Source: Geomonas subterranea (lineage in GTDB: Bacteria; Desulfobacterota; Desulfuromonadia; Geobacterales; Geobacteraceae). Taken from it: a stretch of 64,000 nucleotides of DNA. Below the pieces are notes generated by a model. That model had not been told where the DNA came from. It worked only from the letters and a program-made list of their open reading frames with translations, and made no database searches. A program made the position numbers and the translations under genes. The stretch spans positions 3,650,501 to 3,714,500 of the forward strand of contig NZ_CP077683.1 of the NCBI RefSeq assembly GCF_019063845.1. Reading direction: 5' to 3'. Below are positions 1-64,000 of the stretch, one piece after another. Every line of letters starts with the position of its first letter. Position 1 is the stretch's first letter.

Positions 1-13
1 CTTTGGAGCTTGA

Positions 14-1408
14 ATGACCCTACAAGATTTATATACGATCATGCCGATTGTGATCACCGCTGGGGCGGCGCTGTTCGTGCTGCTGTGCGGGCCGGTGCTA
101 TTGTCAGCGAGCCTCACGGCCATTGGGGTGACCGCGGCCGCTGCTGCCGGCCTGTGGGCGGCGCTCACGGCACCGGCAACCACTCAAGCCGTCGCTGGCC
201 TCGCTTTCACGCCGCTGGCCCGCTTCCTCATCCCGCTCTTTTGCCTGGCGGCGGCCGTCACCCTGCTCCTCTCCCACAGCTACAACCAGCGCCGGGGCAT
301 CAAGGGGGAAGAATTCCCCGCCACCGTCCTCTTCGCCCTGTTCGCCCTCTGCGTGCTCCCCTGCGCCACCAACATGCTCATCCTGTTCCTGGCGCTCGAG
401 TCGGTTTCTTTCGCCTTCTACATACTCGTGAGCATGGACCTGAACCGGGCGGAATCCGGGGAGGCCGGGCTCAAATACCTCCTGCTCGGCGCGGTCGCCG
501 CCGCCTTCACGGCCTTCGGCTTCGCCCTCCTCTTCACCGGCAGCGGCACGCTGCAGCTCTCCGGCGCCCTGGCCCGCCCCGAAAACAGGGCCATCATCTC
601 CGCAGGGTGGGGCGTCATCCTGGTCGGCATCGCCTTCAAGCTGTCGCTGGTCCCCGGGCACCTCTGGACCCCCGACGTCTACCAGGGCGCCCCCGCGCCC
701 GTCTCGGCCTTTCTTTCCACCAGCTCCAAGGTGGCCGCCGCCGCGCTTTTGCTGATGCTGCTGGCCCTGACCCCCCCGATGTGGGAGCTTCGCGCCCCCC
801 TCGCCGCCATGTCGGTGCTTTCCATGGTGCTCGGCAACCTGGCTGCGCTACTGCAGCAGAACATCAAGAGGATGCTGGCATACTCCTCGGTCGCCCACAT
901 GGGCTACCTGACCCTCGCGTTGTTGAGCGGCAGCAGGGACGGCTACGCCGCCGTCCTTCTCTACGGTGCCGTCTACACCGCCATGAACCTCGCGGCTTTC
1001 GGCGCGATCTCTTCGCTCTCCGTTGAAAAGGAACGGGAACTCATCACCGACTACGCCGGGCTTGGCTTCACGGCCCCCCTGCGCGGTGGCGTACTGGCCC
1101 TCGCCATGATCTCTCTGGCCGGGATCCCGCCCGCCGCCGGCTTCATAGGCAAGTTCTTCATCTTCTACTCGGCCATAAAGGGAGGCGCGGTTGCCCTCGC
1201 CATCATCGGCATCCTGAGCGCCGCAGTGTCCGCCTATTTTTACCTCAGGGTGGTTGCCCAGCTATACATGCATCGAGGCGAAGCCCCCGCGCCCCCTGCC
1301 GTCTCGTTTGCCGAAGGGCTCGCCCTCTCCCTCGCATCCGTCATGATCCTCGTGGTCGGCGTCTATCCCGCCCCGCTGCTTGAGGCGATCGATGCAGCCC
1401 TGCGCTGA
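14..1408 (+). CDS. nuoN: NADH-quinone oxidoreductase subunit N
   Basis: This is a 464-residue, strongly hydrophobic protein with about a dozen or more membrane segments, the usual size for NuoN. It is an antiporter-like, proton-pumping membrane-arm subunit of respiratory complex I, which oxidises NADH and reduces quinone. The conserved proton-antiporter core is visible, with a charged lysine in the segment [14 protein letters not shown] and the family signature [18 protein letters not shown] near residue 285. The ATG at 14 follows GGAG at 5-8. A TGA at 11-13 directly before it is probably the stop of the preceding nuo gene (nuoM in most operons), so this looks like the last gene of a nuo operon that enters from the left edge. 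No further nuo gene follows. Confidence 0.95.
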
Positions 1409-1486
1409 CCGGATGCGCAGCTCCCGGAGTATGGCGGCAAGGGAGGACACCATGGCCGCATCCCCCTGCCACCATTAGCCGCCAAC

Positions 1487-1526
1487 AAAAAGGCACCGTG
1501 CCCCGGAGCGGGCAGATGCCTCTTTT
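1487..1526. terminator. possible bidirectional terminator
   Basis: A short stem (AGGCA at 1491-1495 pairing with TGCCT at 1517-1521, with extra GC pairing inside) is flanked by an A-run on the left and a T-run on the right. It lies between the convergent nuoN and HD-GYP genes. The stem is imperfect, so support is weak. Nothing else was seen in the 139-base gap. Confidence 0.4.
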
Positions 1527-1547
1527 CATTCCCATTTTCCATCCTGG

Positions 1548-2483
1548 CTACTGCAGCGTGTCCCTAAAAGTATTCAGGTACTGAAGATCGAAGGAACCGT
1601 CCATCTCGCCGTACATGATTTCGAGGGCGCTCTCCTTGGAAAGGGCCTGGCGATAGGACCTGTTGGTGGTCAGAGCGCTGAAGACGTCCGCGATGGCAGT
1701 GATCTTCGAGCTCCGGGCGATGTCGTAGCTCGAGAGGCCATCGGGGTAGCCGCTGCCGTTTTCCTTTTCATGATGGTGCTTCACGATGCCGAGCGCGACC
1801 GGCGTGAAGATCTCCAGATCCCTCAAGGTGCTGTAGCCATAGACGGGATGTTTCTTCACTTCCATGAACTCGGTCGCCGAGAGCTTACCCGGCTTGTCCA
1901 GAAGCTCCTTGGGGACGTACACCTTGCCGTAGTCATGAAACAGAGACCCGATACCGACGTCCATCAGCTCGTCGCGGCCGAGATCGAACTCCTTGACATG
2001 CAGGGATATGGAATAGGTCGCAACCTGGACCGAATGCACATAGGTGTAGGCGTTGTGATCGACCAGGCTGCTCAGGGCCGGCATCACGCCGTCAGAGTTC
2101 ATCACGTCGTTGAGGATGTGGTTGATGAGGTTCCTGCAGCGGTCCACGTTTTGCCTTATGGCGATAGCGGGACAGTCGAAGATCTCCTGCACGTAGTTGA
2201 CCGATGCCTGGTACAGCATGTTCTGCTTGAGCTCCGGCTCGATACTGTCGTCGCTCAGTAGCAGCGGGAGATTCGCCTCCACGTACTGGTTGTAGACCGA
2301 CATCTCAGCCGCCCTGACGAAGAGATGCTTCACGTTGTTGTCGAGCAGCCGCTCCTTGTCCCCTTGGGTGAATGAGAGCGTGGGGTCCTTGTACAGCACG
2401 TGGTTGTCGCCATGCCTTATGAACAGCGCGACTCCCGGCAGCGTCTCCGGTATCAGGGATTCCAGCTGAATCATTCGGTACAT
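1548..2483 (-). CDS. HD-GYP domain protein, probable c-di-GMP phosphodiesterase
   Basis: The C-terminal half is a canonical HD-GYP domain: the metal-binding HD pair is H183-D184 in the context LFHDYGK, then KHHHEKENGSGYPDG with G245-Y246-P247. Such domains hydrolyse cyclic di-GMP. The N-terminal 140 residues form an uncharacterised region with no receiver or PAS signature, and there is no membrane segment, so the protein should be cytoplasmic. The start at 2483 is preferred because AGGAGG lies six bases upstream; an in-frame ATG at 2522 would add 13 residues without a good site. The gene is alone on its strand here. Phosphodiesterase activity is inferred from the intact HD and GYP motifs; substrate and partner are unknown. 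Confidence 0.88.
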   Translation of the reverse strand: MYRMIQLESLIPETLPGVALFIRHGDNHVLYKDPTLSFTQGDKERLLDNNVKHLFVRAAEMSVYNQYVEANLPLLLSDDSIEPELKQNMLYQASVNYVQEIFDCPAIAIRQNVDRCRNLINHILNDVMNSDGVMPALSSLVDHNAYTYVHSVQVATYSISLHVKEFDLGRDELMDVGIGSLFHDYGKVYVPKELLDKPGKLSATEFMEVKKHPVYGYSTLRDLEIFTPVALGIVKHHHEKENGSGYPDGLSSYDIARSSKITAIADVFSALTTNRSYRQALSKESALEIMYGEMDGSFDLQYLNTFRDTLQ

Positions 2484-2646
2484 GCCCGACCTCCTGAAGA
2501 AGTGGGAACTGCGCCGCAGCAATGCTACTGGAACATTCGGACCACCTGCTCATGCAATTATTAAAAAATACAAACGCTAGTCTACCATGTCTTTTCCTTA
2601 TTGCCGATTTCAGGCCTGCCCCAAACGGCGGTAAAACCCGGGCCAC

Positions 2647-2679
2647 AAAAAGGGGGAGCGGCCAATCGGCCCTCCCCCT
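2647..2679 (-). terminator. Rho-independent terminator after obgE
   Basis: On the minus strand a long GC stem (AGGGGGAG / CTCCCCCT extended by CGGCC/GGCC around an AATC-like loop) is followed by TTTTT. It lies 26-58 bases past the obgE stop and should end the rplU-rpmA-obgE transcript. Confidence 0.8.
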
Positions 2680-2704
2680 CGTCGGTACATCTGTTTTCTG
2701 ATTG

Positions 2705-3727
<1,023 letters not shown>

Positions 3728-3746
3728 TTATCCTGTGCAAACGGCA

Positions 3747-3775
3747 AAAGCCCGGACCTTGCGGCTCCGGGCTTT
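3747..3775 (-). terminator. hairpin between rpmA and obgE, terminator or attenuator
   Basis: On the minus strand AAGCCCGGA and TCCGGGCTTTT form a nine-base GC-rich stem around a nine-base loop, ending in four T. It sits in the 78-base gap between rpmA and obgE, so it may terminate much of the ribosomal-protein transcript and lower obgE expression. Confidence 0.65.
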
Positions 3776-3799
3776 CACACTTTCGTCTTGCTGCGCTGG

Positions 3800-4057
3800 C
3801 TAGTTGGCCGGGTAGACGGAGACCTTCTTGCGGTCCCTGCCCAGACGCTCGAACTTCACCACGCCCTCGATCAGGGCGTACAGCGTGTAATCCTTACCGA
3901 GGCCCACGTTGTTGCCCGGGTGGATCTTGGTGCCGTGCTGACGGTAGATGATGTTGCCAGCTTTGACGGCTTCGCCGCCAAACTTCTTGCAACCAAGTCT
4001 TTGGCCGTCGGAGTCGCGACCGTTCCTGGAACTACCGACGCCTTTCTTGTGTGCCAT
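3800..4057 (-). CDS. rpmA: 50S ribosomal protein L27
   Basis: This is an 85-residue basic protein with the invariant L27 start [28 protein letters not shown]. It also has the family core [31 protein letters not shown]. The glycine-rich N-terminal arm reaches toward the peptidyl-transferase centre of the 50S subunit. There is no N-terminal extension of the Firmicutes kind that must be cleaved. AAGGAG lies six bases before the ATG at 4057. It is 73 bases downstream of rplU in the normal rplU-rpmA order. Confidence 0.98.
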
Positions 4058-4130
4058 TTTCTGCTCCTTCTGCCGGTAGCGGCCCTGATCCCAACGAATC
4101 CCGGCTGCCGCACCGCCGTTTGAATATTAC

Positions 4131-4439
4131 CTAGGCGTTAATCTTCTCAATCAACAGAATAGTCCTGAGTTGACGGTGCCCGTTAAGTTTCCTGGAGTTT
4201 TTCCGGCGCTTGGACTTGAAGACCAGAATCTTCTTGTCTTTGCCCTGCTCGACAATCTTGCCGACCACAGAGGCGCTGGGCACTAAAGGTGTTCCGATAA
4301 CAACCTTATCGCCGCCAACCATCAGGACATCGGAGATCTCGACGGTATCACCTACCGCACCCTCCAGTTTTTCGACTTTCAAGAAGTCGCCTTCGGAAAC
4401 TTTGTACTGTTTCCCTCCGGTTTTGACTACTGCGTACAT
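4131..4439 (-). CDS. rplU: 50S ribosomal protein L21
   Basis: This is a 102-residue protein beginning MYAVVKTGGKQYKVSEGDFLKVEKL, the typical L21 N-terminus. It ends with the basic KSKRRKNSRKLNGHRQ segment that contacts 23S rRNA. The ATG at 4439 is chosen because family members start MYAVV; an upstream in-frame GTG at 4451 overlaps the ribosome-binding site AAAGGTGG. It is the first gene of the rplU-rpmA(-obgE) unit, and a sigma-70-type promoter lies about 45-70 bases upstream. Confidence 0.97.
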   Translation of the reverse strand: MYAVVKTGGKQYKVSEGDFLKVEKLEGAVGDTVEISDVLMVGGDKVVIGTPLVPSASVVGKIVEQGKDKKILVFKSKRRKNSRKLNGHRQLRTILLIEKINA

Positions 4440-4481
4440 GTACTTCACCACCTTTACTCTAGATTTACAATTGAGCGGTCA

Positions 4482-4510
4482 AACTTATCCTGAAAAGTAT
4501 TTTGAGTCAA
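4482..4510 (-). promoter_or_regulatory. sigma-70-type promoter of rplU
   Basis: On the minus strand TTGACT (4510-4505) and TAAGTT (4487-4482) are separated by exactly 17 bases. The -10 box ends about 43 bases before the rplU start codon. The -35 matches five of six consensus bases; the -10 is weaker. Confidence 0.6.
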
Positions 4511-4557
4511 GGCTTTTTTCGGTTACTGCGAATTTTCTGTGGAGAGAGCGGCAGAGG

Positions 4558-4863
4558 CTAACCGAGTTCGACGAAGACCTCGTCGCCGCGGATCTCAACC
4601 GGGTAGATCTTCAGGGGAGCGCACTCCGGGTGCTCGGAGCAGGCGCCGCTCACAAGGTCGAAACGGTAGCCATGGCGCTGGCAGGAGAGCTTGCCGGCCT
4701 CCTTTACCAACGCCCCCTGCAGCGGCGCCCCCTGGTGCGGGCACTCGTGCTCGCAGGCGTACACCGTCCCCTTGGTCTTCACCAGGAGAACCTGCTCCCC
4801 TCCCACCTCGACCAGCTTCTTGCCAAATTCGGGAATCTCGGAAACTTTCGCGGCAAATACCAT
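4558..4863 (-). CDS. Rieske-type [2Fe-2S] ferredoxin
   Basis: This small 101-residue soluble protein carries the Rieske cluster motif C41-P-H43, then 17 residues, then C61-Q-R-H64, which binds a [2Fe-2S] cluster through two Cys and two His. There is no signal peptide or transmembrane anchor, so it resembles the free ferredoxin-type Rieske proteins of dioxygenases and NirD rather than a bc1 subunit. The start at 4863 is preceded by GGAGG. A longer reading from 4974 would translate part of the repeat element upstream and is rejected. It lies between purT and rplU on the same strand. Its electron partner cannot be read from the context. Confidence 0.88.
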   Translation of the reverse strand: MVFAAKVSEIPEFGKKLVEVGGEQVLLVKTKGTVYACEHECPHQGAPLQGALVKEAGKLSCQRHGYRFDLVSGACSEHPECAPLKIYPVEIRGDEVFVELG

Positions 4864-4920
4864 GGCACACCTCCGGATCATCAAAAAATTGGTCCACACA
4901 TGCCTTTGTTCAGCGTCTCC

Positions 4921-5046
4921 CTGTAGGGGCGAATAATCATTCGCCCCCCATAGACGAATCACCTTGGACACCAACTGTACGGGTCGTGCGGCAGGGGCAT
5001 TGCCGAAGGCACCTGCGGCTGGGCGAATATTTATTCGCCCCTACAG
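4921..5046. repeat. MITE-like element copy 1, 126 bp with 16-bp terminal inverted repeats
   Basis: The left end CTGTAGGGGCGAATAA (4921-4936) is the exact reverse complement of the right end at 5031-5046. Just inside each end is a smaller palindrome built on GGGCGAAT...ATTCGCCC. The interior has no credible reading frame. A second copy lies at 7851-7961 and single-end copies near 22990 and 61826. It fills most of the 234-base gap between purT and the Rieske gene. Confidence 0.8.
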
Positions 5047-5097
5047 AAACCTCGCCCCCCTCCCAACCTCACGCCTCCAGATTACCCCAACTTACCC

Positions 5098-6276
5098 TTA
5101 CCGCTTCACGATCTTCACGCAATGCGCCGACTCTTCAGCCTTGGCGCGGGCCTCGTCGCAATCAGCACCGAAGGCGAGCGCGACACCCATGCGGCGCCCC
5201 TTCCTGGTGTCGGGCTTACCGAAGAGACGCAGCTTGCTGCCGGGAACCGCCAGCGCCTGCGCCATCCCCTCGAAGCTCACCTCGGCTGCAGCGTCCTCTG
5301 CGAGGATCACGTGGGATGCCGCGCACCCCTGGCTCACCACCTCCGGCACGGGAAGACCGAGGATGGCGCGCACGTGCAGCTCGAACTCGGACAGGTTCTG
5401 GGAAATCATGGTCACCATGCCGGTGTCGTGCGGCCTCGGAGAAACCTCGGAGAACCAGACCTTGTCGCCGGTCACGAAAAACTCGCAGCCGAAGATGCCG
5501 CGCCCGCCCAGGGCACCGGTCACCGCCTCGGCCTGACGCTGCGCCTCGGCCAGCACGGCCGGGGCCATCGGCGTCGGTTGCCAGGACTCGTGGTAGTCAC
5601 CGTCGATCTGACGGTGGCCGATCGGGGGGCAGAAGCTGGTGCCGCCGACGTGACGCACGGTGAGCAGGGTGATCTCGTAGTCGAACGGGATGAACTCCTC
5701 GACTATTACCTTGTTGGACGCTCCGCGCGCCCCCTCGATGGCGTAGGTGAAGCAGCGCTCCATGTCAGCCGCGTCGCGCAGCACGCTCTGCCCTTTACCG
5801 GAGGAACTCATGATCGGCTTCACCACGCAGGGAAGGCCGATCTCGCCGACGGCCACGGCGAACTCGTCCATGCTGGTGGCGAAACGGTAGGCGGCGGTGG
5901 GCAGGCCCAGCTCCTCGGCGGCGAGGCGGCGGATCCCCTCGCGGTTCATGGTCAGGTTGGTGGCGCGCGCCGTCGGGACGACGTTGAACCCTTCTCTTTC
6001 CAGTTCCAGGAGGTACCCGGTGTTGATTGCCTCGATCTCGGGGACGATATATGCGGGCTTCTCCAGGCGTACCACCCGGTCCAGCTCTTCGCGGTTCAGC
6101 ATGTCGATCACGTGGCTTCTGTGCGCGACCTGCATGGCCGGCGCGTCGGCGTAGCGGTCCACCGCTACCACCTCGATTCCGAATCTCTGGGCCTCGATGG
6201 CCACTTCCTTGCCGAGCTCACCCGAACCCAACAGCATCATCCTCGTCGCACAATTTTTCAGCGGCGTGCCAATCAT
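5098..6276 (-). CDS. purT: formate-dependent phosphoribosylglycinamide formyltransferase (GAR transformylase 2)
   Basis: This 392-residue ATP-grasp enzyme makes formyl-GAR from GAR, formate and ATP in purine synthesis, a folate-independent alternative to PurN. The N-terminus [33 protein letters not shown] and the core [37 protein letters not shown] are diagnostic for PurT and separate it from PurK. Length is normal. AGGAG lies six bases before the ATG at 6276. It begins 20 bases after the rng stop on the same strand, so the two are probably co-transcribed. Confidence 0.96.
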
Positions 6277-6296
6277 CTTTTCTCCTGGTCCTTTAT

Positions 6297-7787
6297 TTAA
6301 CTTACGGCTACTTCAAACTGTTCCTGGTGGAAACCGGGCTTGGCGCGCACGGTGATCCGCTTCTTGAAGTTCTTCTCCAGCTCCTCGAGGCCGCGGCGCT
6401 CCTCGTCGTAGAGGAGGTCGGCCACCTGCGGGTGCACGGTGAGCATCACCTTGGTGCCCCGGATGTCGAGCATCTCGCGGCGCAGTTCGCGGAAGATCTC
6501 GTGGCACACCGTGATTTTGGACTTCACGTAGCCGCGCCCCTCGCAGTACGGGCAGGGCTCGCACATCATGCGGCCGAGGCTCTCGCGTACCCTCTTTCTG
6601 GTCATTTCCACGAGGCCGAGCTCGGAGATCTTCAGGATGTTGGTCTTGGACTTGTCGCTCTTGAGCGCCTCCTCGAGCGCGCCGTAGACCTTCTCGCGGT
6701 TCACCTCCTTCTCCATGTCGATGAAGTCGATGATGATGATCCCGCCCAGGTTCCTCAGGCGCAGCTGGTAGGCGATCTCCTTGACCGCTTCCAGGTTGGT
6801 CTTCAGGATGGTGTCTTCGAGGTTGTGCTTGCCGACATAGCGACCGGTGTTGACGTCGATGGCGGTGAGGGCCTCGGTCTGCTCGATGATGATGTAGCCG
6901 CCCGATTTCAGCCAGACCTTGCGTCCCAGTGCACGGCTGATCTCCACCTCGAGGCCGAAGTGGTCGAAGATCGGCTCCTCCTCGTCGTAGAGCTCGATGG
7001 AGTACTTCATCTTGGGCATGAAGGTGCTGATGAACTGGACGATCTTGTCGTGCTCGGGCTTGGAGTCGACCACGATGCGCTCGACGGATTCGGTCAGAAT
7101 GTCTCGCACCACCTTTTGGGTCACGTCCAGGTCTGAGTGGATCAGGCTGGGGGCACCCGCCTTGTCCTTCTTCTTGGCGATCTCGTCCCATAGCTTGGTG
7201 AGGTAATGCAGGTCGGCGACCAGGTCCTCCTCGCTCTTCCCTTCGGAGACGGTCCTGACGATGAAGCCGCCCCCCACCGGCTTGATGCGGTCGACGATCT
7301 CCTTCAGGCGCTCGCGCTCGGCCTCGTCCTCGATGCGGCGCGAGATGCCGACGTGGTCAACGGTCGGCATGTAGACCAGGTGCCGCCCCGGGAGCGAGAT
7401 GTGGGCGGTGATGCGCGCCCCCTTGGTGCCGATCGGCTCCTTGGAGATCTGCACCAGGAGTTCCTGCCCTTCCTGCAGCAGTTCCTCGATGGGGTGCAGC
7501 GGGTGCGGCACCGGCTCCTCACCCTCCTCCGGCTCGATGTAGCTGTCGTACTCGTCCATGGCGTCGAAGACGTCCGCCACGTAGAGAAATGCCGCCTTTT
7601 CCAGCCCGATGTCCACGAACGCCGCCTGCATGCCGGGCAGCACCCGGACCACCTTTCCCTTATAGATGTTGCCGATGATCCCCTTCACCCTGCTCCTCTC
7701 GACGTACAGCTCCGCGATGGTGCCGTTCTCGATGAGCGCGATGCGGGTCTCGTGGGAGGTGGTGTTGATAACCAGCTCGTTTCCCAT
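6297..7787 (-). CDS. rng: ribonuclease G
   Basis: This 496-residue RNase E/G-family endoribonuclease has an N-terminal S1 RNA-binding region ([26 protein letters not shown]), catalytic aspartates in AIDVNTG and IIIIDFIDM, and the zinc-link CxxC in [12 protein letters not shown] near residue 413. It lacks the long C-terminal scaffold of RNase E, so it is the short RNase G form that matures 16S rRNA 5' ends and degrades mRNA. AAGGGG precedes the ATG. It follows the radical SAM/DUF2344 gene, a neighbourhood seen in many bacteria, but 197 bases containing a repeat element separate the two here. Confidence 0.96.
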
Positions 7788-7850
7788 GCTAACCCCTTCC
7801 TGTATATAAAATTCAAAAGCAAACTGTTTCAGGTTCTACAAGCCTGCGTC

Positions 7851-7961
7851 CTGTAGGGGCGAATAACATTCGCCCAGCCGCTAGTGTTGCCGCCGGCACG
7901 TCGACGCGCAAGCCGCAGCCAAAGGCGGCCAAGGGGGGCGAATGATTATTCGCCCCTACGG
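7851..7961. repeat. MITE-like element copy 2, about 111 bp
   Basis: It begins with the same 16 bases as copy 1 (CTGTAGGGGCGAATAA, 7851-7866) and ends with TTATTCGCCCCTACGG (7946-7961), which matches the other terminal repeat except for one base. The interior differs from copy 1. It lies between the radical SAM gene and rng, probably inside one transcript, where it could fold into a stem. Confidence 0.78.
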
Positions 7962-7984
7962 AGGTCACACAGAGCGCTGCTCCC

Positions 7985-10474
7985 TTATTCCTTGAAGAGC
8001 ACTTCCAGCTTCTCCATCTGCGCCTCTTTGAGTTCTTCAGTGGGGACACCGAGGATGGCGCTGGTGAATTCGAGCAGCTTGCCGCGCCCCGCCACCATCT
8101 CCAGCGTCCGTCCCTCGACCTTCAGCTCAACCAGTTCGTGACGCAGGTCGAACTCGGTCGACTTCCCTTTCTTCTCGCGCTTGACCGGCGACGACTCCAG
8201 GGCGAGGAACGCCGCCGCCTTCGCCTCCAGGTCGACCGCCAGCTCCTCGGGAAGGGTCACGCGGTAGCGCACCTTGTCCATGATCACGGACAGCGCCGGT
8301 GCGCGCAGGGCGATTTCCTGCGCCTCCAGCACCCGTACCCCCTCCGGGAGGGTCGCGTTCAGCGCTTCCTGCAGTTGGGCCGCCGTATAGCCGGCGTCAA
8401 CCTCGAAATCCATGTACTCCGCGCAGGATTCGATGCCGACGGAGAGCGCGGTGGCGAAGGAAAACTTCGGGTGGGGATGGAACCCCTGCGAATAGCGGAT
8501 AGGGATGCCGGAGCGGCCGACCGCCCTGGTAAACAGGGTCAGCATCTCCAGGTGGCTCAGGAAACGCATCCGGCCGACCTTCTCGAAACGGATCCGGATC
8601 CTCTGCGCGTCTTCGGTCGGCTCCTGCACCGCTGCCTCGCGGGCGTAGGTGCCGAACGGAACGGGATCGTTGAGCCGCAGCTTCACTTCCTTGAAATCAC
8701 AGACGCCGCAGCCGGTGCACCGGTCGAAACGGCAGTCGGGGGTGGCCAGGCCGACAAGCGACGCCTCGCGCTCCTTGAGCAGGAAGGGCTTTGTCACCCC
8801 GCAGTCGATGTGGTCCCAAGGGAGCACCTCGCCCAACTCGCGCCGCCTGAGGTAGAAGGCGGGGTCGATGCCGGAGTTCTCGAAGGCCTGCGCCCATTTC
8901 AGACGATCGAAGTGCTCCCACCAGCCGTCGAAACGGCAGCCCAGGCTATGCGCCTCGATCAGGAGCTTGGCGAGCCGGCGGTCGCCGCGGGCGAAGACCC
9001 CCTCCATGCCGGAGAGGGACGCATCCTGCCACTTCATGATCAGCTTCTTTTTCTTGAGCGCGTCGCGCAGGTGGCGCTGCTTTTCGACGATCTCGCTTTC
9101 GGTGATCTGCGGCTCCCACTGGAACGGGGTGTGCGGCTTCGGCACGAAGCTCGAAACCGAGACGTTGACGTCGCCGCCGTTGCCGGCCAGTTTCCCCTGC
9201 CGCTTCACTTCACGGGAAAGCTCCACGATCCCGTCCACGTCCTCCATGGTCTCGGTCGGCAACCCGATCATGAAGTAGAGCTTGATCAGGCGCCATCCGT
9301 TACTGTAGACCGAGCGCGCGTTCTCCAGGAGCGCTTCTTCCGTGATCCCCTTGTTGATCACGCTTCTGAGCCGCTCGCTCCCGGCCTCGGGGGCGAGGGT
9401 GAATCCGGTCTTGCGAACCCGGCGGATCTCCTCGGCCATCTCGTCGCTGAGGCTTCCCACGCGCATCGAGGGGAGCGACACGGCCTTTTTCTGGGCCGCG
9501 TAGCGGTCCATGAGCCCCTTGAGCAGCGGGGTGAGGCAGCCGTAGTCCCCGGTGGAGAGGGAGAGGAGCGAGATCTCGTCGTATCCCGTGTTGCGCAGCG
9601 CCTCTTCCATGATCTCGAAGACGCGCTCGGGGCTGCGCTCCCGCACGGGGCGGTAAATGTACCCCGCCTGGCAGAACCTGCACCCCCTCGTGCAGCCACG
9701 GGAAATCTCCACACTCACCCGGTCGTGCACCGTCTTTAGGAACGGGACGATGGGCGAGGTCGGGTAGTAGGCGGTCTCCAGGTCCGCGACGAAACGCCTG
9801 CGCACGCTCTGGTACCACTCCTTCCTGGGAGTGATGGCGGCAACAGTGCCGTCGTCGTGATAGCTCACCTCGAACAGGGAGGGGACGTAGACACCTTCGA
9901 TCCGGGCCAGGCGCTCCAGGAGCTGCGCCTTGGCCACCCCCTGTTCCTTCGCGCTACGCACGCATTCCGCCAGCTCGATCACCGCTTCCTCGCCGTCGCC
10001 GATCAGGAAGGCGTCGAAGAAGTCCGCCAGCGGTTCGGGATTGTAGGCGCAGGGGCCGCCCGCGATGACGAGCGGATATCCCTGCGGCCTGTCGCTGGCA
10101 AGCAGCGGGATCCCGGAAAGGTCCAGCATGTTCAGGATGTTGGTATAGGAAAGCTCGTACTGCAGGGTGAATCCCAGGATGTCCGCCTCTGCCAGAGGCG
10201 TCCCCGCCTCCAGCGTGACCAGGGGCTTCGCCCCGGCGCGCAACGACGCCTCGAGGTCCGGCCACGGCGCGTAGGCGCGTTCGGGCATGACCCACGGCAC
10301 CCCCTTCAGGACACCGTACAGAACCTGAAGCCCGAGATGACTCATCCCGATCTCATATACATCAGGGAAAGCGAGCACGAAACGAAGCGCTCCCTCCCGG
10401 TTGGCAACTGTTCCCATCTCCCCGCCCATGTAACGGGCCGGTTTTTCCACTGACAAAAGTATGTTATTGCTCAA
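7985..10474 (-). CDS. TIGR03960-type radical SAM protein fused to TIGR03936/DUF2344 domain
   Basis: This 829-residue fusion has a B12-binding-like N-terminal segment and a radical SAM core with the cluster motif CTRGCRFCQAGY (CxxxCxxC) near residue 260. It ends in a DUF2344 domain beginning at about residue 640 (RIRIRFEKVGRMRFLSHLEMLTLFTRA, SQGFHPHPKFSFATALSVGIES). The family is widespread and usually sits beside rng and the L21/L27 genes, which suggests a role in RNA or ribosome maturation, but the reaction is not established. The start is a TTG at 10474 preceded by GGGGGA with five bases between; there is no suitable ATG nearby. Two further cysteine clusters (CRFDRCTGCGVCDF) may hold another Fe-S centre. 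Confidence 0.9.
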   Translation of the reverse strand: MSNNILLSVEKPARYMGGEMGTVANREGALRFVLAFPDVYEIGMSHLGLQVLYGVLKGVPWVMPERAYAPWPDLEASLRAGAKPLVTLEAGTPLAEADILGFTLQYELSYTNILNMLDLSGIPLLASDRPQGYPLVIAGGPCAYNPEPLADFFDAFLIGDGEEAVIELAECVRSAKEQGVAKAQLLERLARIEGVYVPSLFEVSYHDDGTVAAITPRKEWYQSVRRRFVADLETAYYPTSPIVPFLKTVHDRVSVEISRGCTRGCRFCQAGYIYRPVRERSPERVFEIMEEALRNTGYDEISLLSLSTGDYGCLTPLLKGLMDRYAAQKKAVSLPSMRVGSLSDEMAEEIRRVRKTGFTLAPEAGSERLRSVINKGITEEALLENARSVYSNGWRLIKLYFMIGLPTETMEDVDGIVELSREVKRQGKLAGNGGDVNVSVSSFVPKPHTPFQWEPQITESEIVEKQRHLRDALKKKKLIMKWQDASLSGMEGVFARGDRRLAKLLIEAHSLGCRFDGWWEHFDRLKWAQAFENSGIDPAFYLRRRELGEVLPWDHIDCGVTKPFLLKEREASLVGLATPDCRFDRCTGCGVCDFKEVKLRLNDPVPFGTYAREAAVQEPTEDAQRIRIRFEKVGRMRFLSHLEMLTLFTRAVGRSGIPIRYSQGFHPHPKFSFATALSVGIESCAEYMDFEVDAGYTAAQLQEALNATLPEGVRVLEAQEIALRAPALSVIMDKVRYRVTLPEELAVDLEAKAAAFLALESSPVKREKKGKSTEFDLRHELVELKVEGRTLEMVAGRGKLLEFTSAILGVPTEELKEAQMEKLEVLFKE

Positions 10475-10693
10475 AAATCCCCCAAAAACGCTGGTTCAGC
10501 CGTGACCGGACATAATAACAAAATAAGCGGAGCAGAGGCAAGGTAAATACCCGCCGCGCCGCCCCGCGAGTCGCAACGCATACCTTATTTGCGGTACTCA
10601 TTGGAGCATATCGGGTGCGGTTCTCATGAGCCCGGAGGGCTCGCCACCACCCACCACACCGTATTTCAACTGTTTACAGCTATAATGAGAGGC

Positions 10694-10709
10694 TGGCACG
10701 CTACCTGCT
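10694..10709 (+). promoter_or_regulatory. sigma-54-like promoter before the Ala/Lys-rich gene
   Basis: TGGCACG, four bases, then CTGCT matches the -24/-12 sigma-54 consensus with one mismatch in the -12 element. A TATAAT box lies just upstream at 10681-10686, without a convincing -35. Transcription would start about 30 bases before the ATG at 10751. The rest of 10475-10693 shows no gene. Confidence 0.55.
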
Positions 10710-10750
10710 AAAGAAAGGGCACCAACCCATTTTGTACAAGGAGAATTACC

Positions 10751-10984
10751 ATGAAAAAAGTTCTGTCCTCCGTAGTTGCTGCTCTCGTTGCTGTTGCTTT
10801 CGCTGGTGTTGTTTTCGCTGCTGACGCTGCTCCGGCTGCTGCTCCGGCTGCAGAGGTTAAGAAAGAAGAGAAAGCTCCGGCTAAGAAAGCTGCTCCGAAG
10901 AAGAAAAAAGCTGCTAAGAAAGCCGCTGCTAAGAAAGAAGAGAAGAAAGAAGAAGCTCCGGCTGCCGCTCCGGCTGCAAAGTAA
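10751..10984 (+). CDS. small exported Ala/Lys/Glu-rich protein
   Basis: The 77-residue product starts with a clear signal peptide (MKKVLSSVVAALVAVAFAGVVFA, likely cut after the second AxA). The mature chain of about 54 residues is almost only Ala, Lys, Glu and Pro, reading like a histone-H1 or AlgP tail. No enzyme or metal motif is present. AAGGAG lies six bases before the ATG, a sigma-54-like promoter precedes it, and a strong terminator follows 23 bases after the stop, so it is a single-gene unit. Nearly all alanine codons are GCT, unlike the GCC/GCG bias of the neighbours, which suggests either very high expression or a repeat-expanded origin. Function is unknown. Confidence 0.8.
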   Translation: MKKVLSSVVAALVAVAFAGVVFAADAAPAAAPAAEVKKEEKAPAKKAAPKKKKAAKKAAAKKEEKKEEAPAAAPAAK

Positions 10985-11007
10985 TTTCCCCTTAACGGGT
11001 AATTGCG

Positions 11008-11039
11008 AAAGGCCGCATCTCACGATGCGGCCTTTTTTT
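11008..11039 (+). terminator. strong Rho-independent terminator
   Basis: AAAGGCCGCATC and GATGCGGCCTTT pair around a four-base loop and are followed by a T-run. It ends the small Ala/Lys-rich gene. Confidence 0.92.
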
Positions 11040-11085
11040 ATGTCCTGCTCCTGGACATGCCAGCGGTCCCCGCTCCCACAGCAGC

Positions 11086-11123
11086 ACCCTCACCCCGCCC
11101 CTTTCCCGGAGGGCGAGGGGGTA
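11086..11123. repeat. GC-rich intergenic palindrome (CTCCCC...GGGGAG type)
   Basis: A C-rich arm and a G-rich arm around CCCTTTCCCGGAGGGCGAGG form an imperfect palindrome of a type found in at least ten other gaps of this window. Confidence 0.5.
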
Positions 11124-11163
11124 GAACGTCGCCCGGCCTCCGCGCTTCGTTATTGCGGGACAT

Positions 11164-11213
11164 AAAAAAAGATCCAAGGGTTCCGGTCGCGGAACAAGCC
11201 TTGGATCTTTTTT
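11164..11213 (-). terminator. terminator, probably bidirectional
   Basis: AAAAAAGATCCAAGG and CCTTGGATCTTTTTT are inverted arms flanking GGTTCCGGTCGCGGAACAAG, which itself can pair. The A/T tails allow function on both strands. It lies 30 bases after the end of the minus-strand TIGR04073 gene. Confidence 0.85.
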
Positions 11214-11242
11214 GCGTCAATGGCTGGCGATGCCAGGTCCGC

Positions 11243-11617
11243 CTACTCCTTCTGCCAGGCGTAAGCCGGGTCGAGGTAGGGATCGTAAAAGCCGGGATAG
11301 GCCAAAAAGAACGTCGCCGTCTCGCCAACACCCGATGCCGTGCGCACCAGCGTCATCCCAATTCCCTTAAGGGGACCGACGGTGACACATTTGGCAGCCC
11401 CGTCCTCCTTGCAGGTGATGTAGATCTGCTTGGGGATCTCCAGCCATCCGGTCGCGATGTTGGCGACACCCCGGACCAACTTGTTTGCCATGCCGTCCAC
11501 CACTTCCTGCGGGGAGGCGCTATCCAAGGAGCGGGAATCGGCGGCGTGCCCGTTCTTCGCCGTCAGGACCAGGGCCAGCGCCAGCATGGCCAGAAAAACA
11601 AACCTCTTCCCCATCAT
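11243..11617 (-). CDS. TIGR04073-family exported protein (copy 2)
   Basis: The 124-residue product has a signal peptide (MMGKRFVFLAMLALALVLTAKNGHA) and the family core KLVRGVANIATGWLEIPKQIY, then VGPLKGIGMTLVRTASGVGETATFF, ending FYDPYLDPAYAW. The family is named for species that carry an exosortase system, but its role is unknown. Two Cys (ITCKEDGAAKC) could form a disulfide. The ATG at 11617 follows the stop codon of the upstream paralogue with no gap, with GGGAGAG as the ribosome-binding site, so the two genes are translationally coupled. No exosortase gene is present in the window. Confidence 0.82.
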   Translation of the reverse strand: MMGKRFVFLAMLALALVLTAKNGHAADSRSLDSASPQEVVDGMANKLVRGVANIATGWLEIPKQIYITCKEDGAAKCVTVGPLKGIGMTLVRTASGVGETATFFLAYPGFYDPYLDPAYAWQKE

Positions 11618-12028
11618 CTACTCTCCCTTGGCCTGAACGGGTTGAGCTTCGCTCTGCCCTCTCGGTTCGACCCTTTTTTCCTCCCATCCCTCCCAGACGT
11701 ATTCCGGGGTGATCAGGGGATCGTAATAGCCAGGCTGGGGGACCGCGAAGAACACGGTCTCGGTCAGACCGGTCAGCAAGCGATAGAAGGCCATGCCCAC
11801 GCCTTTCAAAGGCCCGACCACATAGCCGATGCCGCCGCGGTCCCGAACCATCAGGTACGACTGCTTGGGAACCTCGGCCACTGAGGTCACCGTATTGGTC
11901 ACCCCGCGAACCAGTTTGAACGCCATCTTCTCGGCAATGGCCTCCGGCTGCTGACCTTCCAGCGCAAACGAAGACGTGGCAAAAACCATGAGCAGCAACA
12001 GGGATAACAAGGTGGCCTTGGTACGCAT
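11618..12028 (-). CDS. TIGR04073-family exported protein (copy 1)
   Basis: A 136-residue paralogue of the gene directly downstream. It has a signal peptide (MRTKATLLSLLLLMVFATSSFA) followed by KLVRGVTNTVTSVAEVPKQSYL, VGPLKGVGMAFYRLLTGLTETVFF and YYDPLITPEYVWEGWEE, so the same pattern of a shared motif, a short variable piece and a DP(L/Y)...Y(A/V)W end. AGGAG lies five bases before the chosen ATG at 12028; an earlier ATG at 12079 would disrupt the signal peptide. The C-terminal tail of about 20 polar residues is absent from the neighbour. The product should be periplasmic or surface-exposed; function unknown. Confidence 0.82.
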   Translation of the reverse strand: MRTKATLLSLLLLMVFATSSFALEGQQPEAIAEKMAFKLVRGVTNTVTSVAEVPKQSYLMVRDRGGIGYVVGPLKGVGMAFYRLLTGLTETVFFAVPQPGYYDPLITPEYVWEGWEEKRVEPRGQSEAQPVQAKGE

Positions 12029-12134
12029 GTCGACTCCTTTTTGAGCTACATGTCGGTAAATGCTATGTTCTTGTAGCATAGATGGCTTTCATTGGCAAGA
12101 CAGCACTAACTCTATCATTGTAGGGATCAACTGA

Positions 12135-12169
12135 CAAAAAAGGCGCGGTTTGAAAAACCGCGCCTTTTT
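12135..12169 (-). terminator. terminator after the peroxiredoxin gene
   Basis: AAAAAAGGCGCGGTTT and AAACCGCGCCTTTTT pair around a small loop with T-runs on both strands. It lies 29 bases past the peroxiredoxin stop on the minus strand. Confidence 0.9.
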
Positions 12170-12197
12170 CCTGTTCAGCCTGTGGCTAGATAGTCAA

Positions 12198-12800
12198 TTA
12201 CTTGCCGTGCTTCTTGGCGAGATACTCTGCAACGCCTGCGGTGGAAGCCTTCATTGAATCCTCGCCTTCCTGCCAGTTGGCCGGGCAGACTTCGCCGCCG
12301 TGGGTCTCGACGAACTGGAGGGCGTCCAGCATCCTGAGCGCTTCGCCGACGCTGCGCCCCAGCGGCAGGTCGTTGATGACCGAGTGACGCACAACACCTT
12401 TGGTGTCGATGAGGAAGAGCCCGCGCAGCGCGACCGACTCGTTCAGCAGGATGCCGTAGCTCCTGGCGATGGACTTGTCGAGGTCCTCGACCAGCGGGTA
12501 CTGGACGTTGCCGATACCGCCGTTTTCCACCGCGGTGCTCTTCCAGGCCAGGTGGGTGAACCGGGAGTCAACCGAAACGCCGATCACCTCGCAGTTTTTC
12601 TCCTTGAACTCAGCCACCCTCTTGTTGAAGGCGAGGATCTCGGAGGGGCAGACGAAGGTGAAGTCGAGCGGGTAGAAAAAGAGGACGACGTATTTGCCGC
12701 GATATTTGGACAGAGTGAGCTCTGCGAAAGAATTATCGGGCATTACCGCCTGCGCTGTAAAATCGGGGGCTTCCTTAGTTACCAAGGTAGTGAGACTCAT
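12198..12800 (-). CDS. typical 2-Cys peroxiredoxin (AhpC/Prx1 type)
   Basis: This 200-residue thiol peroxidase reduces hydrogen peroxide and organic peroxides in the cytoplasm. The peroxidatic cysteine is C51 in FYPLDFTFVCPSE and the resolving cysteine is C172 in GGEVCPANW, the arrangement of the typical dimeric Prx1/AhpC class. The GGIGN and YF-type motifs of sensitive enzymes are partly present (ENGGIGNVQYP). AGGAG lies about ten bases before the ATG. A very good promoter (TTGACA, 17 bases, TACAGT) lies about 45-75 bases upstream and a terminator follows, so it is a single-gene unit. No ahpF-like reductase is adjacent. Confidence 0.95.
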   Translation of the reverse strand: MSLTTLVTKEAPDFTAQAVMPDNSFAELTLSKYRGKYVVLFFYPLDFTFVCPSEILAFNKRVAEFKEKNCEVIGVSVDSRFTHLAWKSTAVENGGIGNVQYPLVEDLDKSIARSYGILLNESVALRGLFLIDTKGVVRHSVINDLPLGRSVGEALRMLDALQFVETHGGEVCPANWQEGEDSMKASTAGVAEYLAKKHGK

Positions 12801-12844
12801 AGGTGCTGTTCTCCTTTGGGCTGATTGGGATTCTAATGGGAGAA

Positions 12845-12873
12845 ACTGTACCAGCGGTCCAATCCCGTGTCAA
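12845..12873 (-). promoter_or_regulatory. sigma-70-type promoter of the peroxiredoxin gene
   Basis: On the minus strand TTGACA (12873-12868), a 17-base spacer, and TACAGT (12850-12845). The -35 is a perfect match and the -10 matches four of six bases, suggesting a strong constitutive promoter. Confidence 0.7.
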
Positions 12874-12948
12874 TCAAAAAAGATAAAAAGCGTCCTATTT
12901 GTCCTTTAGGCCTTTTGGAAAGTCCGATTTCCACCTACGCGGCGCCTA

Positions 12949-13773
12949 TTAGCGCTCCACGATTTCGCCGCGGATACTGATAGTTACCTCGCGGAACGGG
13001 ATCTCCATGCCGGAAGCCGCCAGGGCCTGGCGCGCCGCCATGACGATGCCGCCGCAGCAGGGGACTTCCATCCTGAGCACCGTGATCCCCTTGATGCCGG
13101 AGACGCGGAACAGCTCGGTCAGCTTTGCCAGGTACGCGTTGTTGTCATCCAGTTTCGGACAACCGACCACCACAGCCTTGCCCGCCAGGAAATCCTGGTG
13201 ATAGTTCGGATAGGCGAAGGGGACGCAGTCAGCGGTGATGAGCAGCTCGGCATCCTTGAAGTAGGGCGCCGTCACCGGTACCAGGTGCAGCTGCACCGGC
13301 CATTGAGCCAGTTGGCTCTGTACCGCGCCCGCCGCCGGGACCGGAGCGGACGGAGCCGGTGCGAAACTCTGAACGCGGGAGCCGGGGCAGCCGCCACCGT
13401 GACCGCCACCGTGACCGCCACCGTGACCGCCACCGTGACCGTGACCGTGACCGTGACCGTGACCGTGACCGTGACCGTGACCGTGACCATGACCGTGACC
13501 GTGACCATGAGCGTGAGCGGCGGGGGCTCCGCCCTGAGCGGTCAGATGTTTCTCTACGGCGGCCTCGTCGAATTCATCCGCTTCACGTTCGATGATGGTG
13601 ATGGCGTCCTGCGGGCACTCGCCCAGGCATGCACCCAAGCCGTCGCACAGATTGTCAGCGGCGATGTGAGCCTTGCCGTCCACAATCTTGATGGCGCCTT
13701 CCGCACAAGACGGTACGCAAAGTCCGCAGCCGTCGCACTTCGCCTGGTCGATATGTACGATTTTCCTGATCAT
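12949..13773 (-). CDS. two-[4Fe-4S] ferredoxin with a long His-Gly linker and a C-terminal Cys domain
   Basis: The 274-residue protein has an N-terminal bacterial-type ferredoxin with CDGCGLCVPSC and CDGLGACLGEC (residues about 13-53; the second motif has spacing CxxxxxCxxxC). A roughly 40-residue His-Gly-rich linker follows (residues about 86-126, repeated HG then HGGG), then a C-terminal domain with conserved cysteines in ITADCVPF, VVVGCPKLDD and EVPCCGG. Family members are often annotated as 4Fe-4S or ATP-binding proteins; no reaction is established. The His run probably binds metal such as Ni, Zn or Cu. GGGGGA lies six bases before the ATG. It stands alone between a peroxiredoxin and a YgbA-like gene. 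Confidence 0.85.
   Translation of the reverse strand: MIRKIVHIDQAKCDGCGLCVPSCAEGAIKIVDGKAHIAADNLCDGLGACLGECPQDAITIIEREADEFDEAAVEKHLTAQGGAPAAHAHGHGHGHGHGHGHGHGHGHGHGHGHGGGHGGGHGGGHGGGCPGSRVQSFAPAPSAPVPAAGAVQSQLAQWPVQLHLVPVTAPYFKDAELLITADCVPFAYPNYHQDFLAGKAVVVGCPKLDDNNAYLAKLTELFRVSGIKGITVLRMEVPCCGGIVMAARQALAASGMEIPFREVTISIRGEIVER
13393..13515. repeat. tandem hexamer/dodecamer repeat encoding the His-Gly linker
   Basis: About four copies of a 12-base unit (CCGCCACCGTGA) run into more than ten copies of the 6-base unit GTGACC with rare GTGACCAT variants. The repeat is in frame with the ferredoxin gene, so changes in copy number would alter His content without breaking the frame. Confidence 0.9.
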
Positions 13774-13864
13774 CTTTATCCCCCCGAAATCCGTTCTAAG
13801 TTATACGTTTATGTTTTTTGTTAAAACCAAAAGAGTGTTGTTAGTGCTCCGAAGTTCGCAGGTC

Positions 13865-13908
13865 CAGGTTCTAACGTAGGACGTAGAACGCAGAACCTAG
13901 AACGTCCT
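13865..13908. repeat. short degenerate direct repeats (GTTCTA/CGTAGAAC type)
   Basis: The intergenic stretch contains iterated variants of TAGAACG, CGTAGAACGC and CAGAACCTAGAAC, giving a low-complexity tract next to the YgbA-like stop codon. No gene is visible. Confidence 0.5.
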
Positions 13909-14211
13909 CTAGAAAAAGTAGTGCCAGAGAAGGTCGAGACGGCCACGCAGCATCAGGTGCTTGCCGGAGTAGGCCATGATCTCGCGGATCCTGGCGCGCT
14001 GTGCCTTGCCGTAGCAGTGCACGTGGCAATGTTTGCAAGTCGGCTTAGGGTCGAGAGGGCATTTCTCACGCTTCACTCTGGCATAGGCGAGCAGCTCCGA
14101 GCACTCCTCGCAGAGCGCCCCTTTAGGGGTCTTGTGCTTGCCTCGGCAGTAACAGCCGATGAAGGTTTCCAGCACCCGGATGTCTTTTTCCTGCTTCTGC
14201 GTCTTTTCCAT
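13909..14211 (-). CDS. YgbA-like nitrous-oxide-stimulated-promoter family protein
   Basis: This 100-residue basic, Cys-rich protein has the pattern FIGCYCRGKH, CEECSELLAYA, CPLDPKPTCKHCHVHCYGKAQR and MAYSGKHLMLRGRL, the signature of the YgbA family (PF11756). In Escherichia coli ygbA is induced by nitric oxide under NsrR. The cysteines suggest an Fe-S or zinc site; the biochemical role is not settled. The ATG at 14211 has AAGGTGG upstream; a GTG at 14220 is less likely. A perfect 16-base palindrome 29 bases before this start is a candidate operator. The gene is divergent from pcnB. Confidence 0.85.
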   Translation of the reverse strand: MEKTQKQEKDIRVLETFIGCYCRGKHKTPKGALCEECSELLAYARVKREKCPLDPKPTCKHCHVHCYGKAQRARIREIMAYSGKHLMLRGRLDLLWHYFF

Positions 14212-14239
14212 GGTCGCCACCTTAACAGAACAAATCCGG

Positions 14240-14255
14240 TTTAGTCATGACTAAA
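14240..14255. promoter_or_regulatory. perfect 16-bp palindrome, candidate operator
   Basis: TTTAGTCATGACTAAA reads the same on both strands. It lies between the divergent YgbA-like and pcnB genes, 29 bases before the YgbA-like start, in an AT-rich promoter-like region. The form suits a homodimeric repressor of the Rrf2 type; the regulator itself is not identified. Confidence 0.55.
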
Positions 14256-14316
14256 GTCAACAATTTAAACTTCGCACCCTTTGCCTTTGCTGCGGATTTA
14301 TGTTAATTTTCCGCGA

Positions 14317-15753
14317 ATGAACACTAACATGGAAAAAGTCATCATCCCGCGCGCGGAGCACTCCATCTCCCGTTCCCTGTTGAGCCCCAACGGTGTGAAG
14401 GTGCTCTACAAGCTAAGGGAACAGGGGTTCATCGCCTACCTGGTGGGCGGCGGCGTCCGGGACCTGCTCCTTGGGAGAGAGCCCAAGGATTTCGACGTCG
14501 TCACAGACGCCACCCCCAATCAGCTCAAAAAGCTGTTCCGCAACTGCCGCCTGATCGGGCGCCGCTTCCGCCTTGCCCACATTCACTTCCACGACGAGAT
14601 CATCGAGGTCGCCACTTTCCGCTCCACGGTGGATGCTGCCGAAGCTGCCGCCGAAGCGGTTGCCGAGGATGCTGTCGAGGCTGTTCCCGAGACCGTTGAC
14701 GAGGCCGAGGTGCTGGAAGGGGAGCGTGACCGGAGAAGGCGCCGTCACCACCATGGCCCGCCCATACTGAAGAGCGAAGACGGAATGGTGCTCAGGGACA
14801 ATGTCTTCGGCACGCCCGAAGAAGACGCGGTGCGCAGGGACTTCACCGTCAACGCCCTGTTCTACAACATCGCCGACTTCTCCATCATCGACCACGTGGG
14901 AGGGATGGAGGACCTGAAAAACGGCCTCATCCGCACCATCGGCGACCCCATGGTCCGCTTCACCGAAGACCCGGTGCGCATGATCCGCGCCATCCGGTTC
15001 GCCTCCATGCTCGGCTTCAACATCGAGCCCCGCACCGAGGCCGCTATCGAGGCCCTATGCGGTACCATCAACAAGGCCACGCCCCCGCGCCTTTACGAGG
15101 AAGTGCTGAAACTGCTGCTCATGGGTGCCGGGGAGCGGACCTATCAGATGATGCGTCACAGCGGGCTGTTTGAACCGCTTTTCCCCCACTTCGACGCCTG
15201 GCTTTCCCGGGAATCGGATTGCTATCCCCACGTCCGGGTCGGCAAGGCCCTCGAATGGGCCGACGACCTGATCGGCCAGGGCACCGCCGTCACGCCGCCC
15301 CTGTTGATCGCACTTATGTTCGGCGAGTACCTGGAGGAGAAGGTGGCACAGTTCCGGGACGAGGGGCTTGCGCCGCAGCAGGCCACCGACGCCGCTGTGG
15401 CCGCCTTCGCCGGAGAGCTCGCGCCGACGGTCTCGGTGCCCAATCGGGTGCTGGTCACCGTGCGCGACATCCTGAACCTGCAGCACCGCTTCCAGAAGAC
15501 CCCCGGCAGGAACGGCCGCGGAGTGCTGGCCCGCCCCGCCTTCCGCGACGCGCTGCAGTATCTGCGTTTCATGGAACTGCTCGCCCCGCCGAAACGGTCC
15601 CTGGCCGAATGGTGGGAACGTTACGCCGTGCAGCAATCGGAGGGAGGTGAATCCGCACCCGAACCAAGAGGCGAGGCGGCAGCCGCGGAGGCCGAGAAGA
15701 AAAAGCGGCGCCGGAGAAGGCGCCGGAGAAAGCCTGGGGGAGCGCCGGAATAA
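14317..15753 (+). CDS. pcnB: poly(A) polymerase I / CCA-type nucleotidyltransferase
   Basis: The protein (478 residues from the ATG at 14317) has the class II nucleotidyltransferase head LVGGGVRDLLLGREPKDFDVVTDATP with the catalytic DFD. EDAVRRDFTVNALFYN and the RNA-binding EDPVRMIRAIRFASMLGF follow. A basic tail (EKKKRRRRRRRRKPGG) ends it, as in PcnB rather than CCA-adding enzymes, so it should add 3' poly(A) tails that speed RNA decay. An Ala/Glu-rich then Arg/His-rich insertion of about 40 residues (around residues 117-157) interrupts the head domain. The start is uncertain: candidates are 14281 (TTG), 14317 and 14329, none with a strong ribosome-binding site. Confidence 0.88.
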   Translation: MNTNMEKVIIPRAEHSISRSLLSPNGVKVLYKLREQGFIAYLVGGGVRDLLLGREPKDFDVVTDATPNQLKKLFRNCRLIGRRFRLAHIHFHDEIIEVATFRSTVDAAEAAAEAVAEDAVEAVPETVDEAEVLEGERDRRRRRHHHGPPILKSEDGMVLRDNVFGTPEEDAVRRDFTVNALFYNIADFSIIDHVGGMEDLKNGLIRTIGDPMVRFTEDPVRMIRAIRFASMLGFNIEPRTEAAIEALCGTINKATPPRLYEEVLKLLLMGAGERTYQMMRHSGLFEPLFPHFDAWLSRESDCYPHVRVGKALEWADDLIGQGTAVTPPLLIALMFGEYLEEKVAQFRDEGLAPQQATDAAVAAFAGELAPTVSVPNRVLVTVRDILNLQHRFQKTPGRNGRGVLARPAFRDALQYLRFMELLAPPKRSLAEWWERYAVQQSEGGESAPEPRGEAAAAEAEKKKRRRRRRRRKPGGAPE

Positions 15754-15757
15754 GGCA

Positions 15758-15795
15758 TCCCCCCTCCCCAGCCCTCCCCCTCCGGGGGCGGGAGC
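15758..15795. repeat. GC-rich intergenic palindrome
   Basis: CCCCCTCCCC, a short spacer, CCCTCCCCCTCCGGGGG and GCGGGAG form the C-arm/G-arm pattern of the window's commonest intergenic repeat. Confidence 0.6.
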
Positions 15796-15796
15796 A

Positions 15797-15839
15797 GAAA
15801 AAGCCCCTCACCCGTAACACGGAATGGAGGGGCTTTTTC
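15797..15839. terminator. bidirectional terminator between pcnB and uvrB
   Basis: AAAAAGCCCCTC and GAGGGGCTTTTT pair around a 17-base loop, with A and T tails on both sides. It lies between the convergent pcnB and uvrB genes. Confidence 0.88.
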
Positions 15840-15864
15840 GTTGTGAATTGTCCATCGTCAGCCG

Positions 15865-17853
15865 TCAATTGCCTTTTGTAATTTCCGCCACTTCCAGCCG
15901 TTTGATCTTGTCGCGCAGTTCCGCCGCCTTCTCGAACTCCTGGGCCTTGGCCGCCGCCAGCATTTCTTTCTTCAACCGCTTCAGCGTCTTCTCCAGGTCC
16001 TTCGGGTTGAGGAACTCGTCGGCCTTCACCGGCACCGTGACCCAGTCCTTCTCCTCCGGGGCCTGCAGCACGTTACCGATCACCCTTTTCACGCTCTCAG
16101 GCGTGATGCCGTGCTCGCTGTTGTAGGCCTGCTGCAGCTCCCGCCTTCTCATCGTCTCGTCGATGGCCGCCTGCATCGAGCCGGTCACCTTGTCCGCGTA
16201 CATGAGGACGCGTCCGGACACGTTCCTCGCCGCGCGGCCGCAGGTCTGGATCAGGGAACGGGTCGAGCGCAGGAATCCTTCCTTGTCCGCGTCGAGGATG
16301 GCCACCAGCGACACCTCGGGGAGGTCCAACCCCTCGCGCAGCAGGTTGATCCCCACCAGGAGGTCGAATTCACCCAGGCGCAGGTCGCGCAGGATCTCCA
16401 TGCGCTGGAAGGTGTCGATGTCCGAGTGGAGGTAGCGCACCCGGATGCCGAGCTCCCGGTAGTAGTCGGTGAGTTCCTCCGCCATCCTCTTGGTCAGCGT
16501 GGTCACCAGGACCCGCTCTCCCCTCTCCGTGGTCACCCGCGCCTCGTGCAGCAGGTCGTCCACCTGCCCGGCGGCGGGACGCACCTCTATCATCGGGTCG
16601 ATCAAGCCGGTGGGGCGGATCAGCTGCTCGACCACCACCCCCTCCGACATCTTCAGCTCGTAGTCGGCCGGAGTTGCCGAGACATAGATCGTCTGGTTCA
16701 GCTTCCGGGTGAACTCCTGGAAGGTGAGCGGCCTGTTGTCCAGGGCAGAGGGGAGCCTGAAACCGAAGTTCACCAGGGTCTCCTTGCGGCTCCTGTCACC
16801 GCGGTACATCCCACCCACCTGTGACACCGTGATGTGGGACTCATCCACCACCAGCAGGAAGTCCTCGGGGAAGTAGTCGATCAGCGTGTAAGGGGGCTCG
16901 CCCGCCTGGCGCCCGTCGAAGTGACGCGAGTAGTTCTCGATCCCCTGGCAAAAGCCCATCTGCTCCATCATCTCGATGTCGAAAAAGGTGCGCTGTTCGA
17001 TGCGCTGCGCCTCCAGGAGCATGTTCTGCTCCTTGAAGTAACGGATGCGCTCCTCCAGCTCGACCCGGATCTGCTCCACCGCCCGCTCCAGGGTCTGGCG
17101 GCTCGCCACGTAATGCGAGGCGGGGTAGATCGCGAAGCGCGGCAGTTTCTGGATCTGCACGCCGCGCAGGGGATCTATCTCGGAGACCGACTCGACGGTG
17201 TCGCCCCAGAACTCGATCCGGATGGCGCGCTCGTCATCGTGCGCCGGGAAGACCTCTACGGTGTCGCCGCGCACCCGGAAGCTGCCGCGATGGAAGTCGA
17301 CGTCGTTTCTTTCGTACTGGATCTCCACCAGGCGCTTCAGGAGCTCGTCGCGCCCGAGCTCGTCCCCCTCGCGCACCCGGATCTGCATTTCCTGGTACGA
17401 TTCCGGCGATCCGATCCCGTAGATGCAGGAGACCGAGGCGACGATGATGACGTCGCGCCGGGTCAGAAGGCTTCGCGTCGCGGCGTGGCGGAACTTGTCG
17501 ATCTCGTCGTTGATCGAGGAATCCTTCTCGATGAAGGTGTCTGAGGAGGGGATGTAGGCTTCGGGCTGGTAGTAGTCGTAATAGGAGACGAAGTACTCGA
17601 CGGCGTTGTTGGGGAACAATTCCTTGAACTCGCCGTAGAGCTGGGCCGCCAGGGTCTTGTTGGGGGCGAGCACCAGGGCGGGACGGTTGCACCTGGCTAT
17701 CACCTGCGCCATGGTGAAGGTCTTGCCGGAGCCGGTGACCCCGAGGAGAACCTGGTGCCGGTCGCCGCGCAGTACGCCCTCGGAAAGTTCTTCGATGGCG
17801 CGGGGCTGGTCGCCCCGCGCATGAAAACCGGTTACCAGTTCGAATTTGTCCAT
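15865..17853 (-). CDS. uvrB: excinuclease ABC subunit B
   Basis: This is a 662-residue DNA damage-recognition helicase of nucleotide excision repair, full length. The Walker A is [12 protein letters not shown] near residue 40. The beta-hairpin region [21 protein letters not shown] and the helicase motif VDESHIT are intact. So are the late motifs [30 protein letters not shown] and QTCGRAARN. The UvrC-interacting UVR motif closes the protein ([28 protein letters not shown]). It acts with UvrA and UvrC, which are not in the window. It stands alone, with a shared terminator at its 3' end. Confidence 0.98.
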
Positions 17854-17898
17854 GGGGCGGATATTAGCAGGAGGAGGGGCCGGTTGGCAACAGGGGTA

Positions 17899-18348
17899 TC
17901 ACGCCGCTGTGCAGGTCCGGTGCGGGGGGAGCTGGTTCACGACCAACCAGTAGTTCATCACCTGCTTCATGTTCTCGCAGAACTGGCCGTAGTCGACCGG
18001 CTTGCGGATATAGCTGTTGGCCCCCAGGCGGTAGCTGTCCAGGATATCCTGCTCCTCGGTGGACGAGGTGAACACGATAACCGGTATGGAGCGGGTCTTC
18101 GCCTCCTCCCTCATGCGGCGCAGCACCTCCAGGCCGTTCACCTTGGGCAGTTTCAGATCGAGGAGCACCAAAAGGGGGGCCGGCGCCTGCTCTCCCCCGG
18201 CCCTGCGCCCGGTGCCGAATAGGTGCTCCAGCGCCTCTGCGCCGTCACGCGCCACCACGATGCCGTACGGCATGTGCTTGCGTATCGCCCTAAGGGTCAG
18301 AGCCTCGTCGTCAGGATTGTCCTCCACCAGCAGGATCATCTTGTTCAC
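17899..18348 (-). CDS. orphan response regulator, Rcp1-like single receiver domain
   Basis: The 149-residue protein is a receiver domain only: acidic pocket EDNPDDE, phospho-acceptor Asp in LVLLDLKLPKVNG, the conserved Thr/Ser in VIVFTSS, and Lys in YIRKPVDYGQF. Receivers with this DDE spacing and KPVDYxQF end resemble phytochrome-linked Rcp1 and related stand-alone regulators. There is no output domain, so it must act by protein contact. The start is a GTG at 18348 with AGGAGG five bases upstream; the ATG at residue 4 is an alternative. No sensor kinase is adjacent. It faces away from tatA, with a 173-base AT-rich gap between them. Confidence 0.88.
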   Translation of the reverse strand: MNKMILLVEDNPDDEALTLRAIRKHMPYGIVVARDGAEALEHLFGTGRRAGGEQAPAPLLVLLDLKLPKVNGLEVLRRMREEAKTRSIPVIVFTSSTEEQDILDSYRLGANSYIRKPVDYGQFCENMKQVMNYWLVVNQLPPHRTCTAA

Positions 18349-18521
18349 TGGGTCCTCCTTGCTTGAGAGATGGGGCCCCAAGTTTTTAACAAAGTTTTAA
18401 CATCTTGGCAATAATTTTTTAATAATCCAGCTCTTAATCTCCCTTTAATCCAACTGTTGATTTTTCCGCCCCCCCTGTGCGATACTGCAGCATCTTACGC
18501 ATTTACCCAAAGGGAGGTCAC

Positions 18522-18713
18522 ATGTTTGGATTCGGCATGCCGGAGCTCATTATTATCCTGGTGATCGTGCTCGTGGTGTTCGGTGCCGGCCGGCTCCCGG
18601 AGATCGGCGGCGCGCTTGGCAAGAGCATCAGGAACTTCAAGAAGGCTTCCAGCGGCAAGGACGAAATTGAGATTAAAGCCGGCCGCCCTGATGACGATAA
18701 GAAAGGGAGCTAG
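18522..18713 (+). CDS. tatA: Sec-independent translocase protein TatA
   Basis: The 63-residue protein has the TatA layout. There is a short N-terminus (MFGFGMPEL), one membrane helix ([20 protein letters not shown]), the amphipathic helix [13 protein letters not shown], and a charged tail. It forms the pore of the twin-arginine export path used by folded, cofactor-bearing proteins such as the ActB-like protein encoded at 52405. GGGAGG lies four bases before the ATG at 18522, which is preferred to an upstream ATG at 18477. A terminator follows, so it is a single-gene unit. tatC is not in the window. Confidence 0.93.
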
Positions 18714-18746
18714 CTCCAGCTCATTAGTTTGAGTCTCGTCGTTCCG

Positions 18747-18780
18747 AGGTCCCCGCTGCAGCTTGCGGGGGCCTTTTTAT
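18747..18780 (+). terminator. terminator after tatA
   Basis: AGGTCCCCGC and GCGGGGGCCTTTTT pair around a loop containing TGCAGCTT, with a long T-rich tail. Confidence 0.85.
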
Positions 18781-18831
18781 TTTTTTGGCGCGGCGTAAAG
18801 GCGAAACAAGGCAGCCACACCGGGAAGGATC

Positions 18832-20727
18832 ATGAAAAAACAGCACAAGGAACCAGCAGCAGCCCATGGCGCCGGGCAGATCGTGGAACTGCTGGTCGCC
18901 ACCGGCGTCATCACCAATCAGCAGCTGCTCTACGCCCAGCGGGTGCACAGCAAGCTGCAGTCCCCGAAGACGCTGATCGACGTGCTCCAGGAACTGGAGT
19001 ACATAAAGCGTGAGGACGTGGTGCGCACCCTGCGCGAGAACAGCCTCTCCATCCGTATAGGAGACCTGCTGGTGGAGCTCGGCTACCTGAAGCAGAGCGA
19101 GCTGCTCACCGCGCTGAACCTGCAAAAGGAGGGCGGCACCCCGCGCAAGATGCTCGGGGACATCATCGTCGAAAAAGGGTTCATCGAGGAACGCAGGCTG
19201 ACCGAGGTGCTTTCCTTCCAGCTCGGATTCCCGATGGCCGAGCTGGAATTCCGCAAGCTGGACCGCAAGCTGTTCGCCAAGGCGCCCTTCGAGGTGTTCC
19301 GGGACGAGCTCTTCGTCCCTTACGCCGTGGACGAGGACGGCGCGACGCTGGTCGCCTTCGCCAACCCGCTGGAGAAGTACTCGCGCCTGTCCGCCGAGAA
19401 GATCTTCGGCAGGAACGTGAAGCCCTCCATCGCCACCCGTACCGCCATCCTCTCCGCCATCATCGCTGCGCAAAAAACCGCCGGCGACGACGCCGCGGTG
19501 CCGGACGAGACCACCGTCGTCGGGATGATCAACAAGCTCTTCGACGACGCCATGACCATGGGGGCGAGCGACATCCACATCGAGCCGCTCAGGGACCGGC
19601 TCCGCATACGGCTGCGTCACGACGGCGTGATGATGCCGCACATGGAGCTCTCGCTCGACCTGGCTCCGCAGCTCTCCTCGCGCATCAAGGTGATGGCCCA
19701 TGCCGACATCGCCGAGAAAAGGCGTCACCAGGACGGGCGCATCATCTACGAGAGCCGGCTGCACGGCTTCAACCTCGACATGCGCGTCTCCTTCTACATC
19801 ACCATCTTCGGCGAAAAGATCGTGCTGCGCCTTTTGAACAAGAAGGAGGCGATCCTCGAGGTCTCGCAGATCGGGATGGCGCCGCGCATGCTCAAGCAGT
19901 TCATGGAGGACGCCCTGGAGACCCCGTCGGGGGTGATGATCATCACCGGCCCCACCGGCAGCGGCAAGACCTCGACCCTCTACGGCTGCGTAAGCCACTT
20001 GAACAACATCAACACCAGCATCATCACGGCCGAGGACCCGGTGGAGTACGTCATCGAGGGGGTGGCCCAGTGCTCCATCAACAACAAGATCGGGGTGACC
20101 TTCGAGGAGACCCTGCGCCACATGGTGCGCCAGGACCCGGACGTGATCGTCCTGGGCGAGATCCGCGACACCTTCTCGGCGGAAACCGCGATACAGGCCG
20201 CACTCACCGGCCACAAGGTGCTCACCACCTTCCACACCGAGGACAGCATCGGCGGCCTTTTGCGCCTGATGAACATGCAGATCGAGTCGTTCCTGATCTC
20301 CTCCACCGTGGTCTGCGTCGTCGCACAGCGCCTGCTGCGCCTGGTCTGTAACGACTGCGCCGAACCGTACATCCCCACTCCCGCTGAGTACGGCCGCATG
20401 GGCATGACGGCCAAGGACCTGGCCGGAGCCAACTTCCGCGCGGGGCGTGGCTGCTCCAACTGCCGGTTCACAGGCTTCAAGGGGAGAAACGCCGTCTTCG
20501 AGCTCCTGGTCCTGAACGAGCCCGTGAAGGAGGCGATTCTGCAAAACAGGTCCTCCGCCGAGATCCGCAAGCTGAGCATGGAGACCTCCGGGCTGGTGAC
20601 CCTGTTCGAGGATGGCCTGGTGAAGGCTGCCAACGGGCTGATCTCCGTCCACGAGGTGCTGCGCGACCTCCCCCGCATCGGGTCGCCCCGGCCACTCATG
20701 GAACTGCGGCGCATCCTGGGGTACTGA
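18832..20727 (+). CDS. GspE/PilB/MshE-family type II/IV secretion ATPase with MshEN domains
   Basis: This 631-residue AAA-type ATPase has Walker A GPTGSGKTSTLYG (near residue 371), the Asp and His boxes of the family (AEDPVEY, GEIRDTFSAETAIQAALTGHKVLTTFHT) and a zinc-binding CNDC...CSNC pair (residues about 505-545). The N-terminus holds two MshEN-like units. The second (residues 74-125: RIGDLLVELGYLKQSELLTA, then LGDIIVEKGFI) fits the cyclic di-GMP-binding pattern RLGxxLVxxGxL...LGxxLVxxGxI. It would power a pilus or secretion machine, but none of the usual partner genes are nearby. GGAAGG precedes the ATG. An HDOD gene begins 38 bases downstream on the same strand. Confidence 0.9.
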   Translation: MKKQHKEPAAAHGAGQIVELLVATGVITNQQLLYAQRVHSKLQSPKTLIDVLQELEYIKREDVVRTLRENSLSIRIGDLLVELGYLKQSELLTALNLQKEGGTPRKMLGDIIVEKGFIEERRLTEVLSFQLGFPMAELEFRKLDRKLFAKAPFEVFRDELFVPYAVDEDGATLVAFANPLEKYSRLSAEKIFGRNVKPSIATRTAILSAIIAAQKTAGDDAAVPDETTVVGMINKLFDDAMTMGASDIHIEPLRDRLRIRLRHDGVMMPHMELSLDLAPQLSSRIKVMAHADIAEKRRHQDGRIIYESRLHGFNLDMRVSFYITIFGEKIVLRLLNKKEAILEVSQIGMAPRMLKQFMEDALETPSGVMIITGPTGSGKTSTLYGCVSHLNNINTSIITAEDPVEYVIEGVAQCSINNKIGVTFEETLRHMVRQDPDVIVLGEIRDTFSAETAIQAALTGHKVLTTFHTEDSIGGLLRLMNMQIESFLISSTVVCVVAQRLLRLVCNDCAEPYIPTPAEYGRMGMTAKDLAGANFRAGRGCSNCRFTGFKGRNAVFELLVLNEPVKEAILQNRSSAEIRKLSMETSGLVTLFEDGLVKAANGLISVHEVLRDLPRIGSPRPLMELRRILGY

Positions 20728-20765
20728 GGAGGAGAAGAGATGCATTCATCAAGAAGGGGGCTGAC

Positions 20766-21617
20766 ATGAACCAGCAAACCTCGATCGTCGACGTGATCAA
20801 GGCGCGGCTTGCCGAGGGAAGCCTCAGCATCCCGGTGTTCCACGTGGTGGCGCTCAGGCTGCAGCAGGCGCTGGCCCGCCCGAACTTCGACATCAAGGAG
20901 GTGCACCAGCTCCTCAACGCCGACCCGGGCATCGCCACCGGCGTCCTCAGGGCGGCCAACTCCGCCTTCTACGCCGGCCTCACCAAGGTGAGCACCATCC
21001 GCGAAGCGATCATCAGGCTGGGCGCCAACGACGTGGCCACCCTTGCCATGGTCACGACGCAGCAGGACCTGTACCGCTCCAACGACACCCGGTACAACGC
21101 CATCATGCAGACGCTTTGGAAACATGCTTTCTGCTGCGCGGTGGGGAGCAAATGGCTGGCGCAAAAGGTGGGGTTCGCTGCACAGGCACAGGAGGCGTTT
21201 CTGGGAGGGCTGCTGCACGACCTGGGCAAACTCTTTCTCCTGAAGTGCATGGAGGAGGTGTGCCGCGAGCAGCATTTCAACGGGGTCACCAGCCAGGCGG
21301 TCTTGAGGGAGGTGCTCACCACGCTGCATGTTGAGCAGGGCTACCAGCTCATGGTGCAGTGGCAGATGCCGCAGGTGTACTGCGACATCGTGGCCAGTCA
21401 CCAGCAGGAGCGATGGGACCAGGGGAACGTACTGCTGGCCATGGTGCGGCTCGCCAACCTCGCCTGCCGCAAGCTGGGCATCGGGATGAACCGCGACCCC
21501 GCGGTCCTGCTCTTCGCTTCGGGGGAGGCGCAGGTGCTGGGTCTCAAGGAGACCACCCTCGCGGAATTGGAAATCGTCATCGAGGACGCCCTGACCGTCC
21601 CCATGTCGGCGGATTAG
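20766..21617 (+). CDS. HDOD domain protein
   Basis: This 283-residue protein has an HDOD domain, a degenerate HD-type fold without the full metal site. It shows the family features HQLLNADPGIATGVLRAANSAFY and IREAIIRLGANDVATLAMV, with a partial HD-like LGGLLHDLGKLFLL. HDOD proteins work in signalling as scaffolds rather than hydrolases, often with secretion ATPases or c-di-GMP proteins. AAGGGGG precedes the ATG. It follows the GspE-like gene by 38 bases, so the two are probably co-transcribed and functionally linked. Confidence 0.88.
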   Translation: MNQQTSIVDVIKARLAEGSLSIPVFHVVALRLQQALARPNFDIKEVHQLLNADPGIATGVLRAANSAFYAGLTKVSTIREAIIRLGANDVATLAMVTTQQDLYRSNDTRYNAIMQTLWKHAFCCAVGSKWLAQKVGFAAQAQEAFLGGLLHDLGKLFLLKCMEEVCREQHFNGVTSQAVLREVLTTLHVEQGYQLMVQWQMPQVYCDIVASHQQERWDQGNVLLAMVRLANLACRKLGIGMNRDPAVLLFASGEAQVLGLKETTLAELEIVIEDALTVPMSAD

Positions 21618-21635
21618 CGGCGGGCGGGGCGGCGG

Positions 21636-22016
21636 TCAGTGCAGCCACCGCTTCAACAGCTCCGGGTTGAGCGGTTTCGGCAAGACGGCCAGTACGCCAA
21701 GGCTCCTGCACTGTTCGAGATCCTTGGGATCTTCCGATGAGGAGAGCGCGAAGACCTTGAGGCCCCTGGTCCGCTCGTCGCTGCGCAGCCGCTGCAGCAC
21801 CCCCACCCCGTCGATCTTGGGGAGTTTCATGTCCAGCAGCACGAAGTTGGGCTCATGGTGCTGCCCCCACGTCCCCTCTCCCAGCAGCATCCCCAACGCT
21901 TCAGCCCCGTCGCGCGCAACCACGACATTGTCATAGCCCGCCTTCTTCAAGGCCCGCAAGGCGAGTTCTTCGCAATTGCTGTTATCTTCGACCAACAAAA
22001 TCTCAGCTTCTTGCAT
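21636..22016 (-). CDS. orphan response regulator, single receiver domain
   Basis: The 126-residue receiver has the acidic pair in VEDNSNCEE, the phospho-acceptor Asp in FVLLDMKLPKIDG, Ser in FALSSSEDP and Lys in VLPKPLNPE. It lacks an output domain. It is related to the regulator at 17899-18348 (both share ARDGAEAL and LPK(V/I)(N/D)G) and the two flank the tatA-ATPase-HDOD genes. GGGAGG lies about five bases before the ATG at 22016. It converges on the HDOD gene with an 18-base gap and no clear terminator between them. Confidence 0.87.
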   Translation of the reverse strand: MQEAEILLVEDNSNCEELALRALKKAGYDNVVVARDGAEALGMLLGEGTWGQHHEPNFVLLDMKLPKIDGVGVLQRLRSDERTRGLKVFALSSSEDPKDLEQCRSLGVLAVLPKPLNPELLKRWLH

Positions 22017-22434
22017 AGCGCCTCCCAAAACTGCGGCTCAGGGTTCCTGTACTGTCGAACTGGACGTGGTGATTCGGCGGTGTTCCGTCTTTAAATATTA
22101 AACAGTATTTAACATTTTACACTATAAATTAAGTGGGCGCTTCCGCTGCCTCACAGCTCCTAGCTGCTCTTGCCGTCCTCGCACGACCTCGTGCAAACAT
22201 CTCTCAAAGGCCGCCATTTCGCCAAAGAATGCGATAATCGCGATGTCTCAGTGATGGGGTATTGAGAGCAGGCTCCCATCACTGTGACAGTGACCCATCC
22301 CCTATAAGCTAGGTATTATTGTATATCATACATTAACATATGCACAAATAGGGTTTTTCGAAAGCTCAAAAAAAAAAACGCCGCACCGTGATTTCTCACT
22401 GGCGCGGCGCGGCTAATGTTCGCTGCGACAGGCC
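22017..22434. other. 418-base gap: AT-rich promoter region, inverted repeat, hairpin
   Basis: Near 22080-22135 the DNA is AT-rich and suits the promoter of the response regulator to its left. At 22249-22258 and 22275-22284 CAGTGATGGG and CCCATCACTG form a perfect ten-base inverted repeat with a 16-base loop. A second AT-rich tract lies at 22310-22345. The right end holds the terminator described separately. No coding frame is convincing; a small RNA is possible but unproven. Confidence 0.5.
22367..22410 (-). terminator. Rho-independent terminator after the hemerythrin gene
   Basis: On the minus strand CGCCGCGCCAGTGA and TCACGGTGCGGCG pair with one mismatch around a GAAA loop, followed by a run of twelve T. 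It closes the operon that runs from the DUF748 gene. Confidence 0.9.
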
Positions 22435-22947
22435 CTAACCCTCTACCGGCGCTCCGTGCGACGGCTTGCGTCCTTCCCGCTTGCTTCTTTGGAAGGCCAG
22501 GGCGATCTCGTGCTGCTGCTCCTTGCCGAGGGCTTTCCTCGCCAGCTTGAAGACCTCCCGCTCCTCCTCCTGCATGTGGTGCTCGACGATCTCACCGAGC
22601 ACCTTCAGTTTCGCCATCCAGCGTTCGTCATCCACAGCCAGGGATTGGAAGGTCCCCAGCACGGTCTTTGCGACCTGGTGTTCCTCGAACGCCTGCAGTA
22701 CCTTGTCGCGCATCTCCTCGTTCTGTTCCAGAACGCTGTAGAAGAACCGCTCCTCCCCTTCCATATGCAATTCGAGCTCTTCCACCAATTGCGAGAACAG
22801 CTTCTGTAGCGATGAGATCTCCTTCTTGCCCGCCTTTTCCGCCTTGTCGAAAAGGTAACGCGCCTTCTCGTGATCCTGCTTCAGCACGTCGAAGATGGTC
22901 ATCTCCGCGCGGCCGTGCGACTCGCTGCTCTTCTGGCTTGTCGGCAT
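22435..22947 (-). CDS. hemerythrin HHE-domain protein
   Basis: The 170-residue four-helix protein has the HHE-type iron-ligand pattern: H in KQDHEKARYLF, HMEGEE in helix 2, H in FEEHQVAK, and EHHMQEEERE in helix 4. Such domains bind a di-iron site and handle oxygen, nitric oxide or iron. There is no membrane segment. GAGGAG lies seven bases before the ATG at 22947, preferred to an upstream start that would read through a repeat end. It is the last gene of a minus-strand set of small stress genes, before a strong terminator. Confidence 0.88.
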   Translation of the reverse strand: MPTSQKSSESHGRAEMTIFDVLKQDHEKARYLFDKAEKAGKKEISSLQKLFSQLVEELELHMEGEERFFYSVLEQNEEMRDKVLQAFEEHQVAKTVLGTFQSLAVDDERWMAKLKVLGEIVEHHMQEEEREVFKLARKALGKEQQHEIALAFQRSKREGRKPSHGAPVEG

Positions 22948-22989
22948 CTGATTTCTCCTCGTGGCGCCACGGTACCCGGCGCTCATACA

Positions 22990-23016
22990 TGTAGGGGCGA
23001 ACTTCCGTTCGCCCCC
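22990..23016. repeat. single-end copy of the MITE-like repeat
   Basis: TGTAGGGGCGAAC and GTTCGCCCCC make the small palindrome found at the ends of the elements at 4921 and 7851. The second end is not visible here. Confidence 0.6.
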
Positions 23017-23048
23017 GCGTTGCAACGTCCTGGTTTCACAACCGGTCC

Positions 23049-23612
23049 CTATGCCATACCCCTCGGCTTGGGTTTGTCGGAGCTGGCGAAATCCGCCTTG
23101 GACTCGCCCTCGGAGCCGATGTCGGAGGCGCCGGTCTGTTTCAGGATCTCGATGGCGCGCTTTTTCCAGTCGGCGTTGTCACAGTGCACCGAAAGGAGGA
23201 TCCCCCCTTCCTTGACACGCCCTTCATAGCGCTTGGCCTCGTATTCCGGGATCCCCATCCCGACGAGCGCCCCGGCGACCCCGCCGATCACGCCCCCCGC
23301 GCCCACGCCTGCCAAAGCCGCGACGATCGGCCCGGCCGCGATGAAGGGGCCGACGCCCGGGATGGCCAGTGCGCCGATGCCGCTCAGCCACCCGAGAGCC
23401 CCGCCGATCACCGCCCCTGTGCCCGCGCCCGTCGTGGAGCCTTCCGGGAGCTTCGTGTGTTTCTCGTGGGCGAAATCCTTGGTCCCGACGTTCTCTGAGA
23501 AGAGGACCGAGATGTCGGTGTTGCGGAAGTCCGCCGCGCGCAGCGATTCGACTGCCTGTTCAACACTGTCGCGGCTGCGGTAGATGCCGAAAACTGCCGT
23601 GTTCTTTGCCAT
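23049..23612 (-). CDS. general-stress-type protein with glycine-zipper segment (YflT/GSP17M-like)
   Basis: The 187-residue protein has an N-terminal ferredoxin-like half (AVFGIYRSRDSVEQAVESLRAADFRNTDISVLF), a central glycine/alanine-rich hydrophobic stretch (residues about 65-115, repeated GAGTGAVIGGALG and GVGAGGVIGGVAGALVG) and a C-terminal half ending in a second alpha/beta piece (GGILLSVHCDNADWKKRAIEILKQTGASDI). This layout is that of proteins annotated as general stress protein 17M or DUF3341-like, which is also the fold of ActD. The zipper may insert in a membrane. AAGGAGG precedes the ATG. It lies in an operon with hemerythrin, DUF6496 and DUF3309 genes. Confidence 0.75.
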   Translation of the reverse strand: MAKNTAVFGIYRSRDSVEQAVESLRAADFRNTDISVLFSENVGTKDFAHEKHTKLPEGSTTGAGTGAVIGGALGWLSGIGALAIPGVGPFIAAGPIVAALAGVGAGGVIGGVAGALVGMGIPEYEAKRYEGRVKEGGILLSVHCDNADWKKRAIEILKQTGASDIGSEGESKADFASSDKPKPRGMA

Positions 23613-23657
23613 TTTAGGCCTCCTTTTTTCTCGTACTGCCGGATTGCGGTGCCCGTC

Positions 23658-23846
23658 TTACTTCTTCTTCGGAGGCTCAGGCACCTTGGCTCCCTTCTCG
23701 CGCGCCTCCGAAAGACCGATGGCTACGGCCTGTTTGCGGTCGGTTACCTTTTTGCCGCTGCCACCGCTTTTCAATTCCCCCTTTTTGAACTTGTCCATAA
23801 CCTCGTGCACCGTTTCCTGCGCTTTCTTCCCGTACTTGTTGGCCAT
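23658..23846 (-). CDS. DUF6496-type small basic protein
   Basis: A 62-residue Lys/Gly-rich protein: MANKYGKKAQETVHEVMDKF, then KSGGSGKKVTDRKQAVAIGLSEAREKGAKVP. The DRKQAVAIGLSEARxKGAKVP core is common in small stress proteins of many soil bacteria (DUF6496); the role is unknown. GGAGG lies eight bases before the ATG. It is 27 bases downstream of the DUF3309-like gene in the stress operon. No Cys or membrane segment is present, and the charge suggests nucleic-acid or polyanion binding. Confidence 0.82.
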   Translation of the reverse strand: MANKYGKKAQETVHEVMDKFKKGELKSGGSGKKVTDRKQAVAIGLSEAREKGAKVPEPPKKK

Positions 23847-23873
23847 AGCGTTTTCCTCCCCGTCCCGCCCCGC

Positions 23874-24026
23874 CTAGATGCGTCCCAAGAGCACCAGGAT
23901 CAGCAGGATCAACAGGACCAGCCCCAAGCCGCCGCTCGGGTAGTAACCCCACCCCGCGCTGTAGGGCCAGGTGGGGAGTGAACCGACGAGCAGCAATATC
24001 ACGATCAAAAGCAGAATCAACCTCAT
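23874..24026 (-). CDS. DUF3309-like small membrane protein
   Basis: A 50-residue hydrophobic protein with two membrane segments (RLILLLIVILLLVGSLPTW and GLGLVLLILLILVLLGRI) separated by PYSAGWGYYPSGG. The WPYSxxWGYxPSGGLGL centre is the DUF3309 signature; function unknown. The ATG at 24026 has GGAGG upstream; a start at 24059 would add a polar tail that the family lacks. It lies between the DUF748 and DUF6496 genes in one operon. Confidence 0.85.
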   Translation of the reverse strand: MRLILLLIVILLLVGSLPTWPYSAGWGYYPSGGLGLVLLILLILVLLGRI

Positions 24027-24066
24027 GACGTCCTCCTTTTCCTCTTTGGGATCTGCCACAGCTGCA

Positions 24067-25692
24067 TCACTTGTGTTTGCCGAGCGCGTCGACGTTCCTC
24101 TCGAAGGTGGGCAAAATGGCCTTGATGAAGGCGTTGCGGATCAGTTCCACCACGACCTGCCACGTATTGGTCTTCGGGTTTTGCAGCGGGCCGGAGATGT
24201 CCGCCTTGGTCGCCACCTGGTCCCGGGGCCTGTTCTCCAGCAGCTTGGCTACCCCTCCCACCAGCATCTCGTACACCCTGTGGAAGAACCCCTTGTTCTT
24301 GTCCTGGCGCCGGTCGTACACCTTCATGTCCTTGAAAAAGGGCTTGATGTACCCGTTCACCCTGTTGTTCTTCACGTGCAGTTCGGTGACCAGTGAAAAG
24401 GTGCCGGCGGTCACGTCGAAGTGGCCGTAGCTGCGGAGCAGGTCGTTGAGCGAGACGAGCTGGGTGTTGTCGATTTTCAGGTAGAGATCGAGGTCCGGAC
24501 CCTTGTCCTCCGGCCGGAAGGCCGCCGTCGCCTGGGTACTCCCGCTCCCCATGAATTTCCCCGACAGCCTCGCCTTTGCCGGTCCCTTGGAGAACTGGTT
24601 GGAGAAGTTGTCCAGGTAGAAGTTCGCATCGGAGAGGAACAGGCGGACCCTTCTGCCGTCGTAGGTGTTGATGAAGCCGACGTTGGCATCGGTCAGGCTC
24701 AAATGCTCGATGGTCAGTACCAGGTCGGGCTTGTTGCTCACCTCCTTGGCCGCCTTCTTCACTTTCTCCGCCCTTCTCGATTCCGCCCGGGCCGTCTGCG
24801 CCGTGTGGATGTAGTCGAGCTTCACGCCCTGGATGGCGAGCTTCTTGAGCCGCGCCGTCTGCACCTTGCGGCCGTACTCGACGTCGCCGCTCGCGCTCAG
24901 CACGCCCCCCTCGATCCTGACGTTGGAGCGGGCGGCAAGCTGCGCGAAATATGCGATGGGGACCTTGGCCAACTCGATGGCGGCCTTCACCGCGGGCGTC
25001 GGTTCCGCCAGGAAGTTGGCCCTTCCCTCCACGGTGCCATGTCCGTTGCCGAAGATGTCGGTTTCAAGGCGGAAGTCGGACGGGTAGACCTTGTCGGGCA
25101 GGTGTATGTTGCGGATGTTGTCCGCCGACAGGCTCAGGTGGCTAAGTCTGAGCGGCCGCTTGGGATCTTCATCGATATAGGTGAGGCTTCCGTCGGTGAT
25201 CTTCAAAAGGTTGATCTTCAGGGGGTAGATCGCCTCGAACGCCTGTTGCCACCCCTTCTGTTTCATGGGGACCTTGCTCGCCGCCTCGCTTTTGAGCTGC
25301 TGGAGGTTGACGTGGATCTTAGGCCCCTCGATCCGCATGTCTCCGACCAGCTTGGCGGAGAGGATCTCGCGCCACTGGACGCTGGCCCTCAGGTAGGGAA
25401 ACTCCGCCACCGGCGGCTGGGGGTGGGCCTCCTGGGAAATGGTCAACCCCTTGAGGGTGATGGAAAGACCGATCAGGCTGAAGTGCAGTTTGGGGAGCCG
25501 TACCTTGTACCCCTTGAGGCTCTGGTTCATCCGCCGTTCGGTGGTCCGTCGCAGCGGCTCGTCGATGAAGAAGCTGGCGATGAAGACGATCAGCACCAGG
25601 GAGATCAGTATCCCCACGATCCAGAGCAGCGCCTTCGGTACTGCCGGCATGCGACGGGTGCCGCCCGGCACCGGTTCGTTCCGTTCAACCAT
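24067..25692 (-). CDS. DUF748/AsmA-like protein
   Basis: This 541-residue protein has one N-terminal membrane helix (residues about 20-43) and a long beta-rich periplasmic body with AsmA/DUF748 features (ISLHFSLIGLSITLKGLTI-like start, VEGRANFLAEPTPAVKAAIELAKVPIAYFAQLAARSN). A C-terminal DUF748 part ends before the stop. AsmA-like proteins are thought to move phospholipids between membranes. It is the first gene of the operon that runs to hemerythrin. The next gene begins 40 bases downstream. Confidence 0.8.
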   Translation of the reverse strand: MVERNEPVPGGTRRMPAVPKALLWIVGILISLVLIVFIASFFIDEPLRRTTERRMNQSLKGYKVRLPKLHFSLIGLSITLKGLTISQEAHPQPPVAEFPYLRASVQWREILSAKLVGDMRIEGPKIHVNLQQLKSEAASKVPMKQKGWQQAFEAIYPLKINLLKITDGSLTYIDEDPKRPLRLSHLSLSADNIRNIHLPDKVYPSDFRLETDIFGNGHGTVEGRANFLAEPTPAVKAAIELAKVPIAYFAQLAARSNVRIEGGVLSASGDVEYGRKVQTARLKKLAIQGVKLDYIHTAQTARAESRRAEKVKKAAKEVSNKPDLVLTIEHLSLTDANVGFINTYDGRRVRLFLSDANFYLDNFSNQFSKGPAKARLSGKFMGSGSTQATAAFRPEDKGPDLDLYLKIDNTQLVSLNDLLRSYGHFDVTAGTFSLVTELHVKNNRVNGYIKPFFKDMKVYDRRQDKNKGFFHRVYEMLVGGVAKLLENRPRDQVATKADISGPLQNPKTNTWQVVVELIRNAFIKAILPTFERNVDALGKHK

Positions 25693-25963
25693 AACAATCT
25701 CCAGCGGTTACGGCAGACGCCCTGAGGCTTGATGAAAACACGCTAATAAATGTATGCGGTGCGCCTGCTTTGTCAATCGCGTCTGGCGCTTTAAGCCCTG
25801 TCGCCACCGCAAAAAGGAAGGGCGCGCATGCGGGGCAACGAGGCGTGCCCGCCCCTGCAGAGCGCTATCATCTGGATGGGCGCCTTCCGGCAATAATGGT
25901 AGAATTCGAGCTGTGCCTGCAGAAGACGCCGGCAACGAAGGCCAGCACCCAAGGAGGTAGACG

Positions 25964-26740
25964 ATGAGAGCCATGTGGTCCGGTTCGATAAGCTTCGGCT
26001 TGGTGAATATCCCGGTGAAACTTTACAGCGGCTCGCAGAGCAACTCGCTCGATCTTGATATGCTGCGCAAGAACGATCTCTGCCCGATCAAGTACCTGCG
26101 GGTCTGCAAGACCGACAACAAGGAAGTTCCCTACGAGGAGATCGTGAAGGGATACGAGTACAGCGACGGCGAGTACATCGTGCTCACCGACAAGGACTTC
26201 GAGAGCGCGAGCCTTGAGAAGACCCACCTCATCGACATCGTCAACTTCATCGATGAGAAGGAGATCGACGCCCGCTATTTCGAGAAGCCTTACTACCTCG
26301 AGCCGGACAAGAGCGGGCCGAAGGCGTACGCGCTGCTCAGGGAGGCCCTGAAGCGGTCGGGGAAGGTGGGGGTCGCCTACTACGTCCTGAGAAACCGCGG
26401 CAGCCTCGGCATCGTCCGCCCCCTGGACAACCTGCTTATATTGAATCAGATCAGGTATTCCGAAGAGGTCCGTGACGCCACCGACCTGAAGCTGCCCGGC
26501 AACGAGCAGGTGCGTGAGCAGGAAGTAGCCCTGGCGCTTACCCTGATCGAACAGCTGACCGTGAAGTTCGACCCGGCGCAATACAAGGACCAGTACATCG
26601 ACGACCTGAAGCGGCTGATCGAAGAGAAGGCGCAAGGGCGCCAGCCCGTAACGGCCAAAGCGCCGCCTCCCCCAAAGGTGGCCGACATGATGGCCCTTTT
26701 GAAGGAGAGCCTGAAGCAAAAACGCAAAGAGGCGGCATGA
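25964..26740 (+). CDS. ku: non-homologous end-joining protein Ku
   Basis: This 258-residue bacterial Ku homodimer subunit binds double-strand DNA ends and recruits LigD. The signature MRAMWSGSISFGLVNIPVKLYSGSQ is at the N-terminus, with ICKTDNKEVPYEEIVKGYEY-like and PYYLEPDKSGPKAYALLREAL motifs and a helical C-terminal region. The C-terminal tail after residue 215 is short and only mildly basic. AAGGAGG lies six bases before the ATG. The matching LigD gene lies 19.6 kb to the right on the same strand, outside this operon. A divergent DUF748 gene shares the 271-base upstream gap, where no further gene was seen. Confidence 0.96.
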   Translation: MRAMWSGSISFGLVNIPVKLYSGSQSNSLDLDMLRKNDLCPIKYLRVCKTDNKEVPYEEIVKGYEYSDGEYIVLTDKDFESASLEKTHLIDIVNFIDEKEIDARYFEKPYYLEPDKSGPKAYALLREALKRSGKVGVAYYVLRNRGSLGIVRPLDNLLILNQIRYSEEVRDATDLKLPGNEQVREQEVALALTLIEQLTVKFDPAQYKDQYIDDLKRLIEEKAQGRQPVTAKAPPPPKVADMMALLKESLKQKRKEAA

Positions 26741-27090
26741 CCGCGCCTCTCCTCCGCGGGGTCCATGCTCCCCCCTCCCCATCCCTCCCCCTCCGGGGGA
26801 GGGAGCCCCGCCGGTCCATCCCGGTCCATCCCGGTCCATCCCGGTCCATCCCGGTCCATCCCGCTCATCCCGCTCATCCCGCTCATCCCGCTCATCCATT
26901 CTCCTGCTCATTCAGTCAGCCATTCAGCCAAAGCCATTCATCCATAGCTCCCATCCTTCCCATGACTGCGGTTCCCACAATTCCCGCCGCCCCCATTGCA
27001 ATCGCGCCCTCGTGTGTTAGTTTGTTCTAATTCAAAAAACCGGAACCTTAATAAGAACGGGCGCCATCAGCTTCCAAGGGAGGATCAGGC
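26741..27090. repeat. 350-base gap with two tandem repeats and a GC-rich palindrome
   Basis: At 26768-26805 lies a CTCCCC/GGGGAG palindrome. At 26811-26860 five near-exact copies of a 10-base unit (CCGGTCCATC) follow, then about four copies of a 9-base unit (CCGCTCATC) to 26896. The rest has short CAT-rich repeats. No gene is supported. The SRPBCC gene starts at 27091. Confidence 0.85.
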
Positions 27091-27819
27091 ATGGAATCGA
27101 GTGAAACCGAGCACAGCCAATCGAGAGAATGGCGAAGGGAAAAGCGGGTGAACGTGGGCCCCACGGAGCGGAAAGCGTCCGTCATCGGCGGCGCCGCCCT
27201 GGCGATGTCGGGGCTCAGATGCATAAGCAAGCAGAACTACGCCTCGGGCTTGGCCATGATGCTGGCGGGGGGGATGTTCCTCTACCGGGGCCAGACCGGG
27301 CATTGCGGCATCTACGACGCGATGGGGGTCGACACCGTGCACACACGCAACTCAGCCTTGACCATAGAAAAGGCGGTCACCATCGGCCTGCCGCCGCAGG
27401 AGGTTTATGAATTCTGGCGCAACCTGGAGAACCTGCCGCGCTTCATGAGACACCTGGAGTCGGTGCAGGTGACCGGCGTGCGGACCTCCCACTGGAAGGC
27501 GGTCGGCCCGGGCGGCATCAGCGCCGAGTGGGACGCGGAGATGATGGAGGACACGCCGGGCCAGCAGATCAGCTGGCATTCGGTGGGTGAGGCGGACGTC
27601 CCCAACAAGGGGAGCGTCGAGTTCAAGGAGGCACCGGGACACCGGGGGACCGAGGTGAAGGTGACCATCGATTACTATCCTCCCGGCGGCGGCGCGGGGC
27701 GGGCAGCAGCGAAGCTCGCCCAAGGGATCAACGCCCAGCAGCTCGAGGAGGACCTGAAAAGGCTCAAGCAGATCCTGGAGCTTGGCGAGGAAACGACGGC
27801 ACGGCGGACGGTCGAATAA
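27091..27819 (+). CDS. YgaP-like membrane segment fused to SRPBCC (cyclase/START-type) domain
   Basis: The 242-residue protein begins with a basic region, then a DUF2892/YgaP-like glycine-rich hairpin segment (NVGPTERKASVIGGAALAMSGL and SGLAMMLAGGMFLYRGQTGHC). A C-terminal SRPBCC fold follows (SALTIEKAVTIGLPPQEVYEFWRNLENLPRFMRHLESV, ISWHSVG, GTEVKVTIDYYPPG). SRPBCC domains bind small hydrophobic ligands. GGGAGG precedes the ATG. It opens a run of co-oriented genes (alcohol dehydrogenase, SDR, YihY). The bases coding VGPTERKASVIG (27153-27189) recur almost exactly, inverted, in the gap at 61504-61540. Confidence 0.82.
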   Translation: MESSETEHSQSREWRREKRVNVGPTERKASVIGGAALAMSGLRCISKQNYASGLAMMLAGGMFLYRGQTGHCGIYDAMGVDTVHTRNSALTIEKAVTIGLPPQEVYEFWRNLENLPRFMRHLESVQVTGVRTSHWKAVGPGGISAEWDAEMMEDTPGQQISWHSVGEADVPNKGSVEFKEAPGHRGTEVKVTIDYYPPGGGAGRAAAKLAQGINAQQLEEDLKRLKQILELGEETTARRTVE

Positions 27820-27858
27820 ACGCTATCCCGCCCGGCACGCGGCGGGCAAGGAGGGTAT

Positions 27859-29079
27859 ATGAGGGCGGTGTGCTGGCACGGCAAACACGACGTGCGGGTG
27901 GATGAGGTAGCTGACCCGCAAATCGTCAGCAAGGGGGATGTCATCGTCAAGGTCGCGCTCACCTGTATCTGCGGCTCCGACCTGCACCTGTACAACGGCT
28001 ACGTCCCCACCATGAAGAAAGGGGACATCATGGGGCACGAGTTCGTCGGCGAGATCGTCGAGGCGGGAAGCGGCGTCACCCGTTTCCATGTCGGCGACCG
28101 GGTCATCGTCCCCTTCCCGATCTCGTGCGGCGTCTGCTGGTACTGTAAGCGCGAACTCTGGTCGCTGTGCGATAACTCCAACCCGAACTCCTGGATGCTG
28201 GAGCACCTCTACGGCGACACCGGGGGCGGCATCTTCGGCTACTCGCACATGTACGGCGGCTTTTCCGGCGGCCAGGCCGAGTACGTCCGGGTCCCCTTCG
28301 CCGACGTCGGGCTGGAAAAGATACCCGACGGGGTCCCCTACGAGCAGGTGGTGCTGTTGACCGACGTCTGCCCGACCGGCTACCAGGCCGCCGACAACTG
28401 CAACATCAACCCCGGCGACACCGTCGCCGTCTGGGGGTGCGGCCCGGTGGGGCTCATGGCAATGATGTCGGCACGGCACCTCGGGGCGGAGCGGGTGATC
28501 GGCATCGACCGGTTCCCGGAGCGCCTGCGGATGGCCCACTCGCAGTGCAGGGCCGAGGTGCTGAACTACGAGGAGGTGGACGTGGCGGAGGCACTGCAGA
28601 ACATGACCGGGGGGCGCGGCCCGGACTCCTGCATCGACGCGGTCGGGCTCGAGGCGGTGGGGACCGGCATCGAGGGGGTCTACGACTCGGTGAAGCAGGC
28701 GCTCAGGCTGGAAACGGACCGGGCCTCGGCGCTGCGCCAGCTGACCAAGGCGTGCCGCAAGGGGGGTACGCTCTCCATCGTCGGGGTCTACAGCGGCTTC
28801 ATCGACAAGTTCCCCATGGGCGCCATCTTCGCCAAGGGGCTCACCCTGCACGCCGGGCAGGCACACGTTCACAAGTACCTGCCGCACCTGCTCAAGCTAG
28901 TCGCCGACCAGCAGCTGAACCCTTCCTCGATCATCACGCACCGGCTGCCGCTCGAACAGGCCCCGGGTGCGTACAAGACCTTCCTCAACAAGCAGGATGA
29001 CTGCATCAAGATCGTGCTGAACCCGCAGGAATCGACAGGTACCGCCAGGCCGGGCTCCGAAGAGGCGGGAGCCGCCTGA
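27859..29079 (+). CDS. zinc-dependent medium-chain alcohol dehydrogenase (glutathione-independent formaldehyde-dehydrogenase type)
   Basis: This 406-residue MDR oxidoreductase has the catalytic zinc ligand region CICGSDLHLYNG, GHEFVGE, a structural-zinc-like cysteine cluster CGVCWYCKRELWSLC (residues about 91-105) and a Rossmann motif VWGCGPVGLMAMM. The long insertion YGDTGGGIFGYSHMYGGFSGGQAEYVRVP is typical of the formaldehyde-dismutase/PFDH-like subgroup rather than of simple ADHs. It should oxidise an alcohol or aldehyde with NAD; the substrate is not known. AAGGAGG lies three bases before the ATG. It lies 39 bases after the SRPBCC gene, and a GC-rich repeat follows it. Confidence 0.88.
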   Translation: MRAVCWHGKHDVRVDEVADPQIVSKGDVIVKVALTCICGSDLHLYNGYVPTMKKGDIMGHEFVGEIVEAGSGVTRFHVGDRVIVPFPISCGVCWYCKRELWSLCDNSNPNSWMLEHLYGDTGGGIFGYSHMYGGFSGGQAEYVRVPFADVGLEKIPDGVPYEQVVLLTDVCPTGYQAADNCNINPGDTVAVWGCGPVGLMAMMSARHLGAERVIGIDRFPERLRMAHSQCRAEVLNYEEVDVAEALQNMTGGRGPDSCIDAVGLEAVGTGIEGVYDSVKQALRLETDRASALRQLTKACRKGGTLSIVGVYSGFIDKFPMGAIFAKGLTLHAGQAHVHKYLPHLLKLVADQQLNPSSIITHRLPLEQAPGAYKTFLNKQDDCIKIVLNPQESTGTARPGSEEAGAA

Positions 29080-29129
29080 CACCGGGCCCCATAACCCCAC
29101 CAGCAAGGATGGCCTTGCCCCCCTGCCCT

Positions 29130-29170
29130 TGTCCCCCTCCCCTTGCGGGAGGGGGCTAGGGGTGGGGGAA
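29130..29170. repeat. GC-rich intergenic palindromes in the 29080-29311 gap
   Basis: CCCCCTCCCC-TTGC-GGGAGGGGG with a GGGTGGGGG tail is one unit. A second C-arm/G-arm pair lies at 29200-29266 (CCCCCCCTCCCCCTCC ... AGGGAGGGGGG). No gene is visible in the gap of 232 bases. Confidence 0.65.
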
Positions 29171-29311
29171 GGTGCCATCATTTTCCATGTCCTGCAGCTT
29201 CACCCCCCCTCCCCCTCCGCGAGCCGCAGCGTAACGGCACGCAGGCACGTCAAGGGAGGGGGGCAAGCAAAGGCAGGTGCCCGAAAACCCGAAGCCTGAT
29301 AAGGAGGTCCC

Positions 29312-30385
29312 ATGAAATCTGCCGACCGACGCAATACGCTGGCCCTGGGCATGTTGGGAGCCGGGGCCGCTTTTTTCCTCTGGAGCCTGCGCCGCAGCGC
29401 GCGCCGCATCGACTTTCTCGGCAAGACGGTGCTCATCGCGGGAGGATCACGGGGACTCGGGCTGGAGATAGCCCGCCAGTTGGTCAAGGAAGGGGCGAGG
29501 CTGGTCCTGTTGGCGCGCCGGCCCGACGAGCTGGAACGTGCCCGCGCCGAACTGGCGCGCTCGGGCGGCGACGTGATCACCTTCCCGTGTGACGTCGGGG
29601 TGCGCCAGCAGGTCGAGGAGGCGGTGGCCGCGATGATCGAGCTCCGTGGCAGGATCGACGTGCTGATCAACGTGGCCGGCGTGATCCAGGTGGCACCGTT
29701 CGAGAACCTCGAGTTGAAGGACTTCCAGGAGTCGATGGATGTCCACGCCTGGGGCCCCTACCACCTGATCCGCGCCGTTGCCCCGCACATGCAGCGGCGC
29801 AAGAGCGGCCGCATCGTCAATGTCTCCTCCATTGGCGGGCTGGTGGCCGTGCCGCACCTTCTGGCCTACACCATGGGGAAGTTCGCGCTCACCGGCCTCT
29901 CCGACGGCTTCCGGGCCGAGCTCGCGAAGGACGGCATCCATGTCACCACCGTCGCTCCGGGTTTGATGCGCACCGGTTCCCACGTCAATGCCAACTTCAA
30001 GGGACAGCACAAGAAGGAGTTCGCCTGGTTCGCCATCTCGGGCGCCAACCCCGCGCTCTCCACGGCGGCGCCGGCCGCCGCGCGCCAGATCATCGAGGCA
30101 TGCCGGTACGGCAAAGCCCGCCTCATCATCAATTGGCCGGCGCGCCTTCTGTACGCCGCCAACGCCCTGTTCCCGGAAGCCGCCTCTTTCGCCACCGGCA
30201 TCGCGGCAAGGATGCTCCCCGGTCCGGCGGCGCCCGCCGACAACGAGCAGCATCCAGGCTGGGAGAGCCGCTCCAATCTGGCACCGTCCTTCCTCACCCG
30301 CCCCAGCGACCGGGCCATCGAGGCGAACAACGAGCAGCCTGCAGATTCCCCATACATGGCAAGGGGCCACCGCAGGAGACAATGA
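29312..30385 (+). CDS. membrane-anchored short-chain dehydrogenase/reductase
   Basis: The 357-residue protein has an N-terminal membrane segment (TLALGMLGAGAAFFLWSL, residues about 9-26) and then a classical SDR domain. The coenzyme motif is GGSRGLG near residue 44, with NVAG, catalytic Ser in VSSIGG, and YTMGK as the YxxxK pair. It probably reduces or oxidises a carbonyl or steroid-like substrate with NAD(P). The last 100 residues are a less conserved extension with a further weak hydrophobic stretch. AAGGAGG lies five bases before the ATG. It belongs to the same-strand run from the SRPBCC gene. Confidence 0.88.
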   Translation: MKSADRRNTLALGMLGAGAAFFLWSLRRSARRIDFLGKTVLIAGGSRGLGLEIARQLVKEGARLVLLARRPDELERARAELARSGGDVITFPCDVGVRQQVEEAVAAMIELRGRIDVLINVAGVIQVAPFENLELKDFQESMDVHAWGPYHLIRAVAPHMQRRKSGRIVNVSSIGGLVAVPHLLAYTMGKFALTGLSDGFRAELAKDGIHVTTVAPGLMRTGSHVNANFKGQHKKEFAWFAISGANPALSTAAPAAARQIIEACRYGKARLIINWPARLLYAANALFPEAASFATGIAARMLPGPAAPADNEQHPGWESRSNLAPSFLTRPSDRAIEANNEQPADSPYMARGHRRRQ

Positions 30386-30440
30386 GACCGCCCCCGGCTA
30401 CGGTATCTGCCAATAGACAAAACCTATAGCGCAGCCCTTT

Positions 30441-30537
30441 CGTCCCCTCCCCCGGAGGGGGAGGGACAGGGAGGGGGATCACCGGCGGCCACAGCCTTCC
30501 CCCCTCCCGCTCCTCCCTCCTCCGGGGGGAGGAGCGG
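30441..30537. repeat. two GC-rich intergenic palindromes
   Basis: At 30441-30480 CCCCTCCCCCGGAGGGGGAGGG with an AGGGAGGGGG tail, and at 30496-30537 CCCCCCTCCCG ... CTCCGGGGGGAGGAG. They fill most of the 198-base gap before the YihY gene. Confidence 0.7.
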
Positions 30538-30583
30538 CACTGCAGTGAACCGCCAGGCTTTCAAAAATGAAAAGGAGTCGACC

Positions 30584-31546
30584 ATGTTCTCACTGCGCAG
30601 TTACTTCAAGCTGGGTGACACCAGCTACAAGGACCTGGCCAAGCAGGTCTACCGCAAGTTCAGCGACGAGGACTGCTCCGAACACGCAGCCGCCATGGCC
30701 TACTACTTCCTGTTCGCATCATTCCCGTTCCTGCTCTTTCTGACCACGCTGATCGGCTATCTTCCCATCCCCCACCTCATGGAGTACGTGCTGTCCAACG
30801 CAGCGAAGTTCCTCCCATCCGAGGCGTTCTCCCTCATCGAGAGCAACATCAAGTCCCTGTTCCTGAACAAAAAGCAGGGACTGCTGTCGATCGGGATACT
30901 GCTGGCGCTCTGGGCATCGTCAAACGCCATAGTCTCGGTTATGGACGCCATGAACAAGCTCTACGACGTCAAGGAGGGGCGGCCGTTCTGGAAGGTGCGC
31001 CTGATCGCCATCGGACTGGTGGTGGGTCTCTCCCTGCTCATGTTGGGGGCGATGGTCCTGCTCATGTTCGGCGTGAAGATCGGAAACTTCATTGCCGCCC
31101 TGATCAACTTCGGCGCGGGCTTCAAGGTGGGCTTCGTGATCGCCCTGGTCCCCATCACCCTGTTCCTCCTGGTCCTCGCCATCGCCGTCATCTACTACTT
31201 CACCCCCGATGTCGAGCACGAATGGAAATGGATCAGTCCCGGCGCGGTCGTTGCCATCCCGTGCTGGATCGTCATGTCGTTTGGTTTTTCCTACTACATC
31301 AACAATTTCGGTTCCTACGACAAGACCTATGGCAGCATCGGCGCCGTCATCGTGCTCCTGTTATGGCTCTATCTGAGCGGGCTGATCATCCTGGCCGGAG
31401 CAGTGATCAACGCGGTCATCGAGCACAATTCGGCGGAGGGGAAGGAGCCTGGCGAGAAGGTGGAAGGGGAACATGCCGCGGAGCGCGGCACGCATTCCAA
31501 GGAGGAATCCCAGCAGAAGGAAAAGGGAAAAACAGCGAGATCTTAG
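30584..31546 (+). CDS. YihY/BrkB-family inner-membrane protein
   Basis: The 320-residue protein begins with the family motif KLGDTSYKDLAKQVYRKFSDEDCSEHAAAMAYYFLFASFPFLLFLTTLIG and has about six membrane segments. The core LLALWASSNAIVSVMDAMNKLYDVKEGRPFWKVRLIAIG and WKWISPGAVVAIPCWIVMSFGFSYYINNFGSYDKTYGSIGAVIVLLLWLYLSG are typical. The family was once wrongly called RNase BN; its transport role is unproven. A charged tail of about 45 residues (EKVEGEHAAERGTHSKEESQQKEKG) ends it. AAGGAG lies six bases before the ATG at 30584; an upstream GTG at 30545 is less likely. Confidence 0.92.
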   Translation: MFSLRSYFKLGDTSYKDLAKQVYRKFSDEDCSEHAAAMAYYFLFASFPFLLFLTTLIGYLPIPHLMEYVLSNAAKFLPSEAFSLIESNIKSLFLNKKQGLLSIGILLALWASSNAIVSVMDAMNKLYDVKEGRPFWKVRLIAIGLVVGLSLLMLGAMVLLMFGVKIGNFIAALINFGAGFKVGFVIALVPITLFLLVLAIAVIYYFTPDVEHEWKWISPGAVVAIPCWIVMSFGFSYYINNFGSYDKTYGSIGAVIVLLLWLYLSGLIILAGAVINAVIEHNSAEGKEPGEKVEGEHAAERGTHSKEESQQKEKGKTARS

Positions 31547-31571
31547 GGAGATAAAGAAGGGGGCGATGGCA

Positions 31572-31655
31572 GCTCCTCCCCCCGGAGGGGGAGGCTGGGA
31601 GGGGGATAGCCGGAACCCCTTCCCCTCCCTGACCCTCCCCCTCCGGGGGAGGGAC
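31572..31655. repeat. two GC-rich intergenic palindromes
   Basis: CTCCTCCCCCCGGAGGGGGAGG at 31572-31608 and CCCTCCCCCTCCGGGGGAGG with a CCCTCCCTGA lead at 31617-31655. They lie between the convergent YihY and CHRD genes and could double as transcription stops. Confidence 0.7.
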
Positions 31656-31662
31656 CTAAGGG

Positions 31663-32121
31663 TTACTTGATCTGCCCCCTGATCTCGCCCATGGGGTAGG
31701 TCGCCGTCGGCACGTCGACATAGGCCTCACCGGAGTCAATGATCCGTACCAGGTCTTCGACGGTTTTCCCCTCCAGTTCCCCGATCAGGTTCTCATTGGT
31801 TATCAGCCCCTGCGAAAGTATCCCCTTGAAACTCCCCATCTTGGCCGGCCCACCAAAAAGCCCCACTAAGGGCGGACCGTTTTGTTCCGGCGTGCCGCGG
31901 TGGATGTGCGCCGCAGTGGGACTCGTAATCCTGCTGACGTCGAGCTCGTAACTCATCTCGCCATCCGTGTAGATCATCTTGAGATCCCCACGGGCCGGCG
32001 TCTTCACCGCAGGGACCTCATCCTGACCGGAAAGCTTCGCCCGAAAGATCCGCTGCTCCGCCCCCGCTGGCAGGGCAGCCAGCACGGCCATAACCACGAT
32101 CGACATCAGCCATTTCCTCAT
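31663..32121 (-). CDS. exported CHRD-domain protein
   Basis: The 152-residue protein has a signal peptide (MRKWLMSIVVMAVLAALPAGAEQ) and one CHRD domain. That domain is marked by FRAKLSGQDEVPAVKTPARGDLKMIYTDGEMSYELDVSRIT, the conserved AHIHRG, and NGPPLVGLF. It ends in YVDVPTATYPMGEIRGQI. CHRD domains occur in secreted proteins and are named after chordin; their bacterial role is unknown. The start ATG overlaps the treS stop (ATGA), so it is translationally coupled as the last gene of the trehalose operon. Part of its coding sequence (31861-31884) recurs in the gap near 61481. Confidence 0.88.
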   Translation of the reverse strand: MRKWLMSIVVMAVLAALPAGAEQRIFRAKLSGQDEVPAVKTPARGDLKMIYTDGEMSYELDVSRITSPTAAHIHRGTPEQNGPPLVGLFGGPAKMGSFKGILSQGLITNENLIGELEGKTVEDLVRIIDSGEAYVDVPTATYPMGEIRGQIK

Positions 32122-35100
32122 GACGTTCTCCCCTTTTCAGCGCCCTCCGGCCTGGCAGCTGTCTGTCCTACAGCCAGGAGGTCGAGAATGCCGGATAGTG
32201 GGATCTGTACCCATTCCGGACGGTTGTTGAGCTCGTAGCCCAGTTCGTAGATCGCCTTGTCCAGCATGAAGGTCTGCAACATGATTTCGATCTCGTCCAT
32301 CGCGGTCGGCATGAAGCGGGCTCCGGCCACCCCTTCCCGGTAGGCCTGCAGGAACACGGAGGCGCTGTAACGGTACCAGGACTGCACCCAGGGGAGCAGG
32401 TAGGCGATGTCCTCGTCGCGCACCTGGGTACGCTGCATGATGACGGCATGGGCGGCGTAGTGGAAGGAACGCAGCATGCCTGCCACGTCCCGCAGCGGCG
32501 ACTGCTTGATCCTGCGCTCGCTGAGCGATTTGATCGGCTCCCCCTCGAGGTCGATGATGAGGAAGTTGTCGCCGGTGTAGAGCAGTTGGCCGAGATGGTA
32601 ATCGCCGTGGATTCGGGTCTTCATGGCGCCGAACTTGCGCACCATGAACTTTTGAAATACCGCGAGCACGTCGTTCTCCATGGCGAGGAGCCCTTCGGCG
32701 TCGGCGGCCACATGCTGCGGGATCCGGGCCATGTTCTTGCGCAAAAGGTCGAAGACCTTCTTGCAGCGGCTGCGCATGGACTGGTACACCGAGCGCTGGT
32801 AGAGGAGCGCGAATGGCTCCGGGGAGAAATCGGGGTCGTCGTTTCGGGAGGAGAGCGCCAGGTGGAATTCGGCCGTCCTCCTGCCGATCAGTGCGACCAT
32901 CTCCGGGTAGACCCCCTGGATCAGTTCCAGCAGCGTCGCGGTGTAGCCGCTCGACTCGTTGCCCGGGTGGGGTTCCACCCGCGACTTCCTGGCCTCCTCG
33001 CGCTGGGCGAGGACCCGGTCCACGAACTGCCCGACCTCTCCCAGGGTGAAGGTCCAGGCGTCCCCCTGGTTGGGGACGAACCCCTGCAAAAGCCCCAGGG
33101 CGAAGCTCTCGCCGTTGCTGCGCCGGTACTCAAGCGAGCCTGCCAGGGGCGCCACGTATGGGAAGCGCACCCGGTCCAGGAAGGTGCCGATCTCCACCTC
33201 GGGGTGGGCTCCTTCCTCCATGCGACGGTACATCTTCAGGAAGAAACTCTTCTCGAAGAGCACCGAGCTGTTGCTCTGCTCCGATGTCGCCACCTGCGAG
33301 GGGAACGGAGTCTGCTTCCCTTCCATGAGCGCAGCCATGCCGGAGCCGGGGCGCCCCGAAAGCCTGCCGCTGTCGCCGCGCAGCGTCTTGCGGCGCCAGA
33401 CAAGCTCGAAGAGGATCCAGCGCAGGTGGGAGTTGTGCAGTCCGTCGTAGAGCACCCCCGGGCGGTCGGCCACCTTGAGCAGGCAGATCACGGCCTCCGG
33501 CGAGCCTCCCAGCAGGGTCTCGCCTCCTCCGTCCATGGGGAGATAATGCAGCGGCAACAGGTACACCTCCGGGGCCCCTTCGCTGTAGGTCACCTCCAGG
33601 AAGGTGATCACGACGGAAGAACTGTCGATGGGGACCGGGAGCCGGTCCAGCACCGAGAAGCGCACCATGATGCGGCTCTTTCCCTGGAACCAGCGCATCT
33701 TCCTGAGGTAATCCGGCAGCACCGATTGCTCCAGCTGGCGCAGCCCGGCCGCCCTGAGCACGTTCTCCCAGCCACCGGTCACCGCGATCTCCTCCAACAC
33801 CCCTTCCTCGCGCGGCTTGGTCCTCTCGCGCCCATCGGTCAAAAGGAGCAAGTGGTAGTCGTAAGGGCCCATGATGACGCCGTAGGGCGAGTCCTTGATG
33901 GCGGGGAAGCGGTTGCGGCTGAACATCTCCTCGGGGTAGAACCCGACGAAACGGGGCTGGTTCACCTGCACGAACTGCGTGGCCCGGGAGAGGTTAATCA
34001 GCACCAGGATGGTCTGGTCCTCGTACTGGCGCAGCATGGCGAGCACCTTGGGGTTGTCCAGCGTGATAAACTCAAGCGTCCCCCAGCCGAAGGCCCGGAA
34101 GCGTTTCCTCAGGTCGATCATCCGCTTCATCCACCAGAGGAGCGACGAAGGGTTCTTGGCCTGGTTCTCGACGTTGCGCGCCTCGTAGTGGTACTCCGGG
34201 TCGATGATGGCCGGGAGGTAGAGCTTCTGCGGGTTGGCCGGCGAGAAGCCGGCGTTGCGGTCGGGGCTCCACTGCATCGGCGTGCGCACCCCGTTTCTGT
34301 CGCCGAGATAATAGTTGTCCCCCATGCCTATCTCGTCGCCGTAGTAGATGATGGGGGTTCCGGGCATGGTGAACAGGAGGACGTTCATAAGCTCGATCTT
34401 GCGCCGGTCGTCCCCCATCAGGGGCGCGAGGCGGCGGCGGATGCCCAGGTTGATGCGGGCCCGCGGGTCCCGGGCGTAGATGCGGTACATGTAGTCCCGC
34501 TCCTCGTCGGTCACCATCTCCAGGGTGAGCTCGTCGTGGTTTCTCAGGAACATGGCCCACTGGCAGTGCTGGGGGATGGTCGGGGTCTGCTGCATGATGT
34601 TGATGATGGGGAAGGAGTCCTCCATCTGCAGCGCCATGAACATGCGGGGCATGAGCGGGAAGTGGAACGCCATCTGGCAGGCGGCGCCCCCCCCGAAGTA
34701 GGAGGCGGCATCCTCGGGCCACTGGTTCGCCTCGGCGAGCAGCATCTTGTCGGGATACTTGGCGTCGATATAGGCACGCAGTTTCTTCAGGAACTCGTAG
34801 GTCTCCGGGAGGTTTTCGCAGTTGGTCCCCTCGCGCTCGTACAGGTACGGAACCGCGTCCAGCCGCAGGCCGTCCACCCCCATCCCTAACCAGAAATCGA
34901 TGACCCGGAACATCGCCTCGTGCACCCGCGGGTTGTCGTAGTTCAGGTCGGGCTGGTGCGAATAGAAGCGGTGCCAGTAATAGCTCTTGGCGACGGGGTC
35001 GCGGGTCCAGTTGGAGACCTCGAAATCCTTAAAGATGATGCGCGCGTCCAGGTACTTGTCGGGGGTGTCGCTCCAGACGTAGAAGTCGCGCCAAGGGGAG

Positions 35101-35477
35101 CCGGGCTTGGCGTTGCGGGACTTCTGGAACCAGGGGTGCTGATCCGAGGTGTGGTTCAGCACCAGTTCGGTGATGACCCGCATCCCCAGGGCGTGCGCCC
35201 CCTTGAGGAATTCCTGGAAGTCGCGCAGCGTGCCGTAGTCCGGGTGGACGCTGCGGTAGTCGGCGATGTCGTAGCCGTCGTCCCGAAGCGGCGATGGGTA
35301 GAAGGGGAGCACCCAGACTGCGGTGATGCCCAGGTCGCGCAGGTACGGGAGTTTCTGCAAAAGTCCCCGGAAATCGCCGATGCCGTCCCCGTTGGAATCG
35401 CAAAAGCTCCTGATGTGCACCTCGTAGATGACGGCGTCCTTGAACCAGAGCGGGTTCTTCTCGTTGCGAAATGGCAT
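32118..35477 (-). CDS. treS: trehalose synthase (TreS) fused to maltokinase (Pep2)
   Basis: This 1119-residue fusion has a GH13 TreS part (residues about 1-560), which interconverts maltose and trehalose, and a C-terminal maltokinase (about 590-1119), which phosphorylates maltose to maltose-1-phosphate. In TreS the nucleophile is D207 (GLRLDAVPYL) and the acid is E249 (LLAEANQW). In the kinase, GDYHLGQLLY and IDLEGEP are the active-site motifs near residue 955. Maltose-1-phosphate is the substrate of the GlgE enzyme encoded directly upstream. The ATG at 35477 has GGGAG upstream. Confidence 0.96.
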   Translation of the reverse strand: MPFRNEKNPLWFKDAVIYEVHIRSFCDSNGDGIGDFRGLLQKLPYLRDLGITAVWVLPFYPSPLRDDGYDIADYRSVHPDYGTLRDFQEFLKGAHALGMRVITELVLNHTSDQHPWFQKSRNAKPGSPWRDFYVWSDTPDKYLDARIIFKDFEVSNWTRDPVAKSYYWHRFYSHQPDLNYDNPRVHEAMFRVIDFWLGMGVDGLRLDAVPYLYEREGTNCENLPETYEFLKKLRAYIDAKYPDKMLLAEANQWPEDAASYFGGGAACQMAFHFPLMPRMFMALQMEDSFPIINIMQQTPTIPQHCQWAMFLRNHDELTLEMVTDEERDYMYRIYARDPRARINLGIRRRLAPLMGDDRRKIELMNVLLFTMPGTPIIYYGDEIGMGDNYYLGDRNGVRTPMQWSPDRNAGFSPANPQKLYLPAIIDPEYHYEARNVENQAKNPSSLLWWMKRMIDLRKRFRAFGWGTLEFITLDNPKVLAMLRQYEDQTILVLINLSRATQFVQVNQPRFVGFYPEEMFSRNRFPAIKDSPYGVIMGPYDYHLLLLTDGRERTKPREEGVLEEIAVTGGWENVLRAAGLRQLEQSVLPDYLRKMRWFQGKSRIMVRFSVLDRLPVPIDSSSVVITFLEVTYSEGAPEVYLLPLHYLPMDGGGETLLGGSPEAVICLLKVADRPGVLYDGLHNSHLRWILFELVWRRKTLRGDSGRLSGRPGSGMAALMEGKQTPFPSQVATSEQSNSSVLFEKSFFLKMYRRMEEGAHPEVEIGTFLDRVRFPYVAPLAGSLEYRRSNGESFALGLLQGFVPNQGDAWTFTLGEVGQFVDRVLAQREEARKSRVEPHPGNESSGYTATLLELIQGVYPEMVALIGRRTAEFHLALSSRNDDPDFSPEPFALLYQRSVYQSMRSRCKKVFDLLRKNMARIPQHVAADAEGLLAMENDVLAVFQKFMVRKFGAMKTRIHGDYHLGQLLYTGDNFLIIDLEGEPIKSLSERRIKQSPLRDVAGMLRSFHYAAHAVIMQRTQVRDEDIAYLLPWVQSWYRYSASVFLQAYREGVAGARFMPTAMDEIEIMLQTFMLDKAIYELGYELNNRPEWVQIPLSGILDLLAVGQTAARPEGAEKGRTS

Positions 35478-35499
35478 GATCTCACTCCCGGATGCTGCT

Positions 35500-35608
35500 G
35501 CCCCCCTCCCCTTGCGGGAGGGGGTTAGGGGGTGGGGGAGGATGCCATCACCTCAGCAACTTGCGGCTTCACCCTCCCCCCGGCCCCCTCCCGTCAAGGG
35601 AGGGGGAG
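35500..35608. repeat. two GC-rich palindromes between glgE and treS
   Basis: CCCCCCTCCCCTTGCGGGAG with a GGGGGTTAGGG tail (35500-35540) and CCCTCCCCCCGGCCCCCTCC ... AGGGAGGGGGAG (35572-35608) lie in the 132-base gap between two co-oriented genes, so they could modulate read-through. Confidence 0.65.
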
Positions 35609-35609
35609 T

Positions 35610-37589
35610 CTAAAAGTAATAGTCGAAATCGGACTCCCGGCGCTGCCAGGTGCTGATCCGGTAGATGCAGGCGGGGTTCACCTGCGGGTCGAGCCGCACG
35701 GTGGTGGTCTCACCCTGCCAGATGGAGTGATCGCCGCCGATCAGGTCGTGTAAGAGGTAGGACTGCCCCGGCAGGACGCCGAACAGCGCCAGCGGCAGGG
35801 TGAGGCGCGCCGTGCGCACCCGGAAGGGGTCGAGGTTCACCGCGACCAGGAGCGCCCCCTTCTTCTGCTTGGCGGTCTTCGCGTAGAAGATGACGCTGTC
35901 GTCGTCGGACGGCAGGAAGGTGATGTTGTTGGTCTGCTGCAGCGCATCGTGGTCGCGGCGGATCCGGTTCAGGGCGACGATCAGCTCGCGGATGTTGCCG
36001 GCGCCCTTCCGGTCCCAACGGCGGATCTCGTACTTCTCCGCGTCCCGGTACTCCTCGGAGCCCGGCTTTTCCGCCTTCCCCACGCAGAGCTCGTACACCG
36101 GACCGTAGATGCCGTAGTTGGAGGAGAGCGTGGCCGCGAGCACGAGCCGGATCATGAAGGCGGGGCGCCCGCCGTACTGCAGGTACTCGGTCAGGATGTC
36201 CGGCGTGTTGGGCCAGAAGTTGGGGCGCATGAACTCGCTGGTGTCGCCGCGGGTCAACTCGGTCAGGTACTCCATCAGCTCCCCCTTGCTGTTGCGCCAG
36301 GAGAAGTAGCTGTAGGACTGGGTGAAGCCGAGCTTGGCGAGCCGCGCCATGATCTTCGGACGGGTGAAGGCCTCGGCCAGCAAGATGACATCCTGCGACT
36401 TCTCCTTCGCCTTGTCGATCAGCCACTCCCACATCGGGAAGGGTTTGGTGTGCGGGTTGTCCACCCGGAAGATGCGCACCCCCTGGTCCATCCAGAAGAA
36501 CACGATGGACTTCAGTTCCTCCCAGAGTTCCTCCCACCGCTGCGTTTCGAAGTTGATCGGCACGATGTCCTGGTACTTCTTGGGAGGGTTCTCGGCGTAC
36601 TGCACCGTGCCGTCGGGGCGCCACTTGAACCACTCCGGGTGCTCCTTCAGGTAGGGATGGTCCGGCGAGCACTGGAAGGCGAGGTCGAGCGCGATCTCTA
36701 TCCCCTTCGTTCCCGCCTCGCGCACCAGGTCCCGGAAATCGTCCAGGGTGCCGAGCTCCGGGTGCACTGCCTTGTGCCCCCCCTCCCCGGAACCGATGGC
36801 CCAGGGACTGCCGGGGTCGCCGGGCTGCGCCTCGACGGCGTTGGCCTTTCCCTTGCGCTTGCTGGAGCCGATGGGGTGGATCGGGGGAAGGTAGAGGACA
36901 TCGAAACCGAGTTCCGCTATGTCCGGGAGGAGCGCGATGCAGTCCCTCAGCGTGCCGTGGCGCCCCCCCTCCCCGAGCGAGCGGGGGAAGAGCTCGTACC
37001 AGCTGCTGAAGAGCGCCTTCTTGCGGTCCACCCGCACCACCAACTCCTTGTGGTAGCGGGTGGCGAGCCCGCGCGCGCAGCAGGTGCTGACCATTGCGGA
37101 GAGCCGCGGATCGAGCCCCAGCGCGACAGCCCCTTCCTGATCTGTTTCCGCCGACAACGCCGCCACCGCCTCCCGCAGCCTCGGGGCATCCGCGTCATTG
37201 GCCTCTACGGCGGCCTGCTCGAGGATCTTCGCACCGATCTGCAGGTCGACCGCCACGTCCTGCCCCGCCTCGAACCTCTTTTGCAGGTCCCTCTGCCAGG
37301 TGCGGAAGTGGTCCACCCACCCCATCAGGGTGTAGTGGTAGAAGCCCGGTTCGCCCAGGACGAAGCTCCCCTCCCAGCGATCGTTGTCGAGGCGACGCAT
37401 CTCGGACTCCTGCCACTTCTCCTCCCCCGTCCTGCGATACAGAAGCAGCGCCACGACCTCGTCGTGCCCGTCGCTGAAGACGTCGGCCTGCACCACCATC
37501 TCGTCGCCGGCGACCCGCTGCACGGCGAACCTGCCGCAGTCGATCTGCGGGTGGACCGCCTCGATGGCTATCCGGGCTCTCCCTTCCAT
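35610..37589 (-). CDS. glgE: alpha-1,4-glucan:maltose-1-phosphate maltosyltransferase
   Basis: This 659-residue GH13_3 enzyme transfers maltose from maltose-1-phosphate to a growing alpha-1,4-glucan. The nucleophile is D377 (FRVDNPHTKPF) and the proton donor is E406 (LLAEAFTRP), a spacing of 29 residues as in characterised GlgE. The core ALFSSWYELFPRSLG and VLYLPPIHPIGSSKRKGKAN are diagnostic. AGAGGTG precedes the ATG. It lies between treY and treS-maltokinase. A glgB-type branching enzyme is not recognised in the window. Confidence 0.96.
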   Translation of the reverse strand: MEGRARIAIEAVHPQIDCGRFAVQRVAGDEMVVQADVFSDGHDEVVALLLYRRTGEEKWQESEMRRLDNDRWEGSFVLGEPGFYHYTLMGWVDHFRTWQRDLQKRFEAGQDVAVDLQIGAKILEQAAVEANDADAPRLREAVAALSAETDQEGAVALGLDPRLSAMVSTCCARGLATRYHKELVVRVDRKKALFSSWYELFPRSLGEGGRHGTLRDCIALLPDIAELGFDVLYLPPIHPIGSSKRKGKANAVEAQPGDPGSPWAIGSGEGGHKAVHPELGTLDDFRDLVREAGTKGIEIALDLAFQCSPDHPYLKEHPEWFKWRPDGTVQYAENPPKKYQDIVPINFETQRWEELWEELKSIVFFWMDQGVRIFRVDNPHTKPFPMWEWLIDKAKEKSQDVILLAEAFTRPKIMARLAKLGFTQSYSYFSWRNSKGELMEYLTELTRGDTSEFMRPNFWPNTPDILTEYLQYGGRPAFMIRLVLAATLSSNYGIYGPVYELCVGKAEKPGSEEYRDAEKYEIRRWDRKGAGNIRELIVALNRIRRDHDALQQTNNITFLPSDDDSVIFYAKTAKQKKGALLVAVNLDPFRVRTARLTLPLALFGVLPGQSYLLHDLIGGDHSIWQGETTTVRLDPQVNPACIYRISTWQRRESDFDYYF

Positions 37590-37609
37590 AGGCTCACCTC
37601 TGTAAAAGC

Positions 37610-37642
37610 TCCCTCCCCGGAGGGGAGGGCTGGGGAGGGGGA
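37610..37642. repeat. GC-rich palindrome between treY and glgE
   Basis: CTCCCTCCCCGGAGGGGAGG with a GCTGGGGAGGGGGA tail in the 58-base gap between co-oriented genes. Confidence 0.65.
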
Positions 37643-37647
37643 TATTT

Positions 37648-40608
37648 CTATACGGGCTCCAGCAGCGCGACGCCTATCTCCGCGAAAAGGACTGAGAGGG
37701 GAATGACGCTGCGACCATCCTTGCGCACCGCCTCCACCTGCTGATCGTTGATGATATTCCGGAACCGCTCCCCGGCGCCTTCCGGGAGCAGCAGCATGGT
37801 GTCCTGCCAGACCGCCTCGCCCAGAGGCGCGCTCCCCTCCTCCGGCGTGAGGGTCGCTACCAGCCGAACCGCCGCGACGATCAGCATGTTCCGGCTCGCT
37901 TTCCTCGCGAAGGCGCAGACGTGCCGCTCCCGCACCCCCTTGGCCTCAAGCGGCAGGTACTCACCGGAGTCGAAGGGGTCCCGGTTCTCCCTGCGGTAGT
38001 TCAGAACCCGGTAGATGAGGAAGAGCTTGATCCTGCCGTTCTCCCCCTGCTCCAGGAGCTCCCGGCACAGAGCCTGCGCCCCGGTTTCCGCCTCGCGCGC
38101 CCGGAGCTCACGCAGCGCCTCGATCCTCGCGCCATAGTCGACCTGGCGCCGGTTGTCGGGATCGACCAGGGTGAACTCGATCAGCTCCGTACCCTGGTAG
38201 AAATCGGGAACGCCGGGGGAGGTCATTTTCAAGAGCGTCTGGGACAATGAGCTGAACAGGCCGCAGCGGGCCAGGCGCTTTTGCAGCGGTCGGAACTCCC
38301 GCAAAAACGGATTCCCCGGCGACTGCTCGAGGATGCCGTCCACGAACCCGAGCACAGCCTCCTCGTAAGCAGCGTTGGGACTCACCCAACTGGAGTTGAC
38401 CTTGGCTTCCCGCAACGCCTTAGTCACGTAATCCCTGATCCTCCCCTTGAAGCTTTTGTAGCCGGCCTGGTCGACTTCTCCAGCGGGCCAGGCGCCGAGC
38501 AGGGTCTGGTAGATCAGGTATTCCTCGTTGCGGTTGGGAACCCGCTGGTTTTCGATCAGGCTGCCCCGCGCCTTGTTGATCCGGCTCCAGCGCACCACCG
38601 ATTTCTGCCACAGATCCGGGAGTTCGGAGAGTGCGTCGATCCTGGTGCGCACGTCCTCGCCGCGCTTGGAATCGTGGGTCGCGGTGGCGATCATGGAGTG
38701 AGGAAAATTCTTGTTGCGCTCCAGGTTCTGCCCGTGGAAGGCCTCGAGGGTGGTGCCGAACTTGCCGGGCATGCCGCCGACGTCGTTTAAGGAGATGAGC
38801 CGGTGGTAGACGTAGAAGGAGGTGTCCTCGAGCCCCTTGGCCATGACCGGTCCGGTGATCTGCTGGAAACGCATCGCGAAATAGAGCCAGGCGCGGCGGC
38901 TCTCCTCGCTGGCGCGCTCCGAAGCCTTCAAAAGGAGCACATCCCTGACGAAATCGAACACGGAGCCGCTGATGGCGGGGTTTCTTCGCTTGGCTTTCGA
39001 GGCCGCCGCCTCGATGTACTGCACGTCCTTGTCGCGCACCGAGGGCGAATTGACGTAGGTGCGGTACACCGGGAAGCAGGCGATCACTTCGCTGATGGCG
39101 CGGGCCAGGCTGTTCAGGGTGAAGTCGCGGGTGAGACGGTCCTGCTCGGCGATCTTGCTCAACTGGTGCGCCAGCATGTTTACCTCGCCCGAGAGCGAAA
39201 CCTGCATCACCAGCTTCTTCTTTTCATAGACGATTTCGGTGAAGTCGGAGGTGCTCTTGACGAAGCGGTCGTAGATGCGGTCGAACTGCTTGGCGGCCTC
39301 GGTGTCCACGAAGATGCCGTTCACGCTGTTCAAAAACTCGTACCCGGTGCTCCCCGCCACCGGCCACAGCTCGGGGAGCTGCTCCCCTTTCATAAGGATC
39401 TTTTCCACGACGGCGTACAGCGGCTGGTAGCAGGGATGACGCTCCAGTTCGCGGAAATACTCCCCCTCCGCGCCGTTGCCCCCCTCCCCTCCTGGTTCGC
39501 AGCCGCAGAGCTGAACGTACGCGCTCTTTTGCAGGTTCTGCAGGTAGGACACCGGGTCGTAAAGACCGTCGACGTGGTCGATGCGCACCCCCGTCACCTT
39601 CCCCTCCCGGATCAGCTTGAAGAGCAGTGCGTGGGTGAGGTCGTAAACCGCCTGGTCCTCCATGCGGATCGCCGCCAGTGCGTTGATGTCGAAGAAGCGC
39701 CGGTAGTTGATCTCCTCGGTGGCGACCCGCCAGTAGGAGAGACGGTACACCTGATCCCGCAGCAGGTGGTCCAGGGGGTCGAAACTGTGGGGATCCCCCT
39801 TGCTGCCGTTGAAGATCCTGACGTTCTCCTCGATGAACTCCATCACCTCCGGCGCGTCCTGGCACAGCTGCCAGAGCCGTTTCTTGATGATCTCCTTCTC
39901 CCGGTGGCGCTCCCCCATCTGCTCCGGGTCCCGCTCGGTCGCCAGGGGCAGGTGCTGCAGCCCGGTCTCGATGCTCAACAGCTCCTGGACCGGCCCGGCG
40001 TCGGGCGGGAACTTCTCTTTCAGCGTGTCCAGGCGGTGCTGCAGGATGTGGAGGTAACTGCGCGGCTCGACCGGGATATGCAACGAATAGCACTGGACGA
40101 AGAAGGCGCCCTCGCGGAAGAGAAGCTGCAAGCCCCCCCCCTCAAGCACCTTGCCGTACTGGTCTCCCAAGAGCGGCAGCAGCACCTTGCCGGTCAGTTC
40201 CTTTTTCACCGGCTCCCAGTCGATGTCGAAGAAGTGGGCGTAGAGCGAGCTCATGCCGTTTTCCAGCACGTCCATCCACCAGACGTTGTCGGCGCTCTCG
40301 ATACACATGTGGTTGGGAACGAAGTCGAGGATGTGCCCCATGCCGTGGCGGGAGAGTTCCTCCACCATGGCCTGGTAGCTCTCCTCGTCGCCGACCTCCT
40401 TGTTCAGGATGGTCTGGTTCACCACGTCGTAGCCGTGCACGCTCCCCTCCTTGGCGGCCAGGTAGGAGGAGGCGTACACGTCGCTGATCCCGAGATCGTG
40501 CAGGTAGCCGATGATCCTGGTGGCGTCGGCGAAGGTGAACCCGGCGTTGAACTGCAGCCGGTAGGTGGCGCCGGGAATGCGCGCGTCGGGCAGGTTAGGT
40601 GCTCCCAT
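37648..40608 (-). CDS. treY: maltooligosyl trehalose synthase
   Basis: This 986-residue GH13 enzyme isomerises the reducing-end maltose unit of a glucan to a trehalosyl end. The N-terminus IPGATYRLQFNAGFTFADATRIIGYLHDLGISDVYASSYLAAKEGSVHGYD is diagnostic. The nucleophile is D344 in VRIDHVDGLYDP. The inserted region with TEIVYEKKKLVM is typical of TreY. The ATG at 40608 has GGGGGAA upstream; an upstream start at 40758 is out of line with the family. It begins 13 bases after the GH57 gene ends. TreZ, which releases trehalose, is encoded two genes upstream. Confidence 0.95.
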   Translation of the reverse strand: MGAPNLPDARIPGATYRLQFNAGFTFADATRIIGYLHDLGISDVYASSYLAAKEGSVHGYDVVNQTILNKEVGDEESYQAMVEELSRHGMGHILDFVPNHMCIESADNVWWMDVLENGMSSLYAHFFDIDWEPVKKELTGKVLLPLLGDQYGKVLEGGGLQLLFREGAFFVQCYSLHIPVEPRSYLHILQHRLDTLKEKFPPDAGPVQELLSIETGLQHLPLATERDPEQMGERHREKEIIKKRLWQLCQDAPEVMEFIEENVRIFNGSKGDPHSFDPLDHLLRDQVYRLSYWRVATEEINYRRFFDINALAAIRMEDQAVYDLTHALLFKLIREGKVTGVRIDHVDGLYDPVSYLQNLQKSAYVQLCGCEPGGEGGNGAEGEYFRELERHPCYQPLYAVVEKILMKGEQLPELWPVAGSTGYEFLNSVNGIFVDTEAAKQFDRIYDRFVKSTSDFTEIVYEKKKLVMQVSLSGEVNMLAHQLSKIAEQDRLTRDFTLNSLARAISEVIACFPVYRTYVNSPSVRDKDVQYIEAAASKAKRRNPAISGSVFDFVRDVLLLKASERASEESRRAWLYFAMRFQQITGPVMAKGLEDTSFYVYHRLISLNDVGGMPGKFGTTLEAFHGQNLERNKNFPHSMIATATHDSKRGEDVRTRIDALSELPDLWQKSVVRWSRINKARGSLIENQRVPNRNEEYLIYQTLLGAWPAGEVDQAGYKSFKGRIRDYVTKALREAKVNSSWVSPNAAYEEAVLGFVDGILEQSPGNPFLREFRPLQKRLARCGLFSSLSQTLLKMTSPGVPDFYQGTELIEFTLVDPDNRRQVDYGARIEALRELRAREAETGAQALCRELLEQGENGRIKLFLIYRVLNYRRENRDPFDSGEYLPLEAKGVRERHVCAFARKASRNMLIVAAVRLVATLTPEEGSAPLGEAVWQDTMLLLPEGAGERFRNIINDQQVEAVRKDGRSVIPLSVLFAEIGVALLEPV

Positions 40609-40621
40609 GCGTTCCCCCGGT

Positions 40622-43066
40622 CTAAGCCTGCGGCAGCACCGCCCCCAGATTGAAGCGCAGGGTATCCCCGAGCTTCCTGAATGCGTCCAGCCAGATGCCG
40701 GCCCCCTCCTCGCCCCCGGCGGAGCGGGAGAGATACTCGGGGTACACGTTTTTCGCAAGCTGGTAGTAGTCGTTTTGCATCTGCCAGAGCACCACGTTGA
40801 CCGGAATCTCGTTCAGAAGGTCCATGTACTTCTGCATCCGGGCGATCAGCTTGAGGTCGGACGGGTCCCGCACCAGTTGGCCGGACATCTCCTCGATGCG
40901 TCGCCTCATGAAGAATTCGGTCCCCGGCTCCTCGACGGATACCCCCCAGGTCCGGATCTGCCCCACGATCCTGTGCACCGCCTCCGCGTCCACCTCCTCC
41001 TCGCTCATGGCGTGCCTGAGCGCCTCGTTCAGCGCGGGTTGCGCCACCGCCATGAAGATCTGCGGCACCGGAACCCGGGTGTCCTTGACGAATTCCATGA
41101 GGGGGCGGCTGCGCTCGTACATCTCCTGGTAGCTGGAGATCTCCTCTTCCATGCTCTGCCTGATGATCTGGTTGATGATCTTGCGCTGCTCGTCGCTGAA
41201 GAGGTTCACCAATGAGAAGCTGTGGGTGCCGAAGTGCTTGTCCATCAGTGCGACCAGGTCGGTGTAGAGCCCCTTGTCGAAGGCGCCGCTCATCTCCTCG
41301 CGCATGGCGGCGTACCCCCCGGCGTCGCAGACCTCCTTCACCCCCCCCTTGAAGTCGTGGCTCCCGATGCGCATGACGCAGAAGGTGAGGCAGGCTTCCT
41401 CCTCGGTGACCTCGCTCGCCACGTGGATGCGCCCCATGGCCATCACCGCATCCGGCGTCGAGAGCTTGGTGTACTCCTCCCTGGCGATGGCGTAGCAGTA
41501 GATCTGCGAGTGCTCCTCGTACTCCTCGTAGAGGGAGCTGAAGGCGAAGTGGGCCCCGACCTTGACCAGGTCGAGCCGGATCGGAAGCACGAAGTTCTGG
41601 TAGATCCAGAGCCCGTCCTGGTGGTCGGGGATGTTGCTCTTCGCCTCCTTGAGGCGGTCCAGGAAGGCCTTCTCCACGTTGCCTTCAGCGATCCCCTCCG
41701 AGAGCTGCAGCGCGCGGCTCGCGTAGTCGATCACCTGCACCGTTTCCAGGCCGGACAGCTCGTCGAAGAACCAGCCGCAGCTCGTGTACATCAGCATGGC
41801 GTGGCGCTGCATTTCCAGCAGCTTGAGCGCCAGGATCTTCTCGTCCCTGGAGAGCTCGCGCGAGGCGTGCTGCGCCAGGAAGCGCTCCGCCTGCTCCATG
41901 CCGCGCTCCAGGATCACCTCGATGTAGGCGTCCCGCGCCTGCCACGGATCCTTGAAAAGCTCGAGCCCCTTCTGCTCGAAGACCTTGGCGAGGCGGTCCC
42001 GCAGCCAGTCCAGCGAGGCGCGCAGCGGGGTGCGCCACTGCTGGTTCCATCCCTGGATGCCGCCCGAGCAGCCGCAGTCGCTGTTCCAGCGCTCTACGCC
42101 GTGGGCACAGCTCCAGGAGGTGCGCTCACGGATCCTCACCTCCACGGCGGGGGGACACAATTCCAGGTACTCGCCGTAGTTGGTGAGCCGCGCCAGGTTG
42201 TTCCCCTCGATGTGGTTCAGGCAGGCGGCCAGCGCCATGTCGCCGAACTTCTGGTGGTGGCCGTAGGTCTCGCCGTCGGTCGCGATGTGCATCAGTTGCG
42301 GCCACTCCCGGTCCTCGGTGAAGCCGCCCACCAGCCGGCCCGCCAGGGCCTCCCCGCGGTCCAGGAGGTTCTCGAAGGCGACGGCACGGGATATCGGGCC
42401 GTCGTAGAAGAACAGGGTGATGGATCGACCGGAGGGGAGCTTGCAGAGGTAGGCGCGGGTCGGGTCGATCTCCGCCTCGGTCCACTCCTCGGTCCCCAGC
42501 GCGCGATAGGCCTCCGCCTGGTGCGGCGCCAGCACGGTGTACTTGATCCCCTGCTCGGCCAGTATCCCCAGGGTCTCGAGGTCCACCGCGGTCTCGGCGA
42601 GCCACATCCCCTCGGGGAAGCGCCCGAAGCGTTTCTGGAAGTCCGCGATGCCCCACACCACCTGGGTCCGCTTGTCGCGCGCGTTGGCGAGCGGCATGAT
42701 CATGTGGTTGTAGACCTGGGCGATGGCCGAGCCGTGCCCGGAGCGCCACTCCATGCTCTGCTTGTCAGCGGCCAGGATGGCGTTGTAGATGTCGGGGGCA
42801 GCCAGTTCCATCCAGGAAAGGACTGTGGGACCGAAGTTGAAGCTGATCTTCGCGTAGTTGCTGGTGATGTCCATGACCCGGCTGTCGCCATCCAGGATGC
42901 GCGAAGCCGAATTGGAGGCGTAGCACTCGGCGGTGATGCGCTCGTTCCAGTCGTGGTAGGGGAAGGCCGAGTCCTGGATCTCGACCGCTTCGAGCCAGGG
43001 ATTTTCCCGGGGCGGCTGGTAAAAGTGACCGTGGATGCAGACGAAACGCAGGTTAGCCTCTTCCAT
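40622..43066 (-). CDS. glycoside hydrolase family 57 protein with DUF3536
   Basis: This 814-residue protein starts with the GH57 motif RFVCIHGHFYQPPRENPW, continues with WLAETAVD and LMHIATDGETYGHHQKFGD, then RIRERTSWSCAHGVERWNSDCGCSGG, and ends in a long helical DUF3536 region (residues about 400-700). GH57 enzymes act on alpha-glucans as amylases or branching enzymes; this DUF3536 subfamily is not biochemically clear. It overlaps the treZ end by 14 bases and is followed 13 bases later by treY, so it is a firm member of the operon and probably acts on the same glucan, perhaps as a debranching or branching activity. Confidence 0.85.
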   Translation of the reverse strand: MEEANLRFVCIHGHFYQPPRENPWLEAVEIQDSAFPYHDWNERITAECYASNSASRILDGDSRVMDITSNYAKISFNFGPTVLSWMELAAPDIYNAILAADKQSMEWRSGHGSAIAQVYNHMIMPLANARDKRTQVVWGIADFQKRFGRFPEGMWLAETAVDLETLGILAEQGIKYTVLAPHQAEAYRALGTEEWTEAEIDPTRAYLCKLPSGRSITLFFYDGPISRAVAFENLLDRGEALAGRLVGGFTEDREWPQLMHIATDGETYGHHQKFGDMALAACLNHIEGNNLARLTNYGEYLELCPPAVEVRIRERTSWSCAHGVERWNSDCGCSGGIQGWNQQWRTPLRASLDWLRDRLAKVFEQKGLELFKDPWQARDAYIEVILERGMEQAERFLAQHASRELSRDEKILALKLLEMQRHAMLMYTSCGWFFDELSGLETVQVIDYASRALQLSEGIAEGNVEKAFLDRLKEAKSNIPDHQDGLWIYQNFVLPIRLDLVKVGAHFAFSSLYEEYEEHSQIYCYAIAREEYTKLSTPDAVMAMGRIHVASEVTEEEACLTFCVMRIGSHDFKGGVKEVCDAGGYAAMREEMSGAFDKGLYTDLVALMDKHFGTHSFSLVNLFSDEQRKIINQIIRQSMEEEISSYQEMYERSRPLMEFVKDTRVPVPQIFMAVAQPALNEALRHAMSEEEVDAEAVHRIVGQIRTWGVSVEEPGTEFFMRRRIEEMSGQLVRDPSDLKLIARMQKYMDLLNEIPVNVVLWQMQNDYYQLAKNVYPEYLSRSAGGEEGAGIWLDAFRKLGDTLRFNLGAVLPQA

Positions 43067-44942
43067 GTGCTCCTCCTGAGAGATCCGCGCTGTACACGAC
43101 TACGCTGAAGGGATTGATCCTGATCATGCGGCTCTGCTCCGCCGCGCCCACCTGCACCGTTTCCGGCGTCTCTTCTCCCGGTCCGCGCCACTTGAGCGCC
43201 GACGAATCGAGCACCCGTTGCCACGCCCCCTGCGGCAGGGCTAGCGGAACCTCCTGCTGGATGTTGCTGTAGCTGAACAGGCAGAGGACCGAGTTGTCGC
43301 CGCTCCACCTCCTCAAAAAGAGAACCTTTTGTTCGGGAAGCCCGGAGACCGCCATGGCGTCGCGCTGGAACACCTGCAGCGCCGGGAGGCTGCCCCGTAG
43401 CACGAACAGCTGCTTGTAGAACTCCAGCAGCACCGCCTGCTCTCCCTCCTTGGGGGCCGCAACGTCGATGATCGACTCCTCGAAGGTCGCCTCGGCCGAG
43501 GGGTCCGGTATCTCACCCTCGCAGATCCCCGAAGCGTGTTCCTCCTGTTTCCCCTTGCGCACCAGTTCGATGAGCTCAGGGTTGGAGTGATCTACGAAGT
43601 AATGGAAGGGAGCCCGCTCGCCGTACTCCTCACCCATGAAGAGCAGCGGCAGGTAGGGGGAAAGGATCACTGTGGCGGCCGCCAGGAGGAGCTGGTTCAA
43701 GGCGAGGTTGGCGCTCAGGCGGTCGCCGCACTTGCGGTTGCCCACCTGGTCGTGGTTTTGCGAGAAGACCACGAACTGCGAGCCGGGGTGATTTTCGGTC
43801 GGTCCTCCGTGCCGGCGCCGGCGGTACCTGGAGTACTCGCCCGTGAAGACGAAGGCTTGCTCGAAGGCCTTTTGCAGCTGGCTGAACTGGCCGAAATCCT
43901 CGTAGTAGCCGGTGACTTCCCCGGTAAGGAGCGCGCGCAGCGCGTGGTGGAAGTTGTCGCACCACTGTGCGTCCAGCCCGAAGCCGCACTTGTCCGGGGA
44001 GTTGATGAGGCGCACGTCGTTGGTGTCGTTCTCGGCGAAGAGGTAGATGTGGCGCCCCAGCCTGTCCCGGTGCAGGTGCATCTCGTCCGCCAGCCGGCGC
44101 AAAAGCGGCTTCGGGGTCTGGTCGAAGATCCAGTCCACGGCGTCAAGGCGCAGCGCGTCAAACCGGAACTCCGAAATCCAGTACCCCGCGTTGCACAGGA
44201 AGTACTCGAGGACCGGGTCGCTGTCGGGGCCGTCCAGGTTCACCGCCCGCCCCCAGGGGGTGCGGTACTTGTCGGTGAAGTAGTTGCCGAACAGGTCCAG
44301 GTACGACCCCTCCGGCCCGAAATGGTTGTAGACCACGTCCAGTACAACGGCGAGTCCTTTCCTGTGGCAGGCGTTGACCAGCCTCCTCAGTCCCTCCGGG
44401 CCGCCGTAATTGCTCTGCGGAGCGAAGTGGTACACGCCGTCGTAGCCCCAGTTGCGCTTGCCGGGGCATTGTGACACCGGCATCAGCTCGAGCGCCGTTA
44501 TCCCCAGGTCGACCAGGTAGTCGAGGTGCTGGATCACCGCCTCGAAGGTCCCTTCCCTGGTGAAGGTCCCGATGTGGATCTCGTAGATGCGGTACTTTTC
44601 CAGCGGGACCCCCTGCCACCCCTCCTCGGTCCAGAGGAACTGGTCCGGGTCGACCACCTGCGAGGACTCGTGCACGCCGTCCGGCTGGCTGCGCGAGACC
44701 GGGTCGGGATAGGTCTTTCCGGAATCGAGCTGGTAGAGGTAGCGGTCGCCGTCGGCCGCGCCGGGGACTGTGACCGAGTAGTACCCCTTCCCCTCCGGCT
44801 GCATGACCACGGTTCCTGCCGCCCGGCCGGTAAGGATGAGGAGGTTCACGGACTTGGACTTGGGAGCCCAGACCCGGAACAGCGTTCCCCCCTCCTTCAA
44901 CACCATGGCGCCGAGCTCGACGCGCCAGCCACCCGCTACCAT
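43053..44942 (-). CDS. treZ: malto-oligosyltrehalose trehalohydrolase
   Basis: This 629-residue GH13 enzyme cuts trehalose from the maltooligosyl-trehalose made by TreY. Its N-terminal domain (WRVELGAMVLKEGGTLFRVWAPKSKSVNLLI) is the CBM48-like part. The catalytic domain has nucleophile D267 (RLDAVDWIFD), acid E303 (LFAENDTND) and the trehalohydrolase motif GYDGVYHFAPQSNYGGPEGLRRLV. The ATG at 44942 has GGAGG six bases upstream and is preferred to the frame opening at 45014. It is the first gene of the six-gene operon, behind a sigma-70-like promoter. Confidence 0.95.
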   Translation of the reverse strand: MVAGGWRVELGAMVLKEGGTLFRVWAPKSKSVNLLILTGRAAGTVVMQPEGKGYYSVTVPGAADGDRYLYQLDSGKTYPDPVSRSQPDGVHESSQVVDPDQFLWTEEGWQGVPLEKYRIYEIHIGTFTREGTFEAVIQHLDYLVDLGITALELMPVSQCPGKRNWGYDGVYHFAPQSNYGGPEGLRRLVNACHRKGLAVVLDVVYNHFGPEGSYLDLFGNYFTDKYRTPWGRAVNLDGPDSDPVLEYFLCNAGYWISEFRFDALRLDAVDWIFDQTPKPLLRRLADEMHLHRDRLGRHIYLFAENDTNDVRLINSPDKCGFGLDAQWCDNFHHALRALLTGEVTGYYEDFGQFSQLQKAFEQAFVFTGEYSRYRRRRHGGPTENHPGSQFVVFSQNHDQVGNRKCGDRLSANLALNQLLLAAATVILSPYLPLLFMGEEYGERAPFHYFVDHSNPELIELVRKGKQEEHASGICEGEIPDPSAEATFEESIIDVAAPKEGEQAVLLEFYKQLFVLRGSLPALQVFQRDAMAVSGLPEQKVLFLRRWSGDNSVLCLFSYSNIQQEVPLALPQGAWQRVLDSSALKWRGPGEETPETVQVGAAEQSRMIRINPFSVVVYSADLSGGAHGRG

Positions 44943-45013
44943 AAAACACCTCCGCCAGCCATGACAGCCTCTCTCATGAGATCGCCGCGGTTCACATAAA
45001 AAAATACTAACCA

Positions 45014-45041
45014 AAGATACATTAGCGATCTTTCATGTCAA
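45014..45041 (-). promoter_or_regulatory. sigma-70-type promoter of the treZ operon
   Basis: On the minus strand TTGACA (45041-45036), a 16-base spacer and TATCTT (45019-45014). The -35 is perfect, the -10 matches four of six. One arm of a ten-base inverted repeat lies inside the spacer, so a regulator could block it. Confidence 0.6.
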
Positions 45042-45097
45042 CGCCTCGGGAAACGCTGATTTGCAGAAGATGAGTAGCGTGACGTGCATCGCTAATG

Positions 45098-45132
45098 AAA
45101 AAAAGAGCCCGGATCCGTCGGACCCGGGCTCT
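45098..45132 (-). terminator. terminator after the DUF2383 gene
   Basis: On the minus strand AAGAGCCCGG and CCGGGCTCTT form a perfect ten-base stem around a small loop, followed by a run of T. Confidence 0.88.
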
Positions 45133-45254
45133 TCTGTGATCGCTCCGCACCAGCGCCGGCGGGCGTACCCGTCGCGCTACCCCGGAGAAGCCTCCGGCAC
45201 CGCCGCGATGGCGGTCCCGGGGGGGGTGGTTGTCAATTGTCCTTTGTTTTTGAT

Positions 45255-45695
45255 CTACTTGCGCAGGGTGGCGATCGCCTCGCGGATGAAGGAGAGGTGG
45301 CGCTGTTCGTCGGCGAAGTTGGCGCGTACGATGGCCGAGATGTCGACGGGGAAGTCGAGCTTGGAGGCCTCCTCGTAACGGCTGGTGGTCAGGCGTTCGT
45401 TGCTCTCCATTGCCTCGAGCGCTCCTTTCGAACCAGTCAGGCTGCGCAGGGCCGTGAAGCCGGAGATCAGGAACCCCTTGAAGTCCGAGGTCAGCTCCGG
45501 CGGGGTCCCCCCCAGCTCCAGCACCTTCGCGGAGAGGAGGTCGATGTGCTTGCGGTGCTCCCCCTGGAACTGGATCAGCTTGTCCTTGATGACCACCTCG
45601 TTCACGTTTTTGATGGCCTGGTCATAGGCGTGGGTAGCATCGACATCGAGCTGGATCAGTTTTTCCAATTGTTCGAGAATGTCGTCTCTGTTCAT
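45255..45695 (-). CDS. DUF2383/PA2169-family four-helix protein (ferritin-like)
   Basis: The 146-residue helical protein matches the PA2169 family: LEQLEKLIQLDVDATHAYDQAIKNV, then FQGEHRKHIDLLSAKVLELGG, GSKGALEAMESNERLTTSRYEEA, and ADEQRHLSFIREAIATL. Conserved E/H residues (E in GEHRKH, EQRH) could bind a di-metal site as in ferritin-like proteins. The ATG at 45695 has AGGAGG five bases upstream. Pseudomonas PA2169 lies in a stress and glycogen region, like this copy. Function is not settled. Confidence 0.85.
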   Translation of the reverse strand: MNRDDILEQLEKLIQLDVDATHAYDQAIKNVNEVVIKDKLIQFQGEHRKHIDLLSAKVLELGGTPPELTSDFKGFLISGFTALRSLTGSKGALEAMESNERLTTSRYEEASKLDFPVDISAIVRANFADEQRHLSFIREAIATLRK

Positions 45696-45803
45696 GCGTT
45701 CCTCCTGATCAGAATTTGGTATTTGTTTGCACGCGGCCCGCATGGCCTCGGGTAAACCGTTCTTCCCTCCTTCAGTCAGCATGACCCCATAACATGACGA
45801 CCG

Positions 45804-45971
45804 TTACTCCTCCCGCATCTTCTCGATCAGGCCCCAGTCATGACCCGTCGACTTGTGGTGGTTCTCCCCCACCTCGCGCGCCATCTCCCTGCTGCTCAAC
45901 CAGTCCGTTATGGCGCCGCAGCCGTCCTTGCACTCCGGCAGGTAGATGTACTTGGTGTAGTCGAAGTCCAT
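45804..45971 (-). CDS. small hypothetical protein with Cys pair
   Basis: This 55-residue protein was translated directly from the sequence. It starts MDFDYTKYIYLPECKDGCGAI and continues TDWLSSREMAREVGENHHKS, ending DWGLIEKMREE with TAA at 45804-45806. GGGAGG lies six to seven bases before the ATG, so it is a real gene. The CKDGC and HH pairs could bind a metal. No family is recognised. It lies between the DUF2383 gene and the SAP-domain gene, all on the same strand, and is probably co-expressed with the latter. Confidence 0.7.
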   Translation of the reverse strand: MDFDYTKYIYLPECKDGCGAITDWLSSREMAREVGENHHKSTGHDWGLIEKMREE

Positions 45972-45995
45972 GTGGCGCCTCCCTCAGGATGGTTG

Positions 45996-46175
45996 TCAGT
46001 TGCAGTCCTCCGCCCAGAGGCAGCCCCCCTGGCCGCACTGTGAGGACTGCCCCGAATCGAAACACGCGAGATTCCCTTCTTTGCTTTGGATCAGGCGGAT
46101 CAATTCGCCTTTTTTCAGCTTCCCGCAGGGGATGTTCATCCTTTGGGCTATTTCCTTGATGTCCTGGACCTTCAT
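45996..46175 (-). CDS. small SAP/Rho-N-like protein with a Cys-rich end
   Basis: The 59-residue protein has a helix-turn-helix-like SAP or Rho-N fold (MKVQDIKEIAQRMNIPCGKLKKGELIRLIQSKEG) followed by a Cys-rich end (ACFDSGQSSQCGQGGCLWAEDC). The SAP fold suggests DNA or RNA binding; the four C-terminal Cys suggest a zinc site or redox switch. The ATG at 46175 has AAGGAG upstream; a start at 46256 would add an unrelated N-terminus. Members of this family occur in stress regions of several soil bacteria. Confidence 0.78.
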   Translation of the reverse strand: MKVQDIKEIAQRMNIPCGKLKKGELIRLIQSKEGNLACFDSGQSSQCGQGGCLWAEDCN

Positions 46176-46319
46176 GCTTCTTCTCCTTTCTGGTGCCCTG
46201 TCCGGGCTGGATAGGCCAAAATTGGCAACGCCTAATAATCTAGCCGCCGCTCTCATTTTGTCAATCTCACGGTTCCTGCCGCTGTGATAGACTCATGTGC
46301 AGCCAAAGGAGGTAGTCTC

Positions 46320-48890
46320 ATGGGACTGGAGGAGTATCAGCGCAAGAGGGACCTGAGTAAAACGCCCGAGCCGCATGGCAAAGGCGGCCGTTCCGTGAGG
46401 GAATGGCGTTTCGTGGTCCACAAGCACGCGGCCTCCCACCTGCATTACGATTTTCGCCTGGAGATGGACGGGGTGCTGAAGAGTTGGGCGATACCCAAGG
46501 GGCCGTCGCTCGATCCGTCGGTGAAGCGTCTCGCCATGATGGTCGAGGATCACCCGTACGAGTACGGCGATTTCGAGGGGGTGATCCCGAAAGGGAACTA
46601 CGGCGCCGGCGAGGTGATCATCTGGGATGCCGGGACCTTCCATGCCGCCGGGAGTGAGGACCCGGAACAGGGTCTCGAGCTTTTGCGCGAGGGGCTGCGC
46701 AAAGGGGACCTGAAGTTCGTCCTGCACGGCGAGAAGCTGAACGGAGAGTTCGCCCTGGTGCGCATCAAGAGCGACAAGGGGAATTCCTGGCTCCTGATCA
46801 AGAAGCACGACCGCTTTGCCGGCAGCGACGACGTGACGCGGCTGGAGCGCTCGGTGGTGAGTAACGCCACCATCGAGGACGTCCGGGCGGGCAGGATGCC
46901 GCAGCGCCCGCCAGTCCGACTGAGTGTGTCGGACCAGCCGGACATGACCGGCGCTTCCCCGCTCGCCCTCATGCCGCGCCAGCTCGCCCCGATGCTGGCC
47001 ACCTCCGCCGCCGAGCCCTTCGACGACCCGGACTGGCTCTTCGAAATCAAGCTGGACGGCTACCGCGCCATCGCGGAAGTCGCCGGCCAGGACGTGGCGC
47101 TCTACTCGCGCAACAACCTATCCTTCAACAAGAAGTTCCCCACCGTGGTGGCGGCGCTCGCCTCCCTCGGTGTCGAGGCGGTCTTCGACGGCGAGGTGGT
47201 GGTGCTGGACGAAACCGGCCGCTCCTATTTCCAACTGCTGCAGAACTACCAGCGCACCGGCCGCGGCAACATAGCCTACTTCATCTTCGACCTCCTCTAC
47301 CTGAGCGGCGAAGACCTGCGCAACCGGCCGCTGCTCGCCCGCAAGGAAAGATTGCGCGCCCTGCTTCCCGACCTCCCCGACCTCCGCTACAGCGACCACG
47401 TCATGGAGTCGGGCAAGGAGTTCTTCGAGCTCGCGCGCCAGAACAACCTGGAGGGAATCCTGGCCAAGCGCGCCGCGAGCCTGTACCAGGCCGGGAAAAG
47501 GAGCAGGGAGTGGCTGAAAATCAAGGTGCGACTGCAGCAGGAGGCGGTCATCTGCGGCTTCACCCAGCCGCGCCGCAGCCGGAAAGGGCTCGGGGCACTG
47601 GTGCTCGGGGTCTACGAGGACGACCGGCTAGTCTGCATCGGCTTCGCCGGAGGAGGGTTTGACGAGGCGGGTCTCAAGGAGATGTACGACCTGCTGCAGC
47701 CGCTGGTGCAAGACGGATCACCGTTCCAGCAACCGGTCAAGTCCGACATGCCGATCACGTGGGTGCGGCCGGAACTGGTCTGCGAGGTGGAGTTCTCCGA
47801 ATGGACCGACGAGAACGTGATGCGCCAACCGGTATACCTGGGACTGAGGGAGGACAAGGAACCGAAGAGCGTGGTGCGCGAGATGGTCGCCTCCCCCCCG
47901 GCGCCGCCGCAGCGCGCCGCCGATGCGCCCCCCCCTATCCTTCCGCGTCAGGCGGGCGGCAAAGGGGCGAGCGGTAAGAAAGGGCAGGAAGAAATCATTA
48001 TCCTGGACGGCCACCGGCTCGAGCTTTCCAACCTTGACAAGGTGTTCTGGCCGGACCAGGGGTACACCAAGGGTGACGTCATCAACTACTACCGGAGCGT
48101 GGCCCACGCCATGCTCCCCCACCTGGTCGACCGTCCGGAGTCCCTGTACCGCACCCCCAACGGCATCGCCGGCCCCGGTTTCTTCCAGAAGGAGGCGGGC
48201 GAGCTGCCCCCTTCCTGGATCACCACCCGCGAGATCTACTCCAAGCACGTGGACAAGAACATCAAGTTCTTCGTCTGCCAAGACGAGGCGACCCTGGTCT
48301 ACATGGCCAACCTCGGCTGCATCGAAATCAACCCATGGCTGTCACGCCTGCAGCACCTCGACTACCCGGACTACTTCGTCATCGACCTCGACCCCGAGGA
48401 CATCCCCTTCGCGAAGGTAATCGAGACGGCGCTGGCGGTCCGGGAGGTGCTTGACCGGGCCGGCGCCGTCAGCTTCCCCAAGACCTCCGGCGCAACCGGG
48501 ATCCACATCTACGTTCCGCTGGGTGCCAGGTATGACTACGATGCCGCCGTCGAGTTCGCCCGGGTCATCGCCACCTTGGTGCACCACAAGGCCCCCGACT
48601 TCACCAGCATCCTGCGCAGCCCCAAACTGCGGCAGAAAAAGGTCTACCTCGACTACCTGCAGAACAAGCCGGGACAGACCCTGGCGGCACCCTACAGCAT
48701 CCGCCCCAGGCCCGGGGCGACCGTGTCGACCCCGCTTACGTGGGAGGAGGTGAACCCAGGCCTCGACCCCGGCCGGTTCACCATCGCCACCATGCCGGGA
48801 CGGCTGGAGCAGCTGGGGGACCTGTTCGCGGGGGTGCTGGGGCCGGGAATCGATCTGGAGCAGTGCATCGAAAACCTGGAGCGGGGGTAG
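46320..48890 (+). CDS. ligD: multifunctional DNA ligase D
   Basis: This 856-residue NHEJ enzyme has three domains in the order 3'-phosphoesterase (residues about 20-150, KHAASHLHYDFRLEMDGVLKSWAIPKGPS), ATP-dependent ligase (about 215-520, with the AMP-accepting lysine K244 in EIKLDGYRA) and primase-like polymerase (about 560-856, with D689 and D691 in VIDLDPED). Proline-rich linkers (near residues 525-555) separate ligase and polymerase. It works with Ku at DNA ends. AAAGGAGG lies seven bases before the ATG at 46320. The gene stands alone in its orientation. Confidence 0.97.
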   Translation: MGLEEYQRKRDLSKTPEPHGKGGRSVREWRFVVHKHAASHLHYDFRLEMDGVLKSWAIPKGPSLDPSVKRLAMMVEDHPYEYGDFEGVIPKGNYGAGEVIIWDAGTFHAAGSEDPEQGLELLREGLRKGDLKFVLHGEKLNGEFALVRIKSDKGNSWLLIKKHDRFAGSDDVTRLERSVVSNATIEDVRAGRMPQRPPVRLSVSDQPDMTGASPLALMPRQLAPMLATSAAEPFDDPDWLFEIKLDGYRAIAEVAGQDVALYSRNNLSFNKKFPTVVAALASLGVEAVFDGEVVVLDETGRSYFQLLQNYQRTGRGNIAYFIFDLLYLSGEDLRNRPLLARKERLRALLPDLPDLRYSDHVMESGKEFFELARQNNLEGILAKRAASLYQAGKRSREWLKIKVRLQQEAVICGFTQPRRSRKGLGALVLGVYEDDRLVCIGFAGGGFDEAGLKEMYDLLQPLVQDGSPFQQPVKSDMPITWVRPELVCEVEFSEWTDENVMRQPVYLGLREDKEPKSVVREMVASPPAPPQRAADAPPPILPRQAGGKGASGKKGQEEIIILDGHRLELSNLDKVFWPDQGYTKGDVINYYRSVAHAMLPHLVDRPESLYRTPNGIAGPGFFQKEAGELPPSWITTREIYSKHVDKNIKFFVCQDEATLVYMANLGCIEINPWLSRLQHLDYPDYFVIDLDPEDIPFAKVIETALAVREVLDRAGAVSFPKTSGATGIHIYVPLGARYDYDAAVEFARVIATLVHHKAPDFTSILRSPKLRQKKVYLDYLQNKPGQTLAAPYSIRPRPGATVSTPLTWEEVNPGLDPGRFTIATMPGRLEQLGDLFAGVLGPGIDLEQCIENLERG

Positions 48891-49075
48891 GCAGAGGCAA
48901 TCGACAAGGGATAAGCTGCGAACGACTGGGGACGCGCAACGGGAGCGGCATCCATGGCTCATGAGGGGGGGACGCCACCCTTAAAAATTAAAAAAATACA
49001 AGATTTAAAACCCGATCCTTCCCATGATACACTTTGTATAAGGAAGTTAATGAGTATCGAGGGAGGTGAACGACC

Positions 49076-49252
49076 ATGTTACGTTGGGCCATCATATTTT
49101 TCATCATCGCCGTAATTGCCGCCGTGTTCGGCTTCGGTGGTATCGCAACAGCGGCAGCCGGTATCGCCAAACTGCTCTTCTACCTGTTCCTGGTGGTCGC
49201 AGTGGTTATGCTGGTGGCAGGCCTTCTGGCAGGACGGAGCATTACACGATGA
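49076..49252 (+). CDS. DUF1328-family small membrane protein
   Basis: The 58-residue protein was found by direct reading: [22 protein letters not shown], then [22 protein letters not shown], ending [13 protein letters not shown]. It has two membrane segments and matches the DUF1328 (YtjA) pattern exactly. GGGAGG lies about nine bases before the ATG at 49076. Such proteins are induced in stress; the role is unknown. An AT-rich promoter-like stretch (49000-49040) precedes it and a terminator follows at 49276. Confidence 0.9.
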
Positions 49253-49275
49253 CAAACCTGGCACGACTTTCAATC

Positions 49276-49298
49276 AAGGCGGCGTAAGCCGCCTTTTG
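49276..49298. terminator. bidirectional terminator
   Basis: AAGGCGGC, a GTAA loop, GCCGCCTTTT, between the convergent DUF1328 and PPK2 genes. Confidence 0.85.
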
Positions 49299-49329
49299 TT
49301 GTTCTCCACGTAAAGCCGTCCGCAACGGA

Positions 49330-50202
49330 TCACGATTTCACCAACTCCTCGCGGATGGCGAGCAACTCCCGCCGTTTTTCTTCCGATGTTTCCGGGTAGT
49401 TCATCTGCAGCTCTTCCAGCAGGTCTACGACCACCTGGGCCACGATAAGCCGCGCGTTTTTCTTGACGTCCGCAGGCACCACGTACCATGGCGCATCCTT
49501 GCTGCTGGTGGCACCCAGGCAATCCTCGTAGGCACCCATGTACTGCTTCCAGAGCTTGCGCTCCTCTATGTCATCCCGGTTGAATTTCCAGTTCTTCTCC
49601 GGGTTGTCGATCCGCTCCAGGAACCGCTTGCGCTGCTCCTCCTTGGAGATGTGCAGGAAGAACTTGATGATGCGGGTGCCGTTTCTGGTCAGGTGCGCTT
49701 CCAGGTCGTTCATGGAACGGAGGCGGTCGCGCCAGATGTTCTTCTTCGTCGACAGTTCGTCCGGAAGGTTTTCCGCCGCGAGGATTTCCGGGTGCACCCG
49801 GACGATAAGCACCTCCTCGTAGTACGAACGGTTGAAGATGCCGATGCGGCCCCGCTCCGGCAGGCGCCTGATGCTGCGCCAGAGGAAATCGTGGTCCAGT
49901 TCCTCGGGGCTTGGGTGTTTGAAAGAGTACACCTCGCACCCCTGCGGGTTGATCCCCGAGAGGACGTGCTTGATCATGCTGTCCTTGCCGGCGGCGTCCA
50001 TGGCCTGGAAGATGAGCAGGATGGACCAGCTGTTATTCGCATAGAGCAGCCCCTGCAGGGTGCTCAGCCGTTCGATCTGTTCGTTCAGAAGCTCCTGGTA
50101 CTGTTCCTTGGAGTGGTAAAAAGGGGGGACCGAGGTAGGCCACTGCTTCAGCTCCACCTTGTCCTTTGGTTTCACCCGAAATTGCCCGGTCGAGATCTTC
50201 AT
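49330..50202 (-). CDS. polyphosphate kinase 2 family protein
   Basis: The 290-residue protein has a PPK2 kinase fold. The Walker A-type loop is [16 protein letters not shown] near residue 65 and a Walker B-like [21 protein letters not shown] follows. The helical lid motif [25 protein letters not shown] precedes it. PPK2 enzymes move phosphate between polyphosphate and nucleotides; the sequence resembles the short single-domain class that makes NTPs from polyphosphate. The ATG at 50202 has AAAGGAGG upstream; the earlier in-frame start lacks support. It is a single-gene unit. Confidence 0.9.
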
Positions 50203-50412
50203 CCACGCCTCCTTTCCGACGACACCTGTTGAGGCTAACGCAGATTGCCAGCTTTTCAATGAGAGGCCGAAACCGCACCCCCTCATTGGTTGGTGACTTC
50301 GGATGGGGGAGCGGGAGAGTTGGGACGAACAAGGGACCGTCCCCTGCGGACCGGTCCCCCGTGATCGTCGTTCATCGCCAATGGTCCATCGTCAATTATC
50401 CATCGATCTCAG

Positions 50413-52203
50413 TCACTTCTCGCTTCTGGCCAGCAGCGTCGACATCATCTGTTTCGCCGACTGCGTCACGATGCCCCCCAGATTCGGGTCCCCCTTGAAG
50501 AGCGAGGAGAGGAGCCCCTTCGCCTGGTCGAAGGTGATGTGCGGCGGCAGCGGCGGCACGTCCGGGTCGCAGCGGGCATCGATCACCACCGGCCGGTTGG
50601 CGGAGAGCGCCGTCCTCCAGGCCGAGCGAATCTGCTCCGGGTCATCCAGCTGGATCCCGTCCAGCCCCAGCATCTCGGCATACCCCGCGTAGGGGAACTC
50701 CGGGATGTCCTGGGAGGCGCTGAATTTGGCGTCGCCATTCATGACGCGCTGCTCCCAGGTCACCTGGTTCAGATCGCCGTTATTGAGGACCAGGACCACC
50801 AGCTGCGGATTGCTCCATTCTTTCCAATACTTGGCGATGTTCACCAGGCCGTTGATCCCCTGCATCTGCATGGCCCCGTCCCCGACCATGGCGATCACCG
50901 GCCGGTCCGGGTAGTTCATCTTGGCAGCGACGGCGTAGGGAACCCCCGGGCACATCGTGGCGAGTCCGCCCGACAGGGAGGCCATCATCCCCGCCCGCAC
51001 CTTGAGATCCCGTGCATACCAGTTGGCTGCCGAACCGGAGTCGCAGGTCAGGATGCAGTTGTCGGGAAGCTGGGCGGAAAGCTCCCAGAACAGGCGCTGC
51101 GGGTTGATCGGGTTCGCCTCGACCTTGGCGCGGGCCTCCAGGACCTCCCACCACTCGGCAACGCCCTTTTCGATCCCCTCGCGCCATCCGCGATCCTGCT
51201 TCTGCTCGAGAAGCGGTATGAGCGCCCGCAGGGTCAGCCTCGCGTCCCCCTGCAGGTTCACCTCCATGGGATAGCGCAGGCCGAGCATCCTCGGGCTTAT
51301 ATCGATCTGAACCGCGCGCGCCTGCCCTTCCTTGGGCAGGAATTCGGCATAGGGGAATCCGCTGCCGATCATGAGCAGGGTGTCGCACTCCTTCATCATC
51401 TCCCAGCTCGGCTTGGTGCCCAAAAGACCTATGGAACCGGTGACGTAGGGAAGCGTGTCCGGCAGCACCGCCTTGCCCAGAAGCGCCTTGGCCACCCCCG
51501 CCCCCAGCTTCTCGGCGGCTATGGCGACCTCCTCGCCCGCCCCGAGCGCTCCGGCGCCCACCAGCATGGCCACCTTCTTCCCGGCATTCAAGATGTCGGC
51601 GGCACGTTTCAAATCGTCGCGGGCCGGCATGATCTCGGGCCGGGTGAAGCCCAGGCCGGTGAAGGTCGAGCCGTGCTTGCGCACCGGCGACGGGACAGCG
51701 TCCATCTCCTGCACGTCGGTCGGGAGAATGACGCAGGTGACGGTGCGCTCGGCCAGGGCAATGCGGATGGCACGGTCGATCAGTTGCCGGACCTGCTCGG
51801 CGCTGCTGGCCATGTGCACGTAGTGGTGGGCCACGTCCTTGAACAACGAGATGAGATCGACCTCCTGCTGGTAATCCGCGCCGAGCGCCGTTGTCGACTG
51901 CTGTCCCACGATGGCCACCACGGGCTGGTGGTCCAGCTTGGCGTCGTAGAGACCGTTCAGAAGGTGTATCGCCCCCGGACCGGAGGTCGCGATGCAGACC
52001 CCGACCTCGCCGGTGAACTTGGCGTGCGCGCAGGCCATGAAGGCGGCCTCCTCCTCGTGGCGGGTCTGGATGAAGGAAACCTTCTCCTTTTCACGGTTCA
52101 AGGCGCCCATCACGCCGTTGATGCCGTCGCCCGGGTAGCCGTATATCTTGCGCACCCCCCAGTCGTAGAGACGTTGCACCAGGTAATCGCTGGCAGTTGT
52201 CAT
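50413..52203 (-). CDS. thiamine-diphosphate enzyme of the pyruvate oxidase/acetolactate synthase family
   Basis: The 596-residue enzyme has the three-domain POX fold: N-terminal pyrimidine domain (LVQRLYDWGVRKIYGYPGDGINGVMGAL, catalytic glutamate in RHEEEAAFM), central domain, and C-terminal diphosphate-binding domain (MVGDGAMQMQGINGLVNIAKYW ... NNGDLNQVTWEQR). It resembles proteins named PoxB-like or thiamine-pyrophosphate-requiring enzymes. A probable reaction is oxidative decarboxylation of pyruvate, but the acceptor and substrate are not shown by the sequence. The ATG at 52203 has GGGGAGG upstream. A stress link is suggested by its place at the edge of the stress island. Confidence 0.85.
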   Translation of the reverse strand: MTTASDYLVQRLYDWGVRKIYGYPGDGINGVMGALNREKEKVSFIQTRHEEEAAFMACAHAKFTGEVGVCIATSGPGAIHLLNGLYDAKLDHQPVVAIVGQQSTTALGADYQQEVDLISLFKDVAHHYVHMASSAEQVRQLIDRAIRIALAERTVTCVILPTDVQEMDAVPSPVRKHGSTFTGLGFTRPEIMPARDDLKRAADILNAGKKVAMLVGAGALGAGEEVAIAAEKLGAGVAKALLGKAVLPDTLPYVTGSIGLLGTKPSWEMMKECDTLLMIGSGFPYAEFLPKEGQARAVQIDISPRMLGLRYPMEVNLQGDARLTLRALIPLLEQKQDRGWREGIEKGVAEWWEVLEARAKVEANPINPQRLFWELSAQLPDNCILTCDSGSAANWYARDLKVRAGMMASLSGGLATMCPGVPYAVAAKMNYPDRPVIAMVGDGAMQMQGINGLVNIAKYWKEWSNPQLVVLVLNNGDLNQVTWEQRVMNGDAKFSASQDIPEFPYAGYAEMLGLDGIQLDDPEQIRSAWRTALSANRPVVIDARCDPDVPPLPPHITFDQAKGLLSSLFKGDPNLGGIVTQSAKQMMSTLLARSEK

Positions 52204-52404
52204 GAGACCTCCCCGTTCATTAGATTTAATTTTTTTAATCAACCCTAACAGTCTAGGAACCGGACCTTCTTTGTCAACAGCGCCCGCCTCGATTCACCAC
52301 CCGAGGCTTGACAAGAACATCCGCCTTGATAAATAAGGTTAATCTTTTTTCATCTTGGTTTTCATTGAAGCAACGAGGCAACCAGAACCGTCCGGGGGCT
52401 GCCG

Positions 52405-55299
<2,895 letters not shown>

Positions 55300-55387
55300 C
55301 AAGTCTGACTGGTCTGACTCGGACCGGTCGGACATGTCCGACCAGTCTGACCAGTCTGACCGTCCGACATCAGACAAAGGAGCGCCT
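55300..55387. repeat. short degenerate repeats and an 18-bp palindrome between actB and actCD
   Basis: Variants of TCTGACCAG/TCTGACTGG repeat six or more times. GGTCGGACATGTCCGACC at 55326-55343 is a perfect 18-base palindrome. An ATG inside it (55334) opens a Ser-Asp-Gln repeat frame that is rejected as the gene start. Confidence 0.8.
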
Positions 55388-57262
55388 GTGCCGCCAAGCT
55401 ACGGCCAAATCAACGACGACGTCCTGAACGCCATGGAAAAGCCGGGCTACGCGTTCTACCTTGCAGTGGTCTCGCTGGCCGGGCTGGTGGGGCTCGCGGC
55501 GCTCTGCCTGATGTACCAGGTCCAGGCGGGGATGGGGGTCACCGGTCTGAACCGCCCCGTCGGCTGGGCGGTCTATATCACCAACTTCGTCTTCTGGGTC
55601 GGTATCGCCCACTCCGGAACTCTGATCTCGGCGATCCTCTACCTCATGCGCGCCAAGTGGCGCGACGCCGTGTCGCGCTCGGCCGAGGCGATGACCATCT
55701 TCGCGGTCATGACGGCCGGGCTCTTCCCGCTCATCCACCTGGGGCGGCTGTGGGCGGTCTACTACATCATCCCCTACCCGTCGCAACGCCAGATCTGGCC
55801 CAACTTCGTGAGCCCCCTGGTATGGGACGTCCTCGCCGTCTCCACCTACTTCACCGTGAGCCTCATCTTCTGGTACATCGGCATGATCCCGGACCTCGCG
55901 GCGGCGCGGGACCGCTACCGCTCGGAACTGGGCCCGGAGCACGTGAAAAGCCGAATCTACCGCGCGCTGTCGCTCGGCTGGTCCGGCTCGGGGACCCAGT
56001 GGCACCACTACGGCCGCTCCTACCTCTTCTTCGCCGCCCTGGCGACACCGCTGGTGGTCTCGGTGCATTCGGTGGTCTCCTGGGATTTCGCGATGAGCCT
56101 CCTGCCGGGATGGCACAGCGCCATCTTCCCCCCCTACTTCGTGGCAGGCGCCATCCACTCGGGCCTCGCCATGGTGCTCACCCTGCTGATACCGATGCGC
56201 AAACTCCTGCACCTCGAGCGCCTCATCGAGATGCACCACTTCGAGATGCTGGCGAAGACCATCATCCTCACCGCGACCATCGTCGGCTACGCCTACGGCG
56301 TGGAGGCCTTCATCGCCTGGTACTCGGGGGACCTGGTCGAATGGCAGAACCACAAGTGGCGCATGTTCGGGCCGGTGGCCTGGATGTACTGGCTCTGCGT
56401 GGTCTGCAACGTGCTGATCCCCTGGCTCTTCGTGTTCAGGCGCATGCGCACGCACTACCTGTCTCTGTTCGTCATATCGCTCCTGGTCAACCTGGGGATG
56501 TGGTTCGAGAGGCTCATGCTCATCTACACCGCCCAGGCGCACGACTTCCTCCCCCACAACTTCGGGCGCTACCTTCCCACCTGGGTGGAGCTGGGGATCA
56601 CGGCCGGTTCCTTCGGCTTCTTCTTCCTCTTCTTCATCCTCTTCACGAGGGGGCTCCCGACCGTGCCGCTCAGCGAGCTGAAGGAGCACATAGCCCAGAA
56701 GGAGATCCCCCCTACTCCCAAACCGTGCCAGCACCGGGTCGGCCAGAGGCTGCCGCAGCATCGCCCCAGCGTCCTCGCCGTCTTCTCCAACGCCGGCAAT
56801 CTCCTTGACGCCGCGAAGTCCTGCTGCGACAGCGGGTTCGAGGTGATGGAAACCTTCTCGCCGGTGAAGCTCGAGCCGCTCACGGAGATCCTGAAACTGA
56901 AAAAGAGCCCCGTGCGGTTCTTCACCCTGGTGGGCGCCCTGTGCGGCCTCGCCGGCGGCTTCTGGCTCGCCGGTGGCACCGCCCTGGTGAACAGCCTGAC
57001 CGTGGGGGGAAAACCTCCCCTGTCCTGGATCCCGTTTTGCGTGGTCGGCTTCGAGGGGACCATCCTCCTGGGAAGCCTGGCGAACCTCCTGGGGCTCGCG
57101 CTTTTCGCCCGCTTGTTCCGCCTGGAAACGCGCCCCTGCTACGACCCGCGCTTCTCGCGCGACAAGTTCGGCCTGCTGGTGAGCTGCGGCCCCGACCAAA
57201 TCGAGCTGCTGAAGGAGCGGCTCTCCCCCGCGCGGCCGGAGGAACTCCATGTCCACCAGTAA
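55388..57262 (+). CDS. actC: ActC-ActD fusion: NrfD/PsrC-like quinol subunit joined to DUF3341 subunit
   Basis: The 624-residue protein (GTG start at 55388 with AAGGAG five bases upstream) has a first part of about 440 residues with ten membrane helices of the NrfD/PsrC type, including the quinone-site region GIAHSGTLISAILYLMRA and LLPGWHSAIFPPYFVAGAIHSG. From about residue 459 a DUF3341/ActD part follows (RPSVLAVFSNAGNLLDAAKSCCDSGFEVMETFSPVK, then two helices). In most alternative complex III operons ActC and ActD are separate genes. An ATG at 55334 would add a repeat-coded tail and is rejected. The 3' end overlaps actF by 14 bases. Confidence 0.9.
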   Translation: MPPSYGQINDDVLNAMEKPGYAFYLAVVSLAGLVGLAALCLMYQVQAGMGVTGLNRPVGWAVYITNFVFWVGIAHSGTLISAILYLMRAKWRDAVSRSAEAMTIFAVMTAGLFPLIHLGRLWAVYYIIPYPSQRQIWPNFVSPLVWDVLAVSTYFTVSLIFWYIGMIPDLAAARDRYRSELGPEHVKSRIYRALSLGWSGSGTQWHHYGRSYLFFAALATPLVVSVHSVVSWDFAMSLLPGWHSAIFPPYFVAGAIHSGLAMVLTLLIPMRKLLHLERLIEMHHFEMLAKTIILTATIVGYAYGVEAFIAWYSGDLVEWQNHKWRMFGPVAWMYWLCVVCNVLIPWLFVFRRMRTHYLSLFVISLLVNLGMWFERLMLIYTAQAHDFLPHNFGRYLPTWVELGITAGSFGFFFLFFILFTRGLPTVPLSELKEHIAQKEIPPTPKPCQHRVGQRLPQHRPSVLAVFSNAGNLLDAAKSCCDSGFEVMETFSPVKLEPLTEILKLKKSPVRFFTLVGALCGLAGGFWLAGGTALVNSLTVGGKPPLSWIPFCVVGFEGTILLGSLANLLGLALFARLFRLETRPCYDPRFSRDKFGLLVSCGPDQIELLKERLSPARPEELHVHQ

Positions 57263-58304
57263 GCGCCCCAGCGCCAGGTTCTGGCTGCCGTTCTGGCTTC
57301 TCCTGGCCGTCGCCGGGGTGACGCTGTGGGCCGTTTCGGTCCACGACGCCGGGGAAGCGCGGGCGTGGCGCTCGCTGCTGGTCAACTTCCTGTTCTTCAC
57401 CTCCCTGGCCGGCGGGATGATGGTTTGGCCGCCGCTGGTGGCGACCTGCAACGCACGGTGGCACCTGAACGCCGAACGCCTCGCCAGCGCCGGCATCGCC
57501 TTCGCGCTCCCCTCGCTGGCCGCCCTCATCCTGCTCTGGGCGACCAACGGGGAATGGGGACCCTGGCGCGGCATCCACTACTCCCAGGGGAGCTGGCTGC
57601 GTCCGGGATTCCTGTTCGGGCGGGACCTGGCGGCGCTGGCCCTGTTCTGGGGCATGGGGGCCTACCACCTGCGGCGCCGGCGCGAAGGGGAAGGAGAACG
57701 CCTCGGAACCGTGCTGGTGCTCGTTTACTGCCTGGTGTTCTCCCTGCTCGGCTTCGACCTGGTCATGGCGCTCGACCCGTACTGGTACAGTAACCTCGCC
57801 GGCGGCTACTTCTTCATGTCCGGGCTCTACATCGCCATCACCTGCTGGGCGCTTCTCGCCGCGCAGCATCCGGCGGCGGAACCGGACCTGCTGCACGACC
57901 TGGGAAAGCTGATGGTGGCCTTCAGCCTGATGACCACGTACCTCATGTACGCGCACCTCTTGCCGTTTTGGTACGAGAACCTCCCCCGCGAGGTCCGCTT
58001 CGTGGTCCCTCGCCTGCACGGGCCACAGTGGGCACCGGTGAGCACCTTCCTGCTGGCCCTGGTCTATTTCGGGCCGCTGGTGCTGCTTCTGCCCATCCGC
58101 GCCAAGCGCAGCCGCCGGGCACTCGGCGCGATCTCCTTCCTCGTTCTCTGCGGGCTGTGGGTCGAGCGCTGGTGGCTGGTGGCGCCGACCTTCGAGCAGA
58201 CGCCCCGGCTCGGGCTCCCCGAGCTTTCCCTTGCCGCCGGCTTCGCCGGGGTGCTCGGGCTCGGCATGACCTGGATGCGCCGGGGTAAGGGGGGAAGGCC
58301 ATGA
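57249..58304 (+). CDS. actF: alternative complex III subunit ActF
   Basis: The 351-residue protein has about ten membrane helices and the ActF-type features VNFLFFTSLAGGMMVWPPLVATCNARWHLNAERLA and LLGFDLVMALDPYWYSNLAGGYFFMSGLYIAI. It also has LMTTYLMYAHLLPFWYENLPREVRFVVPRLHGPQW. It is the second NrfD-like membrane subunit that pairs with ActC to span the membrane. The start overlaps the upstream gene by 14 bases and the end overlaps the downstream cytochrome gene (ATGA), so the genes are translationally coupled. Confidence 0.88.
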   Translation: MSTSKRPSARFWLPFWLLLAVAGVTLWAVSVHDAGEARAWRSLLVNFLFFTSLAGGMMVWPPLVATCNARWHLNAERLASAGIAFALPSLAALILLWATNGEWGPWRGIHYSQGSWLRPGFLFGRDLAALALFWGMGAYHLRRRREGEGERLGTVLVLVYCLVFSLLGFDLVMALDPYWYSNLAGGYFFMSGLYIAITCWALLAAQHPAAEPDLLHDLGKLMVAFSLMTTYLMYAHLLPFWYENLPREVRFVVPRLHGPQWAPVSTFLLALVYFGPLVLLLPIRAKRSRRALGAISFLVLCGLWVERWWLVAPTFEQTPRLGLPELSLAAGFAGVLGLGMTWMRRGKGGRP

Positions 58305-58873
58305 CGCCGTCCACCGGGAAAGATCTGAAGACGGGGAATGGGGAGCAGCCGCAACGCGCCTGGAGGCCGCTTTGGGCCAACGTCGTTGCCGCCGGGGTGA
58401 TCCTATGCGCCGCGGCTGCCGCACTCATCTACCTGGACCGGCTCTACCCGGTGGGGCTCGGCCCGCGCCAGCCCATCCCGTTCAGCCACAGGGTGCACGC
58501 GGGCATAAAGCACATCAGCTGCTTCATGTGCCACGACAGCGTGACCCGCTCGTCGCGGGCCGGCATACCGCCGCTGCAGACCTGCCTGCTCTGCCACGCC
58601 CGCATCATCCGCACCTACCCGTACATCGCCCGGTTGCGGGAGCAGGCGGCGCGGAACCAGCCGGTGGTCTGGCAGCGGGTCAACTGGCTGCCGGAATTCG
58701 TCTACTTCGACCACTCCATGCATCTGCGGCGCGGCGTCGACTGCAGCCACTGCCACGGCGACGTCCGGCAGATGGACCGGGTGGCGGGGGCGGTGAAGTT
58801 CGAGATGGGCTTTTGCATCCAGTGCCACCGGGACAACCGGGTCACCCACGATTGCTTCGTCTGCCACAGGTAA
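58301..58873 (+). CDS. actA: pentahaem cytochrome c, ActA-like
   Basis: The 190-residue protein has an N-terminal membrane helix (VVAAGVILCAAAAALIYL) and five CxxCH haem motifs starting at C74 (CFMCH), C95 (CLLCH), C148 (CSHCH), C172 (CIQCH) and C185 (CFVCH). The layout matches ActA, the anchored pentahaem subunit that receives electrons in alternative complex III, though order in the operon differs from the usual ActA-first arrangement. Extra His residues (HRVH, HSMH) can act as distal ligands. It overlaps actF by four bases. The C-terminus ends directly at the last haem motif. Confidence 0.9.
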   Translation: MTPSTGKDLKTGNGEQPQRAWRPLWANVVAAGVILCAAAAALIYLDRLYPVGLGPRQPIPFSHRVHAGIKHISCFMCHDSVTRSSRAGIPPLQTCLLCHARIIRTYPYIARLREQAARNQPVVWQRVNWLPEFVYFDHSMHLRRGVDCSHCHGDVRQMDRVAGAVKFEMGFCIQCHRDNRVTHDCFVCHR

Positions 58874-58884
58874 ACCGGCGCCCT

Positions 58885-58971
58885 CCCGACCTCCCCCCGG
58901 AGGGGGAGGTCGGGAGGGGGGATGGAAGCGCATGCTTCCCCCTCCCCAACCCTCCCCCTCCGGGGGAGGGA
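58885..58971. repeat. two GC-rich intergenic palindromes
   Basis: CTCCCCCCGGAGGGGGAGG with a GGGAGGGGGGA tail (58885-58922) and CCCTCCCCCTCCGGGGGAGG with a CCCCCTCCCC lead (58936-58971). They lie between the act and cco parts of the operon. The rest of the 200-base gap shows no gene. Confidence 0.7.
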
Positions 58972-59073
58972 GCACGGGAGAAGAGGGGACAGGGACTGCG
59001 GCGGTAAGCTGAGGCGGAAAGGGTACAGGCACCTGCGGAGCCAGTCCCCTTTACAGGATCTGAGGATACTTCG

Positions 59074-60459
59074 ATGACCAACTTTTTCCACAAACCCCAG
59101 AGCGCAGCACTTGCCTTCATGGTCGCGGGCGCGGTCTGGTTCGTGGTGGGCGCCGTCTACGGCATGTTCTCGGCCATCCACCTGGTGGCGCCCGAGTTCC
59201 TCCCCCACGTGGCGCCCCTGGTGTTCGGGCGGGAGCGCCCGGTGCATGTGAACACCATGCTCTACGGCTTCACCGGCACCATGCTGGTCGGGGTCGGGCT
59301 CTACTACCTCCCGGCCCTGCTCAAAACCAGGCTCTGGTCGGAGCCCCTGGCCTGGATCGCCTTCGCCTTCTGGAACCTGACCGTCCTGAGCGGTCCGCTC
59401 GGCTTCGCCTTCGGCCTCACCCAGGGTCGCGAATACAACGAGTACGTCTGGCTCGCGGACGTCTCGCTGGTGCTCGCGGTCGCCTGCCTCATCGTCAACA
59501 CGGCACTCACCATCGTGAACCGGCGGGAACAGCAACTCTACGTCTCCATCTGGTACTTCATGGCCACTTTCCTCTGGACCGCCAGCAACTATCCCCTGGG
59601 GAACGTGATGTGGCATCCCGCCACCGGGGCGATGCCGGGGCTCATCGATTCGCTCTTCCTCTGGTTCTGGGGGCACAACCTGCCGGGGCTCCTGATCACG
59701 CCGCTCGCCACCGGGGCCGCCTATTTCGTGATCCCGCGGGTGACCCGCACGCCGCTCAACTCGCACACCCTGTCGCTTCTGGGGTTCTGGCTCCTGATCG
59801 CGCTCTACAGCCACATCGGCGGCCACCACGTGCTGCAGTCCCCCATCCCCAACTGGCTGAAGACGGTGTCGGTGGTCGACTCGGTCTCCATGGTCCTGCC
59901 GGTCTCCATCGTGGTGATCAACCTCTGGCTCACCGCGCGCGGCTTCGGGGGGAGGGTCTGGAGCGATCCGCCGGCGCGGCTGGTGATGGGGGGAATCGTC
60001 TGGTACATCATCACCTGCATCCAGGGGCCGCTGCAGTCGCTCCCCTTCCTGCAGCGGGTCACCCATTTCAACAACTGGACCGTGGGGCACGCCCACATCG
60101 CCATGCTCGGTTTCGGCGGCTACATAGCGCTGGGGGCCATGTGGCACGTGCTCCCCCTGGTGAGCGGGCGCCCGGTTTATTCCAACAAGCTGATCAACCT
60201 TCAGTTCGGCCTGATCACCTTCGGGCTGACCGGGTTCTTCGTGGTTTTGACCATGGCCGGGCTGGTGCAGGGAACCGCCTGGCACAACGGCGAGACGGTG
60301 CTGCGGGTGCTGCCGCAGCTTGCCCCCTTCATGGTGATGCGGGCCGCACTGGGAGTCTTCATCCTGACAGCGGCGCTGGTCGGTCTGGCCAACCTGTACC
60401 TGACCCTGCGCCCGGCACGGGAAGAAGAGCCCTTGCTGCGCGGGGAGGAGGCCGCATGA
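59074..60459 (+). CDS. ccoN: cbb3-type cytochrome c oxidase subunit I
   Basis: The 461-residue protein has about twelve membrane helices and the haem/CuB ligands of the haem-copper oxidases: H58 (HVNTMLYG), H201 (WGHNLPG), H247-H251-H252 (SHIGGHH) and H339-H341 (VGHAHIAMLGF). The features place it in the cbb3 (C-type) family of high-affinity oxidases that reduce oxygen to water. The expected histidines for a low-spin haem and for the high-spin haem and copper are all present. GAGGA lies eight bases before the ATG. It overlaps the next gene by four bases. Confidence 0.93.
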   Translation: MTNFFHKPQSAALAFMVAGAVWFVVGAVYGMFSAIHLVAPEFLPHVAPLVFGRERPVHVNTMLYGFTGTMLVGVGLYYLPALLKTRLWSEPLAWIAFAFWNLTVLSGPLGFAFGLTQGREYNEYVWLADVSLVLAVACLIVNTALTIVNRREQQLYVSIWYFMATFLWTASNYPLGNVMWHPATGAMPGLIDSLFLWFWGHNLPGLLITPLATGAAYFVIPRVTRTPLNSHTLSLLGFWLLIALYSHIGGHHVLQSPIPNWLKTVSVVDSVSMVLPVSIVVINLWLTARGFGGRVWSDPPARLVMGGIVWYIITCIQGPLQSLPFLQRVTHFNNWTVGHAHIAMLGFGGYIALGAMWHVLPLVSGRPVYSNKLINLQFGLITFGLTGFFVVLTMAGLVQGTAWHNGETVLRVLPQLAPFMVMRAALGVFILTAALVGLANLYLTLRPAREEEPLLRGEEAA

Positions 60460-61445
60460 AGATGACACCCGCCTTTCTCATCGTCGGCGCGCTCCTGGTC
60501 TTCTGGGCCTCCACCTTCATCATCGTCGGGCTTCCCTCCATGACCATGAAGGACAACCCGTCCGACATCTGGAGACCGCTTTCCCCCCTGGAGCGCGAGG
60601 GGCACCGGCTCTACGTGAAAAACGGCTGCAGCTACTGCCATTCGCTCTTCATCCGGGTCAGCGACTGGGACATCGGGGCGGAGCGGATCGCCAAGGCGGG
60701 TGACTACGCCGGGATCGAGCCGGCCATCCTGGGGAGCGAGCGTACCGGGCCGGATTTGTCCCAGGAGGGGGGAGAGCACAGCGACGACTGGAACATCGCC
60801 CACTTCAAGAACCCGCGCTACACCACGCCGGTCTCGCTGATGCCCTCGTGGGATTTCCTGACCAACCACGAGATTGCGGCACTGGCGGCATACGTGCAGG
60901 CGCTCGGGGGGAAGGATGCGGATGTGCGCCAAAAGCGCCAGCGCGAGTGGAAGCGCCAGGCGCAGGCCGCCTACGCGGGGGGGGTGGACCGGAACATCGA
61001 GTGGCTGCACGCCCAGGTTCCCGAGGTCTGGCGCCGGATGCCCAACCCCTACCCGGCAACCGAGGCGGCGCTGCAGCGCGGCAAGAGGATCTACCAGCAG
61101 CTCTGCATCAATTGCCACAGCCCGATCGGCGACGGCAACGGCCCGGCGCAGCCGTTTTTGGGGCCGCCGCCGCTGAACTTCACCATCCTCAGGCGGCACC
61201 TGGTGGAGAACAGGTACATCGGCGGGATCTTCTATTACCAGATCATGAACGGCATCACCGGCACCGCCATGCCGTACTTCAAGAAGCACCTGGAGAGCGA
61301 GAAGATCTGGGACCTGGCCAACTACCTGGCGGTGTCGTTCCTGGGATACACCGACGCAAACACGGAGCCGCGCGGCATCGACGCCTCCTACGAGGGGGAG
61401 TGGCAGAACCGGTACCAGGCGCCGGCCGTGAACGAGTCGCCGTAG
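60456..61445 (+). CDS. ccoO: CcoO-type cytochrome c fused to a second cytochrome c domain
   Basis: The 329-residue protein starts with a membrane anchor (MKMTPAFLIVGALLVFWASTFIIVG) and a CcoO part with C58 (CSYCH) in EREGHRLYVKNGCSYCHSLFIR, then SERTGPDL and HFKNPR typical of CcoO. A second haem domain begins near residue 205 with C217 (CINCH), PPPLNFT and TAMPYFKKHL, resembling CcoP or another class I cytochrome. So the protein replaces CcoO plus one CcoP-like domain in one chain. The ATG at 60456 overlaps the ccoN stop (ATGA). Confidence 0.9.
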   Translation: MKMTPAFLIVGALLVFWASTFIIVGLPSMTMKDNPSDIWRPLSPLEREGHRLYVKNGCSYCHSLFIRVSDWDIGAERIAKAGDYAGIEPAILGSERTGPDLSQEGGEHSDDWNIAHFKNPRYTTPVSLMPSWDFLTNHEIAALAAYVQALGGKDADVRQKRQREWKRQAQAAYAGGVDRNIEWLHAQVPEVWRRMPNPYPATEAALQRGKRIYQQLCINCHSPIGDGNGPAQPFLGPPPLNFTILRRHLVENRYIGGIFYYQIMNGITGTAMPYFKKHLESEKIWDLANYLAVSFLGYTDANTEPRGIDASYEGEWQNRYQAPAVNESP

Positions 61446-61480
61446 CTCCCCGTCGGGGGGTGTGGGCAATTGTGGTGTGT

Positions 61481-61540
61481 CCCCACCAAGGGCGGACCGT
61501 TTTGCCGATGACGGATGCTTTCCGCTCCGTGGGGCCCACG
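61481..61540. repeat. composite short sequence found twice elsewhere in the window
   Basis: Bases 61481-61504 match 31861-31884, inside the CHRD gene, at 23 of 24 positions. Bases 61504-61540 match the reverse complement of 27153-27189, inside the SRPBCC gene, at 36 of 37. It lies in the 194-base gap between ccoO and ccoS. A GC-rich palindrome follows at 61591-61625. Confidence 0.8.
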
Positions 61541-61590
61541 CCCTCAAAAGTGAAGACAGCTCATAGCTCAGGGAGCAGCATTCTCTGTAC

Positions 61591-61625
61591 GTCTCCCCCT
61601 CCCTTGACGGGAGGGCGAGGGGTGG
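61591..61625. repeat. GC-rich intergenic palindrome
   Basis: TCTCCCCCTCCCTTGACGGG and AGGGCGAGGGGTGG form a C-arm/G-arm pair directly before the ccoS ribosome-binding site. Confidence 0.55.
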
Positions 61626-61639
61626 CTGGAGAGATATCT

Positions 61640-61939
61640 ATGAACAGCCCGTTGGACACACCCGCTTTTTTGTTCATCTGGATCTGTTTCCCGCTCTTCA
61701 TGTGCGGGACGCTGATCGTCTTCTTCCTCTGGGGGGTACGGTCGGGACAGTTCGCGGACCAGGAGCGCGCGCGCTACCTGGCGTTGGACAGCGGGATTCC
61801 GGAGGAGGCCGCAGAGGAGCCGGGGAGGGGGGCGAATGATTATTCGCCCCTACAACGGCCGGATGCCAGGATCGGGGAGAGTTGTCCGAACGGGAGGGGA
61901 AGCCGCGTGGAGAAAGGAGTTAGGGGGAAGCCATGCTGA
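61640..61939 (+). CDS. ccoS: cbb3 oxidase assembly protein CcoS with a repeat-derived C-terminus
   Basis: The 99-residue protein begins with a membrane helix (FLFIWICFPLFMCGTLIVFFLWGV) followed by RSGQFADQERAR, the CcoS signature, and then an acidic tail. CcoS is needed to assemble haem and copper in cbb3 oxidases. From about residue 63 the chain (GANDYSPLQ onward) is encoded by a copy of the end of the MITE-like repeat (61826-61854) and following bases, so the last 37 residues are probably acquired. The stop overlaps the next start by seven bases. GGAGAG lies six bases before the ATG. Confidence 0.8.
   Translation: MNSPLDTPAFLFIWICFPLFMCGTLIVFFLWGVRSGQFADQERARYLALDSGIPEEAAEEPGRGANDYSPLQRPDARIGESCPNGRGSRVEKGVRGKPC
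61826..61854. repeat. end copy of the MITE-like repeat inside ccoS
   Basis: GGGGGGCGAATGATTATTCG and the following CCCCTACA repeat the right end of the element at 7851-7961. It is read in frame as GANDYSPLQ. Confidence 0.82.
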
Positions 61940-62214
61940 TGCTCTACCTGTACGTGCTGCAGAACCAGTGGCTGGTCATCGCGCTCTTGTCGGGGGGGGC
62001 ACTGGTCCTGGTCACGGCGCTCACCTACCAGGCGCTCTGGCAGCCGCGCGGTGTCGAGAAGCGGAGCGAGGCGATCAAGGTGCGCGGAGCGGCCAGCTTC
62101 TTCCGCTGGCTGCGCAGCTTCATGCCGTGGGTGATCATCCTCCTCTTTGCGGCATGCATCGCGTTCACCCTCTTCGATGTCACGCAAAACCACGCCATCC
62201 CCCCCAACTGGTGA
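61933..62214 (+). CDS. small membrane protein of the respiratory operon
   Basis: The 93-residue protein has two membrane segments (residues about 11-35 and 64-85) with a basic loop between (WQPRGVEKRSEAIKVRGAASFFRWLR). It starts with AGGGGG upstream and overlaps ccoS. It is not a known cbb3 subunit by sequence, but its place after ccoS suggests an accessory or small oxidase subunit. It ends seven bases before the next start. No haem motif is present. Confidence 0.65.
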   Translation: MLMLYLYVLQNQWLVIALLSGGALVLVTALTYQALWQPRGVEKRSEAIKVRGAASFFRWLRSFMPWVIILLFAACIAFTLFDVTQNHAIPPNW

Positions 62215-62221
62215 GGCGACC

Positions 62222-62512
62222 ATGGAACAAAAGCCCGATTACGACGAGCACCAGGAACTTCGCTCCCCATGGGAGTGGGTCATCCTGATCGCCTTCAGCG
62301 GCTCCATCATGGGATTCGGATGGCTGGTGTACCTGCTGGTCCAGGACGCGCCACGGCGCTGGGACTTCGGACAGCTCCCGGACGCTCCCGCGGAGTCGAT
62401 CTATTCGAGCGAACAGCCGCAGCGTAAAGCGCAACGGCAGATCCGGGCGCTGCCGGAGGCGGTGCCGCTGCCGCCGCGGGGGGAAAGGGGGAAAGGGGGG
62501 GGAGACCGATGA
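62222..62512 (+). CDS. single-helix membrane protein of the respiratory operon
   Basis: The 96-residue protein has one membrane helix (WVILIAFSGSIMGFGWLVYLLV, residues about 19-40) and a polar, proline/arginine-rich tail. The TGAGG before the ATG at 62222 doubles as the ribosome-binding site and the previous stop. The stop overlaps the next start (ATGA). It may correspond to a CcoQ/CcoP-like anchor; this is not shown by the sequence. Confidence 0.65.
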   Translation: MEQKPDYDEHQELRSPWEWVILIAFSGSIMGFGWLVYLLVQDAPRRWDFGQLPDAPAESIYSSEQPQRKAQRQIRALPEAVPLPPRGERGKGGGDR

Positions 62513-63009
62513 GGAAGCTGACGCTTTTCTTCGTGGTGGCGCCCCCACTGTTAGGGGCGGTGATCTTCGGGTACATACTGTTCCGCGCCCCCCGGATGAC
62601 CGTGCAACACCACGTGCGGGAGTTCCAGATGGTGCTGCCGGCGCCGCCGGCGGGGACCGCCAGCGTGACGCCGTCGCCGAACCGCGCTCCGGTACCGGCC
62701 GGCGCGGCCGGGCTCGTCAACCCTGTGCCGGCAAGCCCGGCGGCCCTGGCGCGGGGGGCCGTCTACTACGGCTATTACTGCGCCTTCTGCCACGGCGATT
62801 CCGGAGCCGGCGACGGCCCTGTCGGTAACAGCTACGTCCCCAGGCCCGCCGATTTGCGTCTCCCCCGGATCGCCTCCTATCGCGACGGCGAACTCCTGCG
62901 CGCCATGCTCACCGGCGCCGGCCATGAGCCGGTGCTGGAACGGGTGGTCCCCCCCGCGCACCGCTGGCCGCTGGTGATCTACCTCCGCTCCCTCACATCG
63001 CGCGGGTGA
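62509..63009 (+). CDS. actE: monohaem cytochrome c, ActE-like
   Basis: The 166-residue protein has an N-terminal membrane or signal segment (LTLFFVVAPPLLGAVIFGYILF), a Pro/Ala linker, and one class I haem domain with C91 (CAFCH) in ARGAVYYGYYCAFCHGDSGAGDGPVGNSYVPRPADL. The linker-plus-haem form resembles ActE, the mobile haem of alternative complex III. It may pass electrons to the oxidase. It overlaps the preceding gene by four bases and is the last clear gene of the operon. A candidate axial Met is not obvious in the C-terminus; the final ligand is uncertain. Confidence 0.78.
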   Translation: MRKLTLFFVVAPPLLGAVIFGYILFRAPRMTVQHHVREFQMVLPAPPAGTASVTPSPNRAPVPAGAAGLVNPVPASPAALARGAVYYGYYCAFCHGDSGAGDGPVGNSYVPRPADLRLPRIASYRDGELLRAMLTGAGHEPVLERVVPPAHRWPLVIYLRSLTSRG

Positions 63010-63051
63010 AGCCGCGAGGAGTTGGAGCCGCAACCGTTTGACATGCGGCGC

Positions 63052-63091
63052 CTTCCCCCAGCCCTCACCCCTCCCGCAAGGGAAAGGGAGC
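63052..63091. repeat. GC-rich intergenic palindrome
   Basis: CCTTCCCCCAGCCCTCACCC and CTCCCGCAAGGGAAAGGGAG form a weak C-arm/G-arm pair in the gap between the convergent respiratory operon and the kinase gene. Confidence 0.5.
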
Positions 63092-63129
63092 AACGGCAGC
63101 CCTTCCACCATCCCCCGATCAACGTCTTG

Positions 63130-64000
63130 TCACAAGGATGCTTCATCGTCCCGCGCCGCTAACACCGACGCCAGCAACCGCGACAGTTCGTCCAGCTGGA
63201 AGGGCTTCTTCAGGAAGGGGGGGGCACCATTTCCGTTATGCCGCTCCAGGATGGAGTCGGTGAAGCCCGACATGTAGATGCACTTGAGCGCCGGGCGCGT
63301 CCGCCAGATCCGCGCCATCATCTCCTCCCCGCGCAGTCCCGGCATCAGCACGTCGGTTAGCACCAGGTCTATCGGCACCTCGGGGTTGGCGGCCACGAGG
63401 ACGGCCTCCCTCGGGTCGGAGATGGCGAGACACCGGTACCCCTGGGACTCAAGCATGGATGCGGCAAGGTCGCGCACCATGTCCTCGTCCTCCACCAGCA
63501 TCACCGTCCCCTTTCCCTTGCGGGGGGGGGACGTCTGCTCCCGCTGTTGCTGCGCCCCCTGTTCGGCCTCGCACCGCGGGAAGTAGATGCTGAACGCGCT
63601 TCCCCGCCCCGCAGCCGTCTCCACCTCGATGAACCCGCCGTTTTGCCTGACTATGCCGTACACGGTGGATAGCCCCAGGCCGGTGCCGCCCCCCTTCGCC
63701 TTGGTGGTGTAGAACGGCTCGAAGATGTGGGCGCAGGTCCCGGCGTCCATCCCTTGGCCCGTGTCACGGCAGACGATCCTGACGTACCCTCCCGGCGGCG
63801 TTTCCGGATGCCGGGACGGGGACTCGTCCAGCTGCACGTTGGAGGTCGCGAAGGTGATGGTCCCCCCTTCGGGCATGGCGTCCCGGGCGTTCACGGCGAG
63901 GTTCATGACGATCTGGTCCAACTGCACCGGGTCGATGCTGATATCCCAAAGCGGCGCCCCCGGCTCCAGCACGATGGAGATGTGTTCGCCGATCAGGCGC
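63130..64000 (-). CDS. hybrid sensor histidine kinase with C-terminal receiver, 5' part outside the window
   Basis: The visible part (about 290 residues) has the HATPase domain (DQIVMNLAVNARDAMPEGG N-box, RDTGQGM, FEPFYTTKAKGGGTGLGLSTVYGI with G1/G2) followed by a receiver (VEDEDMVRD, phospho-acceptor D in LVLTDVLMPGL, ending KPFQLDELSRLL). The reading frame stays open past the right edge at 64000 (LIGEHISIVLEPGAPL), so the sensor, PAS and dimerisation parts are missing. It would belong to the class of PAS-type kinases that phosphorylate a fused receiver. The GTG at 63972 is an internal codon, not the start. It converges on the respiratory operon. Confidence 0.9.
   Translation of the reverse strand, partial: RLIGEHISIVLEPGAPLWDISIDPVQLDQIVMNLAVNARDAMPEGGTITFATSNVQLDESPSRHPETPPGGYVRIVCRDTGQGMDAGTCAHIFEPFYTTKAKGGGTGLGLSTVYGIVRQNGGFIEVETAAGRGSAFSIYFPRCEAEQGAQQQREQTSPPRKGKGTVMLVEDEDMVRDLAASMLESQGYRCLAISDPREAVLVAANPEVPIDLVLTDVLMPGLRGEEMMARIWRTRPALKCIYMSGFTDSILERHNGNGAPPFLKKPFQLDELSRLLASVLAARDDEASL

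Follow-up and report, generated by a model that had tools for sequence, protein, structure and literature searches.

The 64,000-nucleotide stretch of the Geomonas subterranea genome analysed here (the window) contains a small gene that is predicted to encode an exported, lysine-rich, disordered protein, and that lies behind a putative sigma-54-type promoter with an unusually well conserved enhancer and IHF-like control region. We give about an even chance to the reading that the product is an abundant periplasmic disordered polycation (net charge about +9), made on demand within a respiratory programme and acting by its charge. The family is present in 98 of the 103 good genomes of a well-studied, electricity-making order, Geobacterales, and has neither a Pfam nor an NCBIfam model. 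As delimited here, the feature runs from the -24 element (10694) to the stop codon of the open reading frame (ORF) 10751-10984. The gene and its control region consist of the following parts:

10581..10596, plus strand: UAS1, enhancer dyad TACCTTATTTGCGGTA (consensus TACCNCAWWTGNGGTA, one mismatch), starting 113 bp upstream of the TGG of the -24 element; from aligned upstream regions and a genome scan
10602..10617, plus strand: UAS2, a degenerate second dyad or half site TGGAGCATATCGGGTG, 21 bp downstream of UAS1; from fixed W columns at -83/-82 and G columns at -79 to -77 in 108 upstream regions
10664..10676, plus strand: IHF-like box TTTCAACTGTTTA (one mismatch to WATCARNNNNTTR); from aligned upstream regions
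10694..10709, plus strand: putative sigma-54 -24/-12 element TGGCACGCTACCTGCT; from sequence and footprinting
10738..10743, plus strand: ribosome-binding site AAGGAG; from sequence, similar in relatives
10751..10984, plus strand: gene for a polycationic disordered protein of 77 aa, predicted to be exported; from the ORF list, translation and relatives
10751-10819, plus strand: predicted signal peptide; read from sequence
10820-10981, plus strand: mature part with the conserved C-terminal Lys; from sequence and relatives
11007..11036, plus strand: intrinsic terminator-like stem-loop of 13 pairs; from a scan, with similar stems downstream of the relatives' genes

The preprotein of 77 aa begins with MKKVLSSVVAALVAVAFAGVVFA and continues after residue 23 with a mature part of 54 residues: 23 Ala, 16 Lys, 8 Glu/Asp, 6 Pro and one Val. 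Its N-terminus reads as a signal peptide (KK n-region, hydrophobic core, A-x-A site), and AlphaFold, run with an 18-row alignment, gave a single helix over residues 2-26 and a pLDDT below 50 for 46 of the 77 residues. The product is, by both sequence and model, predicted to be exported, and the tail after the signal peptide is predicted to be disordered, which bears out the exported Lys/Ala/Pro/Glu polycation with a 54-residue tail that had been proposed in a preliminary description of this locus. Metal binding, also proposed there, looks unlikely, since a Lys-rich chain of about +9 that lacks Cys and is poor in His would be a weak cation ligand. The terminator-like stem is supported by the recurrence of such stems in relatives rather than by the scan, shuffles of which give a mean of 1.1 such sites, and the gene appears to be monocistronic.

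Downstream of the polycation gene, on the minus strand, lie two tandem genes for TIGR04073 exosortase-system-associated proteins (11243-11617 and 11618-12034). Further along are a ferredoxin-like protein whose long His-Gly repeat (HGHGHG...) may be an insert that handles metal (12949-13773, minus strand), and a protein that by eye resembles tRNA nucleotidyltransferase/poly(A) polymerase and has an RRRRRHHH run in its interior and a long Arg run at the C-terminus (14281-15753, plus strand). The neighbourhoods of 148 family loci, many of them overlapping, revealed no functional link: the radical-SAM TIGR03960 cluster was found in 56 and other clusters in fewer, and an ORF with GAFTGA, a motif typical of sigma-54 activators, in only one (L133).

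The same genome carries a second copy with 92% identity (G000:C1:4338170-4338403) and a third, weaker match at 2540515; the weaker own-genome matches L003-L005, one at E 9.8e-4, were left out of the member set. The family was matched in all 19 genomes of the genus (E 0.01) and in 44 of the 48 genomes of the taxonomic family (E 0.001). A search for homologues, which the preliminary description had suggested, extended it to 122 of the 141 genomes of the order (profile search, E 1e-4; 98/103 good genomes), with one to eight matches per genome, the weaker of which are uncertain. At class level (E 1e-5) 121 of 277 genomes were matched, all inside the order and none among the 136 class genomes outside it. 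Judged by these searches, the family is restricted to the order and often multicopy. A contig scan with conserved peptides confirmed nine loci, including those of Geomonas paludis, Geomonas propionica, Geomesophilobacter sediminis and Geotalea toluenoxydans. No homologue lacking the signal peptide, which would have spoken against export, was met, although this is a weak check as the ORF filters required an MK start and, in the order set, a hydrophobic stretch.

Pfam gave no match above cut-off; Pox_Ag35 (0.0069) and Ureide_permease (0.14) were rejected as identities, being below cut-off and apparently compositional. No NCBIfam model claims the family either, the best being Asr (NF033636; E 1.6e-4, 22.5 bits against a curated cut-off of 50). 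The 'murein lipoprotein' GSU0182, reported as lower in ihf mutants (PMC7962754), was considered as a member and dropped, as no tie to the family could be made. Among the literature titles and abstract openings searched, none was found naming such a protein. Its members may be hidden, without a name, among hypothetical proteins in gene lists already published; the list in PMC2725144, for example, includes 63 genes of unknown function.

For comparison of the proteins, 109 members were assembled: 31 from the genus loci (ATGAARAAR.. start, more than 35 A+K) and 78 from 80 order regions (Lys above 12%, K+A+P+E+V above 66%, hydrophobic N-terminus, MK start). These filters act on composition, so the lack of Arg and some of the charge range are not independent results, while the terminal Lys was not a selection criterion. 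Three of the 80 order regions (L093, L095 and L139) gave nothing under the filter, yet hold divergent members. Loci L035-L071 stand outside the counts as such; L051 is without an ORF and L049 without a -24/-12 element under the strict pattern.

The members are 71-86 aa long, and every one of the 109 ends in Lys and carries Asp or Glu at residue 25. Among the 105 distinct sequences Lys occupies position -1 in 100% and positions -2 to -8 in 0-7%. The 109 mature parts contain no Cys, no lipobox was seen, and the signal peptides end in A-x-A. The net charge stays at 8.84 +/- 1.20 (105 distinct members). In the identity classes below 80%, the members of a pair are 8-15 charge-changing steps apart, with a mean squared net-charge difference of only 2.5-3.8; the squared difference amounts to 0.16-0.30 of the charge-changing steps between pairs, against 1 expected without compensation. 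Gains and losses of charge thus compensate each other, and Lys and acid counts are correlated (r = 0.60, 105 distinct members).

Seven more members (L163, L176, L177 and L185-L188), which came from the DNA dyad with a less strict ORF filter, all end in Lys, as do the divergent members L093 and L095. The divergent member L139, on the minus strand, has an Arg-Thr repeat (RTRTRTRTRTR) in place of the Lys run and a C-terminal Gln, behind the same dyad and putative sigma-54 promoter. This member points to positive charge, more than Lys as such, as the feature that counts, and its Gln end weakens models that need a terminal Lys. In L121, L138 and L140, runs of Thr or of Thr/Glu stand in place of parts of the Ala/Pro arms and the Lys end is kept.

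Upstream regions were available for 108 members (L146 was left out, its contig ending 31 nt upstream); these sequences are related, equivalent to about 92.5 effective ones at 60% identity, and dinucleotide shuffles of the same regions served as controls. TGGCAY-N6-TGC occurs exactly in 100 of the 108 (shuffled 0.08) and with at most one mismatch in all 108 (shuffled 2.03), in keeping with the sigma-54-type promoter of the preliminary description, to which the dyad and the IHF-like box are additions. The dyad TACCNCAWWTGNGGTA was found with up to two mismatches in 90 of the 108 (shuffled 0.1). The IHF-like box, at the same tolerance, was found in 86, compared with a shuffled mean of 30 and maximum of 43, and is exact in only 10; an IHF site at sigma-54 promoters is common, not obligatory. 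Dyad, box and -24/-12 element occur together in 69 of the 108 regions and never in the shuffles. The putative sigma-54-type promoter and its enhancer/IHF-like control region are, by this comparison, real and conserved.

The family layout places the dyad start about 111 bp before the TGG, a second site 21 bp nearer, the IHF-like box at -29 to -17, then TGGCAY-N6-TGC and a start codon 51-74 nt past the T of TGG. The dyad distance is 109-113 bp in 79 of 90 cases, 122-123 bp in seven, 98-99 bp in two, and 103 and 114 bp once each; it is 100 bp in L185-L187. An activator confined to a single helical face would require shifts of this kind, by 11-12 bp. Within three mismatches, the dyad was missing from L083, L086 and L103 among the 108 upstream regions; L083 and L086 have AGG instead of TGG. 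The divergent loci L093 and L095 have the TGGCAY site without the dyad pair. A scan of 10480-11180 on the plus strand for sigma-70-type promoters found none. A -10-box-like stretch TATAATGAGA lies at 10681-10690, just upstream of the -24 element, and is conserved in one paralogue group and many genus loci; the scan found no -35 element matching it.

The specificity of the dyad depends on its context. The own genome has only two dyad sites with at most one mismatch, one upstream of each family gene; at two mismatches, the sites number fewer than those of the control and have no convincing -24/-12 element downstream. Across 28 genomes, 65 forward matches (at most one mismatch) compare with 50 for a control pattern, so that the dyad alone is weakly specific. 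Among 27 loci chosen by the dyad pattern alone (the best site per genome, the window genome excluded), 20 show a -24/-12 element 100-113 bp away and then a family ORF, and two of the other seven (L162 and L183) precede genes of PpcA-type triheme cytochromes. Of 20 of the remaining sites, 19 are without a -24-like element 70-160 bp downstream, and the other (L254, 91 bp) again precedes a PpcA-type gene; one site of the 28-genome scan (G058:C20:356) was left out.

We know of no activator for the dyad TACCNCAWWTGNGGTA. Candidates were sought by comparing Sigma54_activat (PF00158) matches in G140, which has the family (13 matches), with those in G129 (20) and G135 (17), both without it by profile; 12, 19 and 16 frames, respectively, were retrieved, one frame of about 950 aa per genome being left out. 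L263, L292 and L286 were read by eye, outside the BLAST comparison. L281 and L291 have no reciprocal partner in G129 or G135, and L290 has none in G135. In 41 genomes the C-terminal part of L281 has, itself apart, three strong relatives (G046, G121 and G124) and that of L291 has none, a rarity that rules out both as the order-wide activator. The 771-aa sigma-54 activator L284 (G140:C33) has an N-terminal 4Fe-4S ferredoxin-like part, and similar long frames occur in many genomes of the order. It is a redox-sensing candidate for the dyad activator, and it has partners in G129 and G135, both without the polycation.

PpcA-type proteins are known as periplasmic. With the gene of L162 as a PpcA-like query, 34 of 35 genomes gave a match at E 1e-8. 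Of 53 PpcA-type ORFs, 11 have the dyad (at most two mismatches) and TGGCAY 60-150 bp apart (shuffled mean 0.005, maximum 1). The spacing is 89-92 bp in ten (L189, L192, L198, L211, L219, L220, L221, L227, L228 and L254) and 134 bp in L183. Six of the 11 had been picked through the dyad: L183 and L254 in the dyad searches, L189 as the query's own gene, and L219-L221 by a dyad nearby. Without them the count is 5 of 47 (L192, L198, L211, L227 and L228), and L194 is a weaker case (three mismatches, 90 bp). The cytochrome dyad, at about 91 bp, takes the position of UAS2 in the polycation genes.

All 11 dyad-bearing cytochrome genes belong to the sister families f3 and f4, and the 17 PpcA-type ORFs examined from the family of the window genome include none with the pair; for the window genome, the link is thus indirect. 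At most cytochrome sites the -12 part departs from the canonical form (TGTA, TGAA, GTGA), and L219-L221 have a sigma-70-like stretch nearer the start codon; the enhancer may act at a second promoter of these genes. The ppcB promoter of G. sulfurreducens was assigned to RpoD by primer extension under the conditions of that study (Leang 2009, PMC2725144). Another dyad, ACCCGACATCGGGT, lies upstream of PpcA-type ORFs in the own family (L203, L205, L206, L207, L208 and L210) and in a sister family (L202), followed in several loci by a stretch like TATAGATGTCGATA.

Alanine in the window gene is encoded by GCT in 86% of cases, compared with 5% in six window neighbours, so the contrast with the neighbours pointed out in the preliminary description holds and extends beyond the ribosomal-protein genes (18% in 11 such genes of the same genome). 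A PpcA-type gene of this genome, with GCT for 8% of its 13 Ala codons, is without this bias. The GCT share has a median of 85% (range 59-90%) in the 31 genus copies and is weaker in the 78 order copies (median 60%, range 10-89%). Such a bias, exceeding that of ribosomal genes, is compatible with the abundant product that had been suggested earlier, but is not proof of it, and it could instead stem from repeat expansion.

From this material we infer a periplasmic location, high abundance, one dedicated activator and a respiratory or redox signal. A single sigma-54 activator would bind the dyads, IHF would bend the DNA between dyads and promoter, and sigma-54 polymerase would make a strong monocistronic transcript. 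The signal is probably respiratory or redox-linked, because the same dyad lies upstream of PpcA-type genes in part of the order. More speculatively, the exported chain might serve as a soluble counter-ion that coats or screens the anionic polymers of the envelope (phosphate and carboxylate groups of LPS, carboxylates of peptidoglycan) during high cytochrome traffic in the periplasm. Iron-breathing Geobacter-type bacteria have a small, strongly positively charged protein, predicted to be exported, under an unusually well conserved switch. The dyad offers a direct handle on the activator, and the activator would offer one on the signal and on whether cytochrome supply and periplasmic charge are under joint control.

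PpcA itself is a basic lysine-rich protein, which disfavours direct binding of the polycation to it. Rather unlikely in our view is a role in electrostatic tuning of electron transfer in the periplasm: by taking up anionic docking sites or walls in competition with basic triheme cytochromes, the free polycation would keep these cytochromes mobile. The enhancer dyad shared with PpcA-type genes of sister families suits this, as does the restriction of the polycation to an order known for its periplasmic cytochromes, but none of the 17 own-family PpcA-type ORFs has the dyad pair, though the polycation is present in all 19 genus genomes. The invariant terminal Lys (109/109 members, yet 0-7% at -2 to -8 in the 105 distinct ones) recalls an unlipidated, Braun-like wall protein, which an L,D-transpeptidase would join to peptidoglycan through that Lys, giving a fixed positive brush. 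The mature parts have no Cys, no lipobox was seen and the Arg-Thr member ends in Gln, while the Lys could merely shield a '...PAA' tail from a tail-specific periplasmic protease; we therefore hold such anchoring to be improbable. There is a very slight chance that an order-wide sigma-54 circuit combines these elements, with the polycation tied by its C-terminal Lys to peptidoglycan as a tunable positive brush and the same activator raising triheme cytochromes in part of the order, so that charge and electron traffic would be set together.

A stress shield of the Asr kind, i.e. a disordered periplasmic chaperone induced by acid or envelope stress, would share the layout of signal peptide and basic Ala/Lys-rich tail and has the best NCBIfam match in its favour; that match is compositional and far under the 50-bit cut-off, and Asr belongs to another promoter class and another clade, which leaves this explanation unlikely. 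The preliminary description had also considered binding of extracellular DNA or polysaccharide. The histone-tail-like composition and the signal peptide would fit a secreted matrix polycation, but nothing points to passage across the outer membrane, and the dyad-sharing genes of relatives encode PpcA-type periplasmic proteins, a link that favours the periplasm and respiration over the exterior; we see only a small chance of a matrix role. ORF 10751-10984 might in principle be a chance frame and no real gene, as frames of low complexity are easily formed and it is overlapped by an open frame on the antisense strand, but with start, ribosome-binding site, promoter and enhancer conserved across the order this is next to negligible.

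Bacterial H1-like histones (Hc1/Hc2, AlgP, BpH1) share Lys/Ala/Pro repeats such as AKKAKKAKKAKK with the polycation, but they are cytoplasmic DNA-binding proteins without an export signal, whereas the polycation has a predicted signal peptide, read from the sequence and consistent with helix 2-26, and would not remain in the cytoplasm. Repeats of this type outside the cytoplasm are found in the C-terminal Lys/Ala/Pro tail of mycobacterial HBHA, which is set apart, by description, by its folded N-terminal part and its unrelated phylum. The Braun lipoprotein Lpp is likewise a very small exported protein with a C-terminal Lys; it is a coiled coil, whereas the mature polycation is without Cys and predicted to be disordered. 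Asr, the enterobacterial acid-shock protein (NF033636), likewise combines a signal peptide with a small tail that is basic and rich in Ala, Lys and Pro, and differs in the sub-threshold score (22.5 bits against 50), in the putative sigma-54 promoter and enhancer dyad of the polycation, in its conserved C-terminal Lys and in its restriction to one order. The asr gene has a promoter with a PhoB box (PMC9026648). In its -24/-12 element, the polycation gene resembles the sigma-54 promoters described for G. sulfurreducens, among them those of pilA, fliL, nifEN, dcuB, fdnG, flgJ and glnB (PMC2725144), and IHF between enhancer and promoter is described as a general sigma-54 pattern (PMC7962754).
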